The notes under the pieces are model-generated. The model was not told where the DNA came from, did not search any database, and was given only the letters and a program-made list of their open reading frames with translations. This document shows, in pieces, positions 1-64,000 of a DNA stretch of 64,000 bases; position 1 is the stretch's first letter, and each line of letters starts with the position of its first letter. Source of the DNA: Oceaniferula flava. Its GTDB lineage: Bacteria; Verrucomicrobiota; Verrucomicrobiia; Verrucomicrobiales; Akkermansiaceae. The translations under genes and the position numbers were made by a program. The stretch is from positions 1 to 64,000 of the forward strand of contig NZ_JAFBGL010000013.1 in assembly GCF_016811075.1 (NCBI RefSeq). The letters are read 5' to 3'.

Positions 1-451
1 TTCGGAGCGGCGGGCGGAACCTACTCGAAAATCGTTTCAGGTCAATATCTTTTGGCCACAAAATCACACTTTTTTGACAACAAGGCCACAACCCATTGTT
101 TTACAAGGGTTCCAAGAATCCATTTTTTTGAGCCTCCAAGAGGGAATGGTGGTGAATTACGTCTATCTATTCAACTCAGATGCAGTTTTGTGTCGTTTTG
201 GTCATTTGGAATGCCATTTAAGCACTCTCTATTACGCGGACAACTGCCATATGAGCTTCTGAGTCTTACTCCAACGCTTGCAGATAGCGTGCCACTTATT
301 GATTAATATGGGGTTAGCTATATGAAAGTGTGATTGAACGCCTCCACCAAGAGGGAATCGCCCTAGATCCATTGCCACTGGTTTTTCCTAGACAGCAAGC
401 CAGTTCCCGTATGGTTTAAGGGCGGTTTAAGAACCACCTATACTACTACAT
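1..451. other. Non-coding upstream region, no gene recognised
   Basis: I see no convincing gene here. An 84-codon open frame at 52-306 has no recognisable motif and its composition is unlike the coding regions that follow. The stretch is AT-rich up to about 320 and probably holds the end of an upstream intergenic region and the promoter of the transporter operon that starts at 452. Confidence 0.5.
413..431 (+). promoter_or_regulatory. Direct repeat GGTTTAAG x2 upstream of transporter operon
   Basis: Two copies of GGTTTAAG lie at 413-420 and 424-431, that is 11 bp apart (about one helical turn), 21 bp before the start codon of the substrate-binding protein. The spacing suits a regulator binding site or a promoter element. 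This is inference; the repeat could be chance. Confidence 0.25.
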
Positions 452-1360
452 ATGAAACGAGAACGTATCCTCAAAGGTGCCGGTCTGGCATCTCTCATCA
501 TCGGCGCAGTGGCATTCAGCAGCTGCGGTAAGACAGAAAACAGCGACAGCTCAGCGGACGAATCCGCCAAGGTGCTGCGCTTTTCAGCCATTCCCGACCA
601 AGACACCACGGCCCAGTCCGAGCGATACGGCCCTGCAGCCAAGTGGCTCGCCGAGCAACTGGACATTGAAGTCGAGTTCGTGCCATCCAGCGATTACGAT
701 GCCTCGGTCACCAAATTTGAAAACGGCGACATCCAACTGGCCTGGTTCGGTGGAGTTTCCGGAGTGAAAGCTCGCAATGCGGTCGAAGGATCCCGCGCTC
801 TGGTTTCAGGAGCAAAAGACCTCAAGTTCAAGTCCTACTTTGTTGCCCACCCATCGACTGGACTGACCAAGTCCGACGAATTTCCCACTGCGATGAAAGG
901 CAAGACCTTCACTTTCGGAAGTGCGGGTTCCACTTCCGGCTGCATCATGCCGGCTCACTTCATCGTCAAAAACACCGATACCGGCCCTCTCGACTTCTTC
1001 AGCAAGGTCGGTTTCTCCGGCGCACATGACAAAACAGCCCTGCAGGTGCAAGCTGGCACCTTTGAAGTAGGCGCGATGAACTTCAGCACATATGAGCGTA
1101 TGGTAAAGGAAGGCACCATCGCCCCCGAAAAGTGCCCCGTCATCTGGGAAACGCCCACCTACGCCGACTACAACTTCACCGCCAGTGGTGAACTGGACAA
1201 GACCTTTGGCGAAGGCTTCACCGACAAGCTTCAAGAACTGCTTGTGAACTGCAAGGACCCCGCTGTCCTGAAGGCTTTTGATCGCGACGGATTCGTTCAG
1301 GTCGACAATGCCACCTTCCAAGGCATCGCCGATGTGATGAAAAGTGTGAAGTTGAAATAA
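452..1360 (+). CDS. PhnD-type oxyanion ABC transporter substrate-binding lipoprotein
   Basis: A 302-residue extracytoplasmic solute-binding protein of the PhnD superfamily. The N-terminus has basic residues, a hydrophobic stretch and a lipobox-like FSSC around residues 22-25, so it is probably a lipoprotein. The mature part starts with VLRFSAIPDQD and contains DIQLAWFGG, both typical of phosphonate/phosphite/selenate binding proteins, and a GSAGSTSG ligand-loop stretch near residue 155. It heads an operon with an ATPase (1452) and a fused permease (2194). The IPD...LAWFGG signature together with a fused permease resembles transporters annotated as putative selenate importers, and selA lies 9 kb away. 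Phosphonate or phosphite cannot be excluded. Family confidence is high, substrate confidence low. Confidence 0.85.
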   Translation: MKRERILKGAGLASLIIGAVAFSSCGKTENSDSSADESAKVLRFSAIPDQDTTAQSERYGPAAKWLAEQLDIEVEFVPSSDYDASVTKFENGDIQLAWFGGVSGVKARNAVEGSRALVSGAKDLKFKSYFVAHPSTGLTKSDEFPTAMKGKTFTFGSAGSTSGCIMPAHFIVKNTDTGPLDFFSKVGFSGAHDKTALQVQAGTFEVGAMNFSTYERMVKEGTIAPEKCPVIWETPTYADYNFTASGELDKTFGEGFTDKLQELLVNCKDPAVLKAFDRDGFVQVDNATFQGIADVMKSVKLK

Positions 1361-1383
1361 CTTCGCGTCTCGAGACTCCAATC

Positions 1384-1427
1384 AAGACCGAGGTGGCCAG
1401 CTGCCTCGGTCTTCCTTTTCTCTTTTA
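1384..1427 (+). terminator. Stem-loop with T-rich tail after the substrate-binding gene
   Basis: A perfect 10-bp stem (AAGACCGAGG at 1384-1393 with CCTCGGTCTT at 1404-1413) has a 10-nt loop and is followed by a T-rich run to 1427. It lies between the binding-protein and ATPase genes. A partial terminator here would give more binding protein than ATPase and permease, a common arrangement in ABC operons (inference). Confidence 0.7.
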
Positions 1428-1451
1428 AGCGAACCCAAACGACACTGCAGC

Positions 1452-2204
1452 ATGTCTGTCCACCTTAAACAGCTTGGCCACCGTTACGGCGAGCACCGTG
1501 CGCTGCACGACATCTCACTGGATATCAAGGCCGGTGAACAAGTCGCCCTAATCGGCCCTTCCGGCTGCGGCAAAACCACCCTGCTGCGGCTCATCGGCAC
1601 GCAGATGATTCCAACAGAAGGCAGCGTTGAAGTCCTGTCCCAGCACCCGGCCGAACTGAATACTCACACGCTGCGGCAGCTTCGACACCAAATAGCCACC
1701 ATCCCCCAACATCTTGGGCTGGTTCCCAATGTGCGAGTAATTCGCAATGTCCTCAACGGAGGACTCGGCAAGCTGGGGCTGATGGATACGGTGCGGCAGA
1801 GCCTGACACCGAGTCGACAAGAACGGCAGATGGCTCATGAATTGTTAGACCGCGCCGGTATTGGCGAAAAACTTTACGATCGCACCGACAGCCTGTCCGG
1901 AGGCCAGCAGCAGCGGGTAGCCGTGGCTCGCGCACTCTATCAAAAACCATCCATCATTCTCGCCGACGAGCCGGTTTCCGCCGTCGATCCCATGAGGGCA
2001 CGTGACATGATCCGCCTGCTGATCGATCTCTCGAAGCAGGAAGAGATCACCTTAATTGTCTCCATTCACAATCTTGAGCTCGCACGTGAATTCTTCCCTC
2101 GATTGATCGGGCTCCGTGCCGGACAGCTCGCTTTTGACTCCGCTGTGAGTGAACTCAGCGATGAACAATGCAGGGCCCTCTATCAACTCGACCATGACGC
2201 CTGA
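1452..2204 (+). CDS. PhnC-type ABC transporter ATP-binding protein
   Basis: A 250-residue ABC ATPase. Walker A GPSGCGKTT is near residue 35, the signature LSGGQQQRVAVARAL near 148 and Walker B IILADEP near 171, followed by a switch-histidine region (VSIHN). Length and the SAVDP after Walker B fit the PhnC family. It powers import with the permease at 2194, whose start overlaps this stop codon by 11 bp, suggesting translational coupling. Substrate as for the binding protein: a phosphorus or selenium oxyanion. Confidence 0.88.
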   Translation: MSVHLKQLGHRYGEHRALHDISLDIKAGEQVALIGPSGCGKTTLLRLIGTQMIPTEGSVEVLSQHPAELNTHTLRQLRHQIATIPQHLGLVPNVRVIRNVLNGGLGKLGLMDTVRQSLTPSRQERQMAHELLDRAGIGEKLYDRTDSLSGGQQQRVAVARALYQKPSIILADEPVSAVDPMRARDMIRLLIDLSKQEEITLIVSIHNLELAREFFPRLIGLRAGQLAFDSAVSELSDEQCRALYQLDHDA

Positions 2205-3984
2205 GCCTCATCGACCACTCGGCAGTTCGTTCAGTGGGCGCAAGCTCACGGTTCTAGGTCTGTTAGTCACACTGCTTCTCTCCAGCTGGTGGCTCGGCCC
2301 GCTGCATGAAGATTTGAGCACAGGAAAAAGCGACGGTCTTCTCGAGGCCGCTTTGCACCCGGGCTTCAGCGACCAGAGCCGGAGCCTACCAGACGATGCC
2401 ACTCCCTTCATGGAGCGCATCCTCGGAGAGCTCGGCAGCACGATTCGCTACGCCATCATCGCGATGAGCATGGCAGTGCCGACAGGTATTCTGTTAGGAC
2501 TAGCAGCATCGACATCCTGGTGGCCAGACCGCGGACGCATCCGGCTTATACTCCGCCCGATCTACCTCTTCACCCGAACCTTCATCACGCTGATGCGTTC
2601 GATTCACGAGTTGATCTGGGCCTTGCTTTTTGTCTCCGCCATCGGCAGTGAACCGATCACCGCCTGTGTGGCTTTGACGCTCCCCTTCGGTGGCACACTC
2701 GCCAAAGTTTTTTCAGAAATCATCGACGAGCAACACAAAGCTGCGCGCGAGCAGCTAGTCACTTCTGGTGCCAGACCTATGCAGGCGTTTTTTGCCAGCA
2801 TCCTGCCCCAAGCCGTGCCGGACATGACCACTTACACACTTTATCGCTTCGAGTGTGCATTGCGATCCTCAGCCGTGTTAGGCTTCATCGGTATCGAAAC
2901 GATTGGCCTCTCCATCAAGCGATCTTTTGAAAACAACTTTTACAACGAGCTATGGACCGAGCTCTACCTTTTGATCATCGTGATCATTGCAGTCGATCTG
3001 TTAGGTTCCTTGCTACGTTATCGTCTCAACACCATCCCCTCACGCACGAAGGCACTCAGCCAATCGCCCGACATCGATGAACTGAAGAAAAAAGCTCCCC
3101 GCTGGCAGCTCACGCGCATCCTTGGCTGGGCCACCATTCTACTGATTACCCTCTCCTGGTTTCCCAACTTGGCCGGGATTCAAGCGGAAGAGCTGACCAA
3201 GGCCCCAATTGGAAAGTCCCGCTCCGAACGAATGGAGACCTTTGGCAAGCGTCTCACTCCAGCTCCGGTGCGTGAGAGTGGCGACTGGGCAGATGCGATC
3301 CCCTGGGCGCAAGAACTTTGGACAACCAGTGGCAAGGCCGCTCTGCTGAATACCGTCGCGATGGCAACAGCCGCCATCATCCTCTCAGGCTTCGCGGCCT
3401 GGATCATGATCCCCTGGGCTAGCAGAGCTCTGGCCACCGCTCATCCTCTCGGCCTTTTCAATGGAAAGTTCAGTTGGCTCAAATCCACGGTGTGGAAATC
3501 CACAGGTTTTCTAACAAGGTCGCTATTCATCATCAGCCGAGCCATTCCGGAATACATTTATGCCTACCTGCTGATTGGCATTCTCGGTATCAGCGCGTGG
3601 CCACTGGTCATTGCGCTCGCCTTACACAACTTTGGCATCCTTGGCCGACTTTGGGGTGAGGTGATGGAAAACCAGCCAGCAGCCAGGGCGCAGCATGTGA
3701 TCTTACACGGTGGCAGTCGCTGGCAGAGCTACCTCGCGAGCTACATGCCGGAAAGTTTCAACCGCTTCCTCATGTATCTCTTCTACCGCTGGGAAACCTG
3801 TGTGCGAGAAGCCACCATCCTCGGCATGTTAGGGGTGGCCTCACTCGGCTATGAAATTCAAATTGCACGCAACTTCTCACGCGCTTACGACGAGATGTTC
3901 TTCTTCGTCCTGTTAGGAGCGGCGATCGTCTTTGTTGGCGACCTTGTGTCCCTCGCACTGCGATACAAACTCCGCAATGACTAG
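2194..3984 (+). CDS. Fused double-domain PhnE-type ABC permease
   Basis: 596 residues if started at the ATG at 2194, which overlaps the ATPase stop; an upstream ATG at 2149 would give a 56-bp overlap and is less likely. Two homologous membrane halves are joined in one chain, each with several hydrophobic helices (for example around IRYAIIAMSMAVPTGILLG in the first half and AIILSGFAAWIMIPW in the second) and each ending in a permease EAA-like region (EQLVTSGARPMQAF and RAQHVILHGGSRWQSY). A normal PhnE is about 270 residues, so this single protein probably replaces a permease homodimer. The reading frame is continuous, so this is a genuine fusion rather than a frameshift artefact. Confidence 0.85.
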   Translation: MTPEPHRPLGSSFSGRKLTVLGLLVTLLLSSWWLGPLHEDLSTGKSDGLLEAALHPGFSDQSRSLPDDATPFMERILGELGSTIRYAIIAMSMAVPTGILLGLAASTSWWPDRGRIRLILRPIYLFTRTFITLMRSIHELIWALLFVSAIGSEPITACVALTLPFGGTLAKVFSEIIDEQHKAAREQLVTSGARPMQAFFASILPQAVPDMTTYTLYRFECALRSSAVLGFIGIETIGLSIKRSFENNFYNELWTELYLLIIVIIAVDLLGSLLRYRLNTIPSRTKALSQSPDIDELKKKAPRWQLTRILGWATILLITLSWFPNLAGIQAEELTKAPIGKSRSERMETFGKRLTPAPVRESGDWADAIPWAQELWTTSGKAALLNTVAMATAAIILSGFAAWIMIPWASRALATAHPLGLFNGKFSWLKSTVWKSTGFLTRSLFIISRAIPEYIYAYLLIGILGISAWPLVIALALHNFGILGRLWGEVMENQPAARAQHVILHGGSRWQSYLASYMPESFNRFLMYLFYRWETCVREATILGMLGVASLGYEIQIARNFSRAYDEMFFFVLLGAAIVFVGDLVSLALRYKLRND

Positions 3985-4006
3985 CCCCCTGCCCCAAATG
4001 AACGGC

Positions 4007-5128
4007 TCAGCGCCAGTCGGGGTTATCCTCTTTCTCAAGGTCAATCCGGTCGGCGAGATTGCGGGCTTTCACACGGTGATCGCGCTTGGCACGTCGTTCG
4101 GATAGCTGGCGCAACTTTTTCTGACGCTTCTCCAGCTTTTCAATTTCCTCATCGAGTTTGAGATAGCTTTCGTAGCGACCTTCATCCAGTTCGCCCGATT
4201 CCACGGCGGCGCGGATGGCGCAGCCTTTGTCGTTGCCATGTTTACAATCGTGAAACTTGCACTGGGCGGTCAGTGCCTCGACATCGGCAAAGCTTTCTCG
4301 CAGCGTTTGCTCATCGGTCCACATCTGGATCTCGCGCATCCCAGGGTTATCGATCAAAATCCCACCGTCATCCAACAAGATCAACTCGCGTGCGGTGGTA
4401 GTGTGGCGCCCTTTGCCGGTGGCTTCATTGACATCACCAGTCCACTGAAACTCTTCACCTAACAACTGGTTCACCAAGGTTGATTTGCCCACTCCACTGG
4501 ATCCGACCATCGTGATTGAGACTCCGGGTTGGAGGTAATTCTTAAGCACTTCCAAGCCCTCATCCCTGACGGCGGAAGTGACAAAAACATCGGCCTCATC
4601 GTCGAGCTCGCGAATGATCTCGGCGGCCTCCTCGCTTTGCTCCGCAGGGAACATATCCGATTTATTGACCAGAACCACGGCCTTGGAGCCACTGCGGCGA
4701 ATGAGCATGAAGTAGCGTTCCATGCGGCGCGGGTTAAAATCCGATCCGGCATCGGTGACCACCACCACCACGTTGACATTGGCGGCAATCACCTGCTCCA
4801 TGGTGCTTTTCCCAGGGAGTTTCCGGGAAAAGCAGGTTTGCCGCGGCAGGCGCGCGCGGATCATGTTCTCGCCATCTTCGTTTTTGGCAAGCTCCAGGGC
4901 CACCCAGTCTCCGACGGCCGGCAGTTCGGCATCGGACGAGGCATCATGATACACCTTACCGCTCATCACCACTTCACGTTCGCAAACGTCCTCCTCATCA
5001 TCGATGAAGAGTGCCCCGTAGGTGATTTTATTATCGCGGATGAGGCGTGCCGGCACGCATTTCTTCAGAGAAAGCTTATCAAAGTCTTTCTGAAATTCTG
5101 TGTTCCAGCCGAGGTCGTTGAGAGTCAC
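4007..5128 (-). CDS. rsgA: Ribosome small-subunit-dependent GTPase RsgA
   Basis: A 373-residue circularly permuted GTPase that acts in late 30S subunit assembly. An N-terminal OB-fold-like part comes first, then the permuted G motifs: VLVNKSD (G4), GSSGVGKSTLVNQL (G1/P-loop), TTARELILL (G2) and DNPGMRE (G3). A C-terminal zinc-binding segment follows (CKFHDCKHGNDKGC). The tail is rich in Lys and Arg, suiting rRNA contact. It is the last gene of the gcvTHP-DUF5069-rsgA minus-strand run, 43 bp after its neighbour, and converges on the permease gene. Confidence 0.95.
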   Translation of the reverse strand: MTLNDLGWNTEFQKDFDKLSLKKCVPARLIRDNKITYGALFIDDEEDVCEREVVMSGKVYHDASSDAELPAVGDWVALELAKNEDGENMIRARLPRQTCFSRKLPGKSTMEQVIAANVNVVVVVTDAGSDFNPRRMERYFMLIRRSGSKAVVLVNKSDMFPAEQSEEAAEIIRELDDEADVFVTSAVRDEGLEVLKNYLQPGVSITMVGSSGVGKSTLVNQLLGEEFQWTGDVNEATGKGRHTTTARELILLDDGGILIDNPGMREIQMWTDEQTLRESFADVEALTAQCKFHDCKHGNDKGCAIRAAVESGELDEGRYESYLKLDEEIEKLEKRQKKLRQLSERRAKRDHRVKARNLADRIDLEKEDNPDWR

Positions 5129-5171
5129 TCGAGTTTTTTAGACAGGATTCACACGATTGGGCAGGCTTTTT

Positions 5172-5594
5172 TTACTGCCGTCCTTCATCGACGTCGATGA
5201 AATCGAAGAAGGTGATGATATCGTCTCGGTCGTTCCACCCGGCCTCGTCCTTGCGGAATGCGAGGCGATCGGTCATGTCGTCACGATAGCCACGGCTCTG
5301 CATGTAGCTGTTCCACCAAGTGAGTTCGAGCTCGCCGCGCGGGTTTCCATTTTCCCGGCACCATGCCAGAGCCTCTTCATCAGAGGCTCCGCCTAACACC
5401 TTGTCCCGAAGGTCGGTGTAGTCCACGCCCAGGAACTGACAGGTCCACAGGTCCATGCCCCCGCCCAGATTCTCGATGTAATCACTTTCGAGCTTTCCTT
5501 CCGAGTGCAGACGGATCTTGTCACACAATCGGGGGAAATAGAGCATTCCATTGATTTCATCGCGCGGGCTTCTTGGGGCTTGGTAGTCAGACAT
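5172..5594 (-). CDS. DUF5069 family protein
   Basis: A 140-residue small soluble protein. The pattern PRSPRDEINGMLYFPRLCDKIR, then FLGVDYTDLRDKV and EEALAWCREN, matches the DUF5069 family, which is frequent in Verrucomicrobia and has no assigned function. The C-terminal half is acidic and aromatic (TWWNSYM, DDIITFFDFIDVDE). It lies 45 bp downstream of gcvP and 43 bp upstream of rsgA, so it is probably co-transcribed. Co-location with glycine cleavage genes is the only functional hint. Confidence 0.75.
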   Translation of the reverse strand: MSDYQAPRSPRDEINGMLYFPRLCDKIRLHSEGKLESDYIENLGGGMDLWTCQFLGVDYTDLRDKVLGGASDEEALAWCRENGNPRGELELTWWNSYMQSRGYRDDMTDRLAFRKDEAGWNDRDDIITFFDFIDVDEGRQ

Positions 5595-5639
5595 GTCAGA
5601 TCTCCGGTGTTCGGGTGGATGGTGATGACCGAGGGATGA

Positions 5640-8462
5640 CTACTCGGAGTAGGCTTCCATGCCTGCGCAGGAGCAGACCAGGTTGCGGTCGCCGTGCACA
5701 TTATCAATCCGACCGACTGCTGGCCAGAATTTATGATCGCGCTGAGCGGGCATTGGATAGGCGGCTTGCTCACGACCGTAGGAGTGCGTCCAGCTATCGC
5801 TGATGACCATCTCGGCGGTGTGCGGTGCATTTTTCAGCACGTTGTCCTCTTTATCGCTGCGACCATCGATCACGGCCTGGATTTCATCGCGGATGGAAAT
5901 CATCGCATCGCAGAACTTATCAAGCTCGGCTTTAGACTCGGACTCGGTGGGCTCAATCATCAGAGTGCCGCCGACCGGCCAACTCATGGTGGGTGAATGG
6001 TAGCCGTAATCCATCAGACGCTTGGCGACATCCTCCACCGTGATTCCGCTCGCATCGGAGACAGGGCGAAGATCGATAATGCACTCGTGCGCGACCAGGC
6101 CTTTGTTGCCGGTGTAGAGCACAGGGAAGGAATCGTCCAGACGCTTGGCCACGTAGTTCGCATTGAGAATGGCCATCTTGGTGGCTTCGGTGAGGCCATC
6201 GGCACCCATCATGGCGATGTACATCCACGAAATGGTGTTGATACTCGCACTACCATAAGCGGCGGAGCAAACCGGATCGGCTTCATTTTCCATCATCTGG
6301 TGCCCGGGAAGATAAGGAACCAGCTGCTCGGCCACACCAATCGGGCCAACGCCTGGTCCACCACCGCCGTGAGGGATGCAGAAGGTTTTATGCAAATTCA
6401 AGTGGCACACATCCGCGCCGATTTGGCCGGGGCTGGTGAGTCCCACCTGCGCATTCATGTTTGCGCCATCCATGTAAACCTGACCGCCGTTCGCGTGGAT
6501 CGCCTCGCAGATTTCCACGATCGTTTCCTCGTAAACTCCGTGAGTCGAAGGATAGGTAATCATCAGGGCTCCCAAGTTATCTGCGTATTTTTCCGCCTTG
6601 GCCTTCAGATCGGTAACATCGATGTTGCCGGCTTCGTCACAGGCAACGGGAACCACCTTGAAGCCCACCATCACCGCTGAGGCCGGGTTGGTTCCGTGTG
6701 CGGATGTTGGGATGATGCAGATGTTCCGTTCTTCATCACCATTGGCCATGTGGTAACGGCGGATAGCTAACAGACCTGCGTATTCCCCTTGAGATCCAGC
6801 ATTTGGCTGGAGGGAAACGGCGGCAAATCCGGTGATCCGAGCCAACCAGTCAGAAAGTTCATCAAGCATCGCGCGGTAGCCCACGGTCTGGTCGTCTGGA
6901 GCGAAGGGGTGAATGTTCCCCACCTCAGGCCAGCTCAGCGGCATCATTTCAGCTGTGGCGTTGAGTTTCATGGTGCAGGAACCAAGCGCGATCATGGATT
7001 CGTTCAGCGCCAGATCCTTTTTCTCAAGCCGTGCCACGTAGCGCAGCATTTCGGTCTCGGAGTGGTAAAGGTTGAACACGGGAGCGGTGCAGAAATCCGA
7101 TTCACGGTTGTGAACTTCATTCCAGTTAGGTCCGTCCGCCAGTTCACTGTCGGCTTTCTCAATGCCAAAGACCTGCAGCAGGCTCTTGCCGTCTTCGCAA
7201 GTGAAGGTTTCATCGCAGGCGATGCTGACGTGATCAGCATCGACACGGCGCAGGTTGTATCCCAGCTCCACAGCTGCAGCCAAATACTCATCAGCTTTAG
7301 CTGGCACCTTGATAGTGATGGTATCGAAGAATTGATCGCTCACGAGTTCGAAGCCACCTTGGGTCAACGAAGCAGCGAGAATACGTGCGCAGGTGTTGGC
7401 TTTGTTAGCGATGCGCTTCAGTCCGTCAGGTCCGTGATAAACGGCATACATAGAAGCCATCACTGCCAACAGAACTTGAGCGGTGCAGATGTTAGAGGTC
7501 GCTTTATCGCGGCGGATATGCTGCTCACGAGTCTGCAATGCCAGACGGTATCCCGGTTTCCCTTGGGCATCGACCGAGACACCAATGAGGCGGCCGGGCA
7601 TCTTACGTTTCAGTTTGTCCGTGCAGGACATGAACGCAGCGTGTGGACCGCCAAAGCCGAATGGCACGCCGAAGCGCTGGCTGTTACCCACGCAGATATC
7701 GGCACCAAATTCGCCAGGAGCGCGCAGGACGGTGAGAGCTAACAGATCAGCAGCCACAATGGCCAAGGCCCCGGCAGCGTGTGCTTTCTCGACAAACTCA
7801 CTGTAGTCCTCGATGGTTCCGAGGGTGTCTGGGTATTGCACCAGAACGGCAAAAAGTCCCTCACAAGCTGCGGGGTCGAAGCTTTTCCAATCGCCCACCT
7901 CGATTTGAATTCCCAAAGGCTCTGCCCGGGTTTTTACCACATCGATGGTTTGCGGATGACAGCTATCAGCCACAAACATCGTGGTGCCTTTACGATTACC
8001 TGACTTGGCCAGTGCCATGGCTTCGGCAGCGGCGGTGCCTTCGTCTAACAAAGAAGCTCCGGCAACATCAAGACCTGTGAGATCCGAGATCAATGTCTGG
8101 AAATTCAGCAGAGCTTCGAGACGACCTTGGGCAATCTCGGCCTGATAAGGGGTGTAGGCGGTGTACCAACCTGGATTTTCCAGAATGTTCCGCTGGATCA
8201 CGGGAGGCACGATGGTGCCGCTGTATCCTTGACCGATGAAACTCTTGAGAACTTTATTTTCCCCCATGATCCCGCGCAAGCGATCGAGTGCTCCAGTTTC
8301 ACTGAGTGCGTCAGGAAGTTCGAGAGGTGCCCCGCCGCGGATGTTGGCCGGCACAGCGTCTTCGATCAGATCGACGATGCGATCATAACCGAGTTCTTTA
8401 ATCATCGACTCACGGGTGTCACCTACGCTGCCTACATGGCGGCTACAGAAATTATTATACAT
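5640..8462 (-). CDS. gcvP: Glycine dehydrogenase (decarboxylating), P-protein
   Basis: A 940-residue single-chain P-protein. It decarboxylates glycine with pyridoxal phosphate and passes the aminomethyl group to the lipoyl arm of GcvH. The PLP lysine lies in [18 protein letters not shown], followed by the glycine-rich loop typical of the family. The N-terminal half (RHVGS...GYSGT...[15 protein letters not shown]) and the C-terminal half ([18 protein letters not shown]) are both intact and the length is normal. It is the third gene of gcvT-gcvH-gcvP. No Shine-Dalgarno sequence precedes the ATG. Confidence 0.97.
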
Positions 8463-8500
8463 GGGAAATTAGTTAGATTGAGAAAGTGTTAAATGAATAC

Positions 8501-8520
8501 AGGCGTGCCGAAGCACGCCT
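8501..8520 (-). other. C(UUCG)G-capped stem-loop between gcvH and gcvP
   Basis: A perfect 8-bp inverted repeat (AGGCGTGC/GCACGCCT) closes a TTCG loop when read on the minus strand, giving the very stable C(UUCG)G tetraloop. It sits in the 90-bp gap between the gcvH stop and gcvP start. No T-run follows, so it is more likely an mRNA stability or processing element, or a weak attenuator, than a terminator. Confidence 0.6.
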
Positions 8521-8552
8521 GATAGTAAATATTTAGTGGGACATGGCAGAAA

Positions 8553-8930
8553 TCAGCCAATAAGACCTTTGTAGCCTTCGGCATCCATTAGAGCCTCGAC
8601 GGTGGCGACATCGTTGACACGCACTTTGAAGATCCAGCCGGCACCATAAGGATCGGTGTTCACCAGAGCTGGGTCAGCTTCCAGATCGGCGTTGCCTCCG
8701 ACGATTTCACCGGCGATTGGGCAGTAGATATCACTGGCAGCTTTCACGGACTCGACCACAGCGACCGGGTCTCCCGCATCGCAGCTACGGCCATCATCAG
8801 GGAGTTCGACAAAAACAACATCGGTCAGTTCCTCTTGGGCGTGATCGGTAATGCCGACTGTGGCGATACCGTCTTCAAGGAGGATCCACTCGTGATCGGA
8901 GGTGTAGCGAAGATTATCTGGGACGTTCAT
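8553..8930 (-). CDS. gcvH: Glycine cleavage system H-protein
   Basis: 125 residues, normal family length. The lipoylated lysine lies in VVESVKAASDIYCP, and the flanking pattern DEL-like ELPDDG...GDPVAVVES and GEIVGGNADLEADPALVNTDPYGAGWIFKV is canonical. It shuttles the aminomethyl intermediate between GcvP and GcvT. It is 47 bp downstream of gcvT and clearly operonic. Confidence 0.97.
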   Translation of the reverse strand: MNVPDNLRYTSDHEWILLEDGIATVGITDHAQEELTDVVFVELPDDGRSCDAGDPVAVVESVKAASDIYCPIAGEIVGGNADLEADPALVNTDPYGAGWIFKVRVNDVATVEALMDAEGYKGLIG

Positions 8931-8976
8931 AATATAAAAGGTGTCTGATTGTTTGGTTATTTATTTCTGCACTGGA

Positions 8977-10083
8977 TTAGCCCTTCTTGTAAAAGGGTTT
9001 TTTTACGACTTTAGCTTCAAATTTTCGGCCTCGGACATCGATATCGACCAAGGTTCCCAGCTTGGCGCTGGCGACGGGGAGATAGGCCATACCGATCCCC
9101 TCGCGCAGGCTTGGGGAGAGCACCCCACTGGTGAGTTCGGACAGCAGCTCGCCGTCCTTAGAGTAGACCTCGTAATGGGCACGAGGTGGCGCCCCCTTGC
9201 CGGTGTATTTGAGAGCGACCAAGCGCTCTTTCAAGCCATCCTCCTTCTGTTTCACCAGGACATCGCGACCAATGAAGTCTCCTTTTTCCAAGGCGCAAAA
9301 GAAGCCGAGGCCGGCTTCGATCGGGGTGCGGGTCGGCGCGAGATCCGAGCCATTGAGTGGGTAACAAACCTCCAGACGCAGGGAATCGCGAGCGCCCAGG
9401 CCACAGGGTTTGGCACCAGCGTCGATGTATTTCTGGAACCAGGCGCTACCATTGGCAGCCGAGCTGAAAAATTCATAGCCGTCCTCGCCGGTGTAGCCGG
9501 TGCGGCAAACGACGAGTGACTCGCCATCCTGCTCCCAGATGTCCATGCCATTGCGGGCCGGCAGTTCACGTCCGGGGAAGAGCTTGGCAAATAGTGCGGT
9601 CGAGTTCGGTCCCTGCACCGCCATCCCTGCCCAAGCATCACTCTCGTTGGTGAGCGTCAAGCCACCTGCGAGGTGCTTATCGAGCCATGCGTAATCGACA
9701 TCGATCATGGAGGCATTCACCACTAGGAAGATTTTGCCTTCGGCCTGGCGGTAGATGATCAAGTCATCGATCACACCACCGTCTTCATTCAACATGAAAG
9801 TGTATTGCCCCTGACCGACTTCGAGTTTTGAAACGTCGTTGGCCAGAATGGTATTGAGCCATGCCTCGGCGCCTTCGCCTTCGAGGAAAAACTGACCCAT
9901 GTGGGAAATATCGAAAATTCCGACATCCTCTCGCACCGCGGTGTGTTCATCAATGATGCTGGTGTATTGAACGGGCATATTCCAGCCAGCGAAAGGAATC
10001 ATTTTCCCACCCAGTTCAACGTGAAGGGCGGCCAATGGTGTCTCTTGGATATTTTCACTCACGCGGCGGAGAATGTGTGTCAT
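8977..10083 (-). CDS. gcvT: Glycine cleavage system T-protein (aminomethyltransferase)
   Basis: 368 residues from the ATG at 10083; a longer frame to 10143 would run into the selA leader and start, and the family normally begins a few residues before TPLAALHVELGGKMIPFAGW. It transfers the methylene group from the lipoyl arm of GcvH to tetrahydrofolate. Visible signatures are GIFDISHMGQF, CRTGYTGEDGYEFF and SLRLEVCYPLNG. It is first gene of the gcv operon. Only 42 bp separate it from the divergent selA start, leaving no space for a glycine riboswitch. GAAGG lies almost against the ATG, too close for a normal Shine-Dalgarno sequence. Confidence 0.95.
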   Translation of the reverse strand: MTHILRRVSENIQETPLAALHVELGGKMIPFAGWNMPVQYTSIIDEHTAVREDVGIFDISHMGQFFLEGEGAEAWLNTILANDVSKLEVGQGQYTFMLNEDGGVIDDLIIYRQAEGKIFLVVNASMIDVDYAWLDKHLAGGLTLTNESDAWAGMAVQGPNSTALFAKLFPGRELPARNGMDIWEQDGESLVVCRTGYTGEDGYEFFSSAANGSAWFQKYIDAGAKPCGLGARDSLRLEVCYPLNGSDLAPTRTPIEAGLGFFCALEKGDFIGRDVLVKQKEDGLKERLVALKYTGKGAPPRAHYEVYSKDGELLSELTSGVLSPSLREGIGMAYLPVASAKLGTLVDIDVRGRKFEAKVVKKPFYKKG

Positions 10084-10125
10084 ACCTTCACTTGTCAAAT
10101 CAAGATAGCTGGCTAATTTCGACTT

Positions 10126-11511
10126 ATGCCAAATCCAAAGCAATCTCTAAGAGAGCTACCCGCCGTAGAAATCTTGGTTAAAGCCCTCTGTTTGCAATGC
10201 CCCCTGCCCCGCGCCCTAGTCACGACCTTCGTCCAACGGGAGCTCTATCAGTGGCGACAAAAAATTCTATCAGGCGCCACACCGAGTCGGGTGGAGATTG
10301 AAAAAGAGATCGCAGCATCGTTAAAAACCTTTGCCGCGAGCCGACTGCAACCCGTCATCAATGCCACAGGCGTTATCATTCACACCAACTTGGGCCGATC
10401 CCCTTTGGGCCGTGAAGCTGCGAACACCCTCACGGAGATAGCAACCGGCTACTGCAACCTCGAATTCAACCTGCCAGACGGAGCTCGGGGGAAGAGGGCC
10501 GGCTATTTGGAAACCGCCCTGGCATCATTGTTAGAAGCCGAAGCAGCCACCGCAGTGAACAACTGTGCAGCTGCCTTGGTGCTAACACTGCGGCACCTCT
10601 GCGTGGGTGATAAAAACGAAGTGATCGTCTCGCGCAGTGAGCTGGTGGAAATTGGTGGAGGGTTCCGAATCCCTGAAATTCTGGAAACATCGGGAGCCAA
10701 ACTCGTGGAAGTGGGAGCCACCAACAAAACCAACCTCAACGACTACGCCAAAGCGATCACAGCGAACACCGCGATGATCCTCAAGGTTCACCGATCCAAC
10801 TTCTACATCGGTGGCTTTACCGAAGAACCCGAGGTCAGTGATCTCGCCAAGCTCGCGCATGAGCACCAATTACCACTGGTCGAAGACATCGGCTCCGGAG
10901 CCATGATGAATACGGATGAGCTAGCCCCCATCGATCATGAACCGACCCCACAACAAGCACTCCGTAATGGCATCGACCTCGTCTGTTTCTCCGGTGACAA
11001 ATTGTTAGGCGGCCCTCAATCCGGCATTATTGCAGGCAACAAAGAACTGGTGGCCGGCATCAAAAAAGAGCCCTTTTTCCGCGCTGTCCGCTGTGACAAA
11101 CTGATCCTCACCGTGCTGCAGGAATGCATCGATACCTACTTGGCAAACAAATCCTCCGGAGGAACCTTCGGAGTGCCCGCCTTGGAATTCATCTCGGAAA
11201 ATGTGGCAACACTTCGCGAACGGGCCGAGCAAATCATCTCCCGCCTGCCGGGCAGCGCACAGAGCTGCTGCGAAGTGGTCGAAACCATCGCCCGCACCGG
11301 TGGAGGCACCATGCCGAAATCGGAAATCCCATCTGTAGCGATCGCGATCTCCCCAACTAAGATTTCAGTCAACCGACTGGCTACCCTCCTGCGAACCGGC
11401 GATCGCGCCATCGTTGGTGTGGTCGTCGAAAGCCAACTGCGTCTGGACCTACGCACTGTCTTCGCCCATCAAGATGATTGCTTAGTCGAAGCCCTGGAAC
11501 AAGTCCTCTAA
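10126..11511 (+). CDS. selA: L-seryl-tRNA(Sec) selenium transferase
   Basis: A 461-residue PLP enzyme that converts seryl-tRNA(Sec) to selenocysteyl-tRNA(Sec). It has the family pattern VINATGVIIHTNLGRSPLG near residue 80, NNCAAALVL for the cofactor pocket, and the PLP lysine in CFSGDKLLGGPQSGII. Length is normal. Its presence implies selenoprotein synthesis in this organism, although selB, selD and tRNA(Sec) are not in the window. It is divergent from gcvT and followed by a hairpin at 11549-11575. The oxyanion transporter at 452-3984 is a plausible selenium supplier (inference). Confidence 0.95.
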   Translation: MPNPKQSLRELPAVEILVKALCLQCPLPRALVTTFVQRELYQWRQKILSGATPSRVEIEKEIAASLKTFAASRLQPVINATGVIIHTNLGRSPLGREAANTLTEIATGYCNLEFNLPDGARGKRAGYLETALASLLEAEAATAVNNCAAALVLTLRHLCVGDKNEVIVSRSELVEIGGGFRIPEILETSGAKLVEVGATNKTNLNDYAKAITANTAMILKVHRSNFYIGGFTEEPEVSDLAKLAHEHQLPLVEDIGSGAMMNTDELAPIDHEPTPQQALRNGIDLVCFSGDKLLGGPQSGIIAGNKELVAGIKKEPFFRAVRCDKLILTVLQECIDTYLANKSSGGTFGVPALEFISENVATLRERAEQIISRLPGSAQSCCEVVETIARTGGGTMPKSEIPSVAIAISPTKISVNRLATLLRTGDRAIVGVVVESQLRLDLRTVFAHQDDCLVEALEQVL

Positions 11512-11542
11512 GCCCTACCCTCTTTTCTATTCCATCACCCAA

Positions 11543-11575
11543 GAAAAAAGCGGAGCAGTCGATGACTGCTCCGCT
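11543..11575 (-). terminator. Rho-independent terminator for the TPR gene operon
   Basis: A stem of about 11 bp (AGCGGAGCAGT/ACTGCTCCGCT) with a short loop is followed on the minus strand by a run of six T. It ends the minus-strand transcript from the TPR gene at 11611 and may also act as a weak roadblock for selA. Confidence 0.85.
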
Positions 11576-11610
11576 GGATTGATCTTGATACGTGATGAAG
11601 TTGCCTAAGC

Positions 11611-12546
11611 TTAACCCTCCTTACGCTCAGGAGCGTATTTGGTGAACTTCTTGTGATCGGCATTCAGTGGCTTCACTTTATCGAAGCCAGCTTGCAGATA
11701 GAGCTGCACCAGAGCACCCGCTTCAGTGAGGCGCTGATAGCCCACACCGTTCTGGTTTTCATCATCGGTGCCCCAGTTCCGGATAGCGAGCTGCACCTCC
11801 GGGTCTTTGTGGTAAATACCGAGACAGTTACTCGCGGCTGCGACCACCAACTCCACCGAAGCGGTGAAATCAGCGGTGAGGGTGACGTTGTATGAATTCA
11901 GAGCATCGGTGATCAGCTTGGGATTCTTCTTAGCGAGGTTCTCGAGAGCGAGACCGTGGCAGTAGGCGATCTGAGCGCGTTGGCTACCAGTCACCTTGCG
12001 CTCGCGCCAATCTTTGGCGAGACGATCCAAACGATCCCAGTCCTTCAGGCGGACGGCTTCCCAGAAAGCATTCACTTCCAGCTGCTGCAAGTGATGCTCG
12101 CGAGTCAGACCCTCTTTGCGGAACTTCTCCATCGCGGAGCTCAGGCCGCTGAGATCGAAGGTTCTGCGCATGCACTCCATGGCATAGAAACCAGAGAGAG
12201 TTGCGAAGTTGTTCGGTGCTGTATCGACGTTCTTATACGCCTCTTGGCACTCGAGGAACTTGGCCTTGGCCTCATCATATTTCCGTCCCTCGTAGAGAGC
12301 CATTGCCTCTTCGAAAAGTGGCACTTTGTAGAAGTAGATGGAGGTCACCGCGTCCGGTCCTTTACGAGCGCGGTTCAAATCGCGCTCGTTGAGTTTGTAG
12401 GTGACGTATCCACGTTTGTAATCGACGACCAATACATCGTCGTGTGAGCCGTCTTTATACATAAGACGGGCGGGCGCTTCCAGGGCGGAGGCGATGGGCG
12501 CGACTGCGAGCAGCAGCGCTGAGGTGATCATAGAGCGAATATTCAT
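11611..12546 (-). CDS. Secreted TPR-like protein, ExbBD-associated
   Basis: 311 residues with a clear signal peptide (hydrophobic core SALLLAVAPIASALEA). After a small N-terminal beta-rich part (LMYKDGSHDDVLVVDY), the rest is helical with TPR-like spacing (EAMALYEGRKYDEAKAKFLE). It is probably periplasmic. It lies 61 bp after the giant TPR gene and shares its terminator, suggesting a joint role at the cell envelope with the ExbB/ExbD genes upstream. No enzymatic motif seen and no named family recognised. Confidence 0.7.
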   Translation of the reverse strand: MNIRSMITSALLLAVAPIASALEAPARLMYKDGSHDDVLVVDYKRGYVTYKLNERDLNRARKGPDAVTSIYFYKVPLFEEAMALYEGRKYDEAKAKFLECQEAYKNVDTAPNNFATLSGFYAMECMRRTFDLSGLSSAMEKFRKEGLTREHHLQQLEVNAFWEAVRLKDWDRLDRLAKDWRERKVTGSQRAQIAYCHGLALENLAKKNPKLITDALNSYNVTLTADFTASVELVVAAASNCLGIYHKDPEVQLAIRNWGTDDENQNGVGYQRLTEAGALVQLYLQAGFDKVKPLNADHKKFTKYAPERKEG

Positions 12547-12606
12547 AGCTAGTTTGATTAGTTCGACGTTAATTGATTAATGAGTATGAAATAGCAGACG
12601 CTGCGA

Positions 12607-15600
12607 TTAGTCGTTACTGCGACCACGGCGACGGTTTTCCGCCTGCTCTTTCTTGATTTCCTCCATGGTTTTCACCTGGCCGGTTGACTCAAACTCCTTG
12701 ACCAAAGCAGCCATATCATCCCAGACAGCCTTCTCGGCGTCGGTCATGTTTTTGTTCGTCTCGCGGATGCGACGGGTGGAGTTGATGTATTTGCTACCGA
12801 TGGTTTCGTAGGCGGACTGACGATCTGATTTTGTCAGGGTGATCGCTTTCGCACCATCGCCCACAGTGGCACCGACTTCCAAGTTCCGTTCCCACATCAG
12901 TTCCATCACACGCTTAACAGCAGGTGCAGAGATGGCGATGAAGCCTGTGTAGCGGGAATAAACCATCCCATACTGGAACAGAGCGTCGTTGACCATGTTA
13001 CGCTTATCGAATGACTGAGCGTAAAGGAAACTAACCTCGGCCACTTTCTTGGTGTGTTTCTCATCGAGATACTGACGGGCCGTTTTACCCACAGCCTCCC
13101 AATCGTCCAACTTGGCATTGATCTCGACCATGCGGAAGAGTGCCTTTTCTTGAGTTGTTGGATCATCGTTGGCTGAGGAGTGCACACGCTCGAGGCTCAC
13201 CAAGGCCTTCTTATTATCCGATGGAGCATCGGAAGCGCCCATGACATCGGCGATACCCAAGAGGGCTTTGAACTCCATGCCGGTCTTGTCCTTACGACCC
13301 AGAAGCTCTTCGTAGTATGGCAGCGACTGCTTGGGCGCGGATGTTTTCTCACGCAGGTAGTCGCCCACACGGATGAGCACGAAGTTGGTCAGGTCTTTAG
13401 GTTGGAACTGGCTGCGCAGATCGGTGAAGAGAGCTTTGATACCGGCTTCATAGCGCAGCAGCTGATCTTCCTTCTTATCCTTGGCGGCTGTCTTCAGCTG
13501 CTCTTCGAAGACGCCGATGAGGGCGATACGAAGCAAGGCCAAAGTCCGCTTGTCACTGAGGTCAATGCCAGGGAAGTTGTAGTATTTTTCCTTCAGCTTC
13601 TCGGGAGTATTGCCTTTAACAGCGAGGAAAGCATCGGAGTAAGCGTTAACAACCTCTTCGAGGAAGGCTTGGCGTTTCTTGCCAGCCAACTCGGTGATCA
13701 TTGCCTGAAGGTTATCGAGACCTTCTTGTTCACGACCAGCAGCGCGCAGTGCGGGCATTCCGTAAACCACAACCTGTGGTTTGTAAGGAGAGTCGCTGTA
13801 TTCCTTGATGAATTTATCGTAGAACGGAATCGCGTCCTTGATGCGTGGATTCGGCTTCTTGTCGATCTTCTCAGTGCCGAGCATACCAACGAGGTAGCTG
13901 AGTGCCTCACCAGCGACGATTTCATTGTCGCGTTTCTCGGCTGTTTCCAGAGCGAGATTGTAGTATTTCTCAGCTTCGTCACGATTGCCGGTGCTCTCGA
14001 AAATGTTGCCTTTCATGTTGTAGGCCATGTCGATCACAACACTTTGTGAGAACTCACTCTCCAGGCGGTTCAACAGCGCCATGGCTGGATCATACTCGCT
14101 TTCGGAGAAGTGGCAGTTGGCGCGATCGTAGAGCGCGTTGGGCATGTAGATGTTTTTGTTCGGGTCCTTATATTTGGCCAAGAACTCGTCCAGCAACTTC
14201 GCCGCCTTGTCCCAGTATTGCAGGCGAGTCAGGTTCGAACCTTGGAAATACTCGGAGTGCATGATGAAGTTACTCTTTGGATAGTCCTTCACATGCTGCT
14301 CAAGGAACGGCTGAGCTTTTTCAAAGTTGCCGAGGTAGAAGTGGCTACCACCGAGGACGAAAAGACAGATGTCGTGCTGCTCGGAAGGCTTGGGAACCTT
14401 GTCGATCAGGACTTCTGCCACTTCGAGACTCTTCTTATACTCACCGCCGAAGAAGAGGCTGGAAAGCATCAGCTGGCGGACGGCTTCCACCTTGTCGCTG
14501 TCAGGGAAGTCTCTGAGGAAAATGCTGCCGTAGTGCTCCGTGGTGAGGTTCTCACCGATGAGGGAGGACACGCGCACCAGGTTAAACAGGTTTTGCTCAC
14601 GCTTGCTGCTTTTCTTGTAGTAAAGCTCAAGCTGCTCGAGCGATCCGAAGACACCGCGTTGGTTGCTGGCTTGATCGTGCAGATAGGTCATGGCGGAGAG
14701 CACCTTGACGTCGTCAGGATCGCCGGAGCGAAGTTTCTCACGCAGTTTTTCGAGTCCCTTGCTCAGGCGGTCGGCATCGATGATGGCCTGACCGTCGACA
14801 ATGCCGCGGCGCTCACCCAACTGGTCGAGACGCACCTTGATGTCCTGGATGGCTTCCTCGGTTCCGGGAACCAGAGCGTAGAGGTTGAAGGCGGCGACAA
14901 ACATGTCGGCTTCGAGTGCGTTGCCCGCCAGCTTCAGGAAGACTGGGGTGAACTCATACATTTGGTAGGGTGACAGAGTGATGTCGGCGCGGTTTTTGTT
15001 GAGGAAATCAACCATCGCAGCCTCGTCTTTCTCCTTGATCACGGCTTGGGAAAGCGAGAGGAATCCGGCGACGATGCCTGCATCCTGAGTTCTCATCTTC
15101 TCCTTGTTCTTCAGTGCCGTCTCAAAGTGGCGGATCCCCTGGGGAATCTGAGGTTTTTCCATCAGGAAGTGGCAGATTGCCAGGTTGATGTAGAAACCTC
15201 CGGGAGTAGGAAGGATTTTATCGCGCCCCTTGTCGCGCTCGTTGAGGAACTTCTGGTAGAGCTTGATGGCCTCTTTGTATTCCTGTTTTCCCATGCTGGC
15301 CTCAGCCCAACGCTGCAGAGCGGCTTTGTGCGAGGTGTTGGTGGTTTTCGGCATACCGGACGCACCGTTAGGGTATTTCTTGTAGCAAGTTTCGAAAGAT
15401 TTGGCGGCTGCATCGAACCATTTTTTCGCCTCTTCCTTCTTATTGCCCCGCTTGGCGATGTCCGCGAGCTTCAGCTCACAGAGGCCCTTGCGGTAGTAGA
15501 TGACACCAAATTTCGGCCCGTAAAGTAAGGGAGCGCGTGCCGCGTAGCTGGTGACGATACGCGTGAAGATGGCTTGGCATTTGTCGTATTGCTTTTCTTT

Positions 15601-15732
15601 CCACGCCTGGTTTGCCTGGGTCATCTGAGTGTTCAGATCCTGAGCCTTGGCGGTGGAGAAACTAGCAACCCACGCGACCGCGCACATTACCAGTAATCGG
15701 CTGATAGAACTATGGCTAAACTTCGTATTCAT
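12607..15732 (-). CDS. Giant secreted tetratricopeptide-repeat protein
   Basis: 1041 residues with a signal peptide (LVMCAVAWVASFSTAKA). Most of the chain consists of TPR-like helical repeats, for example KQYDKCQAIFTRIV near the start, NRDEAEKYYNLALETAEK in the middle and MVNDALFQYGMVYSRY near the end, and the C-terminus is basic (NRRRGRSND). Predicted periplasmic scaffold. It lies just downstream of ExbB-ExbD-ExbD; TPR partners of ExbBD/TolQR-like motors are common in Verrucomicrobia and Planctomycetes, where the energised process is usually unknown. A separate promoter is likely in the 300-bp gap before it. Confidence 0.75.
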   Translation of the reverse strand: MNTKFSHSSISRLLVMCAVAWVASFSTAKAQDLNTQMTQANQAWKEKQYDKCQAIFTRIVTSYAARAPLLYGPKFGVIYYRKGLCELKLADIAKRGNKKEEAKKWFDAAAKSFETCYKKYPNGASGMPKTTNTSHKAALQRWAEASMGKQEYKEAIKLYQKFLNERDKGRDKILPTPGGFYINLAICHFLMEKPQIPQGIRHFETALKNKEKMRTQDAGIVAGFLSLSQAVIKEKDEAAMVDFLNKNRADITLSPYQMYEFTPVFLKLAGNALEADMFVAAFNLYALVPGTEEAIQDIKVRLDQLGERRGIVDGQAIIDADRLSKGLEKLREKLRSGDPDDVKVLSAMTYLHDQASNQRGVFGSLEQLELYYKKSSKREQNLFNLVRVSSLIGENLTTEHYGSIFLRDFPDSDKVEAVRQLMLSSLFFGGEYKKSLEVAEVLIDKVPKPSEQHDICLFVLGGSHFYLGNFEKAQPFLEQHVKDYPKSNFIMHSEYFQGSNLTRLQYWDKAAKLLDEFLAKYKDPNKNIYMPNALYDRANCHFSESEYDPAMALLNRLESEFSQSVVIDMAYNMKGNIFESTGNRDEAEKYYNLALETAEKRDNEIVAGEALSYLVGMLGTEKIDKKPNPRIKDAIPFYDKFIKEYSDSPYKPQVVVYGMPALRAAGREQEGLDNLQAMITELAGKKRQAFLEEVVNAYSDAFLAVKGNTPEKLKEKYYNFPGIDLSDKRTLALLRIALIGVFEEQLKTAAKDKKEDQLLRYEAGIKALFTDLRSQFQPKDLTNFVLIRVGDYLREKTSAPKQSLPYYEELLGRKDKTGMEFKALLGIADVMGASDAPSDNKKALVSLERVHSSANDDPTTQEKALFRMVEINAKLDDWEAVGKTARQYLDEKHTKKVAEVSFLYAQSFDKRNMVNDALFQYGMVYSRYTGFIAISAPAVKRVMELMWERNLEVGATVGDGAKAITLTKSDRQSAYETIGSKYINSTRRIRETNKNMTDAEKAVWDDMAALVKEFESTGQVKTMEEIKKEQAENRRRGRSND

Positions 15733-16037
15733 GAGTGATTCGTTGTGTGTAATTTAGATGGGAGGGAGAGATAGGATAAAAATGGGAGAAGTAAGTGAGG
15801 GTAAGATAGAAATAAAAATACTCCAGCGGATATTCAGCGAAAGCCCGCCGGAAGATTCTTTTTTTGTAATGAACAGACACGCTTCACCTTGATGCGCGAT
15901 CGTCAGAGTGACGCCCGACGCTTGAGGAAAAGCGATTATCTGTGACGTTGATTACAACGCAGACCCTCGAATGTTTCTTAGATTAAACGGAAGAACTCCC
16001 CACTGCCGTGAGGCAAGTGGAGAGTTCGAAATTCAAC
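15733..16037 (-). other. Intergenic region before the giant TPR gene
   Basis: About 300 bp with no gene. The side nearest exbD holds a terminator-like hairpin (15993-16027). The rest is purine/pyrimidine-skewed and presumably contains the promoter and leader of the TPR gene. I could not assign -35 and -10 boxes with confidence. Confidence 0.4.
15993..16027 (-). terminator. Terminator-like hairpin after the ExbD pair
   Basis: GAACTCCCCACT and AGTGGAGAGTTC form a long, nearly perfect stem, followed on the minus strand by TTC TTC CG TTT. It would separate the exbB-exbD-exbD transcript from the TPR genes. The T-run is interrupted, so termination may be partial. Confidence 0.5.
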
Positions 16038-16505
16038 CTAAGGGGTGTCGACGAGGTCGGTGAATGTAACACTCTGCACCTTCGCACTTGCGAGGCAGTT
16101 GAGCACATCGACCACCCGTTGCTGCATCGCTTCCGGGTCAGCCCAGATTTGCACCATAGGCTGCTTACCGCCCGCCTTGGCAGCTCCGGCATAAGTGTCC
16201 AGACGCTCCTTGAGCATGGGCAACTTGCGCACATTAGGGTCAGAGTCCAGAGCTTCTTGGGATGGACCGGTGTTGATGTAGATGGTTCCGCTTTTGTCCA
16301 CCTTGATGAACATTGGCTGAAGTTCCGGTGTATCAGTCGATGGAGCCGCAGCAGGAAGCTGCATTTTCAAATCCTGTTCACGCGGTTGAATGGTAGTGGT
16401 CACCAAGAAGTAAATCAGGAGCAGGAAACAAACATCAATCAATGATGAAATGTCCAAGCCTGGTTCATCTTCTTCGAGATTATCAGATGTCTTTTTACGA
16501 GCCAT
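16038..16505 (-). CDS. ExbD/TolR-type biopolymer transport protein (second copy)
   Basis: 155 residues: a short cytoplasmic N-terminus, a single membrane helix (DISSLIDVCFLLLIYFLVTTTI) and a periplasmic domain. The DISSLIDVCFLL stretch matches the conserved ExbD/TolR transmembrane pattern with the key proton-path aspartate. It lies 34 bp downstream of a second ExbD gene; paired ExbD paralogues behind one ExbB occur in many Gram-negative envelope systems and could form heterodimeric plugs. Confidence 0.9.
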   Translation of the reverse strand: MARKKTSDNLEEDEPGLDISSLIDVCFLLLIYFLVTTTIQPREQDLKMQLPAAAPSTDTPELQPMFIKVDKSGTIYINTGPSQEALDSDPNVRKLPMLKERLDTYAGAAKAGGKQPMVQIWADPEAMQQRVVDVLNCLASAKVQSVTFTDLVDTP

Positions 16506-16539
16506 GGGAAATTATGTGTTAAATGAGCGGTTGAATGGG

Positions 16540-16995
16540 TTAGTTTTTCTCAAATCCGTAGACTGAGAAGACCACGTTATCGACACCGGCGTTGGCGGAT
16601 GCACGGATGACGGTGCGAACGTATTTGAAGGAAACTCCCTGGTCACCACGAAGGTGGATGATCGGTTTGAGTCCTTTCCCCTCTTCAACCAGTTTCTTTT
16701 CCTTCACATACTCGGTGATTGCCTCCTCGTCGTCAAACTTCGTGGTGGCGGTCTCGGCATAGAACGAGCCGTCCTTACGAACGTTGATAACGATGCGGCC
16801 TTTGCCGTCCTTGGGTTTTTTAGAGCTGTCTGCGACCGGTGGGTCGACGTTCGGGTCCTGCTTCACCACGATCACCGTAGAGGCGACAATGAAGAAAATC
16901 AGGAGCAAGAACACCATATCGATCATTGGCGACATGTCCACCTGCAGCTCATCGTCTGAGCCGTTGGCGCTGTTGCGTAATTTACTAGATGCCAT
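16540..16995 (-). CDS. ExbD/TolR-type biopolymer transport protein (first copy)
   Basis: 151 residues with the membrane segment DMSPMIDMVFLLLIFFIV containing the conserved aspartate, then a periplasmic domain (GRIVINVRKDGSFYAE). It couples the proton gradient with ExbB. An AAGGA element eight bases before the ATG makes this one of the few genes here with a recognisable Shine-Dalgarno sequence. It lies 155 bp downstream of the ExbB gene. Confidence 0.92.
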   Translation of the reverse strand: MASSKLRNSANGSDDELQVDMSPMIDMVFLLLIFFIVASTVIVVKQDPNVDPPVADSSKKPKDGKGRIVINVRKDGSFYAETATTKFDDEEAITEYVKEKKLVEEGKGLKPIIHLRGDQGVSFKYVRTVIRASANAGVDNVVFSVYGFEKN

Positions 16996-17150
16996 AGTTT
17001 GATTCCTTTCGTATTGGGCTGTTTGGTTCTTCGCCAGTCAATCAGGAGGATCGACTCTGAAGGCGAAGAGGTTTAAAAATCGCGCAACATGTCTCCATTT
17101 TGCGCGATGAGATCAGATGGGAGACGGCAATTGCCACCTCCCTATCCGGA

Positions 17151-17921
17151 TTAAACGGCAATACCTTCAGGAATCTTAGCCAGATGTGCGTCTCCGTTGA
17201 CGGTCTGGATGGATGCGTTAAGCAGTTCCTCGGCAGTGTGGTGACACTCGGCGACGAGGTTGTTGAGTTTGTTTTTGAAGAAGAAGTAAGCAGTCAGGGA
17301 TGGGATGGCAGTCACCAGGCCCCAAAGGGTGGTCAACAGAGCCACGGAGATGTCACCGGCCAGTGAGGCTGGGTCAGCAGATCCGTCACCGCTAGCCAGT
17401 GTGCCGAACGCACCCACCATACCAAGAACGGTTCCGAACAGTCCCATCATCGGAGCTGCCTGAGCGATCAGGGAGATGTAGTTGATCAGAGTCATGCTCT
17501 TGCGGTTTTCGTTGATGGTGAAATCAGCGATGGCATCTTCGACGTAGTCGCGGCCGAGATCTTCAGGGCGGCGGGCATCGACGTTAGGGAGAGCGTAAGC
17601 CATCATGCGACCGAGGTAGCTTGGGTGGGAAGCACCCAGCTCAATGGCGGAACGAACACGGCAGTTCAGCATGTGATCCATCAGACCAGCCTTCAGGTCT
17701 TCCGGGCAGAACTTGGCCTTGGTCAGGTTCATGAAGTTGAACACGCAAAGAGCGATCAGAGCGAGGATCAACAGACCAATCAAAATCATTGGCCAACCAC
17801 CATCGGTCACATACTTCGTTAACAAACTGGTTTCCTCAGCTGCAAACAGAGAGGAAGAGGATAGCAGCACGGTAGCTGCAGTGATAGCCACAGATTTGAT
17901 AGGGCGGGATGGTGTGTTCAT
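17151..17921 (-). CDS. ExbB/TolQ/MotA-family proton channel protein
   Basis: 256 residues. A cleavable or anchor N-terminal segment (ATVLLSSSSLFAAEE) precedes three membrane segments: ILIGLLILALIALCVFNF, then the conserved AAPMMGLFGTVLGMVGAF and ISVALLTTLWGLVTAIPSL. The last two form the classic MotA/ExbB signature. It makes the stator ring around the ExbD dimer. First gene of the five-gene envelope energisation locus. Confidence 0.92.
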   Translation of the reverse strand: MNTPSRPIKSVAITAATVLLSSSSLFAAEETSLLTKYVTDGGWPMILIGLLILALIALCVFNFMNLTKAKFCPEDLKAGLMDHMLNCRVRSAIELGASHPSYLGRMMAYALPNVDARRPEDLGRDYVEDAIADFTINENRKSMTLINYISLIAQAAPMMGLFGTVLGMVGAFGTLASGDGSADPASLAGDISVALLTTLWGLVTAIPSLTAYFFFKNKLNNLVAECHHTAEELLNASIQTVNGDAHLAKIPEGIAV

Positions 17922-18067
17922 TCTAATGGTTTATAGGTTGTATTTGTAGGAGCTTGGAGGCTACCAATTTGGTAACCGTTGATTAAGACGATTCTGCGAA
18001 TCTTATACTTAGAGTAAAGGAGGAAATTGAGAAATTAAGTAATCGCTTTTCTTTTCAAACTGACGGC

Positions 18068-18096
18068 TTGACTCCCCTAGTATCGGGCATTAGTGA
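18068..18096 (+). promoter_or_regulatory. Possible promoter for tRNA-Arg
   Basis: TTGACT (18068-18073) and TAGTGA (18091-18096) are separated by 17 bp and lie about 45 bp upstream of the mature tRNA. The -35 box is good, the -10 box only fair. Confidence 0.35.
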
Positions 18097-18141
18097 TCTT
18101 TCGCGCTGGTGCATCGACGTGTCATTGTGTCAGCAAATTAC

Positions 18142-18216
18142 GGGTCCATAGTACAATGGATAGTATAACGGCCTCCGAAGCCGTAGATCCAGGTTCGACT
18201 CCTGGTGGACCTACCA
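18142..18216 (+). tRNA. tRNA-Arg (anticodon CCG)
   Basis: A full cloverleaf can be drawn. The acceptor GGGTCCA pairs with TGGACCT, the D stem GTAC with GTAT, and the anticodon stem ACGGC with GCCGT around the loop CTCCGAA (anticodon CCG). The T stem CCAGG pairs with CCTGG around TTCGACT. The terminal CCA is encoded. It reads CGG arginine codons. Confidence 0.97.
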
Positions 18217-18326
18217 CTTTTCTTTTATCTCACCCCGTGGAGACGATCTTGATTCCGTCCCCAAGCGCCACTTGAAAGCCTAACTCATTGGCATCCAACA
18301 ACGGGAAACTGAAACCGCAATAGCCG

Positions 18327-18860
18327 TCATTGCCGCAGGGTCACAGTGAGCGGTTCCGAACGCAGCTTTCCGATCCATATTTTCCTCCGCTCCCCCTCCT
18401 TGCTGGGGTCAATCTGATAGTGCACCACGAGCTGAAACGGCTCCTCGGGCAGCTGCTTCACCCCCTGCCACAATTGGCCACCCAGATGAACCTCCAACAC
18501 ATGGGATTTCCCCGCCGCCACCGTGAAAACATCCGGGTAATTTTTGTCCCATTCCTTGGCTCGCTTGCTAAGCTGCACCACTTGGCCATCAGCCAAGGTC
18601 GCCTCTAACCGTAGATTATCGTAGCCCCAGGAGCACCAATCACGCCACAGACGCAGGTCTTTTCCGGAGGTATTGTGCAGGATGATGTAGAAGGTATCCA
18701 GAGGCTTGGTGGCATAAAGCACTGCACCCTTGCCGGTTGAATATCGACTGGGAACAAGCTCGATCCGCCAATCGGCCGCCGGCTTAGCCTCCTCGGCTGC
18801 GAGCGCCGACAGCAACAGGGCCCAGACAGAGAAACACACGATAGACATTGGGGTTTTCAT
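18327..18860 (-). CDS. Secreted protein of unknown function
   Basis: 177 residues with a signal peptide (IVCFSVWALLLSALAAEE). The mature part looks like a single beta-sandwich (TFYIILHNTSGKDLRLW, LEVHLGGQLW, FQLVVHYQID), similar in style to small periplasmic or inhibitor-like immunoglobulin folds. I do not recognise a named family. It lies downstream of rsmA on the same strand with a 50-bp gap. Function unknown. Confidence 0.6.
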   Translation of the reverse strand: MKTPMSIVCFSVWALLLSALAAEEAKPAADWRIELVPSRYSTGKGAVLYATKPLDTFYIILHNTSGKDLRLWRDWCSWGYDNLRLEATLADGQVVQLSKRAKEWDKNYPDVFTVAAGKSHVLEVHLGGQLWQGVKQLPEEPFQLVVHYQIDPSKEGERRKIWIGKLRSEPLTVTLRQ

Positions 18861-18912
18861 CCCCCAAGCCTACCATAAACCACTGATCGAGAGCGATCGA
18901 AAAAGCGCCCCC

Positions 18913-20259
18913 CTACTCCGCCTCAGCCATTTTGGCATCGAAGGCCTGCCAGCATTCGATGAAGCCGCTGGCAAAATCCTGCGGCCGAAGTGCGATCCAC
19001 TCCCGCACATCATCCATGGAGAACCACTCACCGGACTCCACTTCGCTACAAGGGAAGCGCATGGCGCCATCGTGACGACATAGATACAGGCGGATGTGTT
19101 CCCAACCGGTCTGCTCACTCGGAGCAATGCGGGCCACCTCCTGCACCTCGGCATCTTGGATACCGAGCTCCTCTTCGAGCTCCCTAACAGCAGTCGGCTC
19201 GTAGTCCTCACCGGCGTTGAGATGTCCGGCGGCACTGGAGTCCCAGACTCCGGGATGCACGTCTTTCAGGCGGGAGCGTTTTTGTAGGAACAGCTCTTTG
19301 CGCTTGTTGAAAACAAACATGTGCACGGCGCGGTGCAGCAAATTCTCACGGTGAACAGTGTCGCGAGTCTCCTGCTTGAGCACCTCGTCATGTTCATCCA
19401 CCACATCGAAGAGTTCGTCCCCTTTCTGTGGGTTGTCCTTGAGCGGATGGTCGTCGTAAATGCGCGTCAGCACCGCCCACTGCTCGAGCGAAATTTCTTC
19501 GGCACGTGCTGTAACTCCCACGCCAATCTGCGCAGCCGCCTGTTCCCAGTCGGCGGTGTCTGGCATTTGTTTTTTGATCTGCTTGCGGCGCTGGGAGAAG
19601 CCGCGGCGGATGATTTCATCGAATAAACGAGCGTCGTAAACCGGCAGATCATCGGGGCGAGGTTCACAGACCATGACGGTGGAATCGATCAGTGGTCGGG
19701 GGAAAAATGCCTGCGGCGGAATGGTCTTCACCGGCTTGCTTACCCACTCGCTCTGCATGCGCAGCGAGAGCACGCCGTAGGCTTTGGTCTTGGGTTTGGC
19801 GATGATCCGATCGATAAACTCCTTCTGCAGCATCAGCACAGCCTTACAGACGGGCGACGGTCGTTTCATGAAGTTCCGCATGATCGCACCACCGGCGGAA
19901 TACGGCAGATTACCCAGCAGCTTTACCGGTTGATGTTTGAAAAGCACCCGGGTATCGAACCTGGCGCCATCGAAATGATGCACCTCCACCTTGTCGTTGT
20001 CGGCAAAGCGCAGTTTCAGCCCCTCGGCCAAGCGCGCATCGAATTCGACCAGGATCACCTTGTCCGCCAGCTCGACCACGTGTTCGGTCAGCGCACCGGT
20101 GCCAGGGCCCACTTCCACCACGGTATCACCGGGCTTCACCTCCAATTGATCGACAATCCAACGGGCGACATTTTCATCGACCAAAAAATTCTGCCCCAGC
20201 TTCTTCGATGGAGTCACCCCCATCGCATTCAGCCGACTGATGATTTCCGTCTGGTTCAT
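18913..20259 (-). CDS. rsmA: Fusion: 16S rRNA dimethyladenosine transferase (RsmA/KsgA) + NUDIX hydrolase
   Basis: 448 residues in one continuous frame. Residues 1 to about 265 are RsmA: KLGQNFLVDENVA, the SAM motif VVEVGPGTGALT, the catalytic NLPYSAGG and the C-terminal RRGFSQRRKQIKKQ. It dimethylates two adjacent adenines near the 3' end of 16S rRNA. Residues from about 285 form a NUDIX domain of the YfcD/isopentenyl-isomerase-like type, with a complete Nudix box (G-x5-E-x7-REL-EEELGI). A normal RsmA stops near 270 residues, so the NUDIX part is an added enzyme, and all its key residues are present. Its start overlaps the bcp stop by 4 bp (ATGA), so the two are translationally coupled. Confidence 0.92.
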   Translation of the reverse strand: MNQTEIISRLNAMGVTPSKKLGQNFLVDENVARWIVDQLEVKPGDTVVEVGPGTGALTEHVVELADKVILVEFDARLAEGLKLRFADNDKVEVHHFDGARFDTRVLFKHQPVKLLGNLPYSAGGAIMRNFMKRPSPVCKAVLMLQKEFIDRIIAKPKTKAYGVLSLRMQSEWVSKPVKTIPPQAFFPRPLIDSTVMVCEPRPDDLPVYDARLFDEIIRRGFSQRRKQIKKQMPDTADWEQAAAQIGVGVTARAEEISLEQWAVLTRIYDDHPLKDNPQKGDELFDVVDEHDEVLKQETRDTVHRENLLHRAVHMFVFNKRKELFLQKRSRLKDVHPGVWDSSAAGHLNAGEDYEPTAVRELEEELGIQDAEVQEVARIAPSEQTGWEHIRLYLCRHDGAMRFPCSEVESGEWFSMDDVREWIALRPQDFASGFIECWQAFDAKMAEAE

Positions 20260-20732
20260 GATTTTTTCAGCACTTCTAACAATTGGTCAAGGTGCGCACC
20301 GGGCTTCACCTTTTCCAGCACCGCCATGATCTTGCCATCTTCTCCGATGACAAAGCTACTGCGCTCGATGCCCATGTATTTTTTCCCGAACATACTTTTC
20401 TCCACCCAGACACCGTAGTCCTGGACGATCTTCTTGTCGGTATCGGCGAGCAGCGGATACGGCAGTTCTTTTTTATCGATGAATTTGCGGTGGCTCTTGG
20501 CGTCGTCCACACTGACACCGAAGACGTAGGCGATGCTCTCCAGCGCGTCCCAGCTGTCGCGGATGGCGCAGGCCTGGATGGTGCAGCCCGGCGTGTTGTC
20601 CTTCGGGTAAAAGACCAGCACCACGGGCTTCCCACGCAAGTGCTTCAGCGAGACCTCGGCCCCGTCCTGATAGGCACCCCCAACGACGTCTGCGGTAAAA
20701 TCCGGCGCATCTTCGCCAACTTTTGGTTTCAT
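20256..20732 (-). CDS. bcp: Thioredoxin-dependent peroxiredoxin (Bcp/PrxQ)
   Basis: 158 residues from the ATG at 20732, which gives the usual MKPKVGEDAPDF start; the frame is open further upstream but without homology. The peroxidatic cysteine and resolving cysteine lie in DNTPGCTIQACAIRD, spaced five apart as in atypical 2-Cys PrxQ. FYPKDNTPGC and YPLLADTDKKI are family hallmarks. It reduces hydroperoxides. It precedes rsmA with a 4-bp overlap. Confidence 0.93.
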   Translation of the reverse strand: MKPKVGEDAPDFTADVVGGAYQDGAEVSLKHLRGKPVVLVFYPKDNTPGCTIQACAIRDSWDALESIAYVFGVSVDDAKSHRKFIDKKELPYPLLADTDKKIVQDYGVWVEKSMFGKKYMGIERSSFVIGEDGKIMAVLEKVKPGAHLDQLLEVLKKS

Positions 20733-20819
20733 GCCCCTAGCTCTAGTCGGCGAGCTACGAATTGCAATCGCACACATTAAAAACTTCTATGTTCACCTGC
20801 CTTCCTGCAAACTACCGCC

Positions 20820-21401
20820 GTGACTCTGGCATCGAAAATCACCCTAACCCGACTCTTCATGGCGCCGGTGTTTGCCGCGCTGGCGGTGTATTACGGGGAA
20901 ACGGTGAAGGCTGGAAACCCGAATGAAACCTTCCGCTGGTGGGCCGTCGGCGTGTTTATTTTCGCCTCGGTGACCGACGCCCTCGATGGCTACATCGCGC
21001 GTCATTACAACCAGCGCTCGAAGTTCGGAGCCTTCATGGATCCCTTTGCCGATAAGACATTGCTGCTCACCGGCATCGTCTTTCTCACCTTCGTTCCCTG
21101 GGGCGAGGGATGGAGTATCCCGATCTGGTTCACCGCACTAATGATCGCCCGCGACATCATTATTATTGGCGGCATCTGGATTCTGCACTATTTCAACTCG
21201 CAGGTGCCGATCCGTCCCCACTGGACGGGGAAAGTCTGCACCGTCACCCAGATGACCTTACTCGGATGGGTGATGCTGAAAATCATCCCCCTCGATCCGA
21301 TCTACCCCACCGTTCTCGCTGCCATTTTCACCGTTTGGTCCGGCATCGAATACTTCCGCGAAGGCCTGCGCCAACTCAAAGATCACCACGCGGTGGAATA
21401 A
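20820..21401 (+). CDS. pgsA: CDP-diacylglycerol-glycerol-3-phosphate 3-phosphatidyltransferase
   Basis: 193 residues starting at GTG. It carries the CDP-alcohol phosphatidyltransferase motif DG-x2-AR-x8-G-x3-D-x3-D (within DGYIARHYNQRSKFGAFMDP) and several membrane helices. It makes phosphatidylglycerol phosphate, the committed step to acidic phospholipids. It lies 37 bp upstream of der. Confidence 0.88.
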   Translation: MTLASKITLTRLFMAPVFAALAVYYGETVKAGNPNETFRWWAVGVFIFASVTDALDGYIARHYNQRSKFGAFMDPFADKTLLLTGIVFLTFVPWGEGWSIPIWFTALMIARDIIIIGGIWILHYFNSQVPIRPHWTGKVCTVTQMTLLGWVMLKIIPLDPIYPTVLAAIFTVWSGIEYFREGLRQLKDHHAVE

Positions 21402-21438
21402 TCATCCCTTTTACCCATCATTCACTCTTTCATTTAAC

Positions 21439-22818
21439 ATGCCTACCGTAGCCATCGTCGGCCGACCCAATGTCGGCAAATCCGCCCTATTTAACCGACT
21501 CGCAGGGCGCCGCATCGCCATTGTTCACGATCAACCGGGCGTGACGCGCGACCGCATCTCCGCCCCCTGCCATATCTCAGAGCAGCCCTGCACCATCATC
21601 GATACCGGCGGCATTGGTGCCACCCTCGACGATGGCTTTGGCGCTGCCGTGACCACCGAGGCGGACATCGCCATGCAGACCGCCGATTTAATCCTGTTCA
21701 TCGTCGATGCCAAGGACGGCATCACCGTGATCGATGAGGACCTCGCCAAGCGCTTGCGCAAGTCCAAGGCTCCGGTCCAGCTCATCATCAACAAGGCGGA
21801 CAACGAGAAACAAGACCTTCTCACCGGCGACTTCGCCACCCTTGGCTACGGCGAAGGCATTCCCGTCTCTGCGGAGCTGGGAAAAAACATGCACATGATC
21901 GCCGATGCCATCGACAAGGTGGTGGAACCGCTGAACCGCGACATCGAAGAAGCCGAGCAGGTGGTGAAAAAGGAAGGCCTGAAGATCGCCATCGTCGGTA
22001 AACCCAACGCCGGCAAATCCTCCCTGATCAATGCCATCCTCAAGGACGATCGCACTATCGTTTCTGACGTCTCAGGAACCACTCGCGATGCCATCGATGT
22101 GCCCTACGAATTTCTTGGCGAGCAGCACACGCTCATCGATACCGCCGGTATCCGCCGCCGCACCAAGATGGATTCTTCCGTGGAAGTGTTCTCCTCGATG
22201 CGTGCCGAGCGCTCGATCCGCCGGGCAGACATCTGCCTGTTAGTGATCGACTGCGCCGAGGGCGTCTCCGCCCAGGACCGCAAAATCGCCCGCATCATCC
22301 AGGACGAGAAAAAACCCTGCCTGATCGTGCTCAATAAGTTCGATCTCTTCCACCCGAATGCCCAGAAGAGCGCCCGCTTGGAAGAAGCCACCGAGCACGT
22401 GCGCACCGAGCTGTTCTTCCTCGCCTACGCCCCCTACGTCTGCGTTTCCGCCCTGAAGAAACAATCAATCGGACTGGTCTTCAGCAAGCTCGCCGAGATC
22501 CGCAAGGCCGCTCAAAACCCGATCACCACCGGCAAACTCAACCGATTCCTCGGTGAGGCATTTGCCAAGAAACCACCGCAGGCGAAGAAAGGAACGAAGC
22601 GTCTGAAACTGCTCTACGCCACCGCCGCAGTGAACGATCGCTACACCGCCATCCCGGTGCCAACGTATATTCTCTTCGTCAACGACAAGCGCCTGATGCA
22701 GGAGCACTACGAGCAGTATCTCACTAACCGACTGCGCGAGGATCATCCGTCCCCCGGCATTCCGATCACTTTCTCCGTGCGCTCCAGAAACGCCACGGAC
22801 GAGAAAAAACGCCGCTAG
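21439..22818 (+). CDS. der: Ribosome biogenesis GTPase Der (EngA)
   Basis: 459 residues with two tandem GTPase domains. First domain: GRPNVGKSALFNRL, DTGG and NKAD. Second domain: GKPNAGKSSLINAI, DTAG and NKFD. A C-terminal KH-like domain follows (NDRYTAIPVPTYILFVND). It acts in 50S assembly. The stop lies six bases before the next start, so the lipoprotein gene is probably co-transcribed. Confidence 0.96.
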   Translation: MPTVAIVGRPNVGKSALFNRLAGRRIAIVHDQPGVTRDRISAPCHISEQPCTIIDTGGIGATLDDGFGAAVTTEADIAMQTADLILFIVDAKDGITVIDEDLAKRLRKSKAPVQLIINKADNEKQDLLTGDFATLGYGEGIPVSAELGKNMHMIADAIDKVVEPLNRDIEEAEQVVKKEGLKIAIVGKPNAGKSSLINAILKDDRTIVSDVSGTTRDAIDVPYEFLGEQHTLIDTAGIRRRTKMDSSVEVFSSMRAERSIRRADICLLVIDCAEGVSAQDRKIARIIQDEKKPCLIVLNKFDLFHPNAQKSARLEEATEHVRTELFFLAYAPYVCVSALKKQSIGLVFSKLAEIRKAAQNPITTGKLNRFLGEAFAKKPPQAKKGTKRLKLLYATAAVNDRYTAIPVPTYILFVNDKRLMQEHYEQYLTNRLREDHPSPGIPITFSVRSRNATDEKKRR

Positions 22819-22824
22819 CTGTCG

Positions 22825-23613
22825 ATGAAACATTGGCTTCCACTCACCCTTGCCTGTGTCGTCTGTGCCGCGCTGACTGGCTGCGGAGTGACCTCATCCG
22901 GCTCTGGCATGAGCCGAGGGTCGTCGATGGCCACCGGCAGCATGGCGGTGCCTTATCAGTCGCCTAACATCTTCAAAAAATACAACGCCAAAGGCCATGC
23001 CCAGCTCAACGACGGTTGGACGGCCAAATTCGATGCCTCCGGTATTTCCTTCAACAGCAAACGCACCTGCACCCTGATCACTCCGAGGCATGTGATCATG
23101 GCGAAGCACTACACCCGTCCGGTTTTGACACCGGTGGTCTTTCATGACCGCCAGGGCAAACGGCAGGTGCGCCAGATCGTGACCATCAAGAACCTCTCCG
23201 GTGGCGATTACTCGGTGGGCCTGCTCGATCAGCCTCTGCCAGCGAACTACACACCCTACCCGCTACTCAGACCGAGCGCGGACTACCCCACGCGACTCCC
23301 CGGCGAGTATGTTCTCGTCACCGATCAAAACCGCCGCCTCTTTGTCCACCAAATTGCCGCCATCCGTGGTGGCTCCATTGCATTCAAGTTCGATCCCTCT
23401 CATAAAAACGGCTACCGTAAGAAACTCGTCACCGGCGACAGCGGCAATCCAAGTTTTGTCATGCGGCGCGGTCGGCCGGTGCTCATCGAAACCCACACCG
23501 GTGGAGGTCCAGGCGTTGGCCCCTTCTATGGCGATGCCCGGGTGCAGGCGGAGATTTCCAAGGCCATCGAGGAAACCGACCGCCGCTACGCCTTGCGCAC
23601 GGTGGCCTGGTGA
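22825..23613 (+). CDS. Trypsin-like lipoprotein (putative serine protease)
   Basis: 262 residues. The signal peptide ends in a lipobox (ALTGC, Cys near residue 21), so it is probably membrane-anchored. The remainder has spaced motifs of a chymotrypsin-type fold: CTLITPRHVIMAKH (catalytic His region), SGGDYSVGLLDQ (Asp region) and VTGDSGNPSFV (nucleophile Ser). All three triad positions seem to be filled, so it may be active; GDSGNP deviates from the usual GDSGGP. No PDZ domain. It lies 6 bp downstream of der. Assignment rests on motif spacing only. Confidence 0.6.
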   Translation: MKHWLPLTLACVVCAALTGCGVTSSGSGMSRGSSMATGSMAVPYQSPNIFKKYNAKGHAQLNDGWTAKFDASGISFNSKRTCTLITPRHVIMAKHYTRPVLTPVVFHDRQGKRQVRQIVTIKNLSGGDYSVGLLDQPLPANYTPYPLLRPSADYPTRLPGEYVLVTDQNRRLFVHQIAAIRGGSIAFKFDPSHKNGYRKKLVTGDSGNPSFVMRRGRPVLIETHTGGGPGVGPFYGDARVQAEISKAIEETDRRYALRTVAW

Positions 23614-23702
23614 GGTGATCCTCAGGCCAAGCTCCAGCCGATCTGCCGTTAGAGCGGATTACTTTTTGCGTTTCCCATGATGCTCGTTTATCTGAGAATA
23701 TC

Positions 23703-24722
23703 ATGAGCCAAAGCAATCAAATCAACGCCTACGCCGCCCTTGAAGCCGGTGGAACCCTGCAGCCCTACAGCTACGATGTCGGAGAGCTCGCCGCGGATGA
23801 AGTGGAAATCGAAGTCCTGCACTGCGGCATCTGCCACAGCGATGTCAGCATGATCGATAACGAATGGGAAATCTCGGAATACCCGCTGGTAGGTGGGCAC
23901 GAGGTGATTGGCAAAGTCGTCGCCACCGGCAGCAATGTGCAGAATTTGGAAAAAGGAACCGTGGTCGGTGTCGGCTGGCACAGCGGCTATTGTGGCCACT
24001 GTCACTCGTGTAAAAACGGCGATCAGAATCTCTGCCGTGATGCCCAAGGAACCATCGTCGCCCACCACGGCGGTTTTGCCGAAAAGTTACGGGCCGATGC
24101 CGCCAGCGTGGTGGTCATCCCCGAGGGCATCGACCTCAAGTCCGCCGGCCCCCTGCTCTGCGCCGGCATCACCGTGTTCAATCCGCTGGTACAGTTCGAT
24201 GTCAAGTCCACCGACAAAGTGGCCGTCATCGGCATCGGTGGGCTCGGCCACATCGCGCTGCAATTTCTCAACGCCTGGGGCTGCGAAGTCACCGCCTTCA
24301 CCTCCAGCGAGTCGAAACGACAAGAAGCCTTGGAACTCGGTGCCCACAAAACGCTCAACTCACGTGACAAGGAGGAAATCAAATCCGCTTATGGCTCGTT
24401 TGACTTCATCCTCTCCACCGTCAATGTGAAGCTCGACTGGAACACCTACGTCAACACCCTCAAGGCCAAAGGAAGGCTCCACTTTGTCGGAGCCACCTTG
24501 GAACCGCTCGATCTCGGCGTCTTCCCACTCATCGGCGGCCAGAAATCGGTCTCCGGCTCGCCGGTAGGCAGCCCGGCCACCATGGAAAGCATGCTGGAAT
24601 TCGCCAAACTCCACGACATCAAACCACAGATCGAAAGCTACCCGATGGAGCAAATCAACGAGGCTCTCGATCACATGAAATCCGGCAAAGCCCGCTACCG
24701 CGTAGTGCTCTCGAATGGGTAG
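23703..24722 (+). CDS. Zinc-dependent NADP(H) alcohol dehydrogenase (cinnamyl-alcohol dehydrogenase type)
   Basis: 339 residues of the medium-chain dehydrogenase/reductase family. Catalytic zinc ligands lie in HCGICHSDVSM and GGHEVIG, and four cysteines for the structural zinc in GYCGHCHSCKNGDQNLC. The Rossmann glycine motif is VIGIGGLGHIA. It resembles YahK/AdhC-type aldehyde reductases of broad specificity. Standalone gene. Confidence 0.88.
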   Translation: MSQSNQINAYAALEAGGTLQPYSYDVGELAADEVEIEVLHCGICHSDVSMIDNEWEISEYPLVGGHEVIGKVVATGSNVQNLEKGTVVGVGWHSGYCGHCHSCKNGDQNLCRDAQGTIVAHHGGFAEKLRADAASVVVIPEGIDLKSAGPLLCAGITVFNPLVQFDVKSTDKVAVIGIGGLGHIALQFLNAWGCEVTAFTSSESKRQEALELGAHKTLNSRDKEEIKSAYGSFDFILSTVNVKLDWNTYVNTLKAKGRLHFVGATLEPLDLGVFPLIGGQKSVSGSPVGSPATMESMLEFAKLHDIKPQIESYPMEQINEALDHMKSGKARYRVVLSNG

Positions 24723-24825
24723 ACCTCGCATCGGGAGACATTCTTTGTGCAGCAAGCATGTACGGAGGATTCAAGCCCACTGCGACAGAAGCAAAGAAAC
24801 CTGTTAGATCATAACCAAACACGAG

Positions 24826-24924
24826 CTACCGTCTACGGCGTCGACCGAACATAGCCAGGGATCCCAGCATGACCAACGCAACGCTGCTTAATTCCGGAAC
24901 GACCACCACAGCGAAGGTCAAATC
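24826..24924 (-). pseudogene. Remnant of a PEP-CTERM protein gene (sorting tail only)
   Basis: Read on the minus strand, 32 codons encode VVVVPELSSVALVMLGSLAM then FGRRRRR and a stop. This is a complete PEP-CTERM sorting signal: a PE motif (PEL instead of PEP), a hydrophobic helix and an Arg cluster. The same frame is closed by TGA at 24925-24927, so the body of the protein is missing. It is best explained as the 3' end of a gene cut away by rearrangement at the island edge. Confidence 0.7.
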
Positions 24925-25161
24925 TCAATCGGTTTTCGCCGCTCCCCCTCGCCCTCTTCCCGCAAAGCTGGCACTGTGAATGTGTGATCGTGTTGGAGCA
25001 ATGGGCTGCGTTGAAAATCGGCCTGTTTGAGATCCATCTACTTAAGAGGATCTGGATTCTCATCATCTGTGATTTCTCTTTCACGAGAATAAAGCCTTCA
25101 GCCACTAAAAACATCCAGACAATCAATCTTGCTTCGTCTTTATTTCTCTTGCCGCCCCTAG

Positions 25162-25215
25162 ACCTAACAGACTAGAGTCCATTCAATCAAATCGGGTATT
25201 CGCTCTGTGTTGAAT
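25162..25215 (+). repeat. Possible degenerate attC-like site upstream of the HNH gene
   Basis: ACCTAAC (25162-25168) fits RYYYAAC and GTTGAAT (25209-25215) fits GTTRRRY, 54 bp end to end. A short inner pairing of ACTAGAG with CTCTGT leaves one bulged T. The spacers between core and arms are too short for a canonical attC and the loop has no clear stem. Weak on its own; noted because a better site lies at the other end of the gene. Confidence 0.2.
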
Positions 25216-25285
25216 AATTCTACATGATCAAACATCTGTAAGCCCCTACTACCTGAGTTCACTAATAACACTGTTCACCGAAGAA

Positions 25286-26341
25286 ATGCCTGCCAACCGC
25301 CCAGCTATTCCCGCTGAACTCGCGCGAAGCGTTAAGATCGAGGCAGGTCACAAATGCGCTGTTCCCACTTGCGGACAAACACCTGTTGAGCTTGCCCACA
25401 TTGAACCGTGGGCGAAAGTCAAGAAGCATGAGTTTCATAACTTGATCGCACTCTGCCCTACCTGTCACACCCGTTTTGATAGCGGCGTGATTGACCGTAA
25501 AGCGATGAAAATTTACAAAGCCAATCTTTCGAAGGGCGCTGACTTCGGTGAAAAGCTCGATCGGCGAGTAGAGAGGTTAGAAGCTCAGGCTAAGAATCCC
25601 CACCATGACCCTCAGCGCGGGTTCGCCCAGGCTTCGTCACTATACTACAACCGAGCTTGCGAGATCGGCTTCGTCGACCGGGAGCGATTCGTAAAGGTCG
25701 GAACATGTACGTTCGTTAAGCCACGGATCGCAGTCGTTCCCGGTTCAGTGCTCGACATGATCGATAGCCTTCTCGAGTTGAGGGGCGACCATCCATCGGT
25801 GTTTGAACCGATTGGGATGACGAAATTCAAAGTAATTGACGCTCCGAGGAAGCATGGAGATTTGCGATTGATTGAACTTGATCCAGTTGACGAATCATAC
25901 CGAGAGAGCGTTCTCGCTGAGCATTTCGGAGATGAGCTAAAGCAGATGCAATCAAATTTTGCCGCGAACGAATCTCCGATTCGGTGCGAACTAAGCATCT
26001 ACATTGGTGAGCACGTCGGATACCTTAGCACGCCGGACAACACAGAGGATTTACGCGGGGCGATGGAATTTCAGTTTCAGGATGCCTATGTGTCCTTTCG
26101 AGGATCTCCGATTGAAGGAGGCATTCACACTGGCTATCTGACGCCCGTTCCTAGCGCTTTGAATCATTCTGGTGCACCATTGTTTAGGCCAGACGGCACG
26201 CTAGTAGGGCTGGTAACAGATATCGTGTTTCCTGAATCAGAAATGGCAGGACGACCCGTGTTCACAACTCTTCTGTCACTTCCAGACTTGTGGAAGCCTT
26301 ACATGAAAACAACGGCTAATCGGGTCCCCGTGACTGACTAG
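25286..26341 (+). CDS. HNH endonuclease fused to a degenerate trypsin-like domain
   Basis: 351 residues as it stands. Residues 18-80 form an HNH/zinc domain: C24, C29, H38 (ELAHIEPW), H51-N52, C57 and C60 (CPTC), then H61. After a charged helical linker (about 85-105), residues 120-340 resemble a double-barrel trypsin-like fold: GTCTFV near 139, GDLRLIELD with Asp192 at the acid position, and NHSGAPLF with Ser295 at the nucleophile position followed by GTLVGLVTDIV. The position expected for the catalytic His is occupied by VVPGSVLD, so protease activity is doubtful. Residues 346-351 and the stop come from the group II intron on the other strand; the native gene probably ended 10 codons after Asn345, at 28223-28225. 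Nuclease plus sensor-like domain suggests defence; this is inference. Confidence 0.7.
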   Translation: MPANRPAIPAELARSVKIEAGHKCAVPTCGQTPVELAHIEPWAKVKKHEFHNLIALCPTCHTRFDSGVIDRKAMKIYKANLSKGADFGEKLDRRVERLEAQAKNPHHDPQRGFAQASSLYYNRACEIGFVDRERFVKVGTCTFVKPRIAVVPGSVLDMIDSLLELRGDHPSVFEPIGMTKFKVIDAPRKHGDLRLIELDPVDESYRESVLAEHFGDELKQMQSNFAANESPIRCELSIYIGEHVGYLSTPDNTEDLRGAMEFQFQDAYVSFRGSPIEGGIHTGYLTPVPSALNHSGAPLFRPDGTLVGLVTDIVFPESEMAGRPVFTTLLSLPDLWKPYMKTTANRVPVTD

Positions 26342-26395
26342 CGTCAGCCACGAGTCCCACACCACCGGACATACGGCTCCGTATCCGGCGGTTCC
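26319..26395 (-). ncRNA. Group II intron domains V and VI
   Basis: Minus strand. Domain V (26361-26395) is a bulged hairpin made from ACCGCCGGATACGG and CCGTATGTCCGGTGGT, with CGC rather than AGC at the catalytic triad position, as in class C introns. Domain VI (26319-26360) has a perfect 10-bp stem, CGTGGCTGAC with GTCAGTCACG, then closes with GGGAC...CCC just before the 3' splice site. Both RNA domains look intact, so the intron may still splice if a maturase is supplied in trans. Confidence 0.8.
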
Positions 26396-26397
26396 AA

Positions 26398-27765
26398 TCA
26401 GACTTCCTGAACGCTTCTTTGTTCAGGGTAGTGAAGAGAGATCCAGATCCCCCTCATGTTAGGAACTCCTTGTTCCTCCAGCCAGCAGTTGTTAAGCGCC
26501 AGCCTAACCAGTGAGTTGTTACTCATTCTCCAGTAGCCTTTACGGCTCCTGCTCGCCATATGAATCCGCTCTGGAAAGACTCCCAACGCGAGTAGGTTAC
26601 GGCGGCGTGTGCGGGGCTGTTTCCACTGCTTCCAGTAGTAGAGCCTCACACTTCGCCTGACCCATTCACTTAACTCTAACACCTCGGCGTAGGTGCAGCT
26701 GAGTTTATAGTAGTTAAGCCAGCCACGAGTGTAGAGGCACAGTTCATCAATGACGTCCTGCACCTTGTGTCCGCGGTTGCGACGGGTGATTCCCCGCACG
26801 TGTTGCTTGAACCGTAACAGGGCTTTGTCCGTCCACATCAGCTTGCCTCGGTGCCCTATCTGGCATCCCAGAAAGGTGCACGATTCCAGTAACGTGGCTC
26901 GGCTCTTGACCCTGTTGACTACCAGTTTGAGTCGTCCTTCGCAGAACCTGACAACACTTTCCATCACCCTTTGTGCCGCTTTTGCACTTTTCACCAGTAT
27001 GATAAAGTCATCGGCGTAGCGGGCCAAATGATGTCCGCGCGTTTCGAGTTCCTTGTCAAGTGGGTCGAGTACGATGTTGGCTAACAGCAAGAGAGTGGTC
27101 CGCCTTGTGGCACTCCTTGAGTGCGTGGCCTCGCGGGTGCCATCCGGCAACCTCACTCCCGCCATCAGGTAGCGGCGAATGAGCCCCAGAGTCTTGCGGC
27201 ACCGGATCTTTTCGCGCAACGATGTCATGAGCTTGTCATGGTTCACGGTGTCGAAGAACGACTTGAAGTAACAATCGACGGCATGCCGCCGACCTTCCTT
27301 CCAGCCGGTTTCCATCGTCTCCACGGCTTGATGAGCCGATCGGTTCGGACGGAATCCGTAGCTTCTTGAACTAAAGTCCGCATCAAGAAGCGGACTGATC
27401 ACTTGTGCAACGGCTTGCTGGATCATGCGATCCTGCACCGTCGGTATTCCCAGCGGACGTTTCGATCCGTCGGGTTTTGGAACAAACACCCTGCGCACGA
27501 GCGCGGAGTGGTAGTTCCCTTCCATAAGATCCGCACTTATCCTCGGCCAGTGCTTCCGGCAGAAGTCCGGAAAGTCACCCACCGACATACCGTCGATTCC
27601 GGCCGAACCTTAGTTTGTCTTCACTCGTTTCCAAGCTTCGGCAAGGTTCGCGGAACCGAGAATTTGCCCGATCATGGTTCGTTCCTGAGGAGATTCATTC
27701 TTCTCTCCATGACGGCGCTCAAGTTCACCGCGCCGACTGGCGTTAGTGGCTGGGTTGTCCGTCAC
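26398..27765 (-). pseudogene. ltrA: Inactivated group II intron reverse transcriptase/maturase
   Basis: The full frame probably starts at GTG 27765 and would be about 455 codons. It is interrupted by TAA at 27610-27612 inside the conserved KTNKGSAGIDG motif, where the TAA replaces a lysine codon. A second lesion lies around 27081-27118: a +1 and a -1 frameshift that compensate each other. Translated in frame, the QGVPQGGPLS motif of RT domain 4 is replaced by a run of Ser/Arg/Thr; shifting frame by one base restores QGVPQGGPLS. The polymerase YADD box and a maturase X-like region (GWLNYYKLSCTYAE) remain. The longest remaining frame is 396 codons (from 27588). The enzyme is almost certainly non-functional. 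Confidence 0.85.
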
Positions 27766-28190
27766 GGGATCAATCTCCTACTCATTGGTTCGGCCCTTCG
27801 TCGGGTAGTGGCTCCACGGCTCTCATTGTTTAACTCGGGCATTCTTCGCCCCCCGACTCGTTTTATCCCGACTACTATGGCTTCGGCTGACTCCTCACCT
27901 CCCTTTGGCGATGAGGCCTCCCAGGTAATTGCACGTTGCTCCACTGCACTACCGCCGTATTTACCTCCGCAGGCATACCTGATGCCTTCGCTGTGTTGTG
28001 CCAGCTCGGCGCGCTACGTCGGCCTTCTATACAGTTCTTATTCATCGGCTCGCAGCTTTCTCTTAGCCTTCATTCCCATGGTCGGTCACCCTTCCATAGT
28101 TGGCTTCGGATAGTAGTTTCTTCATTTTCATGTTTGGTATTTCTACAAGGGACTTGAACCCCATTTACAACGTGCCCATGCTGGGCACAC
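27766..28190 (-). other. 5' ribozyme part (domain I) of the group II intron
   Basis: 425 bp between the start of the maturase frame and the intron 5' end. It starts GTGTGCCCAGCATGGGC, a hairpin GCCCAGCATGGGC that matches the usual first stem of bacterial introns. A 236-codon plus-strand frame across 27403-28113 is antisense to ribozyme and maturase sequence and is not a gene. Confidence 0.7.
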
Positions 28191-28244
28191 ACAAGGCAGT
28201 GGACTCAACGCGCTACCGCGCGTGAGTCACTTTTGACGTTCGAT
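28191..28244 (+). repeat. attC-like recombination site, right part (left part at 26312-26318)
   Basis: Joining 26312-26318 to 28191 gives a 59-bp element. GGCTAAC stands as inverse core (one mismatch to RYYYAAC), then a 6-nt spacer. The arm GTGGACTCA pairs with TGAGTCAC except for one bulged G, enclosing an inner CGCG-CTAC-CGCG hairpin. A 7-nt spacer follows, then GTTCGAT (28238-28244) as core (one mismatch to GTTRRRY). Arms with an extrahelical base, short unpaired spacers and total length all suit an integron attC. The intron splits the inverse core. The alternative is an ordinary terminator hairpin, but no T-run is adjacent. Confidence 0.5.
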
Positions 28245-28301
28245 TACTCAACAGGCTCGACGAATCGATTGTCGAAGGTGTAATTTCGAAGTTCTTTGCA
28301 C

Positions 28302-28640
28302 ATGAAACAGCATAACTCTAACAAAGATCAATTGGGGCAATTGCTCAATGAGATCGTTGACTTTGACCCCGCCGGAGAGTGGGGATTTCGCGAAGCCTTG
28401 GCATCAATCAGCAAGATCAGTAGAGTTGGCTCTGGCGAGGATTTGCGGGTGCACGTTTACGTCAGAGGGCTAAAGATACCGCATGCAGCCGCTCAGGTGA
28501 GTATCGAGGTAAAGGGCGCACGGGTTATTTTCTATGCCATTGACCAACGAAGCCCTTCCGAGTCCCGATGGGTGGTCCATCCAAACCACGAATGGATCCG
28601 GCATTACCAGCTATGGCTAGAGAGGGACGCTAACCTATAG
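28302..28640 (+). CDS. Hypothetical protein of the accessory island
   Basis: 112 residues from the ATG at 28302; a TTG six bases upstream is the only other nearby start. No signal peptide or membrane segment. It looks like a small alpha/beta protein: a helical N-terminus (QLGQLLNEIVDF), beta strands (DLRVHVYVRGLKI, AQVSIEVKGARVIFYAI) and a tryptophan-rich C-terminus (ESRWVVHPNHEWIRHYQLWLE). I do not recognise a family. It sits 58 bp after the attC-like core and ends at another inverted repeat, so it may be a gene cassette. Confidence 0.6.
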   Translation: MKQHNSNKDQLGQLLNEIVDFDPAGEWGFREALASISKISRVGSGEDLRVHVYVRGLKIPHAAAQVSIEVKGARVIFYAIDQRSPSESRWVVHPNHEWIRHYQLWLERDANL

Positions 28641-28729
28641 GGCTGCTGTTGGGTTCTTCGATAAACCGCTAAAACCATAGAACATATCATGACAGCCTCC
28701 CCTCTAGCCGCTGAGCAGCCCAGTTGTGT
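28628..28729 (+). repeat. Long inverted repeat at the end of the small island gene, possible attC
   Basis: GGGCTGCT (28640-28647) and AGCAGCCC (28714-28721) are perfect complements 66 bp apart. Outside them lie CGCTAAC (28628-28634) and GTTGTGT (28723-28729), close to attC core sequences; total 102 bp. The spacer lengths are unequal (5 and 1 nt) and the loop shows no strong stem, so attC identity is weak. It overlaps the stop codon of the gene at 28302. Confidence 0.25.
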
Positions 28730-28847
28730 TTAAACCATATCATCACCCCATTCATCATCACTCGCCGTCGGAAGATGATTGGCTATGCTGGGGTCCACTC
28801 CACTTGCGATCAGCCCCATAATCCAACTCACGATCTAATTCATAAGA

Positions 28848-28880
28848 GTAAAAAAGAGCCGCAGGTCTCCCCGCGGCTCT
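28848..28880 (-). terminator. Rho-independent terminator of the porin/polyol operon
   Basis: AGAGCCGC and GCGGCTCT pair around a 10-nt loop, followed on the minus strand by a run of six T. It lies about 20 bp after the porin stop codon. The remaining 28641-28847 holds the inverted repeat above and no gene. Confidence 0.88.
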
Positions 28881-28901
28881 CACATCTAGTTCTGGAGACC
28901 T

Positions 28902-30158
28902 TTAAAACTTCAGTCCAAACCATGCACCGAGCACGACGGCATCGTCAATGTCACCGGTTCCGCCTGGGTTCTGGATGTATTGAACCGATGGCTGAAGGTA
29001 GCAGGACGGCGTGACTTGGAAGCGGTGGCCGAGCTCGTAAACCAACTCGGAAGTCACGCTCTCACCGATGGAATCGCCATACTCATCGCTGAGCTGACCG
29101 TAGGTGGCGAAGAAGAAGGTGTGATCGTCTTCACGCCCAGAGATCAGCCCCTTGTAATTCACGCCAGCACTGATCTGCAGCGGTGTTTTGGCCACCTTGT
29201 CCTCATCGGAGTAACTGGCCATACCGAAGACTTTCACTCCGTCTGCCACTTCCACTTCGGCGTGGGCGTAGGCGCGGAATAAGAAGTTGGTGGTGCCGCC
29301 GTTGAAGTTGTCAAAGTCGCGGAAGGAGTTGATGGCGCCCACGAAGATGCGGGCGTCACGACCGCAGATCTGCGGTGTCCAATCGTATTGCATCAGCACG
29401 GAAACGCCGTCCTCATCGCGGATGCTGAAGTCCAGACCGTTCTTGGTGAAGTCCCACTGGTCTGGGCCAGTTTGGTAGACACCGAGTTGGAACTGGTGTT
29501 CTTCATTGTGGTTATACTTCAAGCGTCCACCCCACACTGCGTATGGGAAGGAGGTGATGGAGTTTTCTAACAATGTGGCACGAATCGGTCCGTTGATCGC
29601 GGTGCTCAGGGAGTAGCCGTAGAGTGAGGACTTGGCAAAATCGGTGTCCGCGGAAACCCGACCCAATTTCAACGACCATTGATCGTTGATTTGTGTCTCA
29701 AGAAAAAGCTGATAGAGGTAAGTCACCTGACCACCGTAAATGGTCATCGGATCATAGATGCCGCCAACCGAGCCGCTGATGGTATTTCCGTGGCGATTCA
29801 CCGTGGAGATCTTCATGGTGGTGCCTTCCCAACCGAAGAGCTTTTCAAGATCGAGATCCACGCCGGCATAGACCTGCCCGGCAAAGTCCTCGTCCCTGGC
29901 AATGCCGCCGGAAACGTTGGCTCCGAAAATAGAATCGTAATAGAGGAAGGGGGTGATCCCCTTATCGATGAGGTCCGGACGGAGACCTCCCCAGTCGCCC
30001 GTCAGGTAATCGCCCGCGTTAAAGCTCGCGTCGTCCTCAGTAGCTGCCGTGGTCGCCAAGGGCGGAGCAATGGGTGTGACGTCTTCTGCGTGTGCCGACA
30101 GCATGCCGGCAGAGAAGACCGACAAGGCGACTTGTGTGTATTTTTTGGTGTTGTTCAT
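28902..30158 (-). CDS. OprB-type carbohydrate-selective outer-membrane porin
   Basis: 418 residues from the ATG at 30158, which directly precedes a signal peptide (VALSVFSAGMLSAHA); the longer frame to 30203 lacks a sensible signal. The mature start FNAGDYLTGDWGGLRPDLIDKGI is the OprB family signature, followed by alternating beta strands and a C-terminal Phe (WFGLKF) as in outer-membrane barrels. It lets sugars or polyols across the outer membrane. It is the last gene of the polyol locus, 115 bp after the dehydrogenase, and carries the operon terminator. Confidence 0.85.
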   Translation of the reverse strand: MNNTKKYTQVALSVFSAGMLSAHAEDVTPIAPPLATTAATEDDASFNAGDYLTGDWGGLRPDLIDKGITPFLYYDSIFGANVSGGIARDEDFAGQVYAGVDLDLEKLFGWEGTTMKISTVNRHGNTISGSVGGIYDPMTIYGGQVTYLYQLFLETQINDQWSLKLGRVSADTDFAKSSLYGYSLSTAINGPIRATLLENSITSFPYAVWGGRLKYNHNEEHQFQLGVYQTGPDQWDFTKNGLDFSIRDEDGVSVLMQYDWTPQICGRDARIFVGAINSFRDFDNFNGGTTNFLFRAYAHAEVEVADGVKVFGMASYSDEDKVAKTPLQISAGVNYKGLISGREDDHTFFFATYGQLSDEYGDSIGESVTSELVYELGHRFQVTPSCYLQPSVQYIQNPGGTGDIDDAVVLGAWFGLKF

Positions 30159-30273
30159 GGTTGTTTTGGGTTGTTTTTTGCGAAACGGCCTAATCTTAGG
30201 CACAGGGGTAGCGTGACACTTACCGAGGCAAGCGTTTGAGATAGGTGGGGGTTTACTCGCGAGGAGTGTGCGT

Positions 30274-31770
30274 TTACTCGCGGCCGAAAAGAAGAGCCTG
30301 CATCAGCTTGGAAATGTCCGGGTTCTCATAGAGTTCATCGACCATCGACGCATACTCTTGGGTGAAGACCTGATTTTTTGCCAAGTTACCAAAGACAGGT
30401 GTGAGTTTGAGAAATGAGAGTTTGTCCTGCGAAGTGCCGGCTGCCGCGTTATGCAGCTCAGCCTTCATCTCATCGACGATTTCGAGCTTGTTGCCATGCC
30501 GGTCGACACCCTTGTCCGAATAATAACACCAGGCGGCAATGACCAGAGCGGCGTATTCGGTGCTGCCCCCCTGCTCCAGGTTATCAAGGATAGTGGGGAT
30601 CAGGAACTTGGGCAGCTTCGATGAACTTTCCAGGCAGATCCGTGCGAGATTGTCTTTGATGTTCGGATTCCCAAAGCGCTCGATCAGCGAGCTCTTGTAG
30701 TCGTCCAAATCGATCCCCTTGATGGTGCCGAGCACCGGTGTGGCCTCGGTGTCCATGAAACGGCGGAGATAGGTCTCGAACAACGGGTCGGCGACGCAGC
30801 TGTCAATGGTCTCGTGGCCATGGATTGATCCTAACAGCCCGAGCACCGAGTGCCCTGCGTTGAGCAAGCGGATCTTCATCGTCTCGTAAGGAGTGACGTC
30901 AGGGACAAACTGGGCGCCGACATTCTCCCACTCCGGGCGGTCGTTGCTGAATTTATCTTCGATGACCCACTGAGAAAACGGCTCACAGGTCACCGGCCAC
31001 TCGTCGCGGATGCCGTAGTCATTTTCTAACATACTGATGTCTTCCGGCGTGGTTACTGGCGTAATCCGATCGACCATGGCATTGGGAAAACTAACTTCCT
31101 CGGCAATCCACTGCGCCAGGGCGGCGTCTTGGGCATGGGCAAATGCCAGTAGCATCTTGCGGGTCATATCCCCATTGTGCTGAATGTTATCGCAGGACTG
31201 CACGGTGAACGCAGGCAGATCGACCACACGCCGCTTCCGCAAGGCTTCAGTGAGATAGCCAAACACGGTGCGCGGGTTTTCCGGATGCTCGAGATCGTGT
31301 TTCACATCGGGGTTTTCAAAATCGAACTCGCCGGTGGCGGGATTGAAGTTGTAGCCGCCTTCGGTGATGGTCAGGGAAACAATTTTGGTTTGCTCACTGG
31401 CCATACGATCGATCACCGCCGTCGGGTTTTCGCAGCCCAACATGAAATCAACAATCGAGCCGATCACGCGGTTTTCAATTTTCCCGTCCGGATGTTTCAC
31501 GATCAGGGTGTAGAGGTAGTCCTGGCGCTTGAGCACATCGGCAATTTTGCGGTCGGCCTCACGCAGCCCCACACCGCAGATCCCCCAGTTGTCGACGCCT
31601 GTCTTTTCCAACAAGTCATCGGTGTAACAGGCCTCGTGGGAACGGTGAAAGCCACCCACGCCGATGTGCATGATGCCGGCAGTCAGCTTCTCGCGGTCAT
31701 AGCTCGGGCGTTGCACCGACTCTGGCAGGTCGGCGAGGTGACGTTGGTTCAGGGGAAAGATCGTTTTCAT
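30274..31770 (-). CDS. Mannitol/polyol dehydrogenase (long-chain MtlD/UxuB family)
   Basis: 498 residues of the long-chain mannitol dehydrogenase family. The N-terminal NAD domain includes GIMHIGVGGFHRSHEACYTDDLL. The C-terminal catalytic domain includes VDRITPVTTPED and KIRLLNAGHS, which carries the catalytic Lys, Asn and His of the family. It oxidises a sugar alcohol, most simply mannitol to fructose. Next to an ABC importer and a fructokinase-like PfkB this reaction makes sense. Arabinitol, sorbitol or mannonate remain possible. Confidence 0.85.
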   Translation of the reverse strand: MKTIFPLNQRHLADLPESVQRPSYDREKLTAGIMHIGVGGFHRSHEACYTDDLLEKTGVDNWGICGVGLREADRKIADVLKRQDYLYTLIVKHPDGKIENRVIGSIVDFMLGCENPTAVIDRMASEQTKIVSLTITEGGYNFNPATGEFDFENPDVKHDLEHPENPRTVFGYLTEALRKRRVVDLPAFTVQSCDNIQHNGDMTRKMLLAFAHAQDAALAQWIAEEVSFPNAMVDRITPVTTPEDISMLENDYGIRDEWPVTCEPFSQWVIEDKFSNDRPEWENVGAQFVPDVTPYETMKIRLLNAGHSVLGLLGSIHGHETIDSCVADPLFETYLRRFMDTEATPVLGTIKGIDLDDYKSSLIERFGNPNIKDNLARICLESSSKLPKFLIPTILDNLEQGGSTEYAALVIAAWCYYSDKGVDRHGNKLEIVDEMKAELHNAAAGTSQDKLSFLKLTPVFGNLAKNQVFTQEYASMVDELYENPDISKLMQALLFGRE

Positions 31771-31790
31771 AGTCTCAATGGGGATTGGTG

Positions 31791-32771
31791 TTAGGCTTCT
31801 TTACGGTGTTGCAGGCAATCGAGCGCCACAGCGATCATCAGCACGGAGCCCTTGATCACCATCTGGACGAACTGGCTGATATCCATGAGCACCAGGCCAT
31901 TGCTGAGCACCCCGAGAATGAGCACCCCGGCGAGCACATTGGAGATTTTACCAAAGCCACCGGTGACACTGACACCACCGAGCACACAGGCGGTGAGCAC
32001 ATCGAACTCGAAACCTTTTCCTGACAGCACCTGACCGGAGTTGGTTCTGGAAAGGATCACCACACCAGCAACTCCGGCGAAGAATCCGGACAGGGTGTAG
32101 ACGAGGTATTTGACTTTTTTAACATCGATTCCGGAAAGCTTGGCAGCCTCCTCATTGCCACCCACGGCGTAGAAATAGCGACCGAAAAAGGTCTTGTTCA
32201 GGATGAATCCACCGAGGCCCATGATGGCCACCATGATGATCACGGGGATCGGAATGGGTCCGACGTATCCCTGACCGATCACCGAGAAGGACTCAACAAA
32301 ACCGTAGATGGGAAGACCTCCGCAAATCAGATACGCCACGCCCTCGATGATGATCATCATCGCCAAAGTCACGATGATGGAAGGCATTTTCAGCGTCGCA
32401 ATGATCCAGCCGTTGGTGAAACCGATGGCAGCGGAAAGCACCAGCACCGCACCCACAGCCATCGCCGGATGCCAGCCGGACTCCACCATCAGCCACGCGC
32501 AGACGATGTTGACCAATGTGATCACCGAGCCCACCGAGAGATCAATGCCACCCAGCAGAAGCACAAAAGCAAAACCCACCGCACAGATTCCTAACATAGA
32601 AACCTGACGTGCCACGTTGAGCAGGTTATTACTGACCAGGAAATTTTCCGAAGCGATGGTGAAGAGAATGATGAGAGCGAGAAGCACCATCCAGATGCCA
32701 AATCGTTTGGCGATGTCGATGGCCTTCGCCATCGTGCTGCTCGACTGTGTTGCGTTGTCAATTGTGTTCAT
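31791..32771 (-). CDS. RbsC-type sugar ABC transporter permease
   Basis: 326 residues with eight to ten hydrophobic helices. FLLLGGIDLSVGS-like FVLLLGGIDLSVGSVITL near residue 75 and AVGGNEEAAKLSGI near 210 are the RbsC/XylH family signatures. It pairs with the duplicated ATPase at 32799 and the binding protein at 34290 in a CUT2-type importer. Two genes upstream and the dehydrogenase downstream are separated by 20-30 bp, so this is one operon. Confidence 0.9.
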   Translation of the reverse strand: MNTIDNATQSSSTMAKAIDIAKRFGIWMVLLALIILFTIASENFLVSNNLLNVARQVSMLGICAVGFAFVLLLGGIDLSVGSVITLVNIVCAWLMVESGWHPAMAVGAVLVLSAAIGFTNGWIIATLKMPSIIVTLAMMIIIEGVAYLICGGLPIYGFVESFSVIGQGYVGPIPIPVIIMVAIMGLGGFILNKTFFGRYFYAVGGNEEAAKLSGIDVKKVKYLVYTLSGFFAGVAGVVILSRTNSGQVLSGKGFEFDVLTACVLGGVSVTGGFGKISNVLAGVLILGVLSNGLVLMDISQFVQMVIKGSVLMIAVALDCLQHRKEA

Positions 32772-32798
32772 GGTTCGTAAAGAGGTTGTAAGGTTCGG

Positions 32799-34274
32799 TT
32801 AGTTGCGTGAGGCGTAGCTCATGATTTTTTCTTGGTTAAATTCGGATCGATCCAGCTCTCCGGTGATTTTCCCTTCGTGCAGGACGAGAATGCGATCGGA
32901 CATGCCCATAACCTCCTCCATCTCGGAGGAAATCATGAGAACGGCCTTCCCTGACTCAACCAGACTATTGACCAGGGCATAAATTTCAGATTTGGCACCG
33001 ACGTCGATGCCGCGAGTGGGTTCATCAAAAATGACCAGTGATGGTTCCGTGGCGAGCCACTTGGCGATGATCACCTTCTGCTGGTTTCCGCCACTGAGGT
33101 TCTTGATCTTCTGCTCGAGGTTGGGCGTTTTGATCCGGATGGCATCGCGGTAGTGATCGGCAATGCGGCGCTCCTCCTTCTGATCGATGGTGAAGAATTT
33201 GGAAATACGATCGAGGATGGAGATGCTGATGTTGCCGCGGATATCGACATCTAACAAAGCACCCAATTTTTTCCGATCCTCAGGCACCAGAGCGATGCCG
33301 TCTTTGATGGCGTCCTTGGGGATCGATGGATTCACCTCCTGGCCTTCCAGGATGACACGGCCGCCGGTCTTGTGTTTGACGCCGAAGAGCAGCTCGGCGA
33401 GCTCGGTGCGCCCAGCGCCAATCAGGCCGGCCAATCCGAGCACCTCGCCTTTGCGGATCTCGAGGTTGATGTTTTCCACGCCATTGCCGGATAGGTTTTC
33501 CACCTTCAGCAGCACCTCGTCAGAGATGCACTTGTTGCGGCTTGGATAGGTGGCGGTCAGCTCACGGCCGACCATCAGAGTGACCAGGTCATCGAGATTG
33601 GTGTCCGAGGTATTCATCGTCTTCACCTTCTCGCCGTCACGCAGCACGGTGATGCGATCCGAAAGTCGGAAAATCTCATCCATGCGGTGGGAAATGTAAA
33701 CGATGGTGACCCCGGCAGCCTTGAGCTTTTCCACCATCACATAGAGGGCTTCCACCTCGGTCTGGGTCAGCGGCGCAGAGGGCTCGTCCATGATCAGCAT
33801 CTTGGCATCTTGGGAAACCGCCTTGGCAATTTCTACCAGCTGCTGATAGCCCACGGTGAGATTCCCCACCAGTTCAGCGGGGTCGATTTTGATATCGAAC
33901 TGCTTGAAAATCTCAGCCGCCTTGTTCTCCATGGCTTTCCGATCGATCACCAGGCCCTTGCGGATGGCGCGACCGAGAAAGATGTTCTCCGCCACGGAGA
34001 GTTCATCGACCAAGTTGAATTCCTGATAGATCACCGAGACTCCCATCTGCTCTGACACTTTCGGTGTCAGTGACGTAAACTCCTGCCCCTGAATCACAAC
34101 ACTTCCCTCGTTCGGCGTGATGGCACCGGTGCAGGTCTTGATGAGTGTCGATTTGCCGGCGCCGTTTTCTCCGACGAGTGCGTGGACTTCACCTTCGATG
34201 ACATCCAGGCTGACATCGTTGAGAGCGACGACGCCCGGGTAGCGTTTTGTGATGTTTTTCAGTTGCAGGAACAT
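32799..34274 (-). CDS. RbsA-type sugar ABC transporter ATP-binding protein (two NBDs)
   Basis: 491 residues with two nucleotide-binding domains. The first has GENGAGKSTLIK, LTVGYQQLVEIAKA and LIMDEPSAPL. The second has the usual degenerate P-loop (GLIGAGRTELAELLFG) together with LSGGNQQKVIIAKWL and VIFDEPTRGIDVG. This layout defines the CUT2 (ribose/xylose/polyol) class. It starts 15 bp after the binding-protein stop codon. Confidence 0.93.
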   Translation of the reverse strand: MFLQLKNITKRYPGVVALNDVSLDVIEGEVHALVGENGAGKSTLIKTCTGAITPNEGSVVIQGQEFTSLTPKVSEQMGVSVIYQEFNLVDELSVAENIFLGRAIRKGLVIDRKAMENKAAEIFKQFDIKIDPAELVGNLTVGYQQLVEIAKAVSQDAKMLIMDEPSAPLTQTEVEALYVMVEKLKAAGVTIVYISHRMDEIFRLSDRITVLRDGEKVKTMNTSDTNLDDLVTLMVGRELTATYPSRNKCISDEVLLKVENLSGNGVENINLEIRKGEVLGLAGLIGAGRTELAELLFGVKHKTGGRVILEGQEVNPSIPKDAIKDGIALVPEDRKKLGALLDVDIRGNISISILDRISKFFTIDQKEERRIADHYRDAIRIKTPNLEQKIKNLSGGNQQKVIIAKWLATEPSLVIFDEPTRGIDVGAKSEIYALVNSLVESGKAVLMISSEMEEVMGMSDRILVLHEGKITGELDRSEFNQEKIMSYASRN

Positions 34275-34289
34275 GGTGACAAGGAGGTT

Positions 34290-35228
34290 TTATTTGGAGT
34301 ATTGATCGACGTTGTCTTTGGTGACAGGAATCAGTTTGCGGAAGATCTTAGCAGGCAATTCTTCGCCGGCGGCAAGCTTCTGGACAAATCCGAAAACAGT
34401 CGTGGCCACATCCTGATCGGTGCCAGTAACGATCACGCTCATCCGAACGCCTTCGTTGTTTTTGATGGCGGAGAGTTCAGGTTTAGTTGCGTCCACAGCG
34501 AAGATGCCGAAGTCATCAGTGATCTTGCCAGCAGCCTTGGCAGCCTCGTTAGCCCCCACGGATCCGCCTCCGCCGATGGCGGTCACGACCTTGACGTTGG
34601 GGTGCGATTGGAAAATGGTCTCCATTTTGGAAATCCCCTCCTTCGGGTTGATGGCGCTGGTTTCAGCGACGATGGTAGCATCGGGAGCCAGCTTGGTGAT
34701 GGCATCGCGGATGCCTTTACCACGAGCTAACAGAACGGGAAGCTGTGGGTAGTTGAGGATCGCCACTTCGGTTTTGCCACCGTGTTTTTCCTTGATGAAA
34801 TCAGCGGCTTCCTTGCCGACCTGGTAACCGAGGTCGTAGTTATCGATCAGCCAGCGGACGTCGGCATTTTTCAGATCGTCATCCCAGGCGATGACCTTGA
34901 CGCCGGCGGCGCGGGCTTCTTTACAGGCGGCCTCAATGCCTTCCGGATCGGCTGGGTGAACAATGATCACATCCATGCCACGAGAGACAAAGTTCTCGAT
35001 CTGCATGATCTGTTTGGAGACATTACTCTCGCATGCCACGTAGTTCATCTTGGCGCCATTGGCTTCCGCTTCTTTTTGGATCGCTTGGCAGTATCCTGAC
35101 CAGGTGGGGTTACTCAAATCCTGAACAGTCATGCCGATCTTGATTTGATCGCCATCTTGGTTCCGGTTACAGCCAACGCTCACAAGCATAGCGGCGATGG
35201 CCAACAGTCCGATTAGTTTCTTTTTCAT
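34290..35228 (-). CDS. RbsB-type sugar/polyol-binding lipoprotein
   Basis: 312 residues. The signal peptide ends in AAMLVSVGC (lipobox Cys near 20). The body is a type I periplasmic-binding fold: IKIGMTVQDLSNPTW, GMDVIIVHPADPEGI, AWDDDLKNADVRWLIDNY and VVTAIGGGGSVGANEAAKAAG. Substrate-binding component of the importer encoded downstream. The 100-bp gap before it, towards pfkB, is C-rich on the minus strand and has no evident terminator. Confidence 0.9.
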   Translation of the reverse strand: MKKKLIGLLAIAAMLVSVGCNRNQDGDQIKIGMTVQDLSNPTWSGYCQAIQKEAEANGAKMNYVACESNVSKQIMQIENFVSRGMDVIIVHPADPEGIEAACKEARAAGVKVIAWDDDLKNADVRWLIDNYDLGYQVGKEAADFIKEKHGGKTEVAILNYPQLPVLLARGKGIRDAITKLAPDATIVAETSAINPKEGISKMETIFQSHPNVKVVTAIGGGGSVGANEAAKAAGKITDDFGIFAVDATKPELSAIKNNEGVRMSVIVTGTDQDVATTVFGFVQKLAAGEELPAKIFRKLIPVTKDNVDQYSK

Positions 35229-35329
35229 AGGTTCGTTTGGGTTGTTAGTTGTTGTATTTGGGGGGGCGGGGTTTTTTGTGTTTTGGTGTGTGTGTGGAAT
35301 AAATGGTTCGTTTTTGAATAAGCCGAGCG

Positions 35330-36247
35330 TTATGCGTGCACTTCTTCGTGGATGAGTTCTTGTGGCAACTTAGGAGTCGCGCCATAGCGAGAGCACACAT
35401 ATGCAGCTACCCTGTTAGCAAAAATGTTGGTTTCATGCAATGAACGTTTCTGCAGCAGCCCAGTGCAGATTGCCGCAGTGAATGAATCGCCAGCACCCAC
35501 AGTATCAACCGGTTGCACCTTGACACCCTTGGTCTCGACCACTTCATCCTCTGCCATCAGCACGCTGCCGTCCGCGCCGCGGGTGTAAACAACCAGCTGC
35601 AGGGCAAAACCTCTCCGAAGGGTTTCCAGCTGCGTGTAGACATCGCCACTGAAGGAAAAATAATCAGCCAGCACCGGCAGTTCCTCGTCGCTTAGCTTCA
35701 CAATGTTTGCCAGGCCGAGTGAGTTCTGCACCAGCTCCCGCGAGAAATACGGAGCACGCAGATTCACATCGAGGATTTTCAAGGTGGAGTGACGCATTTG
35801 CAGCAGAAAGTCATGGATGGTTTCCCGCGTTTTCTCACAACGCTGAGCTAGCACGCCAAAGCAAACGGCATCGGTCGACCGAGCCAAGGAATCCAATGCA
35901 TCGGTGTAGCGGAGATGGTCCCAAGCGACGTCCTCAAGAATCTGGTAGTGTGGTTTTCCTGTTTCATCGAGATCCACCAGAACGCGTCCTGTTGGGTAAT
36001 CTTTGGTGACCTGCACGTAGCTGGTATCGAGCCCCAGTTCATTGAGCTGAGAAGTGGCCTCCATACCCAATTCGTCAAAGCCTACGCTGCTAACGGGCAC
36101 AGCATTCAGACCCAGCTGGCGGCAGTGGCATGCAAAATTAGCAGGAGCCCCTCCGAGGCGCTTGCCATGTGGAAAAACATCCCAAAGCAGCTCGCCTAAG
36201 CCAGCAACTTTCATTTGGGACCATTTGTAAGTATTTGTATTATTCAT
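35330..36247 (-). CDS. PfkB-family carbohydrate kinase, probable fructokinase
   Basis: 305 residues from the ATG at 36247; ATGs at 36256 and 36214 are alternatives and none has a Shine-Dalgarno sequence. KVAGLGELLWDVFPHGKRLGGAPANFA is the PfkB N-terminal signature, and VQPVDTVGAGDSFTAAICTG the C-terminal one with catalytic Asp. It resembles fructokinases. In this locus it would phosphorylate the ketose released by the polyol dehydrogenase. First gene of the operon, divergent from the regulator. Confidence 0.88.
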   Translation of the reverse strand: MNNTNTYKWSQMKVAGLGELLWDVFPHGKRLGGAPANFACHCRQLGLNAVPVSSVGFDELGMEATSQLNELGLDTSYVQVTKDYPTGRVLVDLDETGKPHYQILEDVAWDHLRYTDALDSLARSTDAVCFGVLAQRCEKTRETIHDFLLQMRHSTLKILDVNLRAPYFSRELVQNSLGLANIVKLSDEELPVLADYFSFSGDVYTQLETLRRGFALQLVVYTRGADGSVLMAEDEVVETKGVKVQPVDTVGAGDSFTAAICTGLLQKRSLHETNIFANRVAAYVCSRYGATPKLPQELIHEEVHA

Positions 36248-36360
36248 GTTTTGCATGCGCTTGGTTCTATTTCCAAACAATCAGAAAACAGGGAAATGTA
36301 AACGTAAAAGAGTCACATTTGACTTTACATGGAATTACATTTAGGTAACATTTCGTCCAT
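36248..36360. promoter_or_regulatory. Divergent promoter/operator region with ATGTAA/TTACAT repeats
   Basis: The 113 bp between the kinase and the regulator gene contain repeated half-sites: AAATGTAAAC near 36293, TTTACAT near 36325, TTACATTT near 36336 and GTAACATTT near 36347. They form overlapping inverted pairs. They are likely operators for the GntR-LacI-type regulator at 36361, which would then control both itself and the polyol operon. Half-site identity is seen in the sequence; binding is inferred. Confidence 0.55.
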
Positions 36361-37455
36361 ATGAGCGACTCAAAACCCAGATACCTACAGATTTACGACG
36401 AAATCCTGCTAAAAATCCGCGAACGTAAATACTTACCTGGAGACCTACTACCCACTGAAAGTGAGATGTGTAAGCAGTACAATGTATCTCGCCCGACCAT
36501 CGCCAAAGCCCTCAAAATGCTGAGCGACGAAAGGCTAGTAAAACGTAAGGCTGGCTTCGGCACACAGGTCATGGCACCGGGAAAATCGAAGCAAAAAGTC
36601 GGCTTTTTAATCCCCCGTTTACAGGAGACTGAAATTTTCGAGCCTATTTGCATCAGCATTGCTGAAATGGCAGCTGAAGCTGGTGTGAAAATGATGCTCC
36701 CCGCTGAAGTGACTGCTTCTGATGATTTAAAAGTGCAAACCGAAGCTATGGCAAAACAACTCATCGAGGCCAAGGTCAATGGTGTCTTCTTCGCCCCTGC
36801 CGAGCATGTCGTGGAACCTCAGGCATTCAATCACATGATCCTCAAGCGACTGAAGGACCACGGCATACACGTTGTTTTGTTAGATCGAGATATCTTCCGC
36901 TGGCCTCGACAAACACGCTGCGATCTCATTGGCATTGATAACATCGAAGCCGGCTACGTGGTGGCCACACACCTCCTGGAGGGTGGCTGTCAGCGGCTGG
37001 CATTTGTCACTCGAGGGAATCCCGCCATGACCGTGCAACTGCGTCGTATGGGCTGCCGTGAGGCCCTCGTCCAGAAGGGATTGCTAGCCACCAGCCTTTA
37101 CACACTCGATTACCACACCGCCGAACCGGGTGAAAGCATCGATGAGATGTTAGAAAATGGGGTGGATGGAATCATCTGCGCCAACGACAGTACGGCAGCG
37201 ACGCTCATGCGGAACCTGTTAGACCGAAATGTTGATATCCCCGGACGAGTCAAAGTCTGCGGGTTCGACGATGTCAAATACGCTTCATTACTAAGCGTGC
37301 CACTGACCAGTTACCAGCAGCCGTGTAAGGAGATCGGCAAGGTGGCAGCCGATATTATGATCAACCGGATCAAGCATCCTGAGACGCCGATCAAACGCGT
37401 CACCATCCAAGGCCAACTCATCGAACGAGCATCCTCGGTTTCCCCCACCAGTTAA
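36361..37455 (+). CDS. GntR-LacI chimeric transcriptional regulator of the polyol locus
   Basis: 364 residues. Residues 1-70 are a GntR winged helix (YLQIYDEILLKIRERKY, LPTESEMCKQYNVSRPTIAKAL). From about 77 a LacI/periplasmic-binding-protein effector domain follows (KVGFLIPRLQETEIFEP, LLDRDIFRW, ICANDSTAATLM, VCGFDDVKYASLL). This AraR-like layout senses a sugar. It is divergent from the polyol operon across a repeat-rich promoter, so it is its probable repressor. Confidence 0.88.
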   Translation: MSDSKPRYLQIYDEILLKIRERKYLPGDLLPTESEMCKQYNVSRPTIAKALKMLSDERLVKRKAGFGTQVMAPGKSKQKVGFLIPRLQETEIFEPICISIAEMAAEAGVKMMLPAEVTASDDLKVQTEAMAKQLIEAKVNGVFFAPAEHVVEPQAFNHMILKRLKDHGIHVVLLDRDIFRWPRQTRCDLIGIDNIEAGYVVATHLLEGGCQRLAFVTRGNPAMTVQLRRMGCREALVQKGLLATSLYTLDYHTAEPGESIDEMLENGVDGIICANDSTAATLMRNLLDRNVDIPGRVKVCGFDDVKYASLLSVPLTSYQQPCKEIGKVAADIMINRIKHPETPIKRVTIQGQLIERASSVSPTS

Positions 37456-37538
37456 ATACACATCTCCTTGCCTCGACCGATGATTCCCGCTTGGGTAGCA
37501 TCATCAGCGGTTTTTTGAACTCGCCGCAGGACCTTATC

Positions 37539-37946
37539 ATGTCTTTTGAACTCAACCCACAACTGGCCGCTGGCGGCTTCGACTTTGGCACCCTTGGCAG
37601 ATGCCGTGTTCTCCTGAAGGACAATGCCGTTTTCCCCTGGTTCATCTTGGTGCCTGAAGTGGATGCTTCGATCACCGAGCTCCATCAACTAGAGGCCACA
37701 GACTTCGCTTCCGTGATGTTTACTACACGGCAGTTGTCCGAGTTTGTGGAACAGCACTTCTCGCCAGACACGCTGAATGTTGCCACAATCGGAAATATTG
37801 TCAGCCAACTGCACATCCACATCGTCGCACGCAACGAAGGTGATCCTGTCTGGCCCGGCGTCGTCTGGGGCTCTGATGTCGAGCAACCATACGATAAGGA
37901 ATCGGCTCTTAGCATCCACGCTGCCTACCAGCGCCAGCTGGGCTGA
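37539..37946 (+). CDS. HIT family protein
   Basis: 135 residues from the ATG at 37539; the frame extends to a TTG at 37491 without homology. It matches HIT-fold proteins: CRVLLKDNAVFPWFILVPEV, and the triad region SQLHIHIVARNEGDPVWPG. In the canonical H-x-H-x-H motif the first His is replaced by Gln (QLHIHIV) while the other two remain. Such proteins hydrolyse nucleotide conjugates. It lies 80 bp after the regulator gene. Confidence 0.8.
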   Translation: MSFELNPQLAAGGFDFGTLGRCRVLLKDNAVFPWFILVPEVDASITELHQLEATDFASVMFTTRQLSEFVEQHFSPDTLNVATIGNIVSQLHIHIVARNEGDPVWPGVVWGSDVEQPYDKESALSIHAAYQRQLG

Positions 37947-37960
37947 GTCGATACCGCCCC

Positions 37961-38000
37961 AGACAGCTGTCTCGTTTTTTCATAAGCTATCCGAGACAGC
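37961..38000 (+). terminator. Inverted repeats with T-run after the HIT gene
   Basis: AGACAGCTGTCT at 37961-37972 is palindromic and followed by CG and six T. A second, larger stem pairs GCTGTCTCG (37966-37974) with CGAGACAGC (37992-38000) and puts the T-run in the loop. Either structure could end the transcript; the two are mutually exclusive. Moderately supported. Confidence 0.4.
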
Positions 38001-38121
38001 GGACTCCATCCGCGATTCCCCACGGGGCTTGACGAAAAAGTGAGCGATCGCTGGGAAAAATCCATCTCATCGATCAGAGCGGAGATTAATTCTGTCCATT
38101 CTCAAATTTCGGGCTAGAAAA

Positions 38122-39105
38122 ATGCGCATGCCACTGCTCGAAGTTTCCAACCTGACCACCCGATTCCACACCCGCAACGGTATTGTGCGCGCCGTGGAGG
38201 ACGTTTCCTTTTCTGTCGATAAAGGACAAACCGTCGGCATCGTCGGCGAATCCGGCTCAGGGAAATCAGTTACCTGTTACTCACTGATCGGTCTCATCCC
38301 CCAGCCTCCCGGCAAGATTCACGCGGGCAGCGCGATGTTCGATGGCATCGATCTTCTGAATACCCCAGAGCGCAAACTTCGCTCGATCCGCGGCAAGCGC
38401 ATCTCGATGATCTTCCAAGATCCGATGACCTCGCTCAACCCCTACCTTAAGATCTCCGAGCAGCTGACCGAGCCACTGGAGATCCACGAGGGCATCAAAG
38501 GGAAAGCCGCCCTGCACCGCGCCATCGATGCGCTGGCGGAAGTCGGCATCCCCGATCCGGAAAAGCGGATCCAGTCCTACCCTCACGAATTTTCCGGCGG
38601 CATGCGCCAGCGTGTGATGATTGCCATGGCATTGATCACACGTCCAGAACTGCTGATCTGTGACGAGCCAACGACCGCGCTCGATGTCACCGTGCAAAAG
38701 CAGGTGCTCGATTTGATCAAGGATCGTCAAGAAAAGCTCGGCACCGCCGTGATCCTCATCACCCACGACCTCGCCGTGGTTCACCAGACCTGCGATGATG
38801 TCAATGTGATGTATGCCGGCCGCATCGTGGAGCGCGCCCAATGCCAGGACCTCTTTGCTCATCCCAAACACGCCTACACCCGCGCGCTGATGAAGAGCAT
38901 CCCCGCCACCCACGCGAAGGGTGAACGACTCTACACTATCCCCGGCGTGCCTCCCGACCTTTCCGATCCGCCTCCAGGCTGCGCCTTCCACGCAAGGAAC
39001 ACGCTGGGAGATGCATCGCTGTGCAATGTCACCTCCCCGCCGCCCTTGGTGGAAATCTCACCCAAGCATTTCGCCCAGGACTGCCCTGGCTGCTTGGCCT
39101 GCTAG
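38122..39105 (+). CDS. OppD/DppD-type peptide ABC transporter ATP-binding protein
   Basis: 327 residues. Walker [11 protein letters not shown], signature [15 protein letters not shown], Walker [15 protein letters not shown]. The C-terminal extension after residue 260 ([33 protein letters not shown]) is the oligopeptide-transporter domain. It ends in a Cys-rich CPGCLAC. The usual partners (OppA, OppB, OppC, OppF) are absent nearby, so it serves components encoded elsewhere or is the last gene left of an operon. It overlaps the convergent metY stop by 4 bp. Confidence 0.88.
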
Positions 39106-40382
39106 GCGCCGAGCGCCTGATCGAGATCGGCGAGGATGTCATCGATGTGCTCGATACCGACGGAAAGACGGACCAGCTCCGGCGGGATTCCCCCTGCCGC
39201 CTGTTGCTCCGCGCTGAGCTGCGAGTGGGTCGTGGTTGCCGGATGGATCGCCAATGATTTGGCATCGCCGAGGTTGGCCACGTGAGAGAACATCTTGAGC
39301 GCGTTGATAAACTCGCTGCCAGCGGCCGCGCCTCCTTTGATGCCAAAGACCACGACGGCACCGCCTTTGCCATCGAGATACTTCTGGTTGTTGGCAAATT
39401 CCGGATCGTCCTCCAGGCCGGGGAATCGCACCCATTCGACTTTCGCGTGCTCCTTGAGATGCTTCGCCACAGCCAACGCATTTTCACAATGACGCTCCAT
39501 GCGCAGTGGAAGTGTTTCCACGCCCTGCATGATTTGCCATGAGTTGTCCGGCCCGATGCAGGCGCCGAGGTTGCGCAGTGGCACCGTGCGCATCCGCAAA
39601 ATAAAGGCCAAAGGTGCCAGAGGCTCGGGAAGATCATGGCCCCAGCGCAGCCCGTGGTAGGATGCGTCTGGCTCATCAAACAAGGGATGCTTGCCACCTT
39701 TCCAATCAAATTTACCGGCATCAATCGCGATGCCACCCAGTCCGGCGCCGTGACCGCCCAGCCATTTGGTAAGGGAGTGGATCACCACATCGGCACCGTG
39801 CTCGATGGGTCGGCTCAGATAAGGCGTGGTGCAGGTGCTATCCACCATGAGCGGCAAACCATGCGCCTTGGCCACATCCGCGACCGCTGCCAGATCCGTG
39901 ATATCCAGGGCCGGATTGGAAATCGTCTCGCAGAACAAGGCTCGCGTTTTACCATCGATCGCCTTGGCAAAGTTATCCGGGTCTCTGGAATCGACAAAGC
40001 GCACCTCAATCCCCATAGCCGGCAAAATACTGGCGAACTGGGTGTAGGTGCCACCGTAGAGGTTCTGAGCCGAAACAATATTATCGCCCGCCGAGGCCAC
40101 GTTGATGATCGAGTTGAAAATTGCCGCCGTCCCTGAGGCATGGCCGAGCCCACCCAGCTCGTGAGCCCCTTCGAGAAGTGCCAAGCGCTTTTCCATCACC
40201 CCGGTTGTGGGATTGGTGAGACGACTATAAATATTGCCCAGCTCTCGCAGCGCAAAAAGGTTCGCCGCGTGCTCCGTGTTATTAAAAGTGAAGGCCGTGC
40301 TTCGGTAGACCGGAACCGTGCAGGAATGGGTATCATTGTCAGGCGTATATCCACCGTGGATGCAGAGTGTTTCTTGTTTCAT
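39102..40382 (-). CDS. metY: O-acetylhomoserine aminocarboxypropyltransferase (sulfhydrylase)
   Basis: 426 residues of the Cys/Met-metabolism PLP family. The N-terminal pattern TLCIHGGYTPDNDTHSCTVPVYRSTAF and YSRLTNPTTGVMEKRLA are typical, with the PLP Lys in HSLTKWLGGHG. Length of about 430 and the insert after VSAQNLYGGTYTQF favour MetY over MetB/MetC. It makes homocysteine from O-acetylhomoserine and sulfide. Monocistronic. Confidence 0.9.
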   Translation of the reverse strand: MKQETLCIHGGYTPDNDTHSCTVPVYRSTAFTFNNTEHAANLFALRELGNIYSRLTNPTTGVMEKRLALLEGAHELGGLGHASGTAAIFNSIINVASAGDNIVSAQNLYGGTYTQFASILPAMGIEVRFVDSRDPDNFAKAIDGKTRALFCETISNPALDITDLAAVADVAKAHGLPLMVDSTCTTPYLSRPIEHGADVVIHSLTKWLGGHGAGLGGIAIDAGKFDWKGGKHPLFDEPDASYHGLRWGHDLPEPLAPLAFILRMRTVPLRNLGACIGPDNSWQIMQGVETLPLRMERHCENALAVAKHLKEHAKVEWVRFPGLEDDPEFANNQKYLDGKGGAVVVFGIKGGAAAGSEFINALKMFSHVANLGDAKSLAIHPATTTHSQLSAEQQAAGGIPPELVRLSVGIEHIDDILADLDQALGA

Positions 40383-40830
40383 GATGATGCGTTCAACAAT
40401 AGGTTCAAATATTGACGATTCCCCATCTCACCCAGCCCCATCCTGAACTTCAACGTTAAGCTCTGTCATGCCAGGATACGTAGCTTTCCTCAACCGGTTC
40501 CCTATGCATACCAATCCTAACGAATGAGGATGGCTAGCGGCGGGCTTGGAGCCATTCCAATCCTGCTAGACACTTAGAGCACAACCAACTTGCTCCCAAG
40601 CCCTTAACAGCCCACTGCTGCCAAAGCGCCCCACCCCAACATGAAGACATATCATCATGGTGAATCAATTAACTCATACGATACCAATTCACTACTCTCG
40701 ACTCCACAAACACCACAAAACTCGATATTTGTTCGATTGTGCGCTTAGACCAAGCCCCCTACATTGAATGCATAGCTAAGAATGAAACTCACTACTTCTC
40801 AGCTCGCATCGATTAAGAACACCACACACT
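40383..40830. other. Intergenic region between metY and the PEP-CTERM cluster
   Basis: 450 bp without a gene. The minus-strand side, 60-120 bp before metY, contains a stretch (40440-40505) with GGGAACCGG, AAAGCTACG and CATGACAGAGC in a row, loosely similar in order to conserved bases of the c-di-GMP-I riboswitch, but without its full stems. I see no SAM riboswitch. The right side must contain the promoter of the PEP-CTERM gene at 40831. Confidence 0.35.
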
Positions 40831-41532
40831 ATGAAACTAAAACATCTTACCATGCTCGCAGGCATCATGCTCCCTGCCGTAGCATCAGCAGCCACCATCA
40901 ACGTCGATTTCGGTAGAACGATCTCAACAGGCAACATCAATAACATCGCCACCGCTGATATCTTAGAAAACACCACCGACAGCATTGCCGATTTGATCGA
41001 TACCACCGGAGCTTCGACTGGCATTACTGTCACAGTCGACCCTGGCACCGGCAACGTAGGAACTTACGAGAACACTATTGGTAACGCTCACAATGGACCT
41101 TACGCATCTGCAGTCACCACCGCCTTAGGAGTCAGCGATGCAGACATCCTTGGAGATGGCATCAATGTGATCTTCGCCAACTCACCGACGATTACCCTCT
41201 CCAACCTCGATGCAAACTTCACCTATGAGGTCACCATCTATAATGCTCGTGGAGCTGGCACAACCGGGTCTTGGAATTACGACGTAACCGACGCTTCAGG
41301 TTCTCAAGATATCACCGATGCTGAGATCCTTGACAATGATGAAGTCACCACCTTCTCCAACCTCACCGCAGACGTTAACGGAGAAATCAGCTTGGTGCTG
41401 AGCAAAGTCGGAGAGGCCAGAGGTGGCATCAACTTTATGCAAATTACCAGCACTCCAGTGCCAGAGCCATCTTCAGCTCTGCTCATCGGCCTGGCCGGAG
41501 GTTTGAGCCTGCTTCGCCGCAAGCGTATTTAA
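40831..41532 (+). CDS. PEP-CTERM sorting domain protein 1
   Basis: 233 residues. Signal peptide (MLAGIMLPAVASAA), then a low-complexity, Thr/Asn/Asp-rich beta protein with a strand-rich core (LDANFTYEVTIYNARGAG) similar to beta-sandwich domains. The C-terminus is a PEP-CTERM signal: VPEPSSALLIGLAGGLSLL plus RRKRI. Such proteins are exported, processed by exosortase and become part of the cell surface or extracellular matrix. The tail and downstream DNA are nearly identical to those of the next gene. No Shine-Dalgarno sequence. Confidence 0.85.
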   Translation: MKLKHLTMLAGIMLPAVASAATINVDFGRTISTGNINNIATADILENTTDSIADLIDTTGASTGITVTVDPGTGNVGTYENTIGNAHNGPYASAVTTALGVSDADILGDGINVIFANSPTITLSNLDANFTYEVTIYNARGAGTTGSWNYDVTDASGSQDITDAEILDNDEVTTFSNLTADVNGEISLVLSKVGEARGGINFMQITSTPVPEPSSALLIGLAGGLSLLRRKRI

Positions 41533-41602
41533 TGGCAAATCGCCTTTCGGGTTAAAACCCACTTCTCTCCCCATGCTCCACCGTGAGCATGGGGATTTTT
41601 TT
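41459..41602 (+). repeat. PEP-CTERM tail cassette, copy A (sorting signal + 3' UTR + terminator)
   Basis: From the Val-Pro-Glu-Pro codons to the terminator T-run, this segment matches 42426-42564 at DNA level with only about a dozen differences by eye, including the non-coding AATGGCAAATCGCC and GGGTTAAAACCC stretches. Upstream coding sequences of the two genes are unrelated. Confidence 0.8.
41569..41602 (+). terminator. Rho-independent terminator of PEP-CTERM gene 1
   Basis: CCCCATGCTC (41569-41578) pairs perfectly with GAGCATGGGG (41585-41594), followed by A and seven T. A small hairpin GGGTTaaAACCC lies just before it at 41550-41561. Confidence 0.92.
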
Positions 41603-41783
41603 CGCTTGGGGTTCAGGCCGCAACGAATCTCGAGCCAGCGCCCTTTGCCCCCACAAATCACCTATGCCGATTCTCTGGTCTGCACTGATCAGAACAGCAA
41701 TCATTTTTGTGATAATTTGGTAATATTTGAGCTTAAATTTTAAGGATTAAGTCCCCATCACCCCTAGCGACCACAAAATCACT

Positions 41784-42500
41784 ATGAAACACACATCCGC
41801 CTTTCTAATCCTCGGAACACTCATGCCCTCCGTGGCTTCTGCCGCATTCATTTTATCCACCGACTTCTCAGGCTCTAGCGAAGCTGGAACCACACTGAAC
41901 AACATCTCCTGGACAAGCAGTGGCATTACCGCTCCGGGCAGCTCGCTCAGCGTGACCAACGGCATCATTTCCCCCGGCAACACCACGATCACGCCAGCTG
42001 GGGATTTATGGACAACGGCCGAAACCAACGGTTATTTCGCGCCCCACAACAACACTGGCAGCGGCGGTGACTGGAACACCCAGATCAACTTCACCACGCT
42101 GAGCTCCGGCATCGCATTGGGCGACCTCGACCTTCTCTGGACCAACGTGAACAACCAGGGTGTGATTCAGCCAGCAGCCCGTGACAATACCTTTCAAGTT
42201 CAGCTCATTGATATCGATAATGCGAACAACGTCATTTATGACAGCGGCGCCATTGATACGCCCGCGGTGAACACCGCCTCAGAAGGCTCGCAAACCCTGA
42301 CCTTCGACTTAAGCTCTTTGACGCTTGATGCGAATACCAATTACGGCTTGTACATCGCGGCTCTTGACGCCCCCATCGCAGGCAGCCACACCGCCATTGA
42401 CAGCCTGACTCTCAATGGAGCCGTTGTGCCCGAGCCATCTTCAGCCCTGCTCGTCGGCCTGGCCGGAGGCTTGAGCCTGCTTCGCCGCAAGCGTGCTTAA
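41784..42500 (+). CDS. PEP-CTERM sorting domain protein 2
   Basis: 238 residues with a signal peptide (LILGTLMPSVASAA), a beta-rich body (SGIALGDLDLLWTNVNNQG, FQVQLIDIDNANNVIYDSG) and the tail VPEPSSALLVGLAGGLSLL plus RRKRA. The body is unrelated in sequence to protein 1 although the tail is nearly identical. Exported surface protein, function unknown. The downstream hairpin copy is damaged (see the repeat at 42426). Confidence 0.85.
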   Translation: MKHTSAFLILGTLMPSVASAAFILSTDFSGSSEAGTTLNNISWTSSGITAPGSSLSVTNGIISPGNTTITPAGDLWTTAETNGYFAPHNNTGSGGDWNTQINFTTLSSGIALGDLDLLWTNVNNQGVIQPAARDNTFQVQLIDIDNANNVIYDSGAIDTPAVNTASEGSQTLTFDLSSLTLDANTNYGLYIAALDAPIAGSHTAIDSLTLNGAVVPEPSSALLVGLAGGLSLLRRKRA

Positions 42501-42564
42501 TGGCAAATCGCCTTTCGGGTTAAAACCCAATTCTCTTCCCATGCTCCACTGTGAGCACGGGGAG
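42426..42564 (+). repeat. PEP-CTERM tail cassette, copy B (decayed terminator)
   Basis: Same segment as copy A. The hairpin GGGTTaaAACCC is identical, but the terminator stem reads CCCATGCTC/GAGCACGGG with a mismatch, and the T-run is lost (GAGTGGGC instead). Transcription may read through towards PEP-CTERM gene 3. Confidence 0.8.
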
Positions 42565-42798
42565 TGGGCTGCTTAAGCGATCATCAACCCAAATTGCATC
42601 GATCTCATTTGTAGCCAACACGCTTTGGCAAAGATAACAGCCCATACAGATTATCCAGTAAACATTCCCAATTCTCACAATCCATTCAGTCGATCCAATT
42701 GAAATTGGCATCTCAACTGCTCTGAAGTCGATGTATCGCTTTCGCTTTAGCAGCGATTAATATCCATTCACTATCAGACTACGCATAGAACACACATC

Positions 42799-43719
42799 AT
42801 GAAACTACTACACACGCTCACAGCAGCCGCCACGTCATTACTCCTCGCGAGTCAATCGTCTCAAGCAGCACTCACCCTTTATGAAGGTTTTGAATACACT
42901 TCTGGTGACGATTTAGACGGTAACGGCTCGGGAATCGGCTTTGGTTCCAACCTCTGGACAGGGCTCAACTCTAGCGGAACCAATCCTCACTCGGTTGGCT
43001 CCGGACTCAGCTTCGGAAGCCTTGAAGTCACTGGAGGGTCTGCAGAGAGGGACATCAGAAATGGAAGATCAACAGCGACACGCTTGATCGCAGCGAGCTC
43101 GGTCACCGATCTTACCGCTGATAACACCACCATCTGGTTCAGCGTTCTGATGGACCCCACGATCAACACGGCGACAACAGGCGGACAGCCAGCCAACACA
43201 TATGGCACACTGATTTTTGGTAACGCTGGCCTGACTGATTCCAGCTCGGGCACTCAAAATGGAGCAGGAACCACCATTGCCAATAGCGGAGACGCCGTCG
43301 GTGTTGGCTTTTTTGGTAATACCACCTTTGCGGGTGTCGGCATCCAAGGGGTAACTTTCTCGGACGGCACCATCGATCAAGGTAACGGCGCATCGAATGC
43401 TATCACAACCGGAGATTCCCTCTCACTGATTGTCGGTCGGATTGATTGGGCCGCAGACGGCTCTAACGATACGATTACTCTCTATGATGTCACCGATCCG
43501 GCGGCAGGTCTCCCCGGCACAGCCTTCTCCACAATGACATTGGATGTCGATCAGACCACCTTCGACACAATTTCCATATCTGGAGGCCAAACCGAAGCCT
43601 TTGACGAAATCCGTTTTGGCACCGAATTGGCCGATGTCATCCCAGTCCCCGAGCCCAGCTCATCCCTGCTTCTCGGACTTGGATCCGCCGCCCTCCTGCT
43701 GCGCCGCAAACGCGCTTAA
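42799..43719 (+). CDS. PEP-CTERM sorting domain protein 3
   Basis: 306 residues. Signal peptide (TSLLLASQSSQAA), then a domain beginning LTLYEGFEYTSGDDLDG and ending FDEIRFGTELADV, which resembles the concanavalin/LamG-like jelly-roll proteins that often carry PEP-CTERM tails in Verrucomicrobia. Tail VPEPSSSLLLGLGSAALLL plus RRKRA. Surface or matrix protein, perhaps carbohydrate-binding (inference from the fold resemblance). Confidence 0.85.
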   Translation: MKLLHTLTAAATSLLLASQSSQAALTLYEGFEYTSGDDLDGNGSGIGFGSNLWTGLNSSGTNPHSVGSGLSFGSLEVTGGSAERDIRNGRSTATRLIAASSVTDLTADNTTIWFSVLMDPTINTATTGGQPANTYGTLIFGNAGLTDSSSGTQNGAGTTIANSGDAVGVGFFGNTTFAGVGIQGVTFSDGTIDQGNGASNAITTGDSLSLIVGRIDWAADGSNDTITLYDVTDPAAGLPGTAFSTMTLDVDQTTFDTISISGGQTEAFDEIRFGTELADVIPVPEPSSSLLLGLGSAALLLRRKRA

Positions 43720-43787
43720 TGGTAATCGCCATTCTTAGGTAAAACTTACCTCTTCCCCATGCTCCACTGTGAGCATGGGGATTTTTT
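43645..43787 (+). repeat. PEP-CTERM tail cassette, copy C (diverged)
   Basis: The sorting signal is more diverged than A and B, but the 3' UTR keeps the layout: TAATGG, a small hairpin, then the CCCCATGCTC/GAGCATGGGG terminator with six T (43755-43787). The small hairpin reads AGGTAAaacTTACCT instead of GGGTTaaAACCC, so both arms changed together and pairing is retained. Confidence 0.7.
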
Positions 43788-44004
43788 GTGCCCGGAAGAT
43801 ATCATGCGTCCATCATTGGCCATTTCTCCGATTCATCTCTGCTCACTTTTTCAGGTGCCGATAACACACCAGACACTGAAAATTCAGACCAAACAGGAAT
43901 CCATGCTTGCCCACTCTCGCCCATGATCAGCTAGATTCCATGGTCTCTTATCAGTGTCTATCCTAGACAACTAAAGAGCATCACAAAGAACATCAAAATT
44001 CGTT

Positions 44005-44745
44005 ATGACAACAAACAGAATTAACAAATACTTACTCAGCGCTGCCGCTCTGATGACATCATCGAGCCTGATCTCAGCTGCCACTCTCATCTTTGATGGC
44101 GGAGCTGGAAACAACGATTTTTTCGCCGAAGCCAACTGGGCCGATAGCGTCACAGGCAATGACCCAGCAGCCGATACCATCAACCCTGCGAACCCAGGAT
44201 CTTTTGAGATCGCTGCCGATCTCATAGTGGGTGGCACCTTCAATGTGTTATCCGACAATACCAACATCCGCCTCGACCAAGGATACACGCTCACTGTGCA
44301 GGATAACGCTGTATTAACCTCCTTAGTTTACTCCGCAGGAACATCCCAAACGATCAACATCGTCGTGACGGATAACGCCGATATGATTATTACCCAGAAC
44401 ATCGCACGAACCATTTTTGATGTTTCAGGTAATGCCGACCTCGTTTTCACCGGTGATGCGCCAGAATTCACCACCGATAGTCTCAACCTGTCCTCTGACT
44501 GGACCGGCAGCATCACCTTAAGCCAGGTGACCAACCGCGAGATCGTCGGGGCCTCAACCGTCGGCTTGTTTGATACCTTCACCATCGATGGCGTCACCGC
44601 CACTGCCGCCGATATTCTCAGAGAAGATATTACAGATCAGTCGGGAGCTGTTGTCGGCACCACATTCCGTCTGGTTCCTGAGCCGTCCTCACTTAGCCTC
44701 CTTGGTTTGGGTGCCCTGGCGATGGCCTTCCGTCGTCGTAAATAA
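44005..44745 (+). CDS. PEP-CTERM sorting domain protein 4
   Basis: 246 residues. Signal region (LLSAAALMTSSSLISAA), then repeats of short beta strands (IAADLIVGGTFNVLSDN, IRLDQGYTLTVQDNAVL) that suggest a beta-helix such as in autotransporter-type repeat proteins. Tail VPEPSSLSLLGLGALAMAF plus RRRK. Its tail and downstream DNA do not match the cassette shared by genes 1-3. Exported surface protein. Confidence 0.82.
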   Translation: MTTNRINKYLLSAAALMTSSSLISAATLIFDGGAGNNDFFAEANWADSVTGNDPAADTINPANPGSFEIAADLIVGGTFNVLSDNTNIRLDQGYTLTVQDNAVLTSLVYSAGTSQTINIVVTDNADMIITQNIARTIFDVSGNADLVFTGDAPEFTTDSLNLSSDWTGSITLSQVTNREIVGASTVGLFDTFTIDGVTATAADILREDITDQSGAVVGTTFRLVPEPSSLSLLGLGALAMAFRRRK

Positions 44746-44775
44746 TCAACTTGCTGCACACGCGTCCATAGCCTG

Positions 44776-44812
44776 GCGGCAAACATGGTGAACGGTCCAC
44801 CATGTTTACCGC
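44776..44812 (+). terminator. Strong stem-loop after PEP-CTERM gene 4
   Basis: GCGG-CA-AACATGGTG pairs with CACCATGTT-TA-CCGC, a 13-bp stem with one internal loop and a 7-nt apex. No long T-run follows. It overlaps an ATG at 44785 that would otherwise look like the start of the next gene, which argues for the later start at 44878. Confidence 0.55.
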
Positions 44813-44877
44813 TATGCCGGGCACGCACATCGCTGGAAAAACATTGCACAGCGCCACCTGCCGAATTACCAACGGGT

Positions 44878-45630
44878 GTGACTCTTCTCGTAACGATCGT
44901 TCACGTCATTTCGTGGATTATTTTTCTCGGCCTGATTCCTCTAACCCTGGCGGCGCTGTGGATTAAAAACCGAAGCTCGGTTCAGTGCTGGGTGCGTTTG
45001 CACCGGCAAGCGCCACGCTGGCTACTGGTCACTGAGATCCCCGCAGATAGCACACAAGACGACCAGGACCGCGCGCTGCAAACTGTGGTGGAACAAGCCC
45101 GCAATTTCGAGTGGGATGCCGCCTGCGCTTACCGCCGCCGCAACCGCCAAAGCGGAACTTGGCTGATCGGCCTCATTTCCAACAAAGAACCAGGCATTAC
45201 CGAAGGACGTGATGCCTTCATTCAAATACCGGCAGCGACCGTTCTGCGCGCATCCGGCAGCCCGCGCGATGAAGGCGTGACTGTTCTCGAGAAAGTCCAG
45301 GCCTGGAGTCGCTCCAAAGCGATCGATCTCAAACCGGAAGTCTACTCGCTCAGAGCGCAGTCGTTTCAATGTTGGGAATGGCCCTTAGCCAGTGAAGTGG
45401 AACCACCAGGCCTCGCAGCTCGGATCGTGGAGAAAGTCTTTGAGCTTCGCGATATCGCCTTCTACCCGTTGATCGTCACCCCCCTCACGATTGCGATGCT
45501 AGGAACCGGCAACAGCTGGCTGTTTGGTATCGGTATTTTCACCGTGATCTTGCTGTCCGGAGCGCACAAATTCGTCTTCCTGCACCAGCGCGAAGACGCC
45601 ACGCAGGAGCGCCATTTACAAAATTACTAA
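44878..45630 (+). CDS. Membrane protein of unknown function
   Basis: 250 residues from the GTG at 44878. The frame opens at 44785 but that start lies inside a stem-loop and adds a Cys/Pro-rich non-homologous stretch. An N-terminal membrane helix (VHVISWIIFLGLIPLTLAAL) and a C-terminal hydrophobic pair (FYPLIVTPLTIAML, LFGIGIFTVILLSGAHKFVF) flank a soluble domain of about 140 residues (SVQCWVRLHRQAPRWLLVTE...). Function not recognised. Confidence 0.55.
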   Translation: MTLLVTIVHVISWIIFLGLIPLTLAALWIKNRSSVQCWVRLHRQAPRWLLVTEIPADSTQDDQDRALQTVVEQARNFEWDAACAYRRRNRQSGTWLIGLISNKEPGITEGRDAFIQIPAATVLRASGSPRDEGVTVLEKVQAWSRSKAIDLKPEVYSLRAQSFQCWEWPLASEVEPPGLAARIVEKVFELRDIAFYPLIVTPLTIAMLGTGNSWLFGIGIFTVILLSGAHKFVFLHQREDATQERHLQNY

Positions 45631-45723
45631 AGGCCTGGCCGACTGCTTGACGACTACTTGAGGGGAAATCAGTAAGCATTCCAGATTCCCCCGGGAGCCT
45701 AGTTGTGCTATTTAGGAAGCTCA

Positions 45724-47070
45724 GTGGCCATCTCAAAAAACAGTTCCTACGCCCTTATCGCCAGCACTTTGTTGCTCGGAGTCATTGTGCTCGTTCAAAT
45801 CCGGCAAGGTGCAGCACTGAGGCAGGAAAACGATCAGCTCAAGGCCGCTGCCGAGCATCGCTCGAGCAGAGTGCACTTGGGTCTCAGGAATGCAGCGGCA
45901 GTTCGGAGCGAGAGGGTGCGTGACCGCCGCACGGCAACCAAGGTGCACAGCGTCCAGGAGCTACTCGCCATCCAGAATCCAAGCACCCGCCTCGACGCCT
46001 TATCGTCCTACATCAGCACGCTTTCCGCCACTGAGATCCCAGAGGCACTGGCGGAGCTGCGCCGTGTGGTTCCGCACTGGGATCAGGAGGGGAAATTATT
46101 CTCCCACATGCTGCTCTCGCACTGGGCGAAACTCGACCCCGAAGCTGCTCTCGCCAGCCTGCAAGAAGTGGACACTAATCGCTATGGCGAAGCTCCGCTC
46201 AGCGTGATCGCAGCCATCGCCGCCCAAGACCCCCAACGCGCCATCGCCTGGCTCAACGATCCGGAAAACCCCTTCGCCGGCAGCAAATGGATGAATCAGT
46301 TTATTGCCGGCACGATCTCGAAAGAATGGGTGCGCCAAGACCCGGAGGCAGCGCTGACATGGGCACGCAGTGTGCCAACCGATCAACGGCTCGGCGCGCT
46401 CACCGGAGTGCTGGGAAGCATCGCCATGACCGATCCCCTACGCGCCGCCACTCTGGCGATGGAAATCGAACCCGGCAAAAGCCGCGAGCACGTGGTGGCG
46501 GACATTGCCCAAGCCTGGGCCGCCAAGGACCCGCGTGCGGCACTGGCGTGGGTGGAAGGACTGGAAAATGACGACCGACCGAAGGCACTGAACAACACGC
46601 TGGCCATCTGGGCCCAGAGCGAACCTCAGGCAGCGGCGGAATATGTGGCGGAGAACCTCGATGAGGAAAAGCCGCACAAACTCGTCAAATCGGTCGCCGA
46701 AGCATGGATCGGCAAAGCTCCCGACGAAGCCGCCAAGTGGCTGGCATCCCTCCCCCTGAACGAAAAAGGTGCCAAAGTCATGAACGATGCCATGTGGCAC
46801 TGGACCCACAAAAACCCTGAAGCAGCAGCCACCTGGCTGGCCGATCAACCCGCCGGACAAGTGCGCGATCAGGGCATCACCGGACTCGCCAAGGCCTCGT
46901 TCGAGTTCGACAAACCGGCCGCGCTTTCATGGAGCCAACAGATCAGCGACGAGAAGCTCCGCAACGTCGCCACCGCCGTGGGGCTCAAGGCATGGATGAA
47001 GGAATCACCCCAAGCCGCAGCAACATGGGCGCAAGAAAACGGCGTGTCCCTACCAAACGATGAGAATTAA
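45724..47070 (+). CDS. Membrane-anchored protein with tandem W-x-P-A-A-W helical repeats
   Basis: 448 residues from GTG 45724, chosen because AGGAAG lies seven bases upstream. One N-terminal membrane helix (YALIASTLLLGVIVLVQI), a charged segment, then at least eight repeats of 34-36 residues with the pattern W-x5-P-x-A-A-x-x-W, for example EWVRQDPEAALTWARSVP, AWAAKDPRAALAWVEGL, AWIGKAPDEAAKWLASLP and HWTHKNPEAAATWLADQP. They should form a helical solenoid. Such proteins are frequent in Verrucomicrobia; the role is unknown, probably protein interaction at the membrane. Confidence 0.7.
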   Translation: MAISKNSSYALIASTLLLGVIVLVQIRQGAALRQENDQLKAAAEHRSSRVHLGLRNAAAVRSERVRDRRTATKVHSVQELLAIQNPSTRLDALSSYISTLSATEIPEALAELRRVVPHWDQEGKLFSHMLLSHWAKLDPEAALASLQEVDTNRYGEAPLSVIAAIAAQDPQRAIAWLNDPENPFAGSKWMNQFIAGTISKEWVRQDPEAALTWARSVPTDQRLGALTGVLGSIAMTDPLRAATLAMEIEPGKSREHVVADIAQAWAAKDPRAALAWVEGLENDDRPKALNNTLAIWAQSEPQAAAEYVAENLDEEKPHKLVKSVAEAWIGKAPDEAAKWLASLPLNEKGAKVMNDAMWHWTHKNPEAAATWLADQPAGQVRDQGITGLAKASFEFDKPAALSWSQQISDEKLRNVATAVGLKAWMKESPQAAATWAQENGVSLPNDEN

Positions 47071-47161
47071 CGGAAGCCTGATCTAACTGACGCCAGCAGA
47101 CACCGAAGAGCACGCGCACAGCCAAGCACAGTGCTGCTCGAACGCTTCCTACCAGCCTCTA

Positions 47162-48040
47162 TCACTCCTCTTGATTCATGCGATGCAGCTCCTCCAGATA
47201 CTCGACGCTCGGCAGCGGTTTCACCGCGCGAGCATGGCGGTCCATCATCTCCAAAACCTGATCGTGACTGGTCTGGATCAGCTCCTCGATCACCTCCGCC
47301 TCCGGTAAGTTTTTCCAGTATTTTTTCGGCATCTCCGACTGCATCATCTTGATTTTCACCCGGGCCGGATTGAAAATATTGCGGTAGTAGGCCAGCCAAT
47401 AGCGTTCCAAAGCATCTTCATCCTTCGGCACCTGATCCTTGCTCACGCCTTCACTGAATTCCATCTGCCGACCGTCCCAGTGCGCGCATTCGTCCGGACT
47501 CAAGATCGACCACTTCATCCCGGTGAAGCGTTTCCTGAAGAACGGCGCATTCACTCTAACAATACGATGCTCCGGCTCGAACCATGCCACGTAGTGCTCC
47601 TCGCCATCGCCTTCGATCAGCTTGAAACGCACGAAGGCTCGCATTTTATGAATGTCGCGGCGGATGGCGGCCTGCATTTTCTGCAAACTCAACATGCGCG
47701 CATCGGTTTGATTTTTTAACAGCGACCGATCCCCCTGCACGGTGATCTGCCACAATAGCTCGTATAACAAGCTCCACTGCTGATCAGAGCGATGGCAGGC
47801 AACACTTTCCGCAAGCCTAACAAATGCCCGAGGAACCTTGTGATCCGGGGCCTTTTGAGTCGGCAAATACTCTGCCGGATCTTCTTGTGTAATGCTCGGG
47901 GTGGAAAAATCGAACTCGTCCGCGGTTTCTGATGTTTTTGTCGACCACAGCACCTCTGCCGGCGAAATTTGCTGCCCCAAGAGCTGACGTGCTTGGCGAC
48001 GCCAGGCATCAAAGCTAGGTTGGATCATGACGTTTTTCAT
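47162..48040 (-). CDS. TIGR03915/DUF4130-type putative DNA repair protein
   Basis: 292 residues. The pattern FDAWRRQARQLL, PRAFVRLAESVACHRSDQQWSLLYELLW, MRAFVRFKLIEGDGEEHYVAWFEPEH and FFRKRFTGMKWSILSPDE is that of the TIGR03915/DUF4130 family, which is nearly always encoded beside a radical SAM protein of the TIGR03916 type, as here (33 bp apart). DUF4130 also occurs fused to uracil-DNA-glycosylase-like domains. It is presumed to act on DNA together with its neighbour. The biochemical role has not been established, to my knowledge. Confidence 0.8.
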   Translation of the reverse strand: MKNVMIQPSFDAWRRQARQLLGQQISPAEVLWSTKTSETADEFDFSTPSITQEDPAEYLPTQKAPDHKVPRAFVRLAESVACHRSDQQWSLLYELLWQITVQGDRSLLKNQTDARMLSLQKMQAAIRRDIHKMRAFVRFKLIEGDGEEHYVAWFEPEHRIVRVNAPFFRKRFTGMKWSILSPDECAHWDGRQMEFSEGVSKDQVPKDEDALERYWLAYYRNIFNPARVKIKMMQSEMPKKYWKNLPEAEVIEELIQTSHDQVLEMMDRHARAVKPLPSVEYLEELHRMNQEE

Positions 48041-48073
48041 GTGGTATAAGGGATGCGGTTCATCGCGCAGAGA

Positions 48074-49390
48074 TTAAAATTCTCCATGATGTGCCTCCTT
48101 CGCGGTCGATAGGTCACTACTGACTGGTTTGCTTGTCGATGGCGGATCAAAGGACAACTCCAGCTGCTCCGGCGGCGGCGCGAAGTGCGCCCGCAGTCGC
48201 TCGCTACTCCACTCCAATCGACTCGGTGAGTGATCGATGCAGATCATGAACGGCAGGCACTTTTTCAAATTCACCCGTAGCTTGATCAGGTCCTGAAGCC
48301 GCAGCGCGTGGTGACGGCGCAACCCGACGATCCGCTGCGCATTTCTCACTCCCAGACCGGGGATGCGATACAGCAGTTCGATCGGTGAACGGTTCACATC
48401 CACGGGAAACACCTGCCGGTTGCGCAGCGCCCAAGATAATTTTGGGTCGATATCGAGATCCAGATTAGGCGCCTCGGCCGGCATCAGCTCGGCGACATCG
48501 TAGCCATAAAAACGCAGCAGCCAATCCGCCTGATAGAGCCGGTGCTCGCGCACCAGCGGCGGTGACTTCAGCGGCAAGATCACCGAGGGCTCGGGGATGG
48601 GACTGAAGGCGGAGTAATACACGCGGTTAAGCTTGAAGTTGCCGTAGAGATCTTCGGCCCGAGTGAGAAAGTGGGCATCCGTGGAACCATCTGCTCCGAT
48701 GATCATCTGGGTGGACTGCCCGGTGGCAAAGGTGCCGACCTGACTGCGCACCTTCTTTTTCCTGAGCTCGCGCTTGATCACCTTCGACTCCTTGATCTTC
48801 TCGCCAATGCTACCCATCGCATCGCGGGTGCGGGCGACATTTTTCTCTGGCGCCAGCTTGGCCAGCGTTTCTTGTCGGGGCAGCTCCACGTTGATACTCA
48901 GCCGATCCGCGTATTTCCCAGCCAGCTCAATCAACTCTGGCGAGGCTTCGGGGATGGTTTTCAAGTGGATGTATCCGCGAAAATGATGATCATCACGCAG
49001 GGTCTTCGCCACCTGGATCAGCTGCTCCATGGTATAGTCCGCGCTGCGAATGATGCCCGAGCTCAAGAACAGGCCCTCGATGTAATTGCGTTTGTAAAAG
49101 GAGAGCGTCAGCTCGACCACCTCCTCAGGCGTGAAGCGGGCGCGGCGCACATTGCTGGATCGGCGGTTGATGCAGTAGTGGCAGTCGTAAAGGCAGACAT
49201 TGGTGAGTAGCAGCTTGAGCAAAGAGATGCACCGACCGTCCGGAGCATACGAGTGACAAATCCCTGCCCCTCCGGTGGATCCGACCCCCTTGCCTTGGCT
49301 CGAGTTTTTCTTCGCCGCTCCGGAGCTAGCACAAGAAGCATCATACTTGGCGGCATCCGCCAAAATCTCCAACTTGCTTAAAGTATTCAT
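48074..49390 (-). CDS. Putative DNA modification/repair radical SAM protein (TIGR03916-like)
   Basis: 438 residues. The radical SAM cluster motif CxxxCxxC is in NVCLYDCHYC near residue 100. The C-terminal third contains a helix-hairpin-helix-like element (LLYRIPGLGVRNAQRIVGL), a non-specific DNA-binding motif. It pairs with the gene at 47162. Known facts: radical SAM proteins cleave SAM to a 5'-deoxyadenosyl radical. Inference: this one alters or repairs DNA. Confidence 0.85.
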   Translation of the reverse strand: MNTLSKLEILADAAKYDASCASSGAAKKNSSQGKGVGSTGGAGICHSYAPDGRCISLLKLLLTNVCLYDCHYCINRRSSNVRRARFTPEEVVELTLSFYKRNYIEGLFLSSGIIRSADYTMEQLIQVAKTLRDDHHFRGYIHLKTIPEASPELIELAGKYADRLSINVELPRQETLAKLAPEKNVARTRDAMGSIGEKIKESKVIKRELRKKKVRSQVGTFATGQSTQMIIGADGSTDAHFLTRAEDLYGNFKLNRVYYSAFSPIPEPSVILPLKSPPLVREHRLYQADWLLRFYGYDVAELMPAEAPNLDLDIDPKLSWALRNRQVFPVDVNRSPIELLYRIPGLGVRNAQRIVGLRRHHALRLQDLIKLRVNLKKCLPFMICIDHSPSRLEWSSERLRAHFAPPPEQLELSFDPPSTSKPVSSDLSTAKEAHHGEF

Positions 49391-49447
49391 ACGAACACAC
49401 TAGTCACACGAACAAATTGATCAAGATGAGTTAGATAATACCACGAC

Positions 49448-49481
49448 ATAAAACAGCCCCCATGCAAACGCATGGAGGCTG
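49448..49481 (-). terminator. Terminator after the CIA30 gene
   Basis: On the minus strand CAGCCTCCATGC and GCATGGGGGCTG form a 12-bp stem with a GTTT loop and one wobble, followed by TTTTAT. It ends the transcript of the gene at 49523. Confidence 0.85.
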
Positions 49482-49522
49482 CTGCTGTGTGTGACACCAC
49501 GAGGTGTGTAAAAAAATGCTGC

Positions 49523-50122
49523 CTACTTGACCGAAGCCTCATCCCGGTATGCCTTGATGGAATCGACCTCCAGAGCGAAGGCTCCGTCTTTCTTATCATA
49601 GAGCATGAAACCGACGCTGCTTACCTTCTGTGTGTTCAGATTCAGGGCTGGAATTTTTTTGCCAAAATACGTGGCGTAAAAAGTATCGAAGGGCACTCGG
49701 ATAACGGTCCACTCATCCTTGGGTGGCTGGATGGGACTCCAGAAGGCCAACATTCTGCCGCCCCCCGAACGCGCGGTCAGATAATACATCCGACCATCCC
49801 CTTTCACTCTCAGCTCGATACCGTGGTAGTCCGAAAGATCCCAGTTCGTTCTGCGTGTGCGAATCGATGAAAAACCGCCGTTGTTTTCGAGAGAAATAGC
49901 CCCCTTGAACAGAAGTTTTGATGAAGTGTCAAAACTTGGCTTACCTTGGGATAGCCCACCCATGACGCCATCGTTGACGCTCATCCACCTGTCAGCAGAT
50001 TGCTTGGTTTGGAAATCGTCCAGGGTCTTGGTCGGTGGCGGATCGGCCTGAGCGAAAAGGTTGCCGGCAGCGAGGAGAAATAGGCTATTGAAGATAATTG
50101 TGTTCATGGCGATGAGCTTCAT
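49523..50122 (-). CDS. Exported CIA30-domain protein
   Basis: 199 residues; an alternative ATG at 50107 would still leave the signal peptide (FNSLFLLAAGNLFAQA). The mature part has the complex I intermediate-associated protein 30 (CIA30) beta-sandwich pattern: DDFQTKQSADRWMSVNDGVMGG, FKGAISLENNGGFSSIRT, YHGIELRVKGDGRMYYLTAR and IRVPFDTFYATYFGK. Bacterial members are not complex I factors; some bind carbohydrate. It is probably periplasmic. Own terminator downstream. Confidence 0.8.
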   Translation of the reverse strand: MKLIAMNTIIFNSLFLLAAGNLFAQADPPPTKTLDDFQTKQSADRWMSVNDGVMGGLSQGKPSFDTSSKLLFKGAISLENNGGFSSIRTRRTNWDLSDYHGIELRVKGDGRMYYLTARSGGGRMLAFWSPIQPPKDEWTVIRVPFDTFYATYFGKKIPALNLNTQKVSSVGFMLYDKKDGAFALEVDSIKAYRDEASVK

Positions 50123-50385
50123 GGAGGACCATTGTCTATATTTTGACTCAATGCAACTATTTTTGTCTCAATTTTGTTTACACCTTAACTTTTTGAGTAA
50201 AATCCTCAACAAAACTCCCAATAAACACTCATATATAGGTAGAAAACAGCGAAATACACCCAACACCGCCAAGCTACAAAAAACCTGAAAATCCAAATAT
50301 TTTTTGACACCGTCTATTTTATGTCTAATTTAAGTCATCAGCCGAGCACAAGGTTCAGCTGCCAAACCCAAAACCAACAAAAACG
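50123..50385. promoter_or_regulatory. AT-rich divergent promoter region (CIA30 / fasciclin)
   Basis: 263 bp between divergent genes, strongly AT-rich. TTGACA (50304-50309) followed 16 bp later by TAATTT is a fair promoter for the fasciclin gene. Several TTTTGA(C/G)T-like words occur on the left side (near 50143, 50163, 50192), possibly repeated regulator sites for the CIA30 gene. No gene seen. Confidence 0.4.
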
Positions 50386-50925
50386 ATGAAAACAACGATT
50401 CAATTAGCCTGCATCTCTCTCCTCACTGGTTCATTCACCGGTGCGACAGCACTAGCCAGCGAATGCAGCAGCAAAGCACACAGCAGCGAAAGCGTGATGA
50501 CCGTTTCCACCGAGGAAGAGGCCAAAACCGTGGTAGCGATCGCAGCTGGCAACAAAGACTTTTCTACCCTGGTCGCTGCGGTCAAAGCAGCAGGTTTGGC
50601 CGAAGCTCTTAGCGGTGAAGGCCCTTACACCATCTTCGCCCCCACCAATGCAGCCTTTGAAAAACTTCCAAAGGGCACCGTAGAAGCTTTGCTGAAACCT
50701 GAAAATAAAGACAAGCTGGCAAAGCTTCTCAAGTATCACGTCGTGCCAGGAAAAGTAATGGCTGCCGATGTCGCCAGTGGTGAAGTCACATCTCTCGAGG
50801 GCTCAACCATCGAAATCAAGGTCGCTGAGGGCAGCGTAACCGTCGACGGAGCTAAAGTCATCAAGACAGACCTTGAGGGATCGAACGGAGTCATCCACGT
50901 GATCGACACCGTCATTATGCCCTAA
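50386..50925 (+). CDS. Secreted fasciclin-domain protein
   Basis: 179 residues. Signal peptide ([17 protein letters not shown]), a short linker, then one full fasciclin (FAS1) domain: [45 protein letters not shown] and [15 protein letters not shown]1 domains mediate adhesion or small-ligand binding. In many marine bacteria such genes sit in light- or stress-induced clusters with B12-binding MerR regulators, and the next gene is exactly that. Confidence 0.92.
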
Positions 50926-51091
50926 TGGGTCGCAATGACTTACCCAACATTCACCCCCTAGTAACAGCGATGCGCCCCCTCGCATCGCTGTTATGCTTTC
51001 CCCCCAGCGCATCGAACCTCATCACAAATACTCTATTTCTAGCTGTCACCCCGGCTCCACAAGCGTTACTTTGTCGCTCACTATCCTCACG

Positions 51092-52030
51092 ATGAACACA
51101 CATGGAATCAAAGCAGCCACGGCACTCACGGGCCTGAGCGCACACGTCATCCGCGTTTGGGAAAAACGTTACGCCGCCGTGACGCCGCAACGCACCGAGA
51201 CGAATCGGCGTTTATACACGGACGATGACATTGCCCGACTGCAAACCTTAGCCAAACTGGTCCAGCAGGGATACGCGATCAGTAACGTCGCCGGCTTGAA
51301 GGATGCCGAACTCGAGGAAATGTTAGAGAGCTTCGAGGAAAATGCCACCGAGCCCAACTTCATCCACACCTCGAAAAAAAGTGAACCCTTTGTCACCGCT
51401 GCCTGTGAGGCAATCCGTGATTACGATCAAGAATCGCTCGAAAAAGTTTTCGATGAGGCGACCTTGAGTCTCGGATATTCCGGACTCTTGGAATTTGTTA
51501 TCATTCCCACGATCAACCGAGTCGGTGACGACTGGAACAAGGGCATACTTACCGTGGCAGGCGAGCATGCCTCCACCAGCTTCATCAAGGACTACCTTGC
51601 CCACAGCGTCCGGGCTTTTAATTTGGACGAAAACGCACCTGTGCTTGTGGTCACCACTCCCGCGGGCCAAATCCACGACCTCGGTGCCAGCATTGGTGCC
51701 TGCCTGGCACGGATGCATGGCTGGAAAACTATCAATTTAGGGGCTTCTCTGCCAGCTGGCGAGATTGCCAGCGCCTTGGTTCACGCCAAGGCAACGGCCC
51801 TACTGCTGAGCATTGTTTACCCGATTGACGACCCCATGTTGGCAGGCGAGTTGCACACTTTGCGCAAGCTTACACCTGACCATTTACCGATCTTGGTCGG
51901 TGGCAATTCGCTCGATAATTACGCGAAAGCTCTCGAGCAAATCAACGCCACGCTCGTCCCTTCCATCACAGACTTAACACCAGCGCTGCAAAGCATTCGA
52001 GAGAAGCGCTTCATTGCATCCTCGGCATGA
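51092..52030 (+). CDS. MerR-type regulator with B12-binding domain (LitR/CarH-like)
   Basis: 312 residues from the ATG at 51092; the longer frame to 50993 has no homology. An N-terminal MerR helix-turn-helix (IKAATALTGLSAHVIRVWEKRY, RRLYTDDDI) is followed by a four-helix cap with the W-x9-EH motif (W in DWNKGIL, EH in AGEHAST), which in CarH contacts adenosylcobalamin. The B12-binding Rossmann fold carries IHDLG (histidine ligand of H-x-x-G type) and LGASLP. By analogy with LitR/CarH it is a candidate light sensor repressing its neighbours in the dark. It lacks the Asp of the usual D-x-H-x-x-G, having Gln. Confidence 0.85.
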   Translation: MNTHGIKAATALTGLSAHVIRVWEKRYAAVTPQRTETNRRLYTDDDIARLQTLAKLVQQGYAISNVAGLKDAELEEMLESFEENATEPNFIHTSKKSEPFVTAACEAIRDYDQESLEKVFDEATLSLGYSGLLEFVIIPTINRVGDDWNKGILTVAGEHASTSFIKDYLAHSVRAFNLDENAPVLVVTTPAGQIHDLGASIGACLARMHGWKTINLGASLPAGEIASALVHAKATALLLSIVYPIDDPMLAGELHTLRKLTPDHLPILVGGNSLDNYAKALEQINATLVPSITDLTPALQSIREKRFIASSA

Positions 52031-52058
52031 ATTCTAAACCAACCACCACCCCAGCACC

Positions 52059-52712
52059 ATGAGCTCGAACACCGATCCCCAACCGTCACCGCCTGACATC
52101 ACCCAGGCCTACTGGCATTTCCTTCTCACCGAGGGCAAGCGCCCCGCCAGCGTCTACGGCTTCACGGAAAAACTCGGCATCAGCGAAGAGGATTTCTATC
52201 AGCAGGCATCGAGCTTTGAGTCTCTGGAAAGCCGCTATTGGTTATCGCTGGTGGAGGAAACCATCGCGGTGTTAGATAGCGATGACGATTATCCGGAGTA
52301 TCCGGCCGAGCAAAAACTGCTGGCTTTTTACTACACCTTCATCGCGCACGCGCAGAAGCATCGCTCGCGATTGGTCGAATTTTTTCCACGGCCGGGCTGT
52401 TATCAATCGGTGAAAGCCATGCGCCAACGCTTCGTTGCCTTTGCCTCTGAGATCATCACTCAGGGGCTTGAGGAAGGATCGATCGCCGACCGCAAGAAAC
52501 TCACCGAGAAATACCCACAACTGATGTTTGAACAGCTGCGCAGCGTCATCGAATTTTACCGCAAAGACCACTCGGAGGAGTTTCAGGACACCGATGCCTT
52601 CATCGAAAAGAGTGTCCGTCTCGGCGCCGATCTGTCCCGCAGCGGCAGCCTCGACTCCGCCATCGACCTCGGTCGCTTTCTACTCCGCCGCTTCACCCTC
52701 CCCGACGCCTAA
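52059..52712 (+). CDS. TetR-like protein of the stress cluster
   Basis: 217 residues, mostly helical. It corresponds to the TetR-family proteins that stand next to ABC1 kinases in marine bacterial light/stress clusters. The N-terminal part (DITQAYWHFLLTEGKRPASVYGFTEKLGISEEDFYQQASSFESLE) has the shape of a helix-turn-helix but is not a typical TetR DNA-binding sequence. The C-terminal part is ligand-domain like. It lies 28 bp after the MerR gene and 5 bp before the kinase gene. Confidence 0.7.
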   Translation: MSSNTDPQPSPPDITQAYWHFLLTEGKRPASVYGFTEKLGISEEDFYQQASSFESLESRYWLSLVEETIAVLDSDDDYPEYPAEQKLLAFYYTFIAHAQKHRSRLVEFFPRPGCYQSVKAMRQRFVAFASEIITQGLEEGSIADRKKLTEKYPQLMFEQLRSVIEFYRKDHSEEFQDTDAFIEKSVRLGADLSRSGSLDSAIDLGRFLLRRFTLPDA

Positions 52713-52717
52713 GCGCC

Positions 52718-54022
52718 ATGAACGAACAAACAAAAATCCCCAAGCACAAACTCGGTCGGGCCACCCGACTGGCCACCACCGGCGTGCAAGTCGGGGTGAA
52801 TTATCTCAAGTATCAGACGCGCAAGGCGATCACTGGCAACGACGACAAATCGGAGTTCCATGAAACCACCGCCCGGCAGACCTACGATACCTTTAGCCAG
52901 CTCAAAGGTGGCCCGCTGAAACTGGCCCAGATGCTCAGTATGGATCGCAATCTGATCCCGGAGCAATACGTCGATGAATTTTCCAAAGCCCAATACAACG
53001 CACCACCGCTGACCTTCCCCCTGGTGGTGAATACCTTCAGGAAAGAAATGGGCAAACACCCGGACGAATTGTTCGAGCAGTTCACACGCAAGGCGGTGTC
53101 GGGAGCGTCAATCGGTCAGGTGCACCAGGCAGAAAAAGCCGACCAAAAATACGCCGTGAAGATTCAATATCCGGGGGTGGCGAATAGCTTGAAGTCGGAC
53201 TTGGCCATCGTCAAACCCCTCGCCATGCGCCTGTTCCAGCTGGATGCCAAATCACTCGATCCTTACATGATGGAGGTTCAGGAGAGATTGTTAGAGGAAA
53301 CCGACTACTGTCTGGAGCTTGAGCGATCGCTCGATCTGGTGCAGAACTCACAGAACCTACCACTGACTCGTTTCCCCAACTATTTCCCCGAGTTCAGCAG
53401 CAAACGCATCCTGACCATGGAATGGGTCGAGGGCATTCACCTGGATCAATACGCGGAGTCGGACGCACCGGCCGATGAAAAACAGCGGATTGCTCAGGCG
53501 CTTTGGGACTTTTACCACCACCAGATCCACCAGCTGCGCCTTTTCCATGCCGACCCCCATCCCGGCAATTTCAAGATCCACGAGGGCGAACTCTGGGTGC
53601 TCGATTTTGGCTGCACCAAGCAGCTCGGCGAGAGCTTCTACACCGACTACTTCTCGCTAATGAACCCAGAAGTGTTAGGCGATGATCAAGCCTTCCGTGG
53701 CGCACTGGAAAAAATCGGATTATTGTTAGGCTCCGATACCCCACAGCAGCGCGACAAGCTGACCTCGGTATTCAAGGAATCGGTCGAGCTCTTATCGAGA
53801 CCGTTCCTCGAGCAACCATTTGATTTTTCAAACCAAGCCTACTTCGATGAACTCGCCGACTTCGGCGAGCGCACCCGCCTAGACAAAGAGCTCAGCGATC
53901 TCAGCACCTCGCGGGGCAATGCCAACGCACTCTATTTAAACCGCACCTACTTCGGCCTCTATCATCTGGTCGGCAGCCTGAATGCCACCATCACCGCGAA
54001 GCTTCCGTCCTTCGCTGACTAA
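52718..54022 (+). CDS. ABC1/UbiB-family atypical kinase (AarF-like)
   Basis: 434 residues. Hallmarks: GPLKLAQMLSMD (KxGQ-type helix, here KLAQ), VSGASIGQVHQAE (the Ala/Ser-rich nucleotide loop), YAVKIQYPGV (catalytic Lys), EETDYCLELE and HADPHPGNFKIHEGELWVLDFG (catalytic and metal sites). UbiB/ABC1 proteins act as ATPases on membrane lipid or quinone metabolism. Standing between a TetR-like gene and two oxidoreductases, it probably belongs to a lipid or stress function rather than to the core ubiquinone pathway. Confidence 0.9.
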   Translation: MNEQTKIPKHKLGRATRLATTGVQVGVNYLKYQTRKAITGNDDKSEFHETTARQTYDTFSQLKGGPLKLAQMLSMDRNLIPEQYVDEFSKAQYNAPPLTFPLVVNTFRKEMGKHPDELFEQFTRKAVSGASIGQVHQAEKADQKYAVKIQYPGVANSLKSDLAIVKPLAMRLFQLDAKSLDPYMMEVQERLLEETDYCLELERSLDLVQNSQNLPLTRFPNYFPEFSSKRILTMEWVEGIHLDQYAESDAPADEKQRIAQALWDFYHHQIHQLRLFHADPHPGNFKIHEGELWVLDFGCTKQLGESFYTDYFSLMNPEVLGDDQAFRGALEKIGLLLGSDTPQQRDKLTSVFKESVELLSRPFLEQPFDFSNQAYFDELADFGERTRLDKELSDLSTSRGNANALYLNRTYFGLYHLVGSLNATITAKLPSFAD

Positions 54023-54023
54023 C

Positions 54024-55478
54024 ATGAAAATCCTAATCACCGGAGCCAACGGCTACATCGGCCTGCGGCTGCTCTCCGCCCTCAGCTCGACCGAGCACGA
54101 GGTGGTGGCGGTGGTGCGCAACAAGGATCGGCTCGATCAAAAAACGCTGGAGATGTTCGGCGATCGCTTGGAAATCGTAGAGCATGATTTCCTATCAAAA
54201 AGCTCCGATGCCACCTGCCCACCGGACATCGATGCCGCCTATTACCTGATTCACTCCATGGGCTCAGGTCCGGGGTTTGCCGCGAGGGAGGAACAGTGCG
54301 CAGAGCAGTTCATCCAGTGGCTGGCGCCCACCTCATGCCGCCAGATCATCTATCTATCCGGCATCATTCCGGATTCAAGAAAACTTTCCACCCACCTCGA
54401 GTCGCGGCAGCGGGTCGCGGATTTGCTTTCCCAGAGCAGCATCGCGCTCACCACCCTGCGGGCATCGATCATCGTCGGTTCCGGATCGGCGTCCTTTGAA
54501 ATCATCCGCGATCTGGTGGAGAAGTTGCCGGTGATGATCACCCCGCGCTGGACACGCACCCGCTGCCAACCGATCGCCATCCGCAATGTCATCGCCTACC
54601 TAACAGGTGTCTTGGCCAACGAAAAATGCCTGAATCAAAGCTTCGATATCGGCGGCCCGGACCAGCTGAGCTACCGCGATATGATGAAGCTGTATGCCGA
54701 CACCCGAGGGCTGGTCCGCCTGATCATCCCGGCGCCACTTTTCTCGCCCCGACTTTCCTCCTACTGGCTCAGCCTGGTCACGGCGACCAATTACCAGCTG
54801 GCCAAGGCGCTGGTAGGCAGTCTGCACATGGAAACCGTTTGTCGTGAGCATCAGATTCAGGAAATCATCCCCCAGGAACTGCTCAGCTATCAGCAAGCGA
54901 TCGAGTTAGCCTTTTCACGCATCGCCCAGAACCGGGTGCCATCGACCTGGTATGGCGCCATGTCCACCGGTAAACTTCGGCCCGACCAAATCCGTAACAT
55001 CCAGGTTCCGGAGTATGGGATTTTAGGCGATAGCCAAAGCGTGTCTCTAACCAGCAGCAGAAACGATGCTGTGGACGCGGTGTGGTCGATCGGTGGCAAA
55101 CGCGGCTGGCCGAGTATGACTTGGGCGTGGAAGCTGCGCGGGCTGATGGACAAGATGATCGGCGGCATCGGTATGCGCCGCGGCAGACGCAGCGCCACCG
55201 AACTGAAACCTGGCGATGCCCTGGACTTCTGGCGCGTGGTCGTGGCGGATCGGGACGCTGGCCGACTGATGCTCTACGCGGAAATGCGACTACCCGGCGA
55301 GGCTTGGTTAGAGTTTCAGGTCGATGGCGAGACACTCAAGCAGACCGCCACCTTCCGTCCGCTCGGCCTGATCGGTCGCGCTTACTGGTATGCCACCTTT
55401 CCCCTCCACCTCATCCTCTTTCCCCGCATGGCACGCCAGCTGGCGAGTGGATGGAAACCCCACGACCCAGCATCATGA
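54024..55478 (+). CDS. NAD(P)-binding oxidoreductase with C-terminal DUF2867-like domain
   Basis: 484 residues from the ATG at 54024, just after the kinase stop. An N-terminal Rossmann fold of the atypical SDR type (MKILITGANGYIGLRLLSAL, YYLIHSMGSG, IIYLSGI, LRASIIVGSGS) covers about 300 residues. The C-terminal 170 residues (GDALDFWRVVVADRDAGRLMLYAEM, GEAWLEF, YWYATFPLHLILFPRMA) match the DUF2867 type often fused to such domains. Its stop overlaps the start of the next SDR gene by ATGA. Confidence 0.85.
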   Translation: MKILITGANGYIGLRLLSALSSTEHEVVAVVRNKDRLDQKTLEMFGDRLEIVEHDFLSKSSDATCPPDIDAAYYLIHSMGSGPGFAAREEQCAEQFIQWLAPTSCRQIIYLSGIIPDSRKLSTHLESRQRVADLLSQSSIALTTLRASIIVGSGSASFEIIRDLVEKLPVMITPRWTRTRCQPIAIRNVIAYLTGVLANEKCLNQSFDIGGPDQLSYRDMMKLYADTRGLVRLIIPAPLFSPRLSSYWLSLVTATNYQLAKALVGSLHMETVCREHQIQEIIPQELLSYQQAIELAFSRIAQNRVPSTWYGAMSTGKLRPDQIRNIQVPEYGILGDSQSVSLTSSRNDAVDAVWSIGGKRGWPSMTWAWKLRGLMDKMIGGIGMRRGRRSATELKPGDALDFWRVVVADRDAGRLMLYAEMRLPGEAWLEFQVDGETLKQTATFRPLGLIGRAYWYATFPLHLILFPRMARQLASGWKPHDPAS

Positions 55479-56152
55479 AAACGACCCTCATCATCGGCGG
55501 CAATTCCGGCATCGGAGAGAAGCTGGCGCAGCAGCTACAACGCGACGGCCATCAGGTCCTCACCGCCAGCCGTCAGCCATCGAACTTTGATCATCAAGTC
55601 TACGATGCCACCAGCGCAGATAGCCTCGAACTGCCGGAAAAGTTAGACGGCCTGGTATACTGCCCCGGATCCATCACCCTGAAGCCCTTCCACCGATTGA
55701 GCCAAGAAGAGATGATGAATGAATGGAAACTCAACGCGCTTGGAGCTGCGCACAGCGTGCAGCAGGCTTTGCCGTCGCTCAAGCAGGCGGAACATGCCTC
55801 GGTGGTGATGTTTTCCACCGTGGCAGTGCAGACCGGCTTGCCCTTCCACGCCTCCATCGCCATGGCCAAGGGCGCGGTGGAAGGCCTGACGCGGGCACTC
55901 GCCGCCGAGCTCTCACCCGCCATCCGCGTGAATGCCATTGCGCCGTCACTGACCGATACCCAGCTCGCCGAACCCTTGCTCAACTCCGATCAAAAACGCC
56001 AAGCGTCCGCAGAGAGGCATCCGCTGAAACGTGTCGGCATGCCCAGCGAGATCGCCAGTCTGGCGGCGTGGTTGTTATCAGACGACGCCCGCTTCATGAC
56101 CGGCCAGATCCTCCACGCCGATGGCGGCATGAGCAGCGTCAGAACGTTCTAA
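55475..56152 (+). CDS. Short-chain dehydrogenase-like protein without the catalytic Tyr
   Basis: 225 residues. The glycine motif is TLIIGGNSGIGEKL, then NALGAAHSVQQAL and MFSTVAVQTGLPFHASIAMAKGAVEGL. In the active-site position normally written Y-x3-K this protein has I-x3-K (IAMAK), so the catalytic Tyr is absent while the Lys remains. The C-terminal DTQLAEPLL and ADGGMSSV are normal for SDRs. It starts within the stop codon of the previous gene. It may use different chemistry or be a binding protein. Confidence 0.85.
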   Translation: MKTTLIIGGNSGIGEKLAQQLQRDGHQVLTASRQPSNFDHQVYDATSADSLELPEKLDGLVYCPGSITLKPFHRLSQEEMMNEWKLNALGAAHSVQQALPSLKQAEHASVVMFSTVAVQTGLPFHASIAMAKGAVEGLTRALAAELSPAIRVNAIAPSLTDTQLAEPLLNSDQKRQASAERHPLKRVGMPSEIASLAAWLLSDDARFMTGQILHADGGMSSVRTF

Positions 56153-57345
56153 CTTTGCTCCGCAGTGATCGAGCCAAGCCCCCTGCCCATCCGGAAATCG
56201 TGCAGGCGTGACCGCAGCGAGTTGGCCACCTCGTTTCCGGCGATTTTCTCGAGCAACTTGCGCTCTCTAGCCGACACCCGACCGTCAATAATCGCGGCCA
56301 TGGCAAAAACATCCACCGCCACCCGGCGCTCCACTTCATCGAGTCCGTCCAAGCTTTGCTGAAAGCGAGCTCTGTCCTCAGGCTCGTCGGTGACTTTCAC
56401 GCCGGAACGTTGTCGCATCCATACCAGCATTTGCAGATGGTTCGGGTGCAGGTCCCTGCTGGCGGCGACACAGCAGCCCACCGCACGCTGCGCACTGGCG
56501 GCTAGCTCTGGACTGGCATTTTCTAACATCACAGGCAGCGATTCCAAAATGGCCGAGGGCCCAATCGCCCGCACCCGCGCTTCACGCAGCACCCAGAAAC
56601 AGATCACCGCATTCCAAATGGCGGTCACCGGCACCGCGACAAATTCCAGCCACGCCCGCGCCGCTCCTCGGGCAAAAATCTTCCGGATCAATACCTTCGC
56701 CAGCGCATTGGAGACCAGAACCTTCCCCTTATACATCAGCACACCTAACAAGATCTTGAGCTTCGACGCTTCGCGAAATGGATTCACGTAGGGGTCGCTG
56801 TCGGGTGGATTCGGCAACTCCATCGCCGCCCGCACCATCACCCCGGCCATCGCCGACCGGTCGTCACCCTCCGGAAAGAGTTCGACGTCGCAGGCATTGG
56901 AAATCCGGTGCACCGCACGAAGTGAATCGTAATAAAGAAATCCCACCTCAAGCATCGCCGCCAGCGCAGAAACACCACCAAAGAGCAGCCAGTAGTTGAT
57001 CTTATTGTCGGGGAACCATTGCTCGGCATAGACCGCCGCGATGGCTGCCGCACAGGCCGAAAGCGCACCGACCAGCCCCGCGCGAAAGACGGTCCAGCGC
57101 ACGATGTTTCTGAGTTGCAGCTGCTCTTCATCGGTCAACACCCGCTGATCTTCCAGGCTGGTGCCATCCGGACATGTCGGCCCCATCCGCCGCAGCAGAG
57201 CATGGCCGGCTTTCTCAAGCGGCCCGGCCTTACTGACCACTTCAACGTCGCTATCCTTCATAAATTTTTCCGAGGCTTCGTCGCCTATGCCACGTTTCAA
57301 TCGACCTGTTTCCTCAGACCAATCGATGATGACTCGCTGATGCAT
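56149..57345 (-). CDS. Large membrane protein of unknown function
   Basis: 398 residues. Two clear membrane segments (FRAGLVGALSACAAAIAAVYA and YWLLFGGVSALAAMLEVGFLYY) near residues 90-145 and another hydrophobic region around 245-265 (FVAVPVTAIWNAVICFWVL). The C-terminal 100 residues are helical and soluble (RFQQSLDGLDEVERRVAVDVFAMAAIIDG). No enzyme motif seen and I cannot name a family. Its stop overlaps the convergent SDR gene by 4 bp. Confidence 0.65.
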   Translation of the reverse strand: MHQRVIIDWSEETGRLKRGIGDEASEKFMKDSDVEVVSKAGPLEKAGHALLRRMGPTCPDGTSLEDQRVLTDEEQLQLRNIVRWTVFRAGLVGALSACAAAIAAVYAEQWFPDNKINYWLLFGGVSALAAMLEVGFLYYDSLRAVHRISNACDVELFPEGDDRSAMAGVMVRAAMELPNPPDSDPYVNPFREASKLKILLGVLMYKGKVLVSNALAKVLIRKIFARGAARAWLEFVAVPVTAIWNAVICFWVLREARVRAIGPSAILESLPVMLENASPELAASAQRAVGCCVAASRDLHPNHLQMLVWMRQRSGVKVTDEPEDRARFQQSLDGLDEVERRVAVDVFAMAAIIDGRVSARERKLLEKIAGNEVANSLRSRLHDFRMGRGLGSITAEQS

Positions 57346-57439
57346 AGGTCAATCACACGCTCATGCACAGGAACAAATCGCCATTGACATCTTGTGCCAA
57401 CAGCGAATTCTGATGGCGCTGACTTATTGGCTCTTTCTT

Positions 57440-58969
57440 ATGAAACAACTCATCCTCACTCTCGTCCTCGGCGTGGCATCGGCACTGCCGACCATGGCCA
57501 ACGTTTCCATGCCCTCATTTTTCTCAGACGGCATGGTCCTGCAACAGCAATCCAACGCCAAGGTATGGGGTTGGGCAAAACCTAACACTCAGGTCAGCGC
57601 CAGCTTTGCGGGGAAAAAGTCCACCGCCACCACTGACAAGTCCGGCAAATGGACCATCACCTTCGATGCGCTGAAAGCGACCACTCAAGGCGAAGAACTC
57701 AGCATCACCGTGGGCGACGAGACCAAGGTCATCAAGGATGTTGTGGTCGGCGAAGTCTGGATCGCCAGCGGGCAGTCGAACATGGAGTGGTCCATTCAAC
57801 GGCTCGGCGGCGAAACGGCTGACGTTCAGGCCAAGGACGACCTCCTCAGAGTCTACGTCTCCAGAAACGTCACCTCCGATCAACCTGTCAAAGATTTCCC
57901 CGGCAAGTGGCTCAGCACCAAGCCGGCAAACACGCCGAAATTCACCGCCGTGGGTTACTACTACGCCAAGGCACTGCGTGAAAAACTCAATGTGCCCGTC
58001 GGCATCATCGAGTGCGCCTGGGGCGGCAAACGCATCGAGCCATTCATCAGCGATGCTTCCATGAAGCAGGCGAAGGACCTGCAATACCTCGTGGAGGCCA
58101 AGGCCAATGCCATCAAGCGCTACTCCCCTGAAGCCGCCCAAAAACGCCAGGACCAAGTAATTGCCAAGTGGAAACAACGACTCGCCGCCTGGGAAAAAAC
58201 CAAGAAGGGACGCCAGCCAAGAAAACCGCAAATGCCACCGGCACCTGCATTCAGCAGTCGACTACACTCAACGATTTATAACGGCATGATTGCTCCCATC
58301 GCCGGTTACTCCGCCAAAGGAGCCATCTGGTATCAGGGTGAATCCAACGCCAACGACAAGTCCGCCCACGATTACTCCGAGCTGCTGAAACTGCTCATCC
58401 GCGACTGGCAGAAACAATGGGACAGCAAGCTCTCCTTTTACTACGTCCAACTCGCCAACTTCGGCCAAACAGAACGCCTCGGCTGGGTCCCTGTGCAGGA
58501 TGAAATGCGCCAGCTGCTCGACGATCCGGAGATGGAAGACACCCACATCGGTATGGCGGTGATCAACGACATCGGCAACCTGACCAACATTCACCCATCG
58601 AACAAGATCGACGTCGGTCAGCGTCTCGCACGCTGGGCGCTACACCAGGATTACGGGTTCCGTGACATCATCGTTTCCGGTCCGCTCTACGCCTCCAGCG
58701 AGGTTTCCGGCACGACCATGACCATCCACTTCAACCACGCCAAGGGCCTGAAAACAAGAGACGGCAAAGCCCCCGGTGCCTTTGAGTTGCTCGACAGCCA
58801 AGGTAAATGGCTCCCGGCCGAAGCCAAGATCAAGGGCGACACCGTGGTGCTGCACAACGATCAAATCAAGAAGCCCACCCAAGCACGTTACGCCTGGAAC
58901 ATCCTCGCCGAAGGAGCCAATTTGGTGAACGGCGAAGACCTACCGACCAGCTGCTTCACCACCAAGTAA
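57440..58969 (+). CDS. Secreted sialate O-acetylesterase (SGNH/SASA domain)
   Basis: 509 residues from the ATG at 57440, which begins a signal peptide (LILTLVLGVASALPTMA). The first part (MPSFFSDGMVLQQQSNAKVWGWA) is the family's N-terminal beta domain. The catalytic Ser is in WIASGQSNMEW. AIWYQGESNAND, which follows near residue 300, is a second conserved block, and the Asp/His pair lies further on (NDIGNLTNIHPSNK). It removes O-acetyl groups from sialic acid or similar sugars and suits polysaccharide scavenging. Standalone. Confidence 0.9.
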   Translation: MKQLILTLVLGVASALPTMANVSMPSFFSDGMVLQQQSNAKVWGWAKPNTQVSASFAGKKSTATTDKSGKWTITFDALKATTQGEELSITVGDETKVIKDVVVGEVWIASGQSNMEWSIQRLGGETADVQAKDDLLRVYVSRNVTSDQPVKDFPGKWLSTKPANTPKFTAVGYYYAKALREKLNVPVGIIECAWGGKRIEPFISDASMKQAKDLQYLVEAKANAIKRYSPEAAQKRQDQVIAKWKQRLAAWEKTKKGRQPRKPQMPPAPAFSSRLHSTIYNGMIAPIAGYSAKGAIWYQGESNANDKSAHDYSELLKLLIRDWQKQWDSKLSFYYVQLANFGQTERLGWVPVQDEMRQLLDDPEMEDTHIGMAVINDIGNLTNIHPSNKIDVGQRLARWALHQDYGFRDIIVSGPLYASSEVSGTTMTIHFNHAKGLKTRDGKAPGAFELLDSQGKWLPAEAKIKGDTVVLHNDQIKKPTQARYAWNILAEGANLVNGEDLPTSCFTTK

Positions 58970-59019
58970 ACCCGGCAACCGCTCTAACGCTGGTGCTGCT
59001 CCTTTTGCGAACCACCAGC

Positions 59020-60063
59020 TTATCGAGCCACCAGCGATTGCATCTCGATCACCGCGAAGTCGTCATCCATCCAATCGACATTGGTGGTGGTGATCAGCTT
59101 TTGCGCCTGCTTGGGCAAGGCCGCCATCAGCGCGTTGCGGCGACTTGGGTCGAGCTCGCCAAAGATGTCATCGAGCAGGTAAATCGGCAGCCGTCCGGCT
59201 TGTTTTTGCAGCAGCTCACCCTGGGCCAGTTTCATCGAGAGTGCCAAAGTCCGCTGTTGGCCTTCGCTGGCAAAATCATTCGCAGCCATGCCATTGATCG
59301 TCAGCCGCAGCTCATCGCGGTGCGGCCCGGCCACTGTCTGGCCGAGGCGGCGTTCGCGTTCGGCGGTCATTTCCAAACTTGCCGCAAGGTCATCGCCGGA
59401 GCCGGCTACGTATTCCAGACCGACCCGTTCATCGCAGGAACTGACGGTCGCTTGCGAGGTCGATGCCTCAGGTTCTAACAACGCCACCAATTGCTTCCGC
59501 GACGAGGTCAGATAGTTCCCATGCTGAACTAACAGCCCGCTGTAAGCAGCCAGCTCATCCTCTCTAGGGAATTGGTCTTTGAGCAGGAGATTGCGCGCCT
59601 TCAGGACACGTTGATAGCGGTGCAAGTGATCGCGGTAGACCGGGTCGACCTGGCATCCCAAGAAATCGAGATAGCGTTGTCGCACCTTGGCCGAGCCGCG
59701 CACCAGCTCCAGATCGTCATTGCCCATCCACACCACCAGACCACCCGCTCGCAGGTAGTCGCCCTGCTTTACCACGGCTTCATCGTCCACCTTCATGGTC
59801 AGCCCCTTGCGTGCGGCAAAGCGGACTTGGCGATCGCTTTCCCAGCAGTCGCCAGCGATACCAAACCCCGGCGTCTCCACCTGCACCATCCGCCCCATCC
59901 GCGAGCTGCGGGGCGATTGCAATCGGACCAGCACGCAGACCGCTTCCAGAATCGACGTCTTCCCCATCGCATTCGAACCGACGAATACAGCGCCCGATGC
60001 CGGCACTTCGAGAGCCAAGGCATCAAAGCAACGGAAGTTCTGAAGTCGGAGTGAGCTGAGCAC
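59020..60063 (-). CDS. recF: DNA replication and repair protein RecF
   Basis: 347 residues. SMC-like ATPase: the first block LRLQNFRCFDALALEVP, Walker A GSNAMGKTSILEAV, signature FASEGQQRTLALSMKLAQ, Walker B PIYLLDDIFGELDP. RecF loads RecA at gaps through RecOR. It is not next to dnaN or gyrB as in many genomes. Its plus-strand overlap frames are shadows. Confidence 0.93.
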   Translation of the reverse strand: MLSSLRLQNFRCFDALALEVPASGAVFVGSNAMGKTSILEAVCVLVRLQSPRSSRMGRMVQVETPGFGIAGDCWESDRQVRFAARKGLTMKVDDEAVVKQGDYLRAGGLVVWMGNDDLELVRGSAKVRQRYLDFLGCQVDPVYRDHLHRYQRVLKARNLLLKDQFPREDELAAYSGLLVQHGNYLTSSRKQLVALLEPEASTSQATVSSCDERVGLEYVAGSGDDLAASLEMTAERERRLGQTVAGPHRDELRLTINGMAANDFASEGQQRTLALSMKLAQGELLQKQAGRLPIYLLDDIFGELDPSRRNALMAALPKQAQKLITTTNVDWMDDDFAVIEMQSLVAR

Positions 60064-60260
60064 GCGCGGATGGTAGGTTTTAACGCATAAATTCCAAATT
60101 CCAAATTCAGCGAAATCAAGCGAGCCGAATCATCGTGTCAGCCAGTCCGCATTCTATTCTTGATCCCCCGCCGGATCAGGGAATGATGTCGCCATGGATC
60201 GCCCGCTCGACTTCTGACGGCGGGCCGTCAGCCATCAACCTTTTACCATCCACTACCATC

Positions 60261-60716
60261 ATGAGTTCTCTGACCAACACCATTCTCGAAGATATGAAAA
60301 CTGCCATGCGCGAGCGCAACAAGGCAGCCCTCAACGTCCTCCGCGCCCTGAAAACAGCAATCACCAATGCCGCCATCGAAAAATCCGGTGCCGGCACCGA
60401 GCTGCCCGATAACGAAGTGATCAACATCATCCGTAAGCAGATCAAACAGCGCCAAGACTCCATCGAGCAATTCGAAAACGCAGGTCGTGCCGAGCTGGCC
60501 GAGACGGAAAAGGAAGAAATCATCGTGCTGGAAACCTACCTCCCCGCAGCTATGAGCCAGGAGGAAATCGAAGCCGCCGTCGATGCCGCCATCGCCGAGT
60601 CCGCCGCAGAATCCCGCAAGGACATCGGCAAGGTGATGAACATTCTGCAGGAAAAAACCGGAGGACGTGCCGATGGCAAAACGCTCTCCCAGGCCGTGAT
60701 GAAGCGCCTTTCCTAA
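60261..60716 (+). CDS. GatB/YqeY domain protein
   Basis: 151 residues from the ATG at 60261 (the frame opens earlier without homology). SLTNTILEDMKTAMRERNKAALNVLRALKTAI starts the family, with ELPDNEVINIIRKQIKQRQDSIEQF in the middle and a C-terminal tail like that of GatB (DIGKVMNILQEKTGGRADGKTLS). YqeY proteins have an unresolved role linked to tRNA-dependent amidation. It lies 18 bp upstream of ispD. Confidence 0.9.
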   Translation: MSSLTNTILEDMKTAMRERNKAALNVLRALKTAITNAAIEKSGAGTELPDNEVINIIRKQIKQRQDSIEQFENAGRAELAETEKEEIIVLETYLPAAMSQEEIEAAVDAAIAESAAESRKDIGKVMNILQEKTGGRADGKTLSQAVMKRLS

Positions 60717-60734
60717 CCGCGACATTCTCCCCCC

Positions 60735-61403
60735 GTGAAATTTGCCGCCATCATCGTCGCCGCTGGATCGAGTCGGCGTATGGGCTTTGACAAACTGCTC
60801 GCCGACTTCGCAGGCAAGCCGGTGCTGCAACGCAGCATCGAGGCCTTTGCCGCCTGTTCCGAGGTCAGTGAGATCGTTGTCGTCTGCCCCGAAGCCCGCT
60901 TTGATGAACTCGACGTCGAGTTCTCCGAGCAGCTGATTCAGCGTGTCGACGGCGGCACCGACCGCCACGACTCGGTAGCCTCCGGTCTGGCCGTGCTCGC
61001 GGGCGACACCGACTTCATCGCGGTGCACGATGGCGCCCGACCATTAATTTCGGTGGAGCAAATCCGCAAGGTTCTGCAATCGGCCAGCGAACACGGTGCG
61101 GCCGCCTCGGCGCGCCCGGTCACCGAGACCGTCAAACGTGCCGACGAACATGGCATGGTCTCGGCAGCCGTCAGCCGCGACGACCTCTGGCTGATGGAGA
61201 CGCCGCAAATTTTCCAAGCCGAGTTACTGTTCAAGGCTTACCGACAAGTGCAGGAATCCGGCGCACGCGTCACCGATGAAGTTTCCGCCATGGAACTCAT
61301 CGGTCAGCCGGTCAAGCTGGTCACCAACGACAGCACCAACCCAAAAATCACCTACCCGGCTGATATCGAGCAGGCGCAAAAACATCTGCCCGCATCCACG
61401 TGA
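60735..61403 (+). CDS. ispD: 2-C-methyl-D-erythritol 4-phosphate cytidylyltransferase
   Basis: 222 residues beginning at GTG 60735. It has the nucleotidyl-binding AAIIVAAGSSRRMG, GTDRHDSVASGL, VHDGARPLI and TDEVSAMEL motifs of IspD. It forms CDP-methylerythritol in the non-mevalonate isoprenoid pathway. Co-transcribed with the YqeY gene. Confidence 0.94.
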   Translation: MKFAAIIVAAGSSRRMGFDKLLADFAGKPVLQRSIEAFAACSEVSEIVVVCPEARFDELDVEFSEQLIQRVDGGTDRHDSVASGLAVLAGDTDFIAVHDGARPLISVEQIRKVLQSASEHGAAASARPVTETVKRADEHGMVSAAVSRDDLWLMETPQIFQAELLFKAYRQVQESGARVTDEVSAMELIGQPVKLVTNDSTNPKITYPADIEQAQKHLPAST

Positions 61404-61644
61404 TGACGCAGAGCTGATCGATCGTCAGACCTCATCGCACGCGTCCCTCATCGTGGGGGAAGGCTCGCCGCATGCGACTCAGTTAAAGCCTCTGGCCTCT
61501 GCGAGCAGCTCGCGGGCCGACCACTGCATGTGGATTTGGCATAACTTCTTGTGGGCTGCACAACATTTACATCAGCGCTCACAGCTTGTTTTATGTGAAT
61601 GAAGATCATGGTTAACATGACCATCAATCAATAAAACCAACCAC

Positions 61645-62301
61645 ATGAAAATCATCACGCCATTCGCATCCATCGGTTTAGCGGTCTTGTCGCTAAGCAG
61701 CGTCTCGCACGCAGCCATCACCGTCATCAACTCAGATTTCAGCGCTCAATCGCTCGGCGACAACAGCTGGGCCGCCACCACTGTCGATACGATCGACGGC
61801 TGGACATTCACCGGCTCGACCAGCGGAAGCGTCAATATTTTGGCAGACGGAGAACCCGCAGTCACATCGAACTCAGGAAAAGCAGCTGGCGACCAATACG
61901 TCGTCTTCAACGAAGGTGGTTCGGCCACGGGAGGGACGCTCTACCAAACGATCACCGGGCTCACCATTGGGCAGCAGTATGAGGTTTCCTTCGAAGTGAT
62001 TGAAATGTTCAACGGCAACAACAACGTGGCTCGCATCAATGGCGACTTCAACAGCTTGGGGAGTTCCATTGGCTCGGGTGTCGGCACCGACCTCACCATT
62101 GGCGATGGCGGAACGGTCTCTACGTTCACCTTCACAGCCACCGATGCCGAAGGTGTTCTAACCTTCACTGATGCCTCTGACGGGACCTCCGGAATCGACA
62201 CAGGACTCGACAACATCAGCATCACCGCGGTGCCAGAACCCGGCTCTGCAGCACTTCTCGGCCTAGGCGGACTGGCCTTGCTGTTACGCCGACGCAAGTA
62301 A
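61645..62301 (+). CDS. PEP-CTERM sorting domain protein 5
   Basis: 218 residues. Signal peptide (SIGLAVLSLSSVSHAA), then a beta-sandwich resembling DUF642/carbohydrate-binding domains: VINSDFSAQSLGDNSW, IDGWTFTGSTSGSVNI, DQYVVFNEGGSA and TLYQTITGLTIGQQYEVSFEV. Tail VPEPGSAALLGLGGLALLL plus RRRK. Surface protein. Far from the four-gene cluster and with a different tail and terminator. Confidence 0.85.
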   Translation: MKIITPFASIGLAVLSLSSVSHAAITVINSDFSAQSLGDNSWAATTVDTIDGWTFTGSTSGSVNILADGEPAVTSNSGKAAGDQYVVFNEGGSATGGTLYQTITGLTIGQQYEVSFEVIEMFNGNNNVARINGDFNSLGSSIGSGVGTDLTIGDGGTVSTFTFTATDAEGVLTFTDASDGTSGIDTGLDNISITAVPEPGSAALLGLGGLALLLRRRK

Positions 62302-62334
62302 GGCCACATCTGCACACTCACCACTTTTCTCACA

Positions 62335-62378
62335 CGTCACCTCACACGGCTTTACTTGCCTGGGAGGTGGCGTTTTTT
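62335..62378 (+). terminator. Terminator of PEP-CTERM gene 5
   Basis: CGTCACCTC (62335-62343) pairs with GAGGTGGCG (62364-62372) over 9 bp with one wobble, loop of 20 nt, then six T. Confidence 0.8.
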
Positions 62379-62429
62379 GTGCCACGCTCAAACCGGTGGA
62401 GGGTAGCGCGATGACAAGGGCTTAAACGC

Positions 62430-62816
62430 CTAGGCCCAATCGGGGAGTTCCAATTTGAACTCAGGCACCTTGGCCAGGACCTTTTTGCCTTCGGCGGTGG
62501 TGCCGAAGAACGATCCACTGGCTACGGCATCATCGCCGATGACGTGGTAGCTGTTGTAGGAAAAATCGTCACCCGGCTCGAGTGCGGGAGTTTGTCCGAC
62601 CACGCCATCACCTTCCACCACGCAGACCTCGCCTTCGCGCTCACGCACCACCCATTTCCGACCGAGGATTCTGACGCGCTCGGTGGATTCGTTGACGATG
62701 GTGATGAAGTAGACGAAGGGGTGAGGTTTGTCCGCAGGAGCATCCAGACTGGGCATGTAGACGATGTCGTCCACACGCACGGTCAATCCTTCCAGCTCTT
62801 GGTATTTCTTAGGCAC
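62430..62816 (-). CDS. apaG: ApaG-domain protein
   Basis: 128 residues if it starts at GTG 62816, chosen because homology begins with PKKYQELEGLTVRVDDIVY and because this lies 31 bp after the def stop; the frame is open further upstream into def. ApaG signature: YFITIVNESTERVRILGRKWVV, GVVGQTPALEPGDDFSYNS and ASGSFFGT. ApaG is a small fibronectin-like domain of uncertain role, linked to metal and Ap4A phenotypes. Exact start uncertain, no Shine-Dalgarno sequence. Confidence 0.8.
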   Translation of the reverse strand: MPKKYQELEGLTVRVDDIVYMPSLDAPADKPHPFVYFITIVNESTERVRILGRKWVVREREGEVCVVEGDGVVGQTPALEPGDDFSYNSYHVIGDDAVASGSFFGTTAEGKKVLAKVPEFKLELPDWA

Positions 62817-62847
62817 AGTGGCAGGGGTGAAAAAAGCTCTTGGGAAA

Positions 62848-63399
62848 TCAGCCTTGATGGGCTGCGAGACGGCGCAGTTTGCGTTTGATACTGACCTTGG
62901 CTGCGGGGCTGATGCGATCGACAAACAAGGTGCCATTGAGGTGGTCCACCTCGTGTTGAATCGCGCGGGCGAACAGGCCGTCGGTTTCCAGCTCCATGAT
63001 GCTGCCATCGAGCAGTTCCAGCTTGGCTTTGACGATGGTTGGGCGGCGCACGTTGGCGCGAATGTCATGGATACTCAGGCAGCCTTCGCTGTCGCTTTCG
63101 CGTGGGCCATCGAGTTCCAGCTCCGGGTTGATGAAGATCAGCGGCATGATGTCCTCCATTTTGGCATCTTCACCGTTCACCTTGAGGAAGGAAACGCAGT
63201 CCGGATCGTGAGAAACATCCACCACCGCCATGCGCAGTTCCTCGCCCACCTGAGGGGCGGCCAGACCGACGCCATTGGCATCCACCATGGTCTCCACCAT
63301 GTCTTCGGCCAGTTTCAAGATCGTCTCATCGACCACTTGAACAGGTTTGCATTTCTTGCGAAGCACAGGGTCTCCGTATTGGGTAATGTCTAAAATCAT
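62848..63399 (-). CDS. def: Peptide deformylase
   Basis: 183 residues. All three metal-site motifs are intact: GVGLAAPQVG, EGCLSI and QHEVDHLNG. Removes the formyl group from nascent proteins. It is followed by apaG and preceded, 11 bp upstream, by an ExbD gene, all on the minus strand. Confidence 0.96.
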   Translation of the reverse strand: MILDITQYGDPVLRKKCKPVQVVDETILKLAEDMVETMVDANGVGLAAPQVGEELRMAVVDVSHDPDCVSFLKVNGEDAKMEDIMPLIFINPELELDGPRESDSEGCLSIHDIRANVRRPTIVKAKLELLDGSIMELETDGLFARAIQHEVDHLNGTLFVDRISPAAKVSIKRKLRRLAAHQG

Positions 63400-63410
63400 A
63401 ATTTGTCAGG

Positions 63411-63848
63411 CTATTGGGTATCGATGGTCGACTCCGGAAGTTTCACCCGTGACGGCACGTCCTTCGGGTTGATTCCTGCGGCGATCAGGGCGTTTTGAAT
63501 TTTAATGAATCCCTCCAACTGCAGCCCCTTGTCGGGCTCAAGTTCAAGTTTTCGGCTGGGGAACTTCTCACGGAACACCTTGAGATAGTCAACCAACATT
63601 TCATCGGGAATGCGGGTGGCATCGAGAGTGATCATGCCCTCGGCGGAGATCGCCAGCACGGCGGCAGGCTCCACCACTTCGGTCGTGGTCTTGGAATCCT
63701 GCACCAGCGCCAGCTCGATATTCATCACCGGGCGTTTGGTTTTGGGGTCAAACTCGACGGCAAAGTAGATCAGCAAAATCGCCAAGATGTCGATCAAGGG
63801 AATGATCGGCACAGGCGGGATTTTACGTTGGATGCGCTGGAACTCCAA
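63411..63848 (-). CDS. ExbD/TolR-type biopolymer transport protein (second locus)
   Basis: 145 residues. One membrane helix (IPLIDILAILLIYFAVEF) with the conserved Asp, then a periplasmic domain (AVLAISAEGMITLDA). The start is 12 bp after the stop of an ExbB-like gene at 63861. This is a second ExbB/ExbD system distinct from the one at 16-18 kb. Confidence 0.9.
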   Translation of the reverse strand: MEFQRIQRKIPPVPIIPLIDILAILLIYFAVEFDPKTKRPVMNIELALVQDSKTTTEVVEPAAVLAISAEGMITLDATRIPDEMLVDYLKVFREKFPSRKLELEPDKGLQLEGFIKIQNALIAAGINPKDVPSRVKLPESTIDTQ

Positions 63849-63860
63849 GGGATCTGACGG

Positions 63861-64000
63861 TTAGCGGTTTTTGAAAAACACATGCTGATGGCAGGCGGAA
63901 GTCACCTTGCCCATCAGAACTTCGAGACGGGCGGCCATCAACTCAATCTTACGGTTGAAGTGGCTGTGGGCGATGACGGTGGGAACGGCCACGGCGAGGC
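63861..64000 (-). CDS. ExbB/TolQ-type proton channel protein (partial, 5' end outside)
   Basis: Only the last 45 codons or so are in the window. They read LAVAVPTVIAHSHFNRKIELMAAR, the typical C-terminal helix region of ExbB/MotA proteins, and end at TAA (63861-63863). The gene continues beyond position 64000. Confidence 0.85.
   Translation of the reverse strand, partial: LAVAVPTVIAHSHFNRKIELMAARLEVLMGKVTSACHQHVFFKNR

Follow-up and report, generated by a model that had tools for sequence, protein, structure and literature searches.

A solitary attC site in which an HNH-nuclease gene of Oceaniferula flava ends, split by an antisense group IIC intron

We analysed a window of 64,000 nucleotides from Oceaniferula flava (Verrucomicrobiota; Akkermansiaceae; contig NZ_JAFBGL010000013.1), in which an HNH-nuclease gene on the plus strand (25286-26318; Pfam HNH, 3.8e-07; HNH_2, 4.5e-07) runs directly into a group IIC intron on the minus strand (26319-28190). 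The intron is 1872 nt long, is antisense to the gene, and is present in a single copy in the genome. As it stands, the reading frame of the gene stops inside the intron (26339-26341). The five bases at the left junction, GGCTA (26314-26318), are the first five of an attC R'' box; its last two, AC (28191-28192), lie at the right junction and begin the remainder of a 59-nt attC (28191-28244). On the minus strand, the intron ends read CTTGT/GTGTGCCCAGC at 28190 and GACCCGAT/TAGCC at 26319 (the slash marks the junction), and the joined target on the bottom strand reads CTTGT/TAGCC, within R''. These ends and coordinates had been proposed in a sequence-only reading of the window and held on inspection of the sequence and comparison with relatives. 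So did the proposed antisense orientation. The intron lies in the attC bottom strand, the HNH frame is on the plus strand, the frame for the reverse transcriptase (RT) is on the minus strand, and the junction is TTGT/T.

Joined without the intron, the flanks read GGCTAACAAGGCAGTGGACTCAACGCGCTACCGCGCGTGAGTCACTTTTGACGTTCGAT, an element of 59 nt. Its stem arms are AGT(G)GACTCA and TGAGTCACT, formed by L'' (28198-28207, with an extrahelical G) and L' (28223-28231), and R' is GTTCGAT (28238-28244). The spacers are 5 and 6 nt, a layout that also occurs in neighbouring arrays, and the R'' sequence GGCTAAC is found in arrays of the same genome (L012, L107, L108). The element has the features by which an attC is recognized: R'' ending in AAC, R' starting with GTT, the spacers, and an L stem with an extrahelical base. 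A point against this reading is that, by eye, R'' and the present R' pair at four positions plus one G-T. The bottom strand folded at -13.6 kcal/mol (z -3.36), and 1 of 200 shuffled sequences folded equally well.

We scored the rejoined element by log-odds, modelling both bases and base pairs. As training data we took 25 attC sites from arrays in the same order (seven loci); the window element was excluded, the variable middle was trimmed, and the sites were aligned without gaps (alignment A1). Of 20 array-side stretches, L082, L088, L089, and L090 yielded training sites, as did L099. On this model, which shares the bias of the analyst's own rule by which the training sites were chosen, the rejoined element scored 40.2, the level of array sites (leave-one-out median of the training sites, 41.3). 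Scoring against an attC model was a check proposed in the sequence-only reading. In the leave-one-out analysis, 23 of the 25 training sites scored at least 15.7 and two scored below zero. Background was simulated with 60 sequences of 64 kb from a first-order Markov model, scanned on one strand each; the highest score was 15.0. There was no other attC in the window at a score of at least 0, joined or intact, on either strand. Alignment A1 also served to build an Infernal model (R1), which was insensitive on whole genomes. In the genome of O. flava it gave seven matches at E ≤ 1 (best 0.019), after a loose first pass that scored 150 of 1788 candidates. Because R1 found 7 sites and the log-odds script found 54 in seven stretches, R1 was not used for counts.

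Uninterrupted relatives of the element are found elsewhere in the order. The 32-nt core, at up to three mismatches, was present at 19 places in 18 of 386 genomes, and the reversed-pattern control gave no matches. Within its own genome there was no second copy at this threshold; outside it, there were 18 uninterrupted copies in 17 of 385 genomes. In each of the 18, a heptamer resembling R'' stands at the usual distance and nothing is inserted there; the AAC of R'' is intact in 16. An array copy in a genome of the same family (G151) shares 50 of 59 positions with the rejoined element. Thirteen of the 19 copies were aligned over 59 columns; L115, L116, L120, L125, and L127 were omitted because of altered boxes or an indel, as was L128, the genome of which already contributes L110. 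In this alignment an additional stem pair is A-T in the window element and G-C in all 12 other copies. The sequence-only reading had described a 59-nt attC-like element with one bulged base, and this description stands, with a stem one pair longer than was drawn. Further attC sites (score at least 18, same strand) were present in the fetched stretch for 12 of the 17 contigs bearing the element. The stretches from the other five contigs had none; of these, L145 and L148 lie close to the end of a contig, and the boxes of L147 are altered. An exact search of viral contigs with a shorter form of the core pattern found no match.

Two copies with low scores stand singly in their surroundings, at L140:9753 (reverse strand, G008; score 21) and L142:9546 (G678; score 25), with no second attC in the 19-kb stretches around them. 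The 59-nt attC type may have landed outside arrays repeatedly.

Joining the flanks also changes the end of the HNH protein. The frame is extended through 28191-28225 to a native stop codon, TGA, at 28223-28225, as had been claimed from the sequence, and the joined frame encodes 355 aa, in which ten codons (KAVDSTRYRA) replace the six that are now read inside the intron (RVPVTD). The phase of this stop is that of cassette genes in L143, L150, L151, L154, and L099. The L143 cassette gene ends in ANKAVDSTRYRA, with 12 residues identical to the rejoined HNH end. The other tails are shorter variants: PNKAVDSTR in L150 and L151, ANKAVDSTR in L154, and ANKSVDSTR in both L099 copies. Because the same tail ends other cassette genes, it is most likely that the six residues with which the frame now closes are an artefact created by the insertion, which supports the earlier suggestion that the C-terminus was artefactual.

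The tail NK(A/S)VDSTR is common to genes whose ends are otherwise different, and it is encoded by the attC in one phase (L143:9708; L150:1573; L151; L154:4011; L099:3722 and 13623; window 28191-28225). YRA follows it in the joined window and in L143. A long frame enters the attC in this phase in 6 of the 18 other copies, with 163-317 open codons upstream; the remaining 12 have at most 42 open codons in that phase, and the shared tail is thus not universal. In L127 a long open frame enters in a different phase. Genes of the order commonly extend beyond R'': over 160 attC sites, 33 frames of at least 90 codons do so.

Domain searches of the HNH protein recognized the HNH domain alone, and there was no solved-structure relative at E ≤ 1 and no phage match. 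Predicting its structure from one sequence gave a model of no value (mean pLDDT, 33.8). The relatives detected, in three actinobacterial genomes and four plasmid records, cover only the N-terminal part. An intron-free HNH gene turned up in no relative: 0 of 57 at E ≤ 1e-3, besides one short HNH-domain match, and 0 of 386 others at 1e-8. Accordingly, comparison with empty sites, which the sequence-only reading had proposed as a check, was informative in part: the uninterrupted copies described above provide an empty site for the attC type beside other genes, but not for the HNH locus. The neighbouring porin gene was present in 2 of 14 genomes of the genus, including its own, and the second was 28% identical; synteny was therefore of no help.

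A frame of 112 codons (28302-28640) begins 58 nt past the attC. It had no PHROG match, and a slightly longer frame from 28296 had no Pfam match above the cut-off. Downstream of it there was no attC at a score of at least 0.

Within the intron, a group II ribozyme match lies at 27930-28095 on the minus strand (Rfam RF02001; 98.9 bits; E 6.1e-19). By eye against two related introns (L043 and L049), we placed a putative domain V at 26361-26392 (minus strand); Rfam RF00029 did not match it even at E < 1, and six relatives do match this family. The attC hairpin provides the stem-loop in the 5' exon that is typical of IIC-attC introns. The RT is of class IIC: its nearest solved relative was the GsI-IIC RT (E 4.1e-86, compared with 9.5e-26 for LtrA). 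No other related RT was detected in the genome at E ≤ 1e-20. The sequence-only reading had proposed placing the RT in a group II intron phylogeny. In a tree of 15 IIC rows (a 21-row tree minus six long-branched rows), the RT joined the RTs of two attC-inserted introns from genome G043 with support of 98/96. A single clade for all seven attC-inserted RTs was weak, since in the best tree they lay on one side of a branch at only 63/45. In the 21-row tree the position of the RT was not resolved.

Two features not foreseen in the earlier reading are that the RT is broken and that the attC is alone on its contig. An RT remnant of 396 codons lies at 26398-27588 on the minus strand, with matches to TIGR04416 (290.8 bits, under the cut-off of 300), RVT_1, and GIIM. 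As judged from tblastn with two relatives, the RT is interrupted by an in-frame TAA (27610-27612, minus strand). Alignment to relatives indicates that it also contains a local frameshift pair, with the stretch coding for GVPQGGPLS in a shifted frame (27090-27116, minus strand). Such an RT would be unlikely to support mobility without help in trans, so the insertion should be fixed unless another RT acts on it.

The genome encodes three integron integrases above the family cut-off. In seven stretches of this genome, there were 54 attC sites at a score of at least 15 (L012, 6; L013, 4; L014, 5; L105, 10; L107, 15; L108, 8; L109, 6). There were none at this score in the intact window, in L015 (the rest of its contig), or in L016, L017, and L106. 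Over the whole 80.8-kb contig (window plus L015), no attC other than the rejoined one was found at a score of at least 0. The flanking frames look chromosomal, for example an alcohol dehydrogenase, and include two that from their sequences we take to be Der and KsgA.

Large integron arrays with attC sites of about 117 nt are located at contig ends or fill small contigs (L012, L105, L107, L108, and L109, on contigs C17, C7, C20, C23, and C24). From this placement, they are probably pieces of a single large integron that the assembly has interrupted. One of the integron integrases lies within a frame of 719 codons in L012 (12282-14441, minus strand), the N-terminal part of which has repeated GCQEA; its true start is probably further in.

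The claim that the gene had been an integron cassette is well supported at its right end, but not at its left. Of 93 array cassettes, 80 begin with bases perfectly complementary to their own R''; another 7 have a single mismatch, and the remaining 6 have two or more. The corresponding left end, GTTAGCC, is missing at the HNH gene. The best candidates, GTTCACC and GTTAGAT, have two mismatches each. GTTCACC (25273-25279, plus strand) is the better placed and is unproven; its distance of 13 nt from the ATG downstream is the one most often seen in arrays.

We consider it highly probable that the HNH gene ends in its own 59-nt attC, away from the detected arrays, and that this attC was split by an antisense IIC-attC intron whose RT has since been broken. 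The gene would have terminated inside the attC, like integron cassette genes of the order, and together the two would have been located in the chromosome, apart from any detected attC array. Reverse splicing would then have placed the intron in R'' of this attC, on the bottom strand at TTGT/T, separating the box by 1872 nt and giving the HNH frame six foreign codons for ten native ones. The RT would have been broken afterwards; this order of events we infer. R'' is one of the boxes needed by the integrase. With R'' split, recombination of the cassette is expected to be lost. Being antisense to the HNH gene, the intron could not be spliced from its mRNA, so that the protein with the altered end is expected to be the form made now. 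The reading that fits the locus best is a solitary cassette whose attC contains a dead intron.

The intron type is already known and the setting is unusual. The target of IIC-attC introns is TTGT/T on the bottom strand of an attC, so that intron and cassette face in opposite directions (PMC7923331); such introns may carry outward promoters (PMC8876359). Those of class 1 integrons on plasmids (L049, aadA1; L050, dfrA16; L051, blaIMP-4; L129, aac(6')-Ib/arr-2) likewise have a class IIC RT and lie antisense to cassette genes, with end motifs, a TTGT/T-type junction, and an attC R'' target as in the window. However, their RTs are only about 41-45% identical to that of the window. The window further differs in its attC, which stands by itself on the contig, in its host, which judged by its relatives is no proteobacterium, and in the broken state of its RT. 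The closer introns from the same order, L043 and L044 (both in G043), encode RTs 53% and 51% identical to the window RT and also have an antisense orientation, within sites that look like attC R'' boxes. They differ in having longer attC sites, open RT frames, and other attC sites nearby (five further ones on the contig of L043, in L101; one on stretch L102 for L044). UHB.F1, from a soda-lake metagenome, is likewise a defective IIC-attC intron opposite to cassettes, with a Verrucomicrobia RT as its best database hit, but it is truncated at its 5' end and lies in a cassette array (PMC7923331). In those parts of the open-licence literature that we consulted, IIC-attC introns were described in arrays or attC clusters and none in a solitary chromosomal attC, which is weak evidence of absence.

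Could the attC likeness be due to chance, in an ordinary transcription terminator of the kind that other group IIC introns usually target? The IIC introns of L131, L133, and L135 do follow T-rich, terminator-like hairpins. Here, however, the stem has no T-run after it, the score of 40.2 compares with a simulation maximum of 15.0, and near-identical elements are present in arrays. These findings refute the terminator for practical purposes, and we regard it as hardly credible. It is also improbable, if less so, that the locus is an intermediate of cassette formation as modelled by Leon and Roy, in which intron copies behind the terminator of an HNH gene previously without an attC, and in an isolated attC, recombined. 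That model predicts the order gene, intron, attC (PMC3053210, PMC7923331), which is the order observed. It also implies that the gene's own stop should precede the intron, whereas the HNH frame is open into it. Moreover, the five bases to the left of the intron complete an R'' box, GGCTAAC, known from the genome's own arrays, and the joined frame yields the tail of other cassette genes.

How a solitary cassette came to be at this locus is less certain. Entry of a single cassette into the chromosome outside an integron is plausible, and the main alternative is that the cassette is the last remnant of an attC cluster or integron that decayed in place. The lack of a clean left boundary would fit decay, and the authors of IntegronFinder 2.0 state that single-attC clusters can be real (PMC9024848). 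Against decay, neither the window nor L015 has a second attC at a score of at least 0, and the flanking frames look like chromosomal genes; on balance we think it unlikely. A parallel for single entry is provided by cassettes inserted at attG, which also lie outside an integron (Loot 2024, as cited in PMC12901181 and PMC11023631). Insertion at attG has been demonstrated by others (PMC12901181, PMC11023631), whereas the left boundary in the window is only a candidate. We put forward tentatively, as a possible history of the solitary cassette, that it entered the chromosome alone, outside any integron, and that its attC was later split by a IIC-attC intron, which became inactive there and left the cassette locked in place, its protein having a new C-terminus.

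Relatives of the attC allow the site to be reconstructed, nearly to the base, as it was before the insertion. It also indicates that gene callers give wrong ends for cassette genes that run into an intron-hit attC, and that attC scans miss split sites, as the intact window yields no candidate. As a case of a cassette that is fixed away from any integron, the locus can be put to the test. If a single cassette did enter and was then locked, this would be a natural domestication of a cassette through intron insertion. It would also mean that IIC-attC introns reach lone attC sites, which is a requirement of the Leon-Roy model of cassette formation.
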